From NCBI GenBank assembly GCA_027483145.1, contig JAIXVG010000389.1, positions 1-32,816 of the forward strand: DNA of 32,816 bases, read 5' to 3'. A program made the position numbers and the translations under genes. Numbering within the stretch: position 1 is the stretch's first letter; the number at the start of each line of letters is the position of its first letter. This DNA comes from Planctomyces sp. Lineage in GTDB: Bacteria > Planctomycetota > Planctomycetia > Planctomycetales > Planctomycetaceae. Of this stretch, positions 1 to 32,816 are shown in pieces. The notes beneath the pieces were generated by a model. The model saw only the letters and a list, made by a program, of their open reading frames with translations. It was not told the origin of the DNA and made no database searches.

Positions 1-1366
1 TGAAGCCCTTACATACCAGCGGATGAACGCGAATGGCGTTCCCTTCCACCAGCGTTGGCTCAAACGCCTGAATCCCCATTCGGTGCAAAGTTGGAGCACG
101 ATTCAACAGCACCGGGTGGTTGCGAATCACTTCTTCCAGAATATCCCACACCTCATCGTCGCGCCGCTCAAGCATCCGCTTGGCGCTTTTAATCGTGTCG
201 GCATGACCCAAATCCTTGAGCCGCCGAATAATAAACGGCTGGTAAAGCTCGAGGGCAATCTTCTTGGGCAGACCGCATTGATGCAGAAGCAGGTCTGGCC
301 CCACGACGATCACGCTACGTGCCGAGTAATCGACACGCTTGCCAAGCAGGTTCTCGCGGAACCGGCCCTGCTTCCCCTTGATCATGTCGGTTAGCGACTT
401 CAGGGGGCGGTTCGAAGACCCCAGCACAGGCCGCTTACAACGGTTGTTATCAAACAGCGCATCGACCGACTGCTGCAACATCCGCTTTTCGTTACGGACA
501 ATCACCTCAGGTGCGTTAAGGTCAACCAGCTTCTTGAGCCGGTTGTTTCGGTTGATGATTCGACGATAGAGGTCGTTCAGGTCGCTAGTCGCAAAGCTGC
601 CACTATCGAGCAGCACCAATGGTCGCAAATCGGGGGGAATCACCGGCACGCATTCAAGCACCATCCATTCAGGACGGTTTTCGCTATCGCGCAGCGCTTC
701 CGAGATCTTCAATCGCTTGATCAGATCCTTCTTTTTCTGCTGACTGGTAGTCTTCTTCAGCTCAACCCGTAACTGAGCGCTCAACTCAACCAGGTTCAGA
801 GTCGCCAATAGGCGCTTGACCGCCTCTGCCCCCATGTCGGCATCGAACGTCCCTTCGCCATACTTCTGCTTTGCCTGGCGACATTCTTCTTCGGTCAACA
901 ACTGGCCAGCCCGCAGCGGAGTATCGCCCGGATCAATCACCACGTAGTCCTGGAAGTAAATCACCTTTTCCAGCGAAGTTGTCTTGAGGTTGAGCAGCGC
1001 ACCCAGCCGGCTGGGCATCGACTTAAAGAACCAGATGTGAACCACTGGCGCTGCGAGCTCGATATGACCCATCCGCTTGCGACGGACGCGGCTGTGTGTC
1101 ACCTTCACACCGCAGCGATCGCAAATCATCCCCTTGTACTTCATCCCGCGATACTTACCGCAGGCGCATTCCCAGTCCTTTTCCGGACCAAAAATTCGCT
1201 CGCAGAACAACCCGTCGCGCTCAGGGCGATAGGTACGGTAGTTGATCGTCTCGGGCTTCTTCACTTCGCCGAACGACCAACTGCGAATATCGTTCGGGCT
1301 CGCGAGGCTGATCTTGATCGCCGAATACTCGTTGACGCGATCGTAACTGGTTTCGCTTGTACTCAT
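1..1366 (-). CDS. rpoC: DNA-directed RNA polymerase subunit beta' (N-terminal part)
   Basis: This is the first 455 codons of the beta' subunit of RNA polymerase; the rest lies beyond the left edge. The ATG at 1366 is preceded by a GAGGAG ribosome binding site. The protein begins [19 protein letters not shown]. The N-terminal zinc-binding cysteines are at about residues 67, 69, 82 and 85 (ECACGKY and ICDRCGVKV). The reading frame continues through the conserved clamp and lid segments, including [19 protein letters not shown] and [17 protein letters not shown] near the cut end, which confirms the family beyond doubt. It follows rpoB on the same strand after a 307-base spacer, the usual rpoBC order. 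The catalytic NADFDGD motif would lie just outside the window. Confidence 0.98.
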
Positions 1367-1673
1367 TCAGAAGCTCCTCGTTTGGTTTTTCGCAATTGAC
1401 CAACAGGTCATTTGCCCACAGCACCAAAGACCGCAAGGAAGACTCGAAAACCGCCCCATTAATACATTTGCACCGGCCACTCGACCGCACCGGAATAATC
1501 GTCTGGGTTGGATTCAGCATCAGTCGAGCAACACACACTCGACTGGTTATTGAAAACAGACTTGTTTGCAAGGTCACCGATAAGACGCCAGCTCATCGGC
1601 CGATCTGACTGACTGAGTTGGCCAGGCTGACATCGTTTTCACTGTCAGCCGGGCTACTCATCAATCACCCGCT
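1367..1673 (-). other. rpoB-rpoC spacer with two perfect 8-bp hairpins
   Basis: This 307-base spacer has no convincing gene. It holds two perfect inverted repeats. One pairs 1625-1632 with 1643-1650 (GGCTGACA / TGTCAGCC, 10-nt loop), 23 bases after the rpoB stop. The other pairs 1521-1528 with 1538-1545 (CAGTCGAG / CTCGACTG, 9-nt loop). Neither is followed by a T run on the minus strand, so they look more like RNA processing or stability stems than intrinsic terminators. That role is inference. Most bacteria have a much shorter rpoB-rpoC gap. Confidence 0.6.
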
Positions 1674-4600
1674 TCACACCACACTCTTTTCGAGCTGCAT
1701 GTTCAGACACAGACCACGAATTTCGTTGTTAAGAACCTCGAAGCTGGCAGGCGTCCCTGCTTCCAGCGTGTTCTCACCCTTGACCATCGATTCGTAGATC
1801 TTCGTCCGGCCTTCCACATCGTCACTCTTGACGGTGAGAAGTTCCTGCAGAATGTAGGCCGCCCCGTAGGCTTCCAGAGCCCACACTTCCATTTCCCCAA
1901 ACCGCTGACCACCAAAGCGGGCTTTACCACCCAATGGCTGCTGCGTAATGAGCGAGTATGGACCAGTAGCCCGGGCGTGAACCTTGTCTTCAACCAGGTG
2001 GTGCAGCTTCAGCATGTAAATGAAGCCCACCGTGGTCTTCTGCTCGAATGCATCACCCGTTCGACCATCAAACAACTGGGCCTTACCATCTTCTGGCAGA
2101 CCAGCCTGTTTGAGCAGTTCTCGAATTTCTTCTTCGGGCAAGCCATCAAACACTGGGCACTTTGCTCGGAAACCCAACTTCCCTGCGGCCCAGCCAAGGT
2201 GGGTCTCAAGAATCTGACCCACATTCATACGGCTGGGAACCCCCAGCGGGTTCAGAATGATGTCAACTGGAGTTCCATCTTCGAGGAATGGCATATCCTC
2301 AACTGGCAACACCTTCGAAATCACCCCTTTGTTCCCGTGGCGACCCGCCATCTTGTCGCCGACAGAAATCTGACGCTTCTGGGCAACATAAACCTTCACC
2401 ATTTGCAACACGCCGCTTGGCAACTCATCGCCACGCTTCATCGTGTTCAACACGCGATCACGTTGATCGACGGCCTCTTCAACCTGAGGCCAATGCTCCT
2501 TAATGACCTTCTTACATTCCGCCTTCTTCTGCGGGCTACGCAGGTCGAGTGCGTCAAACTTGTTATGGAACTGCTCAGCATAGGCAGCCAGTTGCTTCAC
2601 ATCGTCGATCTTCCGAACTTCCCGGCCGTCATCGTCAGTCAGTTTCTTCTCAAGGACTGACTCAAACTCGCCCAGGAACTTCTTGAAGGCTTCAGCGATG
2701 GCTTCGGCCCCCGTGTCTTCGGCCTTCTTCAGGTCTGCTTCGAATTTCTTGCGATCGGTTTCGCTCAGCGACATCCTACGCGAGAACTTCTCGGTATGAA
2801 TCACGATCCCTTCGACACCACTTGGCACCTCAAGCGACTCGTTCTTCACATCTTCCCCTGCCCGACCAAAAATGGCGTGCAGCAATTTTTCTTCAGGTGT
2901 CAGTTCGGTCTTGGCCTTCGGCGAAACCTTACCAACCAGAATGTCGCCAGGCTCGACATGCGTTCCAATCTGGACGATCCCTTCGTCGTCCAGATGACGC
3001 AATGCCTTTTCGCTGACGTTCGGAATGTCTCGCGTGAATTCTTCCCGACCCAGCTTGGTCTCACGCACTTCGACGTCGAACTCATCGATGTGAATCGAGG
3101 TGTAAACGTCTTCTTTCACCAGACGCTCAGACAGAATAATCGCGTCTTCGAAGTTGAACCCTTCCCACGACATAAACGCCACCAGCACGTTTCGTCCCAG
3201 GGCCAATTCCCCCTGAGCGGTCGCGGCACTGTCGCAGAGGATTTCTCCCTTCTTTACCTTCTGACCAACCTTGACCGTCGGACGCTGATTGAGGCAGGTC
3301 CGCTCGTTCAGGCCAGTATACTTTCGCAGTGGATGCCGCTTGCCGTCGATCTCGACCCAGTTAGCATCCACGTACGTGATCTTGCCAGCCTTCTCGGCCC
3401 TTAGCACCATCCCCGAGTTTTCAGCCACTGGCCTCTCAAGACCTGTCCCCACCAGTGGAGGCTCAGCAATCAAGAGCGGAACGGCCTGCCGCTGCATGTT
3501 CGAACCCATCAGGGCCCGGTTGGCATCGTCGTGTTCCAGGAACGGAATCAGACCAGCCGACACACCAACCATCTGACAGGCCGACACGTCGATGTAATCA
3601 ACATCCTTGGCAGGAATCCACATCACGTCGTTATGGAAGCGGGCCATCACGCGATCTTCACGCAGGCGACCACCAGCTGTCGGCGTATCGGCTGGAGCAA
3701 TGTAAACTCGCGATTCTTCGTCAGCCCGCAACCACTCGACATCTTCCGCAATCTGACAGTTCGTCACTTTGCGGTATGGGGTAATCAAGAAGCCATAATC
3801 GTCAACCTTCGCAAAAATGCTCAGGCTGGAAATCAAGCCGATGTTTGTCCCTTCGGGCGTTTCAATCGGGCAGATACGACCATAGTGTGAAATATGAACG
3901 TCGCGCACTTCGAAGCCCGCACGCTTCCGGTTGAGACCGCCAGGCCCCAAGGCACTCAGCCGACGTTCGTGGGTGAGTGTTGCCAGCGGGTTTGTCTGAT
4001 CGACAACCTGCGACAATTCGCCCCGGCCGAAGAAGTAATCAATCGCGGCGGACACACTCTTTGGATTAACCAGCCCACGTGGAGCCATGTCCTCCACTTC
4101 CTTGAGACTCATTCGCTCCTGCACTGTCCGCCGCAGCTTCAGGAAGCCCTTGCGGATTTCTTCAGCAGCCAACTCGTCAATCGTGCGCAGACGGCGATTA
4201 CCCAGGTTGTCGATGTCGTCCACATGCGCAGACGGATCATTGAGCCGCAGCTTGATGATGTACCGAATGGCATTGATCACGTCGTCCGACTTCAGGGTCA
4301 TCTCGGCGTCAGAGACTTCCTGCAGGAATTTGCGGTTCACGCGGAAACGACCGACGCGGCCCAGCCGGTAACGGTTCACGTCAAAGAATTTCTCTTTGAA
4401 CAGCTCAACCGCTTTTTCAAGCTGAGGCGGATTACCGGGACGCAAACGCTGGTAAATTCGTAGCAGCGCATCTTCGTGCGAGCTGGTGCTATCTTCCAGA
4501 ATACTGTCGAGCGCCATCGTATCGTCGACGTTCTCGATGACTTCAACACTCTTCAAAGTCGACTGGCGAATTTCTTCGGCCAACGGCTTCGTGATCTGGT

Positions 4601-5390
4601 GCCCCAATTCACAGATGATCTCGCCGCAGCGCTCATGGCCAACGGGGTAAACGATGTCTTGTGCGGCATACTTGCCTGACAACGCTTCGATCGCTTCATC
4701 TTTGTTGGTCTTGACGACCTGTACCTTGTAAAACAACCGCAACAAGGCTTCGCTCGAACTGCAGGTTGGCTCCATCGCCCGCAAGAAAGTCATGGCCGAG
4801 AATTTGCCGCTTTGATCAATGCGAATCCCCATGGTTTCGCGCTTGCTGATCACCAGCTCGATCCAGCTCCCACGCTCGGGGATGATACGGCACGAGAATG
4901 ACTTCTTCTCACCTGGCTCTGAGTTGATCACAAAGTCAACACCAGGCGAGCGGTGCAACTGGCTCACAACGACGCGCTCAGCCCCGTTGATGATGAACTC
5001 GCCCCCGCCAATCATAATTGGCAGGTCGCCCAGATAAACTTCTTCTTCGAGCGGCTGCTCTTTAACCAGACGCAGCCAAATGCGGAATGGCCGACCGTAA
5101 GTCAGCCGCAACTGGCGGCATTCCAGCTCGGTGTAACGTGGTTTGCCCAGTTCGTAGCGAACATATTCGAGGCGAAACTTCCCATCGTAGCTTTCGATGG
5201 GAAAGACCTCTCGCATGATTGACTCTAAGCCGCTATCACTCCGCTCGCGTGAGTCCTTATCCAGTTGCAAAAACCGAGCATACGAGTCGGTTTGAATCTT
5301 GGTGAGCTCTGAAACCTCAAAGCTGCCCTGGATTTCTCCAAAGACACGAGTTTCAGTTACAGGAATAACGCGAGTCGAAGGATTTGGCAT
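1674..5390 (-). CDS. rpoB: DNA-directed RNA polymerase subunit beta
   Basis: Full-length beta subunit of RNA polymerase, 1238 residues, starting [20 protein letters not shown]. The hallmarks are present: the protrusion and lobe domains in the first 400 residues, the rifampicin-pocket region at about 455-510 ([19 protein letters not shown], then [19 protein letters not shown]), the [15 protein letters not shown] segment, and near the C-terminus [19 protein letters not shown] and [19 protein letters not shown]. It lies between rplL and rpoC as in most bacteria. The start follows only a weak purine run (GAGAG). Compared with E. coli, four rifampicin-pocket positions differ: V462, V463, T466 and A470 replace Phe514, Met515, Asn518 and Ser522. 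No truncation or frameshift is visible. Confidence 0.99.
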
Positions 5391-5600
5391 TCGAGTCTCT
5401 CTGCGGATGAATGTAACGGTTGCCGACTTTATCAGCCGAAATAACCAATAAGCATCTGGGGGAACTCATTCACCACACAATGCTGGCTAATCGGCCACAA
5501 AAACGATCAGGCGACCGCCCTAACCCGAGGTCATTGGCTACCCGGAACTAATCAGGCAGACCGACGAACTTCAGGAGAAGGAGCCCATTTCATGAATTGC

Positions 5601-5661
5601 AAAAATCATCGAAACGTAGTCAACGTTTCTCACTAACAGGCGGTATCCGACAGCCTGTTAG
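5601..5661 (-). terminator. Double hairpin upstream of rpoB, possible attenuator
   Basis: Read on the minus strand, a perfect 9-bp stem (5653-5661 with 5633-5641, CTAACAGGC / GCCTGTTAG, 11-nt loop) is followed at once by a perfect 7-bp stem (5623-5629 with 5611-5617, GAAACGT / ACGTTTC, 5-nt loop). A run of five T residues (complement of 5601-5605) comes five bases later. The second stem is not GC-rich, so termination would be partial at best. It sits about 210 bases before the rpoB start. Confidence 0.45.
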
Positions 5662-5822
5662 GAACGTCTTTGATCGCAGCAGCCGGTTGACGAGCCAGCC
5701 TACGCAGATCGATGTTTTCAATTACCGGTATCAAAACAAATCACCACTGGCTGACAAAACGCCATACCAGCGACGACCATTCAAACTCGACTTAAAGTCG
5801 CAGCTAACCAACAACCGTATTG

Positions 5823-5876
5823 CCCGGGATCATGTTGCCGCCCGGGATCATGTTGCCGCCCAGCATCATGTTGCCC
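5823..5876. repeat. 18-bp tandem repeat, three copies
   Basis: Two identical copies of CCCGGGATCATGTTGCCG (5823-5840 and 5841-5858) are followed by a third copy with three differences (5859-5876). The period is a multiple of three. On the minus strand it encodes an alternating GGNMIP-type hexapeptide in a short open frame that begins at an ATG at 5953 (MATQMHNGD...) or a TTG at 6007 and ends at 5804. There are no spacers, so it is not a CRISPR. Whether the frame is translated cannot be told from the sequence. Confidence 0.8.
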
Positions 5877-5901
5877 AAGATCGTAGTGACAGCTGAAACG
5901 C

Positions 5902-5932
5902 AAAAGGTGATGCACCCGTTGGAGGCATCACC
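5902..5932 (-). terminator. Terminator-like hairpin downstream of rplL
   Basis: On the minus strand a perfect 8-bp stem, GGTGATGC (5925-5932) with GCATCACC (5906-5913), closes an 11-nt loop and is followed immediately by TTTT (complement of 5902-5905). It lies about 155 bases after the rplL stop. The short T run suggests leaky termination, as expected for a signal that lets part of the transcription pass into rpoBC. Confidence 0.5.
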
Positions 5933-6085
5933 ATTGTGCATTTGAGTTGCCATCCTGCCAAATTCAATCGGCCAAATTGAACTAGCAACCGCGACGAACC
6001 GAGACAACTGGCTGGCTGTGCGGCGGGCCTATTAACCACCCGAAACTGAGCGCAATTACTAAGCCCGCACTAACACGAAACTAGA

Positions 6086-6499
6086 CTACTTGACGTCAGC
6101 CTTACCACCCGAGGCTTCAATCTCAGCCTTGAGCTTGGCAGCATCTTCCTTCGACAGACCGGTCTTGAGTGGCTTGGGCACCCCTTCAACCAAGTCCTTG
6201 GCTTCCTTCAGGCCGAGGCCGGTCGCGGCTCGCACGACCTTAATCACGCCGATCTTGTTATCGCCGAATCCGGTCAGGATCACGTCGAATTCGGTCTTCT
6301 CTTCAACAGCTGGAGCAGCAGCACCGCCGCCAGCACCAGGTGCGGCCGCCATGACCACACCACCACCCGCTGGTTCGATCCCGTGAACTTGCTTCAGGTA
6401 ATCGGCCAAAGCCTTTGCCTGAAGAAGGGTCAAACCAACGATCTTGTCACCCAACTCTTGTGTCGCGGCGTCGAATGCCGTCGCCTCTGCAGTCGCCAT
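6086..6499 (-). CDS. rplL: 50S ribosomal protein L7/L12
   Basis: The L7/L12 stalk protein recruits translation GTPases to the ribosome. It has 137 residues, slightly longer than the usual 120-130. The order of parts is typical: an N-terminal dimerisation helix region (about 1-45), a flexible Ala/Gly/Pro hinge (about 46-66, including [12 protein letters not shown]), and the C-terminal domain from about residue 67 ([39 protein letters not shown]), which carries the elongation-factor-binding surface. It follows rplJ by 214 bases. No clear Shine-Dalgarno site precedes the ATG at 6499. Confidence 0.98.
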
Positions 6500-6713
6500 G
6501 AGAACTCAAACCCTTTCTTAGCGTATTCACGCCCATACCAACGGTCTTGCCGCCGCGAACCAGAACTAAACCACCAGACCTTTTCCGGAAACCAACCCAC
6601 AATCTGAAATAGCAGCGAGCTGCTGCAAAACCAAACCCAGGCAAATTCCAAAAGGCCTAACTCAAACCAACCACGTCTACGTTTCGAAAAACGCCGATGA
6701 AACACCAACATCA

Positions 6714-7256
6714 TTATGACGCAGCAGGCTCCGCCGCTGCATCGTCTGTCTTTTCTGCAATCGCCTGAACCTGACCAGCCAAACGTCCCCCAGCTCCCAA
6801 CAAGGCACCACCCAAACGGGCCCCAGGAGATAGAAACAGCGTGACCAACTGCCCCAGCAGTTCCTTCTTACCAGGACTCTTGCTTAAGGCGTCAACTTCC
6901 TGGGCGCTCAACGCCGTTCCGCTGAGTGTCCCACCCTTGATCGCCAGATTCTTAACGTCCTTAGCCGACGCAACAATCTCCTTCGCCAGCGCTACGATAT
7001 CTTCACCACCCCAAATCAGGGTTGAAGCACCTGTGAGCGCCTTATCGAGCGAAGTAATCCCAATGTCAGCCAAAGCACGACGGGCAACGGCGTTCTTGAC
7101 GCCCAACGCCCGAATCTTCTTCTTGTGAAGGGCCAAACGCCACTTGTTCTCGGTGAACGCTTCGACCTTCGACGAATCAACGACCAACAGATCGCGGCAA
7201 TCGCCGATCTGCGAGCGAATTTCGTTGATCATCATCTGCTTAACGTGTTTGCTCAT
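6714..7256 (-). CDS. rplJ: 50S ribosomal protein L10
   Basis: L10 forms the base of the ribosomal stalk and binds L7/L12 dimers through its C-terminal helix. The protein has 180 residues. It starts MSKHVKQMMINEIRSQIGDC and contains the conserved core around residues 20-100 (KNAVARRALADIG, LIWGGEDIVALAKEIV). An Ala-rich tail ends the protein. It lies between rplA and rplL as in other bacteria. The 136-base leader upstream could carry the site at which L10 usually represses its own operon; see the separate entry. Confidence 0.97.
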   Translation of the reverse strand: MSKHVKQMMINEIRSQIGDCRDLLVVDSSKVEAFTENKWRLALHKKKIRALGVKNAVARRALADIGITSLDKALTGASTLIWGGEDIVALAKEIVASAKDVKNLAIKGGTLSGTALSAQEVDALSKSPGKKELLGQLVTLFLSPGARLGGALLGAGGRLAGQVQAIAEKTDDAAAEPAAS

Positions 7257-7332
7257 GATCGCCCGCTCAAACTTCCCGCCAAAACAGCGAGGAGAAATCT
7301 ACTAAACAAATCTGACTCTAAAACCCTTCGGT

Positions 7333-7369
7333 CCCGCACTTTGCTCAACCGGGCAGCCGTTGCTCGGCT
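7333..7369 (-). promoter_or_regulatory. Possible L10 leader structure
   Basis: The spacer before rplJ (7257-7392) contains two adjacent stems on the minus strand: AGCCG/CGGCT (7355-7369, 5-nt loop) and CCCG/CGGG (7333-7336 with 7350-7353). L10 leaders, bound by the L10-L12 complex, occur at this place in many bacteria. I recognise the position and the paired stems but not the exact conserved motif, so this is a tentative call. Confidence 0.3.
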
Positions 7370-7392
7370 ACAGGAAGCCTCTCGGCCAATCG

Positions 7393-8097
7393 TTAGATCG
7401 CAACCACCGAAACCGCTGGACTCATAGTCGCTGCCAGCACAACATTTCGGATGTACTGACCTTTTGATGTCGAAGGCTTCAGAGATCGGACATACTTCAA
7501 CAAAGCTTCGGTGTTCTCAACCAATTGCTGCTCGGTGAAGCTGATCTTGCCAACCACACAGTGGACATTGCCACCAGCGTCGACGCGGAACTCAACCTTA
7601 CCAGCCCGGTATTCCTTGACGGCTCCAGCCACATCAGCGGTCACCGTTCCAGCTCGTGGTGACGGCATCAGTCCGCGAGGACCAAGGACTCGCCCGAGCG
7701 GACCAACCACACCCATCATGTCTGGGGTGGCAATCGCCACATCAAAATCGACCCAGCCTTCCTTGATCTTGTCTGCAAGCTCCTTGCCACCGACGAACTC
7801 GGCCCCAGCCTGCTGGGCAATAGCCACATTGTCACCCTGGGCAAACACCAGAACCCGCTTGGCCTTACCAATCCCGTGAGGAAGAACGATCGAGCCACGA
7901 ACAATCTGGTCAGCCTGGCGAGGATCAACACCCAACCTCACCGAAAGGGCAACGGTCTGATCGAACTTGCAGGGCTTGATCGTCTTGGGGAGACCAGCTT
8001 CAAACGACTTGAGCGCCGCCACTGCAGCTGGAAGCTCAACCACGCCAACCTTGGCCGCTTCGCTAGTAAGATGACGCATCCGCTTCGACTGACGCAT
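7393..8097 (-). CDS. rplA: 50S ribosomal protein L1
   Basis: L1 binds 23S rRNA at the E-site stalk and is often a repressor of the L11-L1 mRNA. The 234-residue protein has the usual length. Recognisable segments are [40 protein letters not shown] and, at about residues 125-145, the signature [20 protein letters not shown] followed by [11 protein letters not shown]. An in-frame stop (TGA) lies three codons before the ATG at 8097, which fixes the start. It follows rplK by 67 bases and precedes rplJ. Confidence 0.98.
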
Positions 8098-8164
8098 GAT
8101 TAGCTCTCAACATCCACAAACAAGAACCGACGACCGCCGCACAACTCACCCAAGCAGCCAACAA

Positions 8165-8599
8165 CTAATCAACAACTTCCAAGCCGATACTGCGGGCCGT
8201 CCCAGCAATAATTCGCGATGCAGCATCAAGATCAGAGGCATTCAAGTCAGCCATCTTCACCTTGGCAATTTCAGCACACTGAGCCCTGGTGACCGAACCA
8301 ACCTTCTCCGACTTATGACTGCTCGCCCCTTTGGCAATCTGAGCAGCCTGCTTCAGCAACACCGAAGCCGGAGGACTCTTCAAAATGAAGGTAAAGCTAC
8401 GATCTTCGAAAATCGTGATAACCACGGGCACGATCATGCCATTCAGATCACGAGTCTTCTCGTTGAACTGACTGACGAACTGCCCGATATTAACCCCGTG
8501 AGGTCCAAGAGCCGTACCAACTGGTGGAGCAGGCGTAGCCTTCCCCCCAGCGATCTGGACTTTCACTTGGGCCTTGATCTTCGCTTCTTTTTTTGCCAT
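8165..8599 (-). CDS. rplK: 50S ribosomal protein L11
   Basis: L11 forms the GTPase-associated centre with 23S rRNA and is needed for the stringent response. The protein has 144 residues, the normal length. The N-terminal domain carries the proline-rich linker ([20 protein letters not shown], about residues 22-41) and the C-terminal rRNA-binding domain ends with [21 protein letters not shown] small stem (8614-8627, CGCCT/AGGCG) lies just upstream of the start; in E. coli L1 represses translation at the rplK leader, but I cannot confirm an L1 site here. Confidence 0.98.
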
Positions 8600-8722
8600 T
8601 CCAAAACTCTTATCGCCTAATCAGGCGTTTATTCAAAACTTGAGCGTTCAACTTCAAATATCACTCGCCGCCCAACACCAACTACAACTTCCGCGGCACG
8701 GGCAACCTACCTCGCATACCGA

Positions 8723-9301
8723 CTAAACCCGTTCGACCTGCCAGTACTCAAGCTCGACAGGGGTCGAGCGTCCGAAGATTTCTACCAGAACCGTCACCTT
8801 ACCGTTGGTCTCGTCAACTGAATCGACAGGCCCTTCGAAATCGGCGAAGGTCCCCTCTTTAATCTTCACTTGTTCGCCAGTGGTGAATTCGACCTTTAGT
8901 CGAGGTGCCGTCACCTCAGGCTTGTTGTCTTCACCAACCCGCAGCATTCGATCGATTTCATTCTGAGGCATTGGAAGAGGTTTGCCTCCCGCCCCAGTAA
9001 AATCCCCGACGCCACCCGTTGTTCTCACCAAGTACCAGGAGTCATCATTCAAGACCATCTGCACCATCAGATAGCCAGGATAGAGCTTTTGCTCGATGAC
9101 CTTCTTTTTGCCAGATTTGGTGTCGACGATCTTTTCAACCGGAATGACGATGTCACCAAAGAACTCTTCCAAACCCTCCTGGCGAATCCGCCGCAAGAGC
9201 GACTCGCGAATCGACTTTTCTCGGTTGCTCTGAACCTTCAAAACGTACCACAGCTTCTCTGTGGCATTCGTTTCAGAGGTCGTCGCGGGAACATCGGTCA
9301 T
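8723..9301 (-). CDS. nusG: Transcription termination/antitermination protein NusG
   Basis: NusG binds RNA polymerase, suppresses pausing and links it to Rho or the ribosome. I chose the ATG at 9301 (192 residues, [20 protein letters not shown]) because GAGAAGAG precedes it at a suitable distance; an in-frame ATG at 9334 would add 11 residues and has no such site. The NGN domain spans about residues 16-120 ([33 protein letters not shown]) and the KOW domain about 140-192 ([20 protein letters not shown]). It lies between secE and rplK, the standard order. Confidence 0.97.
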
Positions 9302-9604
9302 GCTGCTCTTCTCGTTCCCTGCCAAGGACTGCATTCAGCAGCGAACCGCGGCGGGGGAAATCTGGATTATTTTGCGTTTGGCCTGAAAAATCAATCGACT
9401 ACCGAAAAAACTCGTCTTGCAAACACGATGATTGCATTAACAACCCGATTTTGGCTCCGCAGATAGCCCAGTTGGTATTCGCCAGCTGTCGTCAGAAGGC
9501 GTTTTGCCACAGAGTCTTCTGGCAAAATCTCTGGCGGGCGGCAGCCGCTTTAAGCAAGCGGAACTTGTCGCATCGGCTGAACTTCCGCGTCGACTAGGGG
9601 CCAA
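9302..9604 (-). other. secE-nusG spacer with hairpins
   Basis: This 303-base spacer has no gene. It holds two small stems: TTTTGCCA/TGGCAAAA (9502-9509 with 9520-9527, 10-nt loop) and CCGCTT/AAGCGG (9545-9550 with 9556-9561). Neither is followed by a T run on the minus strand. I see no clear promoter. Confidence 0.45.
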
Positions 9605-10048
9605 CTAAATGCGAAGCACTCCAATTGCCCCCAGGATGTACTGCCAGAGAATATCGTACAGAAACAACACCAGACTAAGGCTGGCCATGCAGGAAACAAC
9701 CACGACCGTCGCCCGGTACAGCTCAGACCGGCCGGTCCAGCTCACCTTGACCATCTCCCCTTCCACATCAATCAGAAAGTCGGCGAATGCGGGGAGATGA
9801 ATCGCCCGAAACGACAACCACAAACCAACGGCTGCTATTCCTACCGGTACGCCAACTCGAATTGGCTGCGAATAGTCACCGAAGATTCTCAGCGAGGCCG
9901 TCCAACAGCCGAGAACCACCGCCGTTGCCAATGCCAGCCCAGTCAGCAGCCGGACAAGCCGCCCCTGATTTCGTTTGTAGAGTTCGGCCGATACGATCGA
10001 ACCCAATAAACTCAGTCGCTCAGCTCTCGCCATCCAAGTATTTCCCAC
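9605..10048 (-). CDS. secE: Preprotein translocase subunit SecE
   Basis: SecE stabilises the SecY protein-conducting channel in the inner membrane. Up to 147 residues, with three predicted membrane segments at about 34-57, 63-83 and 112-141, as in the longer E. coli-type SecE. The diagnostic part is the amphipathic helix and hinge before the last segment, about residues 90-115: FLIDVEGEMVKVSWTGRSEL. The first start is a GTG at 10048; an ATG at 10033, five codons later, is equally possible and gives 142 residues. Its place between tRNA-Trp and nusG supports the call. Confidence 0.93.
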   Translation of the reverse strand: MGNTWMARAERLSLLGSIVSAELYKRNQGRLVRLLTGLALATAVVLGCWTASLRIFGDYSQPIRVGVPVGIAAVGLWLSFRAIHLPAFADFLIDVEGEMVKVSWTGRSELYRATVVVVSCMASLSLVLFLYDILWQYILGAIGVLRI

Positions 10049-10256
10049 GCTTCGCCAGAGCTAAGCGATCAATAGACTGCTCGTCAATTTCAGGATGAAA
10101 CACGTAAAGAAACAGACGAAACGAAGTGACGTCAACCAGATTACAGAAGAGCACACACCAGAAGGCAAATCACGGCCTGACCTCGCAGATCAAATTCTCG
10201 CGAGTCCTGTTCCGACCATCTCGCAGCCAGCCAGGAAGCGGCCCTTCACAAAACAG

Positions 10257-10332
<76 letters not shown>

Positions 10333-10366
10333 ACTCGCTCTTCTGAACAACTGCAGAGCGATTTGA

Positions 10367-10522
10367 CTACTTCTTTCGAGATTCCTTGTGGAGCGTATGC
10401 TTCCGCAACTTCGGGCAATATTTCTTCAGCTCCAGCCGTTCAGTCCCTCGAGTTTCTTTGATCACTCGATAGTTCCGAAGACCGGTCTCTGTGCATTCCA
10501 ACCAAACGTACTCGCGTGCCAT
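10367..10522 (-). CDS. rpmG: 50S ribosomal protein L33
   Basis: A 51-residue L33, a small protein near the ribosomal E site. It reads [20 protein letters not shown] at the start and ends [10 protein letters not shown]; the [15 protein letters not shown] block is diagnostic. The zinc-binding form has two CxxC pairs. Here each pair has lost its second cysteine (C10-T-E-T and C36-P-K-L), so only Cys10 and Cys36 remain and zinc binding is doubtful. It follows tuf and precedes tRNA-Trp and secE, the usual place. No strong ribosome binding site is visible. Confidence 0.93.
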
Positions 10523-10632
10523 GATCTGATTGTCCGACGCTAAAAACCAACCGCCCTAATCGATTTACACCGGTCTATTCATACTGCATCGAGCTGCGGC
10601 CAACGCAGATCAAGCAGACTCACATGAAAGAC

Positions 10633-10671
10633 AAGTGCAGCCCCCGCTCGAAACAACCGGGAGCTGCACTT
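10633..10671 (-). terminator. Hairpin downstream of tuf
   Basis: A 9-bp stem, AAGTGCAGC (10633-10641) with GCTGCACTT (10663-10671), continues inward with a further four GC pairs. On the minus strand it comes 125 bases after the tuf stop and is followed by GTCTTTC, a poor T run. It probably separates the tRNA-tuf transcript from rpmG-secE. The plus-strand side has ATTGACTTTTT, so the element could act in both directions. Confidence 0.5.
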
Positions 10672-10795
10672 ATTGACTTTTTGCCGCAGCTGAACTGCTC
10701 ACGGCCGACACATTACTCTCTATGAGTGATGGTGGCGTTTCCATCGGCTCGAGCAGGCAAAATCACCTGCTCAAACACCACGATCACACTGCGAA

Positions 10796-11992
10796 CTACT
10801 CAAGAATCTTGGTCACAACGCCCGAACCGACAGTCTTGCCACCTTCACGGATAGCAAACCGTACGTTTTCGGTCATCGCGATCTTCTTGCCAAGTTCGAC
10901 TTCCACCGTGACGTTATCGCCAGGCATGCACATTTCAGCACCACCCAACAACTTGGCAGCGCCAGTCACGTCAGTTGTGCGGAAGTAGAACTGAGGACGA
11001 TAGCCGCTGAAGAACGGGGTATGACGACCACCTTCTTCTTTGCTCAACACATAAATCTGAGCTTCAAACTTCGAGTGAGGAGTGATCGAGCCGGGCTTTG
11101 CCAGCACCTGACCACGCTTTACGTCTTCCTTCTTGATACCGCGAAGGAGAACACCGCAGTTGTCGCCAGCCATCGCCTGATCGAGGGTCTTGTTAAACAT
11201 TTCAACGCCGGTGCAAACGGTTTCCATCGTGTCGGCAAGGCCCAGTAGCTGGACCTTATCACCAACCTTCAGAACACCCTGCTCGATACGACCGGTAACC
11301 ACAGTTCCGCGGCCTTCGATCGAGAAGACGTCTTCAATGGCCATGACCATCGGCTTGTCGACTTCACGGGCTGGCTCTGGGACATAGCTGTCCAGCGCGT
11401 CCATCAAGTCACCAATGCACTTGTTGAACTTAGGATCGGCTGGGTTATCGAGAGCACCCTTCGCATTTCCACGAACAACAGGAATGTCGTCCCCTGGGAA
11501 TTCATACTTGGCGAGAAGCTCACGAACTTCCATTTCGACCAGTTCGAGCAATTCTTCGTCGTCAACAAGATCGCACTTATTAAGGAACACAACCAGAGCT
11601 GGCACGTCAACCTGACGAGCAAGAAGGATGTGCTCGCGGGTTTGTGGCATCGGGCCGTCGGCTGCCGAAACCACAAGGATGGCGCCGTCCATCTGAGCGG
11701 CCCCGGTGATCATGTTCTTAATATAATCAGCGTGACCCGGGCAATCGATGTGAGCGTAGTGACGCTTCTCGGTTTCGTATTCGACGTGCGAAACGGCGAT
11801 GGTCACCGTCTTGGTTTCGTCGCGAACGGTACCACCCTTAGCGATGTCGGCATAGCTCTTGAACTTTGCCATCCCTTTCGCTGTTTGGACCGCCAGGATT
11901 GCAGCCGTGGTGGTGGTCTTTCCATGGTCGATGTGACCAATCGTTCCGACGTTCACGTGCGGCTTTGTACGCTGAAAGACTTCCTTAGCCAT
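10796..11992 (-). CDS. tuf: Elongation factor Tu
   Basis: EF-Tu carries aminoacyl-tRNA to the ribosome in a GTP-dependent way. The protein has 398 residues. GTPase motifs: GHIDHGKT (19-26), DCPGH (83-87, with the catalytic His87), NKCD (about 138-141) and a [13 protein letters not shown] segment. Domains 2 and 3 follow, ending [21 protein letters not shown] strong AGAGGTG site precedes the ATG. Switch I is odd: the near-universal RGITI is replaced by K61-T-V-T64-I, although the Mg-coordinating threonine is kept. Four tRNA genes lie directly upstream and probably share its transcript. Confidence 0.98.
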
Positions 11993-12159
11993 TGCTCCAA
12001 CACCTCTGTGCTACAAATAAAAAACACCGCTTGTCGCGGCCCTGATCTTCTTGGCTGTTCCGCCACGCGCGAAAACCAAACCACCAAAAAACAAAATCCT
12101 ACCGTACCGAATCCAGCGTCTTGAGTCGCCTCAAAACAACCGAGCTTTTGGCACGCGGA

Positions 12160-12231
<72 letters not shown>

Positions 12232-12397
12232 AAACAATGGCTCACGCCTCGGCCAACGCCAAAGGATGAGCAGTCACATCGAAATTGTCAACCACCCGCA
12301 GCCACACATCAACGTATTTGGGGGCTGATAATTCAGAAGTCTTCAGAAGCACAAACCACCGAAGGAAATCAACAAAACCGTCATCTCTCAAGTCGAA

Positions 12398-12468
<71 letters not shown>

Positions 12469-12528
12469 AATCACTGGTCAGGCCAGTAATGACGGACTTA
12501 TCCGACTTGAAATCGCTCGTTAAACCAT

Positions 12529-12610
12529 TGGCGGAAACAGGATTCGAACCTGTGAAGGCATAGCCACCAGATTTACAGTCTGGCCCCTTTGACCGCTCGG
12601 GAATTCCGCC
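12529..12610 (-). tRNA. tRNA-Tyr (anticodon GTA)
   Basis: An 82-nt class II tRNA with a long variable arm. The acceptor stem pairs GGCGGAA with TTCCGCC, the discriminator is A, and the anticodon loop reads CT-GTA-AA. The D-arm has CCCGAGCGGTCAAAGGGG and the TpsiC arm GGTTCGAATCC. It matches E. coli tyrU in position. Confidence 0.97.
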
Positions 12611-12714
12611 CTTTTTTGTCGTCAACCTGCTTTGTCGTCAACCCGCTGCAGACCAGTCGCCGCGTCAGCGCTGTTCGCTATCCGATCAGCTTCCGTTTGC
12701 TATTTCTCTCGCAC

Positions 12715-12788
<74 letters not shown>

Positions 12789-12864
12789 CGATCGAATTGC
12801 CTGATTCTAACGCGTGTTTGTAACACGTTCGCCCAAGTCAGGTTGTCGAAAATTGGGGACGCGA

Positions 12865-12892
12865 AATATAGCAGCTCGCCAAGACACTTCAA
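12865..12892 (-). promoter_or_regulatory. Sigma-70-type promoter of the tRNA-tuf operon
   Basis: On the minus strand a -35 box TTGAAG (12887-12892) is followed after 16 bases by a -10 box TATATT (12865-12870; five of six consensus bases). Transcription would start near 12858, about 70 bases before the first tRNA. The leader contains a short hairpin CGTGTT/AACACG (12813-12827). The fit and the position make this a likely promoter, though it is not proven. Confidence 0.6.
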
Positions 12893-13855
12893 GCCGGGCC
12901 GGGGGGTTTAGCGAGGCATCGGGTCCGGGCCGATCAGCCTATCCAGGTTGGGTCACCCCATCACTGCAGAGAGAGCCCGCCTGGGTATCCGGTGCAACCC
13001 GGCTCTCGGTTTGAACTAGCGAATCATCCACAACCATATACACTGAATATCTTTACAACACATGGCGTAGACAGCCTCACCTGACCATACCTGAATCGAG
13101 GCCGGGCCTGTTCTACCGAGAATAATGACAGTCGCAGCCTGAATCTGGTTCATTATGGGCAATTGAACGGGGGGGGCTACCTAATTCCTTGCCATTAAAG
13201 TCGCTGACGCTAATTGACATAACTTCCATCAGGTTAGAGACTTGTAACAGGACTTTCAGGAACACCCCGTTTTTGTGCATCGGGCGACGATCATCAGAAA
13301 ACAAATCATTTATCCTGGGCTGAGTAATCCGCACGAGCGGAGGGCGAGGCATCTTGCTGCTTCAAAGCCTAGCCACCCGACATGAGTAATCCCGGCTATA
13401 CTTCCGCGAAGTGACCTACCCGCACCCCTTGCCCAACTTACCGCTAAAACGCCAGATGGACCGTTCGATCTGGTGAGCGATCTGCACGGAATCTGTCCGG
13501 GCGAGGTAGAAACGAGACTGACGTAACTGTTTACTAGGTAAATGCCTTACAGCATTTCTATTTTGACAAAACCCGGCAGCGAACTTTGGACATTCCCCCC
13601 CGCAGTGCAGTCAAGGGCTCGCCACCCCTTCACAAGGATTCATCCGCTAGTTTCGGAAAAGTCTGCCTTTCCCAACGGCCCAAAGTCACTCTAGTGCAAC
13701 GAGTTATGGCACACGGAGAACATCATCATTTTCTCAGGCCCGCACTACTTGGCGTTCGCTAGCAATTGTTTTCATAGTGCGCTACACTGAGCGGCCCGGC
13801 GGAACTGGCCGCCGCAAATCAAAAAGTTATCTGACACAACCTTTGGTCGAGTCTC
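12893..13855. other. About 1 kb intergenic region without a clear gene
   Basis: Between the tRNA promoter and rpsT I find no convincing gene. The longest frame (13113-13352, minus, 79 codons) resembles nothing. Two structures are visible. One is a GC-rich stem GAGAGCC/GGCTCTC (12971-12977 with 13001-13007) with an inner GGGT/ACCC pair. The other is a weak plus-strand hairpin (13536-13560, AAATGC/GCATTT plus TAG/CTA) followed by TTTTG. I looked for the signatures of SRP RNA, tmRNA, RNase P RNA and 6S RNA and did not see them. The rpsT promoter should be near the right end, but no clear boxes are seen. Confidence 0.5.
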
Positions 13856-14161
13856 ATGCCGAATACTGACAGTGCCCGCCGTGCTCTTCGCAAAATGGAA
13901 CGCCGTCGCGTTCGCAACCGAGTTCAGCGATCAACTTTGCGAACGACCGTCAAGAAGATCCGCTTGCTGGCAGTGAGTGTCTCCAGCGCTCAAACCCCGA
14001 TGGAATCGGCTGCTGAACAACTGCGTTTGGCCATTCGAAAAATCGATCAGGCTGCATCACGGCATTTGATCCACAAGAACAAGGCGTCACGGGATAAGTC
14101 CCGTTTGACCAAGCTGTTCAACAAGGCCCAGGCTACGGCGGCCGCGAAAACCAGTTCCTAG
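13856..14161 (+). CDS. rpsT: 30S ribosomal protein S20
   Basis: S20 binds 16S rRNA early in 30S assembly. The protein has 101 residues, slightly longer than the usual 85-90. It shows the S20 pattern of basic helices: MPNTDSARRALRKMERRRVR, then KAVKKIR-like TTVKKIRLLAVS, and in the C-terminal half the conserved LAIRKIDQAASRHLIHKNKA followed by SRDKSRLTKLFNKA. An Ala/Ser tail ends it. It is a single gene closed by a strong terminator 28 bases downstream. No Shine-Dalgarno site is evident before the ATG. Confidence 0.96.
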   Translation: MPNTDSARRALRKMERRRVRNRVQRSTLRTTVKKIRLLAVSVSSAQTPMESAAEQLRLAIRKIDQAASRHLIHKNKASRDKSRLTKLFNKAQATAAAKTSS

Positions 14162-14188
14162 TTAGAGAGAACGGTCAGCAGCTTACTT

Positions 14189-14218
14189 AACAACTCCGGC
14201 TTACCCCGGAGTTGTTTT
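14189..14218 (+). terminator. Intrinsic terminator of rpsT
   Basis: A perfect 11-bp stem, AACAACTCCGG (14189-14199) with CCGGAGTTGTT (14206-14216), encloses a 6-nt loop and ends in TTTT. It lies 28 bases after the rpsT stop. It is the best intrinsic terminator in the window. Confidence 0.9.
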
Positions 14219-14283
14219 CATTTATAGATGAAGAATTCGGTCCCCCAACCGTCTATTCTAAGAAGCGAGTCGGTCGGCCAATC

Positions 14284-14841
14284 ATGAGTCCATCTTCAAC
14301 CCGCAGCGTTTGTGTTTTTTGCGGCTCACGAAGTGGTCATTCTGCTGAATACGCCACTGCTGCTACCCGGCTGGGAATGGTGCTCGCCAATCAGGGCCTT
14401 CGCCTTGTCTATGGTGGAGGTCAGGTCGGCCTAATGGGAACTGTGGCAGACGCGGTCCTCGCACAAGGAGGAAATGTCCTTGGGGTGATTACCAAGCAAT
14501 TGGCCCGCACAGAGATTGCTCATCCACGACTGACCCGACTCGAAGTCGTTGCCACAATGCACGAGCGAAAAGCCCTGATGGCGGCTGAAGCAGATGCGTT
14601 TATCGCACTTCCCGGGGGCCTGGGGACCTTCGATGAACTCTTTGAGATTCTGACGTGGTCGCAACTTGAAATTCATGCCAAGCCAGTTGGTATGCTGAAT
14701 ACTAACCAATACTTCGACCCGTTGATTTCAATGATTGATCATGCCATCGAAGAAGGCTTCTGTCCCCGCGAGCAGCGCGAGCTATTGATCATCAATGACG
14801 ATCCCATGGAAATGATCCAGGGTTTGTTGCCCTCGCAATAG
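14284..14841 (+). CDS. LOG family protein (nucleotide 5'-monophosphate phosphoribohydrolase-like)
   Basis: LOG proteins release the base from nucleoside 5'-monophosphates, classically cytokinin ribotides; in most bacteria the true substrate is unknown. The 185-residue protein has a Rossmann-like core with all family marks: VCVFCGSRSG at 9-18, YGGGQVGLMG at 43-52, MHERK at 92-96 and the PGGxGTxxE motif P110 to E118, which together hold the catalytic Arg and Glu. I chose the ATG at 14284; the longer frame would start with a TTG inside the rpsT terminator. It converges with nadC, 61 bases away. Confidence 0.92.
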   Translation: MSPSSTRSVCVFCGSRSGHSAEYATAATRLGMVLANQGLRLVYGGGQVGLMGTVADAVLAQGGNVLGVITKQLARTEIAHPRLTRLEVVATMHERKALMAAEADAFIALPGGLGTFDELFEILTWSQLEIHAKPVGMLNTNQYFDPLISMIDHAIEEGFCPREQRELLIINDDPMEMIQGLLPSQ

Positions 14842-14870
14842 TGATGCTCGCTGATCGCTTATTGTGAATT

Positions 14871-14889
14871 GCTGCTGGATTGAAGCAGC
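14871..14889. terminator. Possible bidirectional terminator between the LOG gene and nadC
   Basis: An inverted repeat GCTGCT (14871-14876) / AGCAGC (14884-14889) with a 7-nt loop lies in the 61-base gap between two converging genes. A run of T residues occurs ten bases later on the plus strand (CGTTTTT). The stem is short, so this is a tentative call. Confidence 0.3.
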
Positions 14890-14902
14890 GCGTACCCGTT
14901 TT

Positions 14903-15820
14903 TCAGCATTCGACCCAATCGAAGCCTAAGTCGAGTGAAATGGCCGAGTGGGTGATTGCTCCTACGCTGATTCGTTCGACTCCAGTTTGGGCAATCCGGC
15001 CGATGGTTTGCAGGGTGACCCCGCCAGAGGCTTCAAGGAGTACATTTGGAGCCAAAGAATTGCGGAGCGTGACAGCCGATTGCAGCATGTCAACCGTCAT
15101 GTTATCGAGCAGCACAATCTCTGGATTCCCGGAGATGGCGTCACGAAGTTGATCCAAGGTGTCGACCTCTACTTCGATCGGGATCTCTGGTCCGTGATGC
15201 TGACGGGCTGCGGCAATGGCTGCGGCGATTGACGCTCCGCGCGTCCATGCTGCGAGGTGGTTGTCTTTGATCAGGACGCCATCATATAGCCCTAAACGAT
15301 GATTGTGCCCACCGCCGCAAGTCACGGCGTACTTCTCCAAAAGGCGATAACCGGGAAGTGTCTTACGAGTATCAAGAACTCGGGCATTGGTTCCTGAAAC
15401 AGCCAGCACGTAACGCTGCGTGAGGCTGGCAATGCCAGAGAGTCGCGACATGAAGTTGAGCATGGTCCGTTCGCCCACCAGCAGGGCTGCCAGCGGACCT
15501 GTTGCAGTGGCGATGACCGATCCCGCTTCCAGTTGCGATCCGTCCTGTAGATGAGGTTTCCAGCGAATTTCTGGAGAAAGGGACTGAAAGACGATCTCGC
15601 CGATTCCTACTCCCGCCAGAACGCCGGGCTGCCTGGCAACCACTTCCACCACCCCGGTTATTTGCGAATCGATCAACGCGGCGCAGGTCAGGTCGCGGGC
15701 CAGCAGTTCCTGCGGGCTATCAGGCATTTGGCCTGATTCATAGCCAAGGTCCTCTGCCAGCGCCAGGTTGACCAGCGTTTGAGCTGCAAGCTGCTCGCGC
15801 GTTCCAAAGTGATGAGTCAT
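14903..15820 (-). CDS. nadC: Nicotinate-nucleotide pyrophosphorylase (carboxylating)
   Basis: Quinolinate phosphoribosyltransferase turns quinolinate and PRPP into nicotinate mononucleotide, CO2 and pyrophosphate in de novo NAD synthesis. I take the ATG at 15820 (305 residues, MTHHFGTREQ); a longer frame from 15901 would add 27 residues that do not match the family. Signatures: ERTMLNFMSRLSGIAS (118-132), TRKTLPGYR (151-159), GGGHNHR (169-175), IKDNH (184-188), EVEVD (216-220), EASGG (263-267) and SVGAITHSA (285-293). No nadA or nadB is nearby. It is divergent from xseB. Confidence 0.96.
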   Translation of the reverse strand: MTHHFGTREQLAAQTLVNLALAEDLGYESGQMPDSPQELLARDLTCAALIDSQITGVVEVVARQPGVLAGVGIGEIVFQSLSPEIRWKPHLQDGSQLEAGSVIATATGPLAALLVGERTMLNFMSRLSGIASLTQRYVLAVSGTNARVLDTRKTLPGYRLLEKYAVTCGGGHNHRLGLYDGVLIKDNHLAAWTRGASIAAAIAAARQHHGPEIPIEVEVDTLDQLRDAISGNPEIVLLDNMTVDMLQSAVTLRNSLAPNVLLEASGGVTLQTIGRIAQTGVERISVGAITHSAISLDLGFDWVEC

Positions 15821-15958
15821 AAAAGAGCCAGTTTTTGCAAATGGGAATGAAACCGTCGGATGCAGCAGGCTGATGGTTAGCTCAGCAAATCTGGTGTACA
15901 TTACCTTGCATCAAAACGAGTTTCACCACTGGGCTGGCAAGTCGAGAATCGGGACGCA

Positions 15959-16459
15959 ATGGCAAAGAAGAAGACAGCAACGAATCTTGACCATGACTCG
16001 GCTAACGGGCCTCGGTTTGAGGATTCGCTGGAGCAGTTACAGCAGATTGTGACTGCTCTGGAAGAAGGGAATCAGGGGCTGGAAGAGTCATTGACCAGTT
16101 TCGAGCGAGGAATTGGCCTCTTGAATCGGTGTTATCAACTCCTTGATGGAGCCGAGCAAAAGATTGATATGCTGACAGGGGTCGACTCGACAGGAAAACC
16201 AGTCACGCAGCCGTTTGACGCTTCGGCCACTTTTGAAGCAGCCGCCAAAACAGTAGCTGGCCGCCGCAGTCGGGTGGAAAAAGGTCCAGAGCCAGTACCC
16301 GGCCTAGCTGAGGAACCATCAAGCGCGGTGCCGCAGGAACCTGTTGTTGAGATGGCGTTTCCACCGTCGCCAATCGCTGCAGCCCCCGAGTTGGCCCCGG
16401 AACCAGAAGCAACTTCGCCACCCGTTCAGCTGGGGCGTGGACCGGAGCTTCCGTTTTAG
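15959..16459 (+). CDS. xseB: Exodeoxyribonuclease VII small subunit
   Basis: The small subunit of exonuclease VII, which with XseA degrades single-stranded DNA. The family core spans about residues 19-75: FEDSLEQLQQIVTALEEGNQ, LEESLTSFERGI and CYQLLDGAEQKIDMLTG. Typical XseB proteins have about 80 residues; this one has 166. The extra 85 or so are rich in Pro, Glu and Ala and look disordered. XseA is not in the window, although the two are often adjacent. It is transcribed away from nadC. Confidence 0.9.
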   Translation: MAKKKTATNLDHDSANGPRFEDSLEQLQQIVTALEEGNQGLEESLTSFERGIGLLNRCYQLLDGAEQKIDMLTGVDSTGKPVTQPFDASATFEAAAKTVAGRRSRVEKGPEPVPGLAEEPSSAVPQEPVVEMAFPPSPIAAAPELAPEPEATSPPVQLGRGPELPF

Positions 16460-16821
16460 AGAGCGAAGGGAATCACCTGACGGCTCGCGTTGTCGGCTCG
16501 GTGGGTCGTCCGAATTGTTTTTGTGCTGACAGTGCCAATCGTCGGGTTCCTGGAGTGCCCGTTCGGTCGCGGTTTCGAACCTGCTCTTGCCCCAATCCTA
16601 AATCTTCGCGATAACCCGCGCGGCGGCAGATTTTGCCGATCAGAGCCAGCGTGCGCTCGGTCTGGGAAGCGTTCTAGCAGCAGCGTTGCCCAACTTGGCG
16701 CTCTTCTTCAACAGTGGTTTCAAAACCCTCTGGCGGGAAATGCCAATCCTGGATTTTAGTGAGTCGTATTTGCCACCAACCGGGTTTTGAAACGGCCTCT
16801 AGCAAGGAGCATACGGGCGCT
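16460..16821. other. Intergenic region before the glycan cluster
   Basis: These 362 bases between xseB and the first glycosyltransferase hold no gene I can support. Their notable content is the 77-bp imperfect palindrome at 16717-16793, listed separately. No clear promoter boxes are seen, although the cluster's promoter should lie here. A longer frame of the glycosyltransferase (from 16714) crosses the palindrome and is unlikely to be the real start. Confidence 0.5.
16717..16793. repeat. 77-bp imperfect palindrome
   Basis: The outer arms are perfect over 12 bp: GTTTCAAAACCC (16717-16728) and GGGTTTTGAAAC (16782-16793). The inner arms 16731-16741 and 16768-16778 pair at 9 of 11 positions. A 26-nt loop separates them, giving 21 base pairs in total. 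There is no flanking target duplication and no T run. It could be a small non-autonomous repeat, a protein-binding site or an mRNA hairpin; one copy in a window cannot decide. Confidence 0.7.
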
Positions 16822-17646
16822 ATGACGAACCGGAGTGTGATCACCGGGACTACCAGGATCAACGAGACCATTAGCTGTAGCGATCGCCCGATCCAGTTAC
16901 ACCAAAGTCAGCTCGGTTCTTTGCAGCCATTGGTTTCCATTGTGACAGTGGTCTTCAATGGAGCGAAAACCCTGGAAGCTACCATTCAATCGGTGGCGGC
17001 CCAGACGTACCGCAACATCGAATTCATTGTCATCGATGGTGGCTCGACTGATGACACTTGCGAGATTCTCGCGAAGTACAATTCCGTCATTCGATGCTGG
17101 GTCAGTGAGCGAGACCGGGGCTTATACGATGCGATGAATAAGGGACTTGATCGCTGCCACGGGGAATGGGTCTTATTCCTTGGGGCCGATGATACGCTTT
17201 GCACTCGCGACACAATTGAAAACGTTGTCCGCCAAGCCGACCCTACGGCCGACCTGGTGTATGGCGATGTCAATATGACCGACGGCAGCCAGTTTGCAAC
17301 GGCGTTTAATGCTCGGCTGCTCTTGCGAAATACAATTCATCATCAAGGAGCATTTTACAGCAAGAAATGCTTCGCTGATTTTCGCTATGACACGAAGTAC
17401 CGAATTTGTGCCGACTATCAGCTGAACTTGCGGCTGTACCAACAAGGGGCCAGGGGCCATAAGCTGCCGTTTCCGATTGCTTTGTGTGCTGTTGGCGGTG
17501 TGAGCACAACTCCTCGCAATCGGGCGGCCTCGATTGGCGAAATGAATCAGATTCGGGCGGGTGAAGTCCATCCTGTGATGCAGTTGGCAGCCTCGACGAC
17601 TTTGGCGGTGAGGCAGTACGCAAGGCGAGTTCTCTTGTGGAACTAA
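16822..17646 (+). CDS. Family 2 glycosyltransferase
   Basis: A GT-A-fold family 2 glycosyltransferase, 274 residues from the ATG at 16822, preceded by AAGGAG 12 bases upstream. It transfers a sugar from a nucleotide-sugar donor; the donor and acceptor cannot be read from the sequence. Motifs: VSIVTVVFNGAKTLEATIQS (38-57), IDGGSTDDT (71-79), ERDRGLYDAMNKG (96-108), the metal-binding GADD (121-124), HHQGAFY (173-179) and CADYQLNLRL (196-205). There is no membrane segment, so it should act at the cytoplasmic face. Its 3' end overlaps the next gene by 10 bases, implying one operon. Confidence 0.92.
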   Translation: MTNRSVITGTTRINETISCSDRPIQLHQSQLGSLQPLVSIVTVVFNGAKTLEATIQSVAAQTYRNIEFIVIDGGSTDDTCEILAKYNSVIRCWVSERDRGLYDAMNKGLDRCHGEWVLFLGADDTLCTRDTIENVVRQADPTADLVYGDVNMTDGSQFATAFNARLLLRNTIHHQGAFYSKKCFADFRYDTKYRICADYQLNLRLYQQGARGHKLPFPIALCAVGGVSTTPRNRAASIGEMNQIRAGEVHPVMQLAASTTLAVRQYARRVLLWN

Positions 17647-19160
17647 TCGAAACAGCAGTGAAATGCTGGGACTATTATCTGATCCTGGTGATTGTCGCCA
17701 CGCTCTATGGCTTTGCCCTGTGGGGGACGCTCTACTCCCTGTTCGACCCGGCCATTGAACTTGTGCTGAACCTGATTTTTTCGGGGACGCTGGTTCTGTG
17801 GTTTTGGGCGAATCGGCTTATTGCTGATCAGTATGCCCTGTCCTATGTGCTGTGCAGTGCAGGACTATTAGCTGGCTATCGCCTGACCGTCTCATTACTT
17901 CGGCTATGGCAGCAGCGTCGAGCTTCTAGCTGGAGACGCAAGGAACTTGGGCAGTTTATCGCTGCGGGACGGAAGCTGGCGCAAGGGACCAAAGAGCATC
18001 AAGCAGCTCGGCGGCTGCTCGACTATCGGGCTGAAGAAGTCTTGAACTACCGGCACCTGACCGTCCTGGCGACGCTGCTAATGATCGTGACGGCTGCTGC
18101 CCTGATCTACCAGTCGCAAACCTCGGGTCTCGCCATCTTTTCTGATAACCCCTGGCTCGATCGAGTCTCGCTGAATGCTTCTTCCCGCTGGCTTAGCATG
18201 TTATTCGCGGCTTGTAACCGAGTTGGCTTCATCCTGGGGGTGATCCTCTTTTTCTCCCCTTCGCTCCCTGGGGTTCCGCCTAAGTGGTACAGCGCGACGA
18301 TTATTGCGTTGTTTGTGATGTCGTGTGCTGCGGGGGGAAGTAAAGCCGCGCTGTTAACGCTGGTGTTTGCCTTCGGAATCATCCCGATGTATGTCCGCTG
18401 CTTCAGTGACCAACTGACTCAAGTATGGGGCAAACGGGTCCAACTGGCTGCGGTTGGAATCATTCCGCTGGGCCTGTTCTACTGTGTGTACATTATTGTT
18501 TCATCGGAACTGGGCGAAGATATCACCTGGGTCTTCATGCACCGCGTGGCGATGTCGGGTGAAACATACATCTACTTCTTTTTTGAGCGGCAGGTCGAAG
18601 CGCTGCAGTACACCTATCAGGCCAGCGACTACCTGCTGCATACGTTTACGGCTGCGTTTGGAATCAAGCTAATCCCCTATAACATCGGGGTCGCTCTTTA
18701 TGGTGGTTCCACCGGCGACTATGCCACGGGTGTTGGTCCCAATCCTCAACATGCAGTGGAAGGGATTGTCTTTTTTGGACTGTATTGGGCACCCCTCTAT
18801 TCTGCAGCGATTGGCATCGTCTTTGGCCTTTCTCGCGAACTACTTCGAGACTCACGCTCGACGTTTGGATTTGTCCTGTTTTTGATTTTGTGTCTCAATG
18901 CTTCGGCTCTGCCGATTGATGTGAATCTGTGGATTTTCAATACGGCTGCATCGGTCTTGTTTGTGATGGGGCTGTATCTGGTCGTCGCGGTTCTGACCCC
19001 TTCTCCCAAGCGACGGCGAGCCGTCTCGAATCCTGAACTGACCTCAATCATTGAGATCTTAAGCCAGAGCAAACCGGTCGAAACCAAAGGGAACGTTCCC
19101 AGATCACCGTCGTTGGTCCCCTACCCGCGAATTTCGCCGCTGAAAAAGGCTGCATCATGA
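17637..19160 (+). CDS. Polytopic membrane protein, probable Wzy-like polysaccharide polymerase
   Basis: A 507-residue inner-membrane protein with about ten hydrophobic segments, for example at 13-35, 40-60, 68-88, 140-160, 185-210, 218-252, 268-289 and 430-455. Two soluble parts stand out: a basic loop at about 90-138 and a hydrophilic tail from about 457. A large loop before the last helices includes GPNPQHAVEGIVFFGL, a pattern seen in O-antigen or oligosaccharide repeat-unit polymerases, which are otherwise very divergent. It starts with GTG at 17637 inside the upstream glycosyltransferase and overlaps the next one by four bases (ATGA). Polymerase is the best guess from topology and neighbours; a ligase is possible. 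Confidence 0.7.
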   Translation: MELIETAVKCWDYYLILVIVATLYGFALWGTLYSLFDPAIELVLNLIFSGTLVLWFWANRLIADQYALSYVLCSAGLLAGYRLTVSLLRLWQQRRASSWRRKELGQFIAAGRKLAQGTKEHQAARRLLDYRAEEVLNYRHLTVLATLLMIVTAAALIYQSQTSGLAIFSDNPWLDRVSLNASSRWLSMLFAACNRVGFILGVILFFSPSLPGVPPKWYSATIIALFVMSCAAGGSKAALLTLVFAFGIIPMYVRCFSDQLTQVWGKRVQLAAVGIIPLGLFYCVYIIVSSELGEDITWVFMHRVAMSGETYIYFFFERQVEALQYTYQASDYLLHTFTAAFGIKLIPYNIGVALYGGSTGDYATGVGPNPQHAVEGIVFFGLYWAPLYSAAIGIVFGLSRELLRDSRSTFGFVLFLILCLNASALPIDVNLWIFNTAASVLFVMGLYLVVAVLTPSPKRRRAVSNPELTSIIEILSQSKPVETKGNVPRSPSLVPYPRISPLKKAAS

Positions 19161-19978
19161 CGACCCAAGTTTCATCGGGACCCAATCCAGCAGATCAACC
19201 GGCCGCATCACCAGAGATGCCAGCCGTTCTGAATTCTGTCTGCATGGCGACGTACAACGGCGAACGATTTGTTCAGCGTCAACTGGTATCGATTCTGTCG
19301 CAGCTTGGTCCCCATGACGAAGTGGTCGTGGTCGATGATCACTCGCGCGATGGCACGCTGAACGCCATCGAGGATCTGGCAGATTCTCGCATTCGGGTCT
19401 ATCAGAATCCCGTTAATCTAGGAGTAGCAACGACGTTCGAAACGGCGATGAAGCTGTCAACGGGCGATCTGCTTTTTTTGAGCGATCAAGACGATATCTG
19501 GCTGCCCCATAAAGTAGCGACCGTACGCAAGGCGTTCGAAAGTGCCGGAACGCAACTAGTGATGCACGACTCGTGCGTGGTTGATGCCGAGCTAAACGTG
19601 ATCACTCCTTCGTATTTTGCCTGGCGAAAGACCCAAACGGGGGCGATCCGCAATCTGCTGCTCAATCCCTATCAGGGGTGTTGCCTGGCGATGCGACGAA
19701 CTCTGCTGCCGCTACTCCTTCCGTTGCCCAAATCGCGACGGGTGCTTCACGATTGGTGGATTGGCGTTCATGCCGAGTTCCATGGCATTCGGCCGGTATT
19801 GATCGCCGAACCACTCATTAAGTTTGTGCGACATGGCAAGAACACCAGTTCGATGCTCGAACAACGCAAGACCTACGATAAGGTGATGGACCGAGCCGCG
19901 ATCGCCATCGAATTGGCCTTGCGCAACCTGCAGGGGGACGCAGTCGCGACCAGCCGCAAAATCCGACGAGCTTCATAG
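19157..19978 (+). CDS. Family 2 glycosyltransferase (rhamnosyltransferase-like)
   Basis: A second family 2 glycosyltransferase of 273 residues, coupled to the polymerase by an ATGA overlap. Motifs: SVCMATYNGERFVQRQLVSI (27-46), VVVDDHSRDGT (57-67), NLGVATTFETAM (87-98) and SDQDDIW (109-115), the last typical of bacterial dTDP-rhamnosyl- and related transferases. Later come QGCCLAMRR and HDWWIGVHAEFHG, which fit acceptor and catalytic positions of the family. It has no membrane segment. The sugar specificity is not certain. Confidence 0.9.
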   Translation: MTTQVSSGPNPADQPAASPEMPAVLNSVCMATYNGERFVQRQLVSILSQLGPHDEVVVVDDHSRDGTLNAIEDLADSRIRVYQNPVNLGVATTFETAMKLSTGDLLFLSDQDDIWLPHKVATVRKAFESAGTQLVMHDSCVVDAELNVITPSYFAWRKTQTGAIRNLLLNPYQGCCLAMRRTLLPLLLPLPKSRRVLHDWWIGVHAEFHGIRPVLIAEPLIKFVRHGKNTSSMLEQRKTYDKVMDRAAIAIELALRNLQGDAVATSRKIRRAS

Positions 19979-20075
19979 TGGCCGAGTCGATTGCTGCGTC
20001 ATTCATGAAATGGGCAGCGACAGGCATTGGAGCACTTTCAGGCAGGTGGCCCAGGCATTCGAATTCAATCCGAAA

Positions 20076-20104
20076 TTGACACATTTTTGAGTTTCGGCTA
20101 TTTC
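20076..20104 (+). promoter_or_regulatory. Possible promoter of the oxygenase gene
   Basis: A perfect -35 box TTGACA (20076-20081) is followed after 17 bases by TATTTC (20099-20104), which keeps only the first three consensus bases of a -10 box. It lies in the 273-base gap after the second glycosyltransferase, about 145 bases before the oxygenase start. If real, the oxygenase can be expressed apart from the glycosyltransferases. Confidence 0.4.
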
Positions 20105-20251
20105 CGCCGGTACTAGCTTTGCGACAGCTGAAGCCTGCAGGGATTCCTTGAAGCGCCACCTGCGGAGTCTATGTGACGCGACTTGAGTTTGGCGTGGATG
20201 CCAACAACCCCAATCGTTCAACGATGTTTTGTGCTTCTAAGGAGAGATGCC

Positions 20252-21127
20252 ATGTCTGCCCCACATGCTGCTGTAGCGAATGAGACATCGTTGATTGGTC
20301 GCGAGATGTTGGCTGACTGCATGGTGGCCAAGTTGACTCCGATGGTTGAATCGCTGCGATCGGAGTTCTGCAATCCAGAGCACAAAATTCGAGCCTTTGC
20401 GATTGATAACATTGTCCCCGATGAATACGCGCAGGCCATAAATTCTCACTTTCCCGACCCAGGGACGATGATGCTGAAGAAGAGCCTGCGTGAGCACAAA
20501 TATGTGGCTGCACAGATGAACGCGTATCATCCTCAACTTGAGGAAGCGGTCTACGCCGTTCAAGACCCGCGAATTGTTGACCTGATGACAAACATCACCG
20601 GCATTGCCGGGATGGAACCCGATACGAATTTGTATGCAGGGGGAATTAGCCTGATGGCTCAGGATAACTTCCTGAACCCTCACCTTGACAACTCGCACGA
20701 TAAAGATCGTCAGCTTTATCGCGTGATCAACCTGCTGTGGTATGTCACGCCGGGCTGGAAAGAAGAGAACGGAGGGAACCTGGAGCTTTGGGACCAGGGT
20801 CCTAAAGGACCGAAGCGGACCTTCTTCTCGAAGTTCAATCGCCTGGTTGTGATGGAAACCAATCAGCATTCGTGGCATTCGGTCAGCCAGGTGGTCGCAC
20901 CAGGCAAACGCTGCTGCGTTTCCAACTACTACTTTTCCCCCTACGCCCCGGGGGAGAACGACTATTTCCACATCACCGCATTCCGTGGCCGTCCCGAACA
21001 GCCGATTCGCGATATCGTACTGCGGAGCGATATCGCGGTGCGGTCGAGCCTGAGAAAACTTTTCCCGACGGGGGTTGTTAAACCGACCCACGTCTATCAG
21101 CGCGATGAAGAGCCAACGGACAAGTAA
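20252..21127 (+). CDS. 2-oxoglutarate/Fe(II)-dependent oxygenase
   Basis: A dioxygenase of the 2OG-Fe(II) superfamily, prolyl-4-hydroxylase-like fold, 291 residues. The ATG at 20252 has AAGGAG seven bases upstream, a clear start. The metal triad is readable: H144 and D146 in NPHLDNS and the distal H209 in QHSWHSV. R220 in GKRCCVSNYYF would bind the 2-oxoglutarate carboxylate. ENGGNLELWD (172-181) between them is typical of the double-stranded beta-helix. There is no signal peptide, so it should be cytoplasmic. Members hydroxylate proteins, lipids or small molecules; its position after two glycosyltransferases suggests a role in glycan or lipid modification, which is inference. Confidence 0.88.
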   Translation: MSAPHAAVANETSLIGREMLADCMVAKLTPMVESLRSEFCNPEHKIRAFAIDNIVPDEYAQAINSHFPDPGTMMLKKSLREHKYVAAQMNAYHPQLEEAVYAVQDPRIVDLMTNITGIAGMEPDTNLYAGGISLMAQDNFLNPHLDNSHDKDRQLYRVINLLWYVTPGWKEENGGNLELWDQGPKGPKRTFFSKFNRLVVMETNQHSWHSVSQVVAPGKRCCVSNYYFSPYAPGENDYFHITAFRGRPEQPIRDIVLRSDIAVRSSLRKLFPTGVVKPTHVYQRDEEPTDK

Positions 21128-21223
21128 CGGCCTTTGCTATTCGCAGCGTGCGTCTTGACGCACCCAACAACACTCAGCAACGTTTCTGACTACCAAAAAA
21201 TCAAACTTCTCAAGACATCTACC

Positions 21224-21802
21224 ATGCGTCGTTGGTTTGCTCTCTCTCGCTGGCTGTTAACGGTGGCCTTTGTGCCGCTGGTTGGCGGCTGCGCGGGAAT
21301 GGGTCAAACGGCCTCGACAACCAACCCTATCTATGTGCGAGCCAATAACGACGAGTATGTTTGGGAACGGACAGTCGATGTTGTGCATGACTATCTATTC
21401 GAAATCGAACGAGAAAACCGGCTCGATGGCCTCATTGAGACCCGCTACAAGACAGGGAGTGGTTTGCTCGAGCCGTGGCATGGCGACTCTCCCACACTAA
21501 GCAGCCGGACGGAAAGTACGCTGCAGTCAATTCGCCGCAAGGCCTACATTCGCATTGCCCCGTCACAAGGGGGCTATATGGTTGCGGTCGAGGCCTTCAA
21601 GGAACTTGAAGACGTCTCAGGTGCTGCCAACTTTGCAGGCGGAGCAACCTTCCTGGAGAATAACCCGCTGCAGCGCGACTTAACGGCCGTGGTTGGTCAA
21701 CCCGCACCTTCGGGATGGATCCCTAAAGGCCGCGATGCGGAGCTTGAACAAGCGCTCCTCTCCTCCATTCGCACCGCATTTGGCGAAGCGGCCGGCCAGT
21801 AG
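21224..21802 (+). CDS. Small lipoprotein of unknown function
   Basis: A 192-residue protein with an N-terminal signal (MRRWFALSRWLLTVAFVPLV) and a lipobox ending in Cys23 (VGGC), so it is probably anchored in a membrane facing the periplasm. The mature part has no repeats or known motif that I recognise. It contains a short alpha/beta stretch with KAYIRIAPSQGGYMVAVEAF. An upstream non-ATG frame start (21134) is ignored because the signal peptide would then not be N-terminal. It follows the oxygenase by 96 bases and ends at a terminator, so it could be co-transcribed with the oxygenase. Confidence 0.82.
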   Translation: MRRWFALSRWLLTVAFVPLVGGCAGMGQTASTTNPIYVRANNDEYVWERTVDVVHDYLFEIERENRLDGLIETRYKTGSGLLEPWHGDSPTLSSRTESTLQSIRRKAYIRIAPSQGGYMVAVEAFKELEDVSGAANFAGGATFLENNPLQRDLTAVVGQPAPSGWIPKGRDAELEQALLSSIRTAFGEAAGQ

Positions 21803-21850
21803 TCTCTGCAGGCTGTTGCCCAAAGACGCTTCCACGGGACGAACAGAAAC

Positions 21851-21873
21851 CACAGCCAAGGGCGGTGTTTTTT
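21851..21873 (+). terminator. Intrinsic terminator after the lipoprotein gene
   Basis: CACAGCC (21851-21857) pairs with GGCGGTG (21861-21867) with one mismatch and a 3-nt loop, followed by six T residues. It lies 48 bases after the lipoprotein stop and before the converging DUF1501 gene. It marks the right end of the glycan-oxygenase-lipoprotein group. Confidence 0.7.
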
Positions 21874-21895
21874 GGCACTGCGCGAATCGTAATCC

Positions 21896-23392
21896 CTACG
21901 CCAGCAGGTCGGTCACCACACGGCCGTGAACGTCGGTCAGTCGGAAGTCGCGGCCCTGGAACCGATAGGTCAGCTTCTCGTGGTTGATCCCCAGCGTATG
22001 GAGGATCGTTGCGTTCAGATCGTGGACGTGAACAGGTTTCTCGGTGATGTTATAGCTGAATTCGTCCGTGTCACCGTAGACGATACCAGGCTTCATTCCG
22101 CCACCTGCCATCCACATTGTAAAGCAACGAGGATGGTGATCGCGGCCGTAGTTCTCGGCTGTGAGGGTCCCCTGGCTATAAACCGTTCGTCCAAACTCGC
22201 CACCCCAGACAACGAGGGTGTCTTCCAGCATGCCCCGGTTTTTCAGGTCTTGAATGAGACCGGCACATGGTTGATCTCCCGCTTTGACCAGTTCCTTGAT
22301 GGAACCGGGCAACCCACCATGATGATCCCAACCGCGGAGGAAGACCTGCGTGAAGGGGACGCCTCGCTCAGCTAGGCGCCGGGCGAGCAGGCAGTTGTAA
22401 GCAAACGAGCCTGGCTCTTTGACTTCAGGGCCATACAAATCGAGGACGCTTTGCGGCTCATTAGCGATATCGACCAGCTCGGGAACCGAGGTCTGCATCT
22501 TGAACGCCATCTCGTATTGAGAAATCCGAGCGGCGATTTCGGGATCTCCCTGTTCCTGCAAACGCTTCTGGTTCAGGACGTTCAGATTATCAAGCATGGA
22601 CCGTCGGCTGGTCGCACTAACACCCGGAGGATTGGACAGGTACAAGACCGGGTCACCTGCTGATCGCAGCGCCACTCCCTGATGCTTTGTTGGCAAGAAG
22701 CCCGAGCCCCAGAGGCGGGCAAACAATGCTTGGTTCTGTCCTCCGTTGGCCAGCCGACTGTGCAAGACGACGAAGGCGGGAAGGTCCTTGTTGGGGCTGC
22801 CGATCCCGTAGGAGAGCCAGGCCCCCAAGCTGGGGCGGCCGGGAAGTTCGCTGCCGGTTTGGATGAACGTAATGGCTGGGTCGTGATTAATGGCGTCGGT
22901 GTTCATCGACTTGATAATGGTCAGATCGTCGACCATTTTTGCCATGTGCGGCAGCAGGTCGCTGACCCAGGCCCCTGACTGGCCATGCTGCTGGAACCCA
23001 AAGATACTGGGGGCAATTGGAAAACGGGCCTGGCCCGAAGTCATGGTTGTGATGCGCTGACCGTTCCGGACCGATTCGGGAAGGTCTTTGTCGAACCAGT
23101 CCTTGAGGCCGGGCTTGTAGTCCCACAGGTCGAGCTGCGACGGCCCATCGGCCATGAACAGCCAAATGACTCGCTTGGCCTTGGGGGCATGATGCAGGGC
23201 GGGCATCGCGCCGTGTGTTTCCAGCGTGCTTACTCCACCCGCTGCGCCGGCGGGGGCATTTGCATAACCTTCCTGCCCAAGCAGCGAGGCGAGCGCCATG
23301 GAACCCAGCCCGGTGGCCCCTGCTCCAAAAAAGTACCGACGGGTCATCTGCGAGCGAATAGCTTCAAACAGGCCAGCATCAAATTCGGACAT
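21896..23392 (-). CDS. DUF1501 domain protein with Tat signal
   Basis: A 498-residue protein of the DUF1501 family, related to the alkaline phosphatase/sulfatase fold and very common in planctomycetes. The N-terminus has a twin-arginine motif (T17-R-R-Y-F-F) followed by a hydrophobic stretch ([11 protein letters not shown]), so it should be exported folded. Family marks include [81 protein letters not shown] and a C-terminal [15 protein letters not shown] take the ATG at 23392; a GTG two codons earlier is possible. Genes of this family usually follow a DUF1549/DUF1553 cytochrome-type gene, but none is here. Its substrate is unknown. Confidence 0.93.
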
Positions 23393-23788
23393 AGTCACAC
23401 TTTTTGGAGCAAAGGTTTCGGAATGATGATGGGGCAGCCGAGGCCGGCCACGCTCAGGCGGATCGTCGGCAACAGGTTTATCGCCTGCCTGAAGAATTCT
23501 ACACGACAGTTAAGTCGATTTCGATCTGTTTTTGGGATATTCGCGAGACTGATGACAAGGCTAGATCGCCAAAACGGACGCTTCGTCAACGCAGGATGCC
23601 TAACCACAAAAACCGAAGATCCATCACAAACTATTTCAGCGAAACGATTTACCAGCTTGCAATCGATTTGGGCATTCGGGAATGTTTGCCAGGGAGTGTT
23701 CGCTTTCGATGAAAACACGAGATGCAACTGGCCCGCCGCAACCTTCAGCAACGACGGGCCAGACAGAATCGCCTAACCTGAAGACGGC
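23393..23788 (-). other. Spacer between the cupredoxin-like and DUF1501 genes
   Basis: These 396 bases hold no gene. The left part should contain the DUF1501 promoter, but no clear boxes are seen. The right part has the hairpin listed at 23728-23762. Confidence 0.5.
23728..23762 (-). terminator. Hairpin downstream of the cupredoxin-like gene
   Basis: On the minus strand an 11-bp stem (23752-23762 with 23728-23738, ten Watson-Crick pairs and one G-U) encloses a 13-nt loop, 26 bases after the stop codon. The following bases (TTGCATC) lack a proper T run. It may stop transcription weakly or protect the mRNA end. Confidence 0.5.
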
Positions 23789-24553
23789 TTACTTCTCAAA
23801 TGCCTTTAGCTTGGCCTTGATGGGCTTCAGCTCGTTGGGGCCAGCCTTGACGGTGACCTTCAGTTCCTTTTCGAGGTAGCCGGCCTTTTCCTGCCAGACG
23901 CGAAAGACATGTTCGCCGGTGGGAAGGTTTTCAATCGTGAACTTGCCATCCTTGTCAGTCACTGCTGCATAAGGATGAGGAACAACCAGCCAGTAGGCAC
24001 TCATCCATGGGTGAATATCACAGACCACCTTGAATGGCAGCTTTTCGGACTGAGTCACGGGAACCTCGACCCCTTTGCGATCGTTGGGCGAAACGAGGAA
24101 GTTGACCGGGTTGTTCTTGAGGGGGTTGGTGTGGGTGTTGTGGCCAATCGGGTCGTCCGACAAGACTTTCACCTTCTGATCGGTGCGAACGACCAGTGCG
24201 TGTGGGAAGAAGATTCCGTCCTTCTGGTCGAAGGTAACGGTTGGTTCCTTGGAGGCCTTCAGATCGGGATGGACCTTTACCTTTTCATCCTTCAGGTAAA
24301 CAAAAACATTGGCGATCCCTTTGGATGCTGAATCAATGACAAGGCGGTCATCGACGACGTCGTCTTTGGCGCAGACTTCTTTGTCTTTGACGTCGGCCCC
24401 TTTCCGGTGAAAGTACTTCACTGCAGGGACTTCATCATCGAGAATCACCTGCCCCGAAATGGTTCCCCAGTCGTCAGCCAGTACAAACGCTGGTGAAACG
24501 AGCAGAGACGCGAGCGATAACAGAGCCAGGCGAACGAGGCCGGAGCGCAACAT
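23789..24553 (-). CDS. Secreted cupredoxin-like protein
   Basis: A 254-residue exported protein with a Sec signal peptide (about 1-26, cut after FVLA). The ATG has an AAAGGA site eight bases upstream. The middle is a cupredoxin-like beta domain with candidate copper ligands H138 or H141 (GHNTHTN) and the C178-x-x-H181-x-x-M184 cluster in CDIHPWM. Residues from about 195 (AAVTDKDGKFTIENLPTGEH) form a carboxypeptidase-regulatory-like or transthyretin-type beta domain. This two-part build is common in planctomycete secreted proteins, some annotated as methylamine-utilisation-like. Electron transfer or copper binding in the periplasm is likely; the partner is unknown. Confidence 0.85.
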   Translation of the reverse strand: MLRSGLVRLALLSLASLLVSPAFVLADDWGTISGQVILDDEVPAVKYFHRKGADVKDKEVCAKDDVVDDRLVIDSASKGIANVFVYLKDEKVKVHPDLKASKEPTVTFDQKDGIFFPHALVVRTDQKVKVLSDDPIGHNTHTNPLKNNPVNFLVSPNDRKGVEVPVTQSEKLPFKVVCDIHPWMSAYWLVVPHPYAAVTDKDGKFTIENLPTGEHVFRVWQEKAGYLEKELKVTVKAGPNELKPIKAKLKAFEK

Positions 24554-25187
24554 TTCAACTTTCCTTTGCGATTGAATGCTTGAGGGTGAAGAGGTCGTAC
24601 CAATGAGATACGAGCAACTCGGCTCGACCTAATGGCGAAATCGACTGATTGGACCAGTTTAGTGGAACTAACTGACGAAGCCAGTGGCACTAGCGAGCCA
24701 AGCGGGCGAATTTGGATTTGGAGCAGGTTGGAGGGCGATTGGTCGCCTAGTGGCGGGTTGGCGGGAGACCGGCGAAATGTTCGGCAGTGGGGAATGGCCC
24801 ACACCCAGCGATATCCGGAAACCGGTCTCAAGTAAGGTTAGGCTCCGCCTTGGGTGGGTGCAAGTGGTTGCCCGGTCGAAGGATTTGTTTAGGTCGATTT
24901 CGTTCTGATTGCTTCTGAAGTTATGGGGGCGTTGCCTAACCGGATAGAATTTGCTGGTTCTCAGAGTGTTATGAGTCATTTTGAATGATTCAACCTGGCT
25001 GATTGGCGATGGTATGGTCTTTGCAGTTTACGCGAAGGCTACAGTTTAACGGTTGGCAGTTAGCCCGATGGTCGCAGTTAACGGACGAATCTGCCATGGG
25101 TTGCAAGCCGTAACCGCTTGACCAGCCAAAGATTACAGAGCCGTTGTTGTTTTCCGTTCTGGCAATTTGCTTTCAGGGGGTGCGGCC
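24554..25187. other. Divergent intergenic region
   Basis: These 634 bases separate two divergent genes and should carry both promoters. I see no gene. A short palindrome TTGAATGATTCAA (24981-24993) and a degenerate repeat of CAGTT motifs (25024-25089) are listed or discussed separately. No promoter boxes are convincing on either strand. Confidence 0.5.
25024..25089. repeat. Degenerate CAGTT direct repeats
   Basis: CAGTT occurs at 25024, 25042, 25057 and 25075, in contexts such as CAGTTTACGCG, CAGTTTAACGG, CAGTTAGCCCG and CAGTTAACGGA. Spacings of 18, 15 and 18 make two 33-bp units, 25024-25056 and 25057-25089, that agree at about 19 of 33 positions. The array ends about 100 bases before the next gene and could be a regulator-binding site or an old tandem duplication. 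Confidence 0.55.
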
Positions 25188-26057
25188 ATGCCGATCGCCT
25201 TGGCAACCAGTCCTGCAGCAGTTCCGCCCATTTCCGATACAGTGCGGCTGCTGCGAAATGCTCCGTTCCGACAGTTCTTGACGTTTAGCTCGCTCATTCT
25301 GATGTGGGTAGCGGCTGATGTATTGCTGCAGTTCTTGATTGCGATCGGGCCGAGCCTGTCGTCTATGGTGGCGACCCCCGAAACCAACTGGTGCCGGCTG
25401 GCGACGGCCTATCTGCAGCCGGCCTTCTCGCTGGTTTTGCTGATTCTGCTGAATCGATTTGCGCGGCAGGGGACGGTTACGCCCCCGCGGCTATTAACTG
25501 CTTGTGGGCTGGCATTGATCGTCGGCGGGGCGATGTTCGACATTGCGGTGACAGTGATTCACAGCCCTGGTCTCGAAAATGAGGCTAACCCTTATGTCCG
25601 GGCCTTATTGGACGCGGGGCATTCGCTGGAGGTGGTCTATGCGCATGGGGTGGTGACCCAAGGGCTGTATGTGGCCCTGTTCTGTGCAGTCTGGATCGGG
25701 TTTTTGCGCCATCAGGGGATTTTGCTGGAGACGATTCGTCTGGCTGCTCCGGCTGGTTGGCTCGATTTTGTGAAGGCGGTCACTGGCGGCGGACACCTGA
25801 CCATGCGGCAGTGGCTGTTGCCGCTGCGGGCCTCTGAAGTTCCACTGGCGTACCATAGCTTGTGGCTGACCGGGGTCGCGGTTGTCTTCGGAATCACTTT
25901 GTTCCGCTATTATGCTGCGCTCGAATGGCTGGGTTACTTTGAACCGGCAATCGTCGCCCGTGTAGTCGTCGTGCTGGGGGGTGTTTCGCTGGCGATTGTG
26001 GGATACGTCGTTGGCCTCGCCTTCGCCTACCGCCGCGTGAGACGTGAAGCGGCGTGA
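25188..26057 (+). CDS. Six-helix membrane protein of unknown function
   Basis: A 289-residue inner-membrane protein. The ATG at 25188 follows AGGGGG at a suitable distance; a TTG start seven codons earlier is less likely. About six membrane segments are visible, at roughly 30-54, 77-92, 102-124, 155-173, 222-243 and 255-281. Between the third and the next is FDIAVTVIHSPGLENEANPY, with D118, T122, E130 and N134-P135. This D-x3-T...E-x-E-x-N-P pattern resembles the small DUF5658 membrane family, but the match is only by eye. I do not know what it does. It converges with the large lipoprotein gene and has no obvious operon partner. Confidence 0.75.
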   Translation: MPIALATSPAAVPPISDTVRLLRNAPFRQFLTFSSLILMWVAADVLLQFLIAIGPSLSSMVATPETNWCRLATAYLQPAFSLVLLILLNRFARQGTVTPPRLLTACGLALIVGGAMFDIAVTVIHSPGLENEANPYVRALLDAGHSLEVVYAHGVVTQGLYVALFCAVWIGFLRHQGILLETIRLAAPAGWLDFVKAVTGGGHLTMRQWLLPLRASEVPLAYHSLWLTGVAVVFGITLFRYYAALEWLGYFEPAIVARVVVVLGGVSLAIVGYVVGLAFAYRRVRREAA

Positions 26058-26210
26058 AATCAGACGATGTCTTATCTTGGAATTGCCTGGCGGCGATAAC
26101 TGAAACTTTGCAGCAGGGGATCAAGCCAGCCCGAAGGAGCTGACTATCGATGACTTTCTGTTAGTCCCTTAACCCTCAATCCCTAACCATCAACTTCCCG
26201 CAGCCCGCAA

Positions 26211-29200
26211 CTACTTGACCATGCTGGATTCCGGAAGCAGCATTCGCCAGAAGCGTGTTCGTTGCTGAGAGCGAGTTTGGTAGCGGGCGATTGCTACTTG
26301 CTCTTCGGAAAGAAGTTCGCGTGGGTCGCCGTTCACGTGGGCATAGTCGGTCATCGCACCGAAGGGAATCGGCTCAACGGTTTGGCCATATGCGGTATTG
26401 ATGTCGGCGTCTTTATCCCAGCCGACGTTTCGAAGCATGAAGTCGCGCTTCCAGCCTGCCTTGAGCGGATGTGACGCGAACCGCAACGTGAGTTCATCGC
26501 CAGCCCCCATGATGACCAATCGATCATCCTGATCAGCCACCAGTGGTGTGACGTCTCCGTACTTGGTGAAGTACCCTTCCAGCGGTGGCCAATGGGGCTG
26601 TTTAATCACTTGGCTGTACTCATACGTTTCCGGCGCGTTTGAATCGGAAGGAATGATTTGCGAGACACCCCGATAGTGAAGATTGGCCCCTAATAGCTTG
26701 AGTTTCCAGCTTGCAAAGTCGGGTTCTTCATCGCCAACCGATAGCCAGGCGTTATCCCAGTAGAGTTCCATGGTCGAAACAATTTTGACTCGGGGATCCT
26801 GACGATCGAGCAGATCTGTCAGGTCGATGACGATGGTCTTGGGTTTGCCACCCGGAAATCCCATCGATTCGCGGACTCGCTTCCAACCAGTCTGCGTATC
26901 TGGAATCCACAAACTAGGTGGGCTGATACGCGGTGAATCGGGGTTTTGGCCAATGGCGACATTGATCGATGTATCACTGGGATAGACCCAGCCCGTTAGA
27001 AACAGCAATTTGGGAATAGCGTCCCAATTCGCTTCTGGAACCTTGGCCAGATCTTCAGCCGAGAACCCAAGCTCGAGGGAATGCTCGGTCGCGAGACCTT
27101 GCTTTAGCTTGTGGGAGAACGATTGCGCATAAACGCCGTCGAGCTTTTCCAGCATTGGCACCAGATTGGTTCCATCTTGCGTTTGAGCCAGTTTAGGAAG
27201 ATAGCGACCACCCTTTGGAGAGAAGTGAAACTGCCGCTTGACCCAATCATCGGGTGCGACTTTTTCATTGGTGAAGACATCGATATCGGCCGGATGATCA
27301 ACGGCAAAGAGTTCGACTTGATCGAAGTAAGCTGCTTCCCAAAGTTCTTCGGTGACCTGCAGGAAGTATTCGCCATTTCGTTCGGTGAGCCGGTCGCCAT
27401 CGATCTTGAGGCATTCCCAGTTTCGCCAGGGGGCAATGGTCTCTTCCGAGAATTTCAGGCCCAGGGGGGCAGCCCACAGGAGGTCTGTATAGAAGCCAAA
27501 CTTTTTGCCATCCCAGGTATACAGATATGGGCACGAGCCTTTAAGGGTTTGCTTTTCACAAATGAGTTCGTCCCGCTTGGGTTTAACAAGGTTACGCGGA
27601 ACACCGTTCGTCCAAAGGACACGGACCGCATCTGCCACTTCGGTGGTGCCTAACCCAAAGTGGGTGACTGGACCGTTAACGATTTGGGCCTGGTATTGCG
27701 GGCCAGCTTTCAACTCGACCAGACTGCCAATTCCCTGATGATTCACCCGGCCGCTGGCGGCTTGATCGGTTCCTTTGACTTGTTGGGCACGGAGGCTGAT
27801 GTCGATCCAATGATTGGCATTCCCGCCTTGGTTACGGCTCACCAAGATTTCATTTTTTGACGCAAGTACCAAGTCGAGGTCGCCATCCTGGTCTTCATCA
27901 AACCAAATGGCAGGGCCTTTCGTCCGTGAATTCCAGGCTTCTGGAGCAACTGCGGCTGCAAACCCGACTGAAGGGAGCCCACGGATGAGTTGAGACTGTG
28001 CTGGTCGCGGTTGCTTAGGGCCAGTAGATGACAGGTACCAATCGACAAAGCCGTCGTTATCAAAATCGGTTGGACTGAGCACGCCCGATTCTTTGGCGAT
28101 TTTGGCAGACCGAATGAGCGTCGCTTCGCCCCCTGGAATCGACCGTGTGAGCAGCACTGCCGAACCCGCGTCGCTGCCGTACGCAATATCCCACGAACCG
28201 TTGGCATCAAAGTCGCCAACGTTCAGCGAGTTGACGTTCGTCTGGTCTGCGGCGAATGCCAGGCTTCGCCAGCGAAATCGGCCGTAGCGGAGGTTCTCAA
28301 GCCAGCCGATTCCCGATGCTTGAGTTCCAACAAGCAGATCGATGTCGGCATCGTGATCCCAATCACAGACGGCCATAGCAGTTGGCTGAACTTCGGAGCC
28401 AGACATCTGCGATCTACTGGAAATCTCTTCGAAGGTCAGGTTACCTCGATTCGAGTAGATTCGAATGGCTTTTTCGACGATGGCCACCAAATCTAAATCG
28501 CCATCATGGTCGACATCGACCAGTTGCAACGCAGTAACCGGCTCGGTGATTGCGGGCTGAAGTGCTTCGGCATGGACTTTCAGTCCCCGCTGATTGCTCG
28601 TGTTGGTATTCTCGATCACTGCAAGTCCCGCAGGACCAAAGACCACTACATCGCTGTCTGCTTCGTGGCAGCGTTCGGGGAGTAATGTGGGCTGGCCGGG
28701 AGTGCTAGGGAGTAACTCGACATCGTCATCAAGGTCAGCGACGGCCAGGCCGGTATAGCTGGCCGCCAAGCTGGTCTGCCACCCATCGGTCCCCTGCCAA
28801 GACTGACCTCGTCCCGGCTGGTGGAAGATGGTTAAACGCGACTCGGTTCCTAGCTGTTCCAGCGCCACCAGATCGAGGCCTGGATTCAAGTTCAACTCGC
28901 CAACCGCTAAGTCTTGCACAACCCCGGTCATTCGATTGGTCAGGGCTTGCGAGTTGTCCCATTTCACCGAGATACCGGCTGCGGGGAACTCGAACTGCGG
29001 CATGCGGGCGAGCAATTCCGAGCTGAAGTCTGCGATGACATATTCAAGGGGATGCTTGTTGATTCTTAGTCGATCACTTTGCACCACTTGCTCGGGCTTG
29101 AGGACGTTAACAATGGGTCGCAGCAGCCGGGCCGTTTTGGTCCAGTCTGCTGCGGTGATAGCCTCTTCGGCATTCGTTAACTGGGTCAGCACATCGATGC

Positions 29201-30008
29201 GGGTATTGTTCTTGACTGCGGCGGCAAATGGTTCCAGTAAGGTTTTGGCCCGCGATACGAGCGATGCCAGGCGTGCGTCTTTTTCTTCGAGCCAGATTGG
29301 TGTTAGTTCGGTGAACAAATAGACGTTGTCGGGCTGGAGTTCGATTGCCTTGGCCAGGGCGATGCGGGCTGACTTTTTGCGAGCTGCATCGTTTGAGAAT
29401 TGTCCCGCTTTAAACAGCTCGAACCAGCCGCTGGCCTCTTTCGTTTCGGAAGTTAGCGATTTTTCGAGTTCATCAAACGCAGAGGTTTCGTCCCCAATCT
29501 GCTTTTGAATTCTGCTTAACAAGATGGCTGAGGCGAGATCGCGACGGGTCCCGTCGCTTAAGCGTTGAGCATTGGCCAGCCCTTCGGTAGCTGTTGCCTT
29601 ATAGCTGGAAGGATCGCGGGTTGGATCGGTTTGTTCGAGCTTGAGAAGCTGAGTCACCACGAGGTTTTGCAGGGCGAACCGCTCTTGGGGAAACTCGCGG
29701 TCCAGCTTGGCGAAAAGCTCTTCCGCTTTGGCGACTTCTTCGTTCTCAAGGTAGGCGAGTGCTTCGTTACGAGTCTCAACCAGCCGCTTGGCATCGCTGG
29801 GTAAAAGCTTCGAGACCTTGAGCGAACGATTGTTATCGCCACTTACATCATTGCGACGGTCACCACCGCAGCCCACGAGTTGAGTCAACACAAGTAGTGC
29901 TAGCAGGCAGCAACGAAGTTTCGGCAAAGGTGCGAAACTCAGCCGCTGTGCGAAACGGTAGAAGCAAGGAGCCGGGGTTCTGCCAGAAATCAGTAAGTGA
30001 TGCGTCAT
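26211..30008 (-). CDS. Large lipoprotein with TPR, FG-GAP/VCBS and ASPIC/UnbV domains
   Basis: A 1265-residue surface or periplasmic lipoprotein. After a long basic leader, a hydrophobic stretch ends in the lipobox LVGC (Cys47). Residues about 65-300 are TPR-like helices. From about 420 to 745 come FG-GAP/VCBS blades with calcium-loop motifs: DVDHDGDLD near 497, DWDHDADID near 548, DFDANGSWD near 597, DFDNDGFVD near 647 and DEDQDGDLD near 702, one about every 50 residues. An ASPIC/UnbV domain follows at about 750-815 (GIGSLVELKAG, THFGLGTTEVADAVRVLW). The last 430 residues, starting with CPYLYTWDGKKFGFYTDLLW, form a region I cannot name. Related CRTAC1-type proteins bind calcium and may act in adhesion or surface complexes; the role here is unknown. 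Confidence 0.88.
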   Translation of the reverse strand: MTHHLLISGRTPAPCFYRFAQRLSFAPLPKLRCCLLALLVLTQLVGCGGDRRNDVSGDNNRSLKVSKLLPSDAKRLVETRNEALAYLENEEVAKAEELFAKLDREFPQERFALQNLVVTQLLKLEQTDPTRDPSSYKATATEGLANAQRLSDGTRRDLASAILLSRIQKQIGDETSAFDELEKSLTSETKEASGWFELFKAGQFSNDAARKKSARIALAKAIELQPDNVYLFTELTPIWLEEKDARLASLVSRAKTLLEPFAAAVKNNTRIDVLTQLTNAEEAITAADWTKTARLLRPIVNVLKPEQVVQSDRLRINKHPLEYVIADFSSELLARMPQFEFPAAGISVKWDNSQALTNRMTGVVQDLAVGELNLNPGLDLVALEQLGTESRLTIFHQPGRGQSWQGTDGWQTSLAASYTGLAVADLDDDVELLPSTPGQPTLLPERCHEADSDVVVFGPAGLAVIENTNTSNQRGLKVHAEALQPAITEPVTALQLVDVDHDGDLDLVAIVEKAIRIYSNRGNLTFEEISSRSQMSGSEVQPTAMAVCDWDHDADIDLLVGTQASGIGWLENLRYGRFRWRSLAFAADQTNVNSLNVGDFDANGSWDIAYGSDAGSAVLLTRSIPGGEATLIRSAKIAKESGVLSPTDFDNDGFVDWYLSSTGPKQPRPAQSQLIRGLPSVGFAAAVAPEAWNSRTKGPAIWFDEDQDGDLDLVLASKNEILVSRNQGGNANHWIDISLRAQQVKGTDQAASGRVNHQGIGSLVELKAGPQYQAQIVNGPVTHFGLGTTEVADAVRVLWTNGVPRNLVKPKRDELICEKQTLKGSCPYLYTWDGKKFGFYTDLLWAAPLGLKFSEETIAPWRNWECLKIDGDRLTERNGEYFLQVTEELWEAAYFDQVELFAVDHPADIDVFTNEKVAPDDWVKRQFHFSPKGGRYLPKLAQTQDGTNLVPMLEKLDGVYAQSFSHKLKQGLATEHSLELGFSAEDLAKVPEANWDAIPKLLFLTGWVYPSDTSINVAIGQNPDSPRISPPSLWIPDTQTGWKRVRESMGFPGGKPKTIVIDLTDLLDRQDPRVKIVSTMELYWDNAWLSVGDEEPDFASWKLKLLGANLHYRGVSQIIPSDSNAPETYEYSQVIKQPHWPPLEGYFTKYGDVTPLVADQDDRLVIMGAGDELTLRFASHPLKAGWKRDFMLRNVGWDKDADINTAYGQTVEPIPFGAMTDYAHVNGDPRELLSEEQVAIARYQTRSQQRTRFWRMLLPESSMVK

Positions 30009-30546
30009 GCGACACTCAAACGAAGGTTGGATCTTTCAGAGCTGCAACGACAAGCAACCCGCTGTTCGCTCATGCGACGGCTGCGTTCACAGAAATTGAT
30101 CTTAGAAATGTTTTTGAGTGGTGAACATGGGGCAGGTCCATTTGTAAGCTTTCCACCGGGATAGCGGCCACCGCCACAATAGAAATTGATGTGTCAGCAT
30201 TTTGCCCCTCTGCCGACCGAGAATGAATACCCGAAACCCTCTGAAAGCTAGTTCGATCGAGAGACGAGACAGTCAGTACGAAAGCAACGAGTTTATGGCT
30301 GTCCCTTTTTGACAACTTAGTCACAATAAGTCTGGCAAAAGCCAACTCGGTCGAGCCCCATTTTGACCACTTTTGGCAACAGTGACTGTTAGTGATGCGA
30401 CATCACCATGACTTTAGTAATCCGAAGCAAGTTAACGTCACCATGGGTCTCTATTAAAGGCAGACTGACCTGTCCCCCGGCAACCGGGATTCGGTTTCGA
30501 GCAGGTCAAGCCAGAATTCGAATCAGGTATTGGAAAGCCGCCTAAG
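30009..30546. other. Divergent intergenic region with palindromes
   Basis: These 538 bases separate the large lipoprotein gene and the HAD phosphatase gene, which point away from each other. No gene is seen. TTGACA at about 30309 and TTGACC at 30363 could be -35 boxes for the plus strand, but no good -10 box follows at the right distance. The two palindromes at 30378-30406 are listed separately. Confidence 0.5.
30378..30406. promoter_or_regulatory. Two adjacent perfect palindromes
   Basis: AACAGT-G-ACTGTT (30378-30390) and GTGATG-CGA-CATCAC (30392-30406) lie one base apart. They stand about 140 bases before the HAD gene and just downstream of a TTGACC hexamer. Two perfect dyads side by side are typical of dimeric repressor operators, but the regulator is unknown and the assignment is inference. 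Confidence 0.45.
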
Positions 30547-31143
30547 ATGAACGCCTGTGCCGGAGTAGTCTTTGACTTAGACGGGACACTTGTTGACTCG
30601 GCCCTCGACTTTGATTTGATGAGGGAGGAAATGGGACTGCCGCACGGCCAAGCAATTTTGGAGGCACTGGCCGAGGTTCCTGCAGGGCCTGCCAAACAGC
30701 GGATGCTGCAAATCTTGGCAAGCCACGAAGCAACAGGGGCTGCCAAGTCGACCCTGATTAATGGTGTCCCGGAGGTTTTGTCGCTGCTGAAGAAAAATCA
30801 GGTTCCGGTTGCGGTGTTAACTCGCAATTCGCGACAAATGGCCGAGCAGATGTTGGAAAAGTTCGACATTGCTGTTTCGCAACTGGTTGCGCGGGAAGAT
30901 GCTCCTCCGAAGCCCGATCCGGCTGGACTGTTATTGATTGCCGAGCGATGGTCACTTCCGCCAAACCGATTGCTGATGTGCGGTGATTACAAATTCGATC
31001 TAGAAGCGGGGCGGGCCGCGGGGATGACTACCGTCCTGTATGCCCCGGGCCAGCGACCGAAGTTTGCAGACTTGGCCGACTTTGTCATTCAGCGGTTTGC
31101 CGATAGCCTCCCCTTATGGCAGGAATTAGTGAGCCGCGATTAG
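30547..31143 (+). CDS. HAD family hydrolase, phosphoglycolate phosphatase-like
   Basis: A 198-residue phosphatase of the haloacid dehalogenase superfamily with a helical cap after motif I (subfamily IA). Motif I is FDLDGT with nucleophile D10 and acid D12; motif II is T92 in LTRNS; motif III is K122 in PPKPDP; motif IV is GDYKFD with D147 and D151. All catalytic residues are present, so it should be active on a small phosphoester. Phosphoglycolate is a guess from the fold, not from specific residues. murD follows 95 bases downstream in the same direction. Confidence 0.9.
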   Translation: MNACAGVVFDLDGTLVDSALDFDLMREEMGLPHGQAILEALAEVPAGPAKQRMLQILASHEATGAAKSTLINGVPEVLSLLKKNQVPVAVLTRNSRQMAEQMLEKFDIAVSQLVAREDAPPKPDPAGLLLIAERWSLPPNRLLMCGDYKFDLEAGRAAGMTTVLYAPGQRPKFADLADFVIQRFADSLPLWQELVSRD

Positions 31144-31238
31144 TATTAAAAGATTCAGTGGGCAAAGACCGGCTGAAGAGCTTGGCCAATTGTGCAAATT
31201 TATGTTGCTGCATTGGCAATAAGTCGCAGGAAACAGGG

Positions 31239-32663
31239 ATGACCAAGCTATTGACCGAGTACCGGAATCGGCGGGTCACCGTACTGGGGCTGGGGCAATT
31301 TGGTGGAGGAGCGGGAGCGGTCGAGTTTCTTGTTAATGCCGGAGCACGGGTGCTAGTCTCAGATCAACGATCCAAAGACGGCCTGGCAATAACGCTGCAT
31401 TATCTTCAAAAAACACTCGGTGATCGTTTTAGCGCAGTTGAATTCTGCTTTGGGCGGAATGAGGCGAGCGACATAGATGACTGCGAGCTATTGGTCGTTA
31501 ATCCCGCCATCCGCCCCGACCATAAAGTGGTTTTACTCGCCGCCGCGCGAGGGATGCCAATCACAACCGAAATGGGGCTGTTTTGGAAGCACTGCCCTGC
31601 GAGAATAGCGGCAGTCACCGGTAGCAACGGCAAATCGACAACCACCGCCATGCTGCATGCGATTTTACAGCAGCGTTATCCGAGGGCCTGGTTAGGTGGC
31701 AACATCGGGCGCAGCTTGTTGCCGGTTGTTTCCCAAATTACCCCGGCCGACTGGGTCGTTCTGGAGCTTTCCAGCTTTCAATTGTACTGGCTCGATCAAC
31801 TGAAGGTGAGTCCGCAAATCGCGGTGGTTACCAACTTCAGCGCGAATCATCTCGACTGGCACGATACGCTCGACAACTATCGCCATGCCAAACAATCCAT
31901 CCTTCGCTGGCAATCCCCAGACGATTGGTCCGTTTTGCCTTCAAATGATGCTGACGCGGGAAGTTGGCCATTCAATGGACGAGTTCACTACTTTGGACCG
32001 AGTGAGAGCCCTGCGGGACCAAACCGACGGAAACCGGGGCTTACGCTCGCCGATGTCCAAAACTGGGTGACTTTGCCGGGAGAGCACAATCTCTTGAATG
32101 GACAAGCGGCCGGGTTAGCAGCGTTGGCAGCGGGCTGCACGATGGGTGAAATCGAGCGAAGCTTGCGCGGATTCAAAGCATTACCACATCGCTTGCAGTT
32201 GGTCGGCTCACCGCATGGTCGACAGTGCTACAACGATTCGCTGGCCACCACCCCCGAGTCGGCCATGCTAGGGATCGAGTCATTCTCGCAGCCGGTTGTT
32301 GTCATGCTCGGGGGGTACGACAAAGGGGTGAGCCTCGCCCGGTTAGCTGCCACAGCCTTTCGCCAGGCCAAGGCAATTATCTTAATGGGCACTACCGGTG
32401 CAGCGCTGAAAGCGGAGTTGGAACGCTTGCGAGCGAATGTTTCAGACTCGACAACCCCAGCCCCTTTCATACCAAAGATAGTTGGACCGTTACCCGACTG
32501 GAATAGTGCGCTGGCGGCGGCGTGGAGTAGTTCGGCCCCGGGAGATGTAATCTTGCTGTCGCCCGGATGCGCCAGCTACGACTGGTTTGTGAACTTCGCC
32601 GATCGGGGAAACCAGTTCGCTAACGCGGTTAATGGTTGGTGCCAGCTTCCTTCACCGGCTTAA
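31239..32663 (+). CDS. murD: UDP-N-acetylmuramoyl-L-alanine--D-glutamate ligase
   Basis: MurD adds D-glutamate to UDP-MurNAc-L-Ala in the cytoplasmic phase of peptidoglycan synthesis. I chose the ATG at 31239 (474 residues) because AGGA lies just upstream and the Rossmann-type start VTVLGLGQFGGGAGAV then sits near the N-terminus; a longer frame begins at 31116 inside the HAD gene. Motifs: ATP loop GSNGKST (128-134), ELSSFQL (176-182), NHLDWH (203-208), YRHAK with the probable carbamylated Lys218, HNLLN and GGYDKG. The usual NDSKATN motif reads NDSLATTP, so its lysine is absent. No other cell-wall gene is adjacent. Confidence 0.95.
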   Translation: MTKLLTEYRNRRVTVLGLGQFGGGAGAVEFLVNAGARVLVSDQRSKDGLAITLHYLQKTLGDRFSAVEFCFGRNEASDIDDCELLVVNPAIRPDHKVVLLAAARGMPITTEMGLFWKHCPARIAAVTGSNGKSTTTAMLHAILQQRYPRAWLGGNIGRSLLPVVSQITPADWVVLELSSFQLYWLDQLKVSPQIAVVTNFSANHLDWHDTLDNYRHAKQSILRWQSPDDWSVLPSNDADAGSWPFNGRVHYFGPSESPAGPNRRKPGLTLADVQNWVTLPGEHNLLNGQAAGLAALAAGCTMGEIERSLRGFKALPHRLQLVGSPHGRQCYNDSLATTPESAMLGIESFSQPVVVMLGGYDKGVSLARLAATAFRQAKAIILMGTTGAALKAELERLRANVSDSTTPAPFIPKIVGPLPDWNSALAAAWSSSAPGDVILLSPGCASYDWFVNFADRGNQFANAVNGWCQLPSPA

Positions 32664-32710
32664 GAGCAGGTTAACCAGCGGATTCGTTTCGTAAAAAACG
32701 CGAGGGTAGT

Positions 32711-32743
32711 GGGGGCGCTGCTCTAGAAGCCCCCGGACTAGAG
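32711..32743. other. Overlapping alternative hairpins after murD
   Basis: Two stems that exclude each other lie 48 bases after the murD stop: GGGGGC (32711-32716) with GCCCCC (32729-32734), and CTCTAG (32721-32726) with CTAGAG (32738-32743). No T run follows. They could be a terminator region or a leader of a gene beyond the right edge. The remaining bases to 32816 show no supported gene. Confidence 0.35.
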
Positions 32744-32816
32744 ATCCTGCTTAACGGTGGCTTCCGCGTTGCGGGGCCCCCGACCACCCAAAGTTGATCT
32801 TACTCAGCTTGAAAAA

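Follow-up and report, generated by a model that had tools for sequence, protein, structure and literature searches.

What is a predicted 2-oxoglutarate- and iron-dependent oxygenase doing beside two glycosyltransferase genes in a planctomycete, when its close relatives are so rare in that phylum? The question arises in a 32,816-nt stretch of Planctomyces sp. (contig JAIXVG010000389.1, hereafter the window), where an initial annotation had read five consecutive plus-strand genes as one small, self-contained set that makes or hydroxylates a surface glycan or lipid anchor. The reading that we favor, as moderately probable, is that the oxygenase belongs to a mobile family oxidizing a surface glycan or its precursor, that it lies beside an accessory fragment of a glycan pathway, and that the lipoprotein is an ordinary neighbor.

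The locus and its gene calls

The five genes are as follows.

16822–17646, plus strand: GT2a, family 2 glycosyltransferase (PF00535, 2e-26)
17637–19160, plus strand: multi-helix membrane protein, candidate Wzy-type polymerase (from hydropathy and gene order)
19157–19978, plus strand: GT2b, family 2 glycosyltransferase (PF00535, 2e-25)
20252–21127, plus strand: 2OG-Fe(II) oxygenase, 291 aa (PF13640, 5e-16; also PF13661)
21224–21802, plus strand: small lipoprotein, an ordinary family-wide gene that we place outside the set

The best start codons for GT2a and the oxygenase are ATG 16822 and ATG 20252, the latter preceded by a clear AAGGAGAG ribosome site. The overlap proposed for the first three genes is real, at 10 bases between GT2a and the membrane protein gene and 4 bases between the latter and GT2b, and PF00535 is found in both glycosyltransferases. 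GT2b and the oxygenase gene are separated by a gap of 273 bases, so a single operon that includes the oxygenase is not established. The closing terminator that had been proposed was not seen: a pattern scan, which across the region as a whole gives more sites than its shuffles, places no plus-strand site after the lipoprotein gene, and finds a weak terminator-like site on the minus strand at 21866–21849.

A Pfam scan of 10 window proteins agrees that flippase and sugar-nucleotide genes are missing, and likewise yields no chain-length regulator. Two flippase-family (PF01943) matches occur elsewhere in the genome, only on contigs C329 and C600; because these are candidate flippases, the set cannot be called self-contained. 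Pfam identifies xseB, nadC and a DUF1501 gene on the flanks of the window oxygenase, which does not lie inside a recognizable prophage; no phage structural genes were seen by eye among the large ORFs of the window, and GC content gives neither a signal of recent import nor an island boundary at the locus.

The glycosyltransferases and the membrane protein are accessory. A search of the other 119 genomes of the same family gave nothing for GT2a at E ≤ 1e-30, and its best partial NCBIfam match is WcaE, at 97 of the 369 bits needed (far under the cut-off); the best match of GT2b in another genome of the family is 39% identical. The membrane protein was found only in the source genome (1/150 for the family, 1/246 for the phylum), and homologs turned up neither in the remaining genomes (149 of the family, 245 of the phylum) nor on plasmids nor at the 19 further close oxygenase loci described below. 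Conserved pairing of oxygenase and polymerase, an adjacency that the initial annotation had expected in related genomes, is not demonstrable because the membrane protein has no relative in the genomes searched. This protein has many hydrophobic segments, in keeping with the multi-helix part of its earlier description as Wzy-like; the Wzy identity itself comes from hydropathy and gene order, with no convincing family match in Pfam, NCBIfam or PHROG and a single-sequence model (pLDDT 43.9) too poor for use of its fold.

The lipoprotein is an ordinary, unrelated neighbor. It is present in 142 of 150 family genomes, and only 2 of 25 lipoprotein loci have a GT2 or GT4 gene within 5 kb (23 have none); the neighborhoods that we read mostly lack glycan genes, and none of the 19 further close oxygenase loci carries the lipoprotein gene. 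We therefore reject it as a partner of the oxygenase and glycan genes. A joint action of glycosyltransferases, polymerase, oxygenase and lipoprotein on a glycan or lipid anchor could appeal to their shared strand and close spacing, but the lipoprotein is nearly universal in the family whereas the membrane protein occurs in one genome of 150 and a close oxygenase in one of 40. The five-gene unit is thus already contradicted, and we regard it as scarcely credible.

A probably mobile oxygenase family in glycan loci, plasmids and prophages

The oxygenase is a member of the 2OG-Fe(II) oxygenase superfamily (PF13640, 59.8 bits against a cut-off of 27), and its activity is predicted to depend on Fe(II) and 2-oxoglutarate. 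The H-x-D...H triad noted earlier is intact, the full set being H144-x-D146...H209...R220, and all four residues are invariant across 13 aligned relatives. Its AlphaFold model (pLDDT 80.8) has a double-stranded-helix fold. The solved structures nearest to the model are mostly protein prolyl hydroxylases, the closest being Tpa1/OGFOD1 (Z 17.0–17.8) and PHD2 (Z about 16); OGFOD1 is also the only match below 0.001 in a PDB sequence search (2e-5). The best viral fold match, a protein of 616 aa annotated as a GDP-mannose 4,6-dehydratase, speaks in favor of the glycan reading. No NCBIfam equivalog scores above cut-off for the window oxygenase or four relatives, and a full-text literature search found no paper on this family.

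Among 392 Planctomycetota genomes, the window copy is the only close member. Within the host's family, close members occur in 1 of 40 genomes, with three more oxygenases at about 30% identity; six distant planctomycete loci (L065, L105, L108, L109, L110 and L112) stand outside every count, as no oxygenase ORF at them passed the HMM/ORF filter. Close members also occur in 8 of 296 Flavobacteriales and 1 of 246 Sphingomonadales genomes. The nearest relatives (42–57% identical) come from Flavobacteriales, Mucilaginibacter, Sphingomonas, Gloeothece, a Klebsiella plasmid, Legionella and prophages; the Klebsiella plasmid copy has no match in E. coli genomes, and annotated phages gave just distant matches (<30% identity, 6 records). 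A sporadic, horizontally moving family is the best reading of this distribution. Loci L160, L161 and L162 were left out of the second tree.

The oxygenase family keeps company with glycan genes. Taking as close those loci whose oxygenase scores at least 350 bits (n = 20; L103 and the truncated L041 fall below this), we find a GT2 or GT4 gene within 5 kb in 16, window included, and such a neighbor in 15 of the 19 others. For comparison, besides the 2 of 25 lipoprotein loci, such a gene was found in 0 of 20 arbitrary 12-kb regions taken from seven of these flavobacterial genomes, placed at round coordinates on contigs already under study rather than drawn at random. Fisher values, which take no account of kinship, carry no weight in our reading. 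The counts at oxygenase and lipoprotein loci come from a simple ORF caller with an 80-aa minimum, which over-extends some N-termini (e.g. L032), and from glycosyltransferase models built and iterated from the loci under study, which could miss unusual families; flanks are uneven, with only 1.6 kb on one side of L033 and 1.9 kb at L034. Pfam confirms flippase, FdtA and glycosyltransferase neighbors at oxygenase loci; FdtA and a flippase relative are each present at 7 of the 20 loci, in every case flavobacterial ones. The same ftsE-like gene is nearby in 11 of 12 flavobacterial loci, which therefore probably represent one chromosomal site and are not independent. The Gloeothece plasmid locus carries a large glycosyltransferase cluster. 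Four loci lack a glycosyltransferase within 5 kb, namely those of the Klebsiella plasmid, Legionella, the Erken MAG (where the oxygenase adjoins a CesT-type chaperone gene) and the Sphingomonas plasmid. No partner gene among those tested is common to all 20 loci. The absence of glycosyltransferase neighbors in other genomes, which would have counted against the proposed link, is not what these loci display, and the view that the oxygenase belongs with glycan genes is supported.

The Sphingomonas plasmid locus, though without a glycosyltransferase within 5 kb, has rfb genes next door (rfbCBDA); a priming transferase gene and one of the O-antigen ligase family are also nearby.

A viral scan returned 21 oxygenase loci on 20 contigs. 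Baseplate, tail or spike genes lie no more than 2.5 kb away at 15 of the 21, and three loci adjoin an acyltransferase-3 (Acyl_transf_3) gene. This arrangement is the layout of lysogenic-conversion genes.

What the oxygenase may act on

Of the earlier proposal of glycan or lipid-anchor hydroxylation, then, the link between oxygenase and glycan genes stands, while the lipoprotein's role falls away and the set cannot be called self-contained. In our favored reading, GT2a, GT2b and the membrane protein would be an accessory piece of a pathway for a surface glycan, and the oxygenase, with 2-oxoglutarate, Fe(II) and O2, would hydroxylate its substrate or oxidize it in some other way. That substrate may be the glycan itself, the lipid-linked precursor of the glycan, or a decoration (acyl or amide) that the glycan carries; such oxidation would change the cell surface.

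In the main rival reading the enzyme hydroxylates a protein, on proline or a comparable residue, as do Tpa1/OGFOD1, PHD and the Pseudomonas EF-Tu hydroxylase; its substrate would be a ribosomal, surface or tail protein. The structural and sequence matches given above point this way, and a glycosylated hydroxy-residue could even account for the glycosyltransferase neighbors. However, an enzyme that modifies the ribosome or EF-Tu would hardly be expected to occur so sporadically, and the glycan and prophage contexts of the relatives also speak against it, as does the lack of any collagen-like G-x-y run of at least 8 in ORFs near any family locus examined, by which a collagen-like substrate beside the oxygenase was rejected; we judge this rival unlikely. 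Less likely still is that the window oxygenase is a chance neighbor, separately transcribed and unlinked to the glycosyltransferase operon. The 273-base gap, its own ribosome site, a membrane protein seen in no other genome searched and a GC profile with no island boundary would all suit such an accident, but the genes share a strand, a glycosyltransferase-type neighbor recurs at most of the other close loci, and these four genes (two for glycosyltransferases, one each for membrane protein and oxygenase) are accessory, whereas the lipoprotein gene that flanks them is conserved.

Our reading of a mobile, glycan-oxidizing family admits a bolder and tentative extension, on balance doubtful. Oxygenases traded among glycan islands, plasmids and prophages may oxidize surface polysaccharide and so alter a phage receptor, an oxidative serotype conversion of which the window would hold a captured chromosomal copy. 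If so, oxidation would join glucosylation and acetylation as another chemistry of this kind. The favored reading, if right, would itself mean that an oxygen-dependent enzyme which moves between cells and phages directly edits surface glycans, and would link oxygen and 2-oxoglutarate to surface chemistry and phage resistance. It predicts that the presence of a hydroxylated or oxidized sugar or acyl group hinges on a single gene.

Comparison with known systems

The oxygenase resembles the prolyl-4-hydroxylase-like PF13640 enzymes in its domain match, H-x-D...H motif, downstream arginine and double-stranded-helix fold, but differs in that neither it nor the four relatives reach an NCBIfam equivalog. 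Tpa1/OGFOD1, the prolyl-3-hydroxylase of ribosomal protein uS12 (as PDB titles partly state), belongs to a family with two double-stranded-helix domains. It is the closest solved fold over about 200 residues, although at about 16% identity and in chains of 457–563 residues against 291; the aligned ranges give first and last residues only and could fall in either domain. Unlike Tpa1/OGFOD1, the oxygenase is found in glycan or prophage contexts and is sporadic in bacteria, a distribution that argues against uS12 hydroxylation. What the window has in common with Wzx/Wzy clusters is a pair of GT2 genes plus a polytopic membrane protein, and some oxygenase relatives sit in fuller clusters; in contrast to such clusters, the scanned window proteins include no flippase, chain-length regulator or sugar-nucleotide enzyme, and the polymerase is a candidate. 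Finally, the position of the relatives near prophage tail and spike genes, in three cases beside Acyl_transf_3, resembles that of lysogenic-conversion genes such as gtrABC and oac, although those encode glucosyl- or acetyltransferases, not oxygenases, and the window copy has no recognizable prophage around it.

Gene content and layout of the window

The window is a single contig of an assembly that comprises 625 contigs (4.96 Mb in total, completeness 89%); gene content such as DUF1501 suggests a planctomycete. Between xseB and a DUF1501 gene, the window carries five genes of interest:

16822–17646: GT2 glycosyltransferase (GT2a)
17637–19160: membrane protein, flanked by both GT2 genes
19157–19978: GT2 glycosyltransferase (GT2b)
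20252–21127: 2OG-Fe(II) oxygenase, matching PF13640 and PF13661
21224–21802: small lipoprotein

The first three genes overlap by 10 and 4 bases; 273 bases separate GT2b from the oxygenase, and 96 bases the oxygenase from the lipoprotein. The initial annotation had grouped all five into a single unit closed by a terminator, but a scan of the + strand found no terminator after the lipoprotein. The membrane protein does lie between overlapping GT2 genes as described, while its Wzy-like character stays putative, as family searches gave no convincing match and the structure model failed.

Nor does the lipoprotein appear to belong to a glycan set. Of 150 genomes belonging to the same family, 142 contain it, with copies elsewhere reaching 66% identity, and GT2 or GT4 genes lie within 5 kb of it in only 2 of 25 relatives. 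No relatives of the membrane protein were found in 149 other family genomes or in 245 other genomes of the phylum. Searching 119 other family genomes for GT2a at E ≤ 1e-30 gave nothing, and the top family hit of GT2b outside its own genome is 39% identical. The window oxygenase is the sole close member of its family among 392 Planctomycetota genomes (444 bits versus 137 for the next). Because the lipoprotein is family-wide and the others are rare or without relatives, it is an ordinary resident, and the two glycosyltransferases, membrane protein and oxygenase are accessory; GC content gives no mark of their recent arrival. In one relative (L054:4719-10246), a distance of ∼4.7 kb likewise separates xseB from the lipoprotein gene, which shares its strand, but housekeeping genes (ABC-F, hemB-like and thyX-like, named by eye) fill the interval; this suggests, from a single case, that the window's glycan genes occupy a variable stretch. 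The lipoprotein also shows a faint BamC/NlpB match (E 0.041, below cut-off).

Bacterial members of the oxygenase family and their neighbourhoods

Scanning the genome collection yielded 11 relatives of the window oxygenase, the closest (42–56% identity) being from Sphingomonas, Gilvibacter, Mucilaginibacter, Flavobacterium, Lacinutrix, an uncultured Erken bacterium and Legionella; plasmid searches added members from Sphingomonas hengshuiensis, Gloeothece citriformis and a 7.5-kb Klebsiella plasmid. An alignment of 13 sequences has many invariant positions, among them the iron and 2OG ligands. The distribution is sporadic (8/296 Flavobacteriales and 1/246 Sphingomonadales, each count including the centre genome), and members of different phyla are intermixed in a tree with many open or weakly supported forks.

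The proposed adjacency of oxygenase and glycan genes recurs in other genomes. With GT2 and GT4 models built from the loci in hand and then run on fetched loci, a glycosyltransferase was found within 5 kb, often directly adjacent, in 16 of the 20 loci with scores of 350 bits or more (window counted), and in 7 of the 9 more distant relatives counted (<140 bits). When 20 arbitrary 12-kb regions were taken from seven of the flavobacterial genomes, the same models found no glycosyltransferase in any of them, while the oxygenase loci of these seven genomes (L035, L096, L097, L098, L100, L101 and L102) were all positive. Pfam confirmed flippase, FdtA sugar isomerase, glycosyltransferase and methyltransferase neighbours at one Flavobacterium locus, and glycosyltransferase neighbours at others. 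Since an ftsE-like gene lies near the oxygenase-bearing glycan island in 11 of 12 flavobacterial loci (L033, L035–L038, L096, L097 and L099–L102), these 11 probably represent one shared chromosomal site and are counted as about one. We count six apparently independent glycan contexts: one at the flavobacterial site, one in Mucilaginibacter, two in Sphingomonas (chromosome and plasmid), one in Gloeothece and that of the window.

The four close loci lacking a glycosyltransferase within 5 kb are those of the Sphingomonas plasmid, the Klebsiella plasmid, Legionella and the Erken MAG. On the Sphingomonas plasmid the nearest glycosyltransferase is 6.8 kb away, yet rfbCBDA adjoins the oxygenase; the 7.5-kb Klebsiella plasmid has no annotated glycan gene. 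On the latter (L071, CP067829.1) the oxygenase, 53% identical to the window's, adjoins an IS5 transposase; a lipopolysaccharide biosynthesis gene is present on another plasmid whose backbone is related. In the Erken MAG a CesT-type (type III secretion) chaperone gene (L039:7532-7990) precedes the oxygenase in place of glycan genes, and at the Legionella loci (L040 and L041) leucine-rich-looking ORFs, recognized by eye, adjoin it instead.

Viral copies

The viral-contig scan gave 21 loci (L143–L163) on 20 contigs, at 39–57% identity. In 15 of the 21, a baseplate, S74-tail or spike gene is found no more than 2.5 kb from the oxygenase (families confirmed for representatives); because 11 of these 15 share a related baseplate gene (73–100% identical), there are about four independent phage contexts near tail genes. 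An Acyl_transf_3 gene, of a family known to serve in O-antigen acetylation by phages, adjoins the oxygenase in three viral loci. Oxygenases in such positions are likely lysogenic-conversion genes. A contig end lies within 6.5 kb of the oxygenase in 18 of the 19 viral loci measured, although some contigs are fragments. In the tree, viral loci L143–L145 group with glycan-cluster members, whereas the other viral copies included form a different branch together with those of Legionella and the Erken MAG, a separation that suggests at least two entries of the family into phages.

Substrate readings and known oxygenases

The best structural alignments of the oxygenase model (pLDDT 80.8) are to Tpa1 and OGFOD1 (Z 17.0–17.8, ∼16% identity), followed by PHD2, PolD and others; because these matches include both protein and small-molecule oxygenases, the fold leaves the substrate undecided. 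The best viral-model match, BFVD A0A5B8IHX4 from Mimiviridae ChoanoV1 (616 residues, E 5.5e-15), is annotated as a GDP-mannose 4,6-dehydratase and may be a sugar-nucleotide enzyme fused to an oxygenase. Given the glycan and spike contexts, the most economical reading, which we favour by a modest degree, is that the enzyme would oxidize a surface glycan, or else the precursor of such a glycan or a decoration on it. Its main rival, action on a protein substrate, accords with the protein oxygenases among the fold matches, but a search for collagen-like repeats near the family's loci found none, and we consider it rather unlikely.

We found no description of this oxygenase family in the literature, which, for a search of open-licence papers only, is weak evidence of absence. 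The 2OG-Fe(II) oxygenase superfamily itself is already known; according to one study, cyanophages carry numerous and diverse 2OG oxygenase genes, whose roles in viruses had not received specific investigation (PMC9602691).
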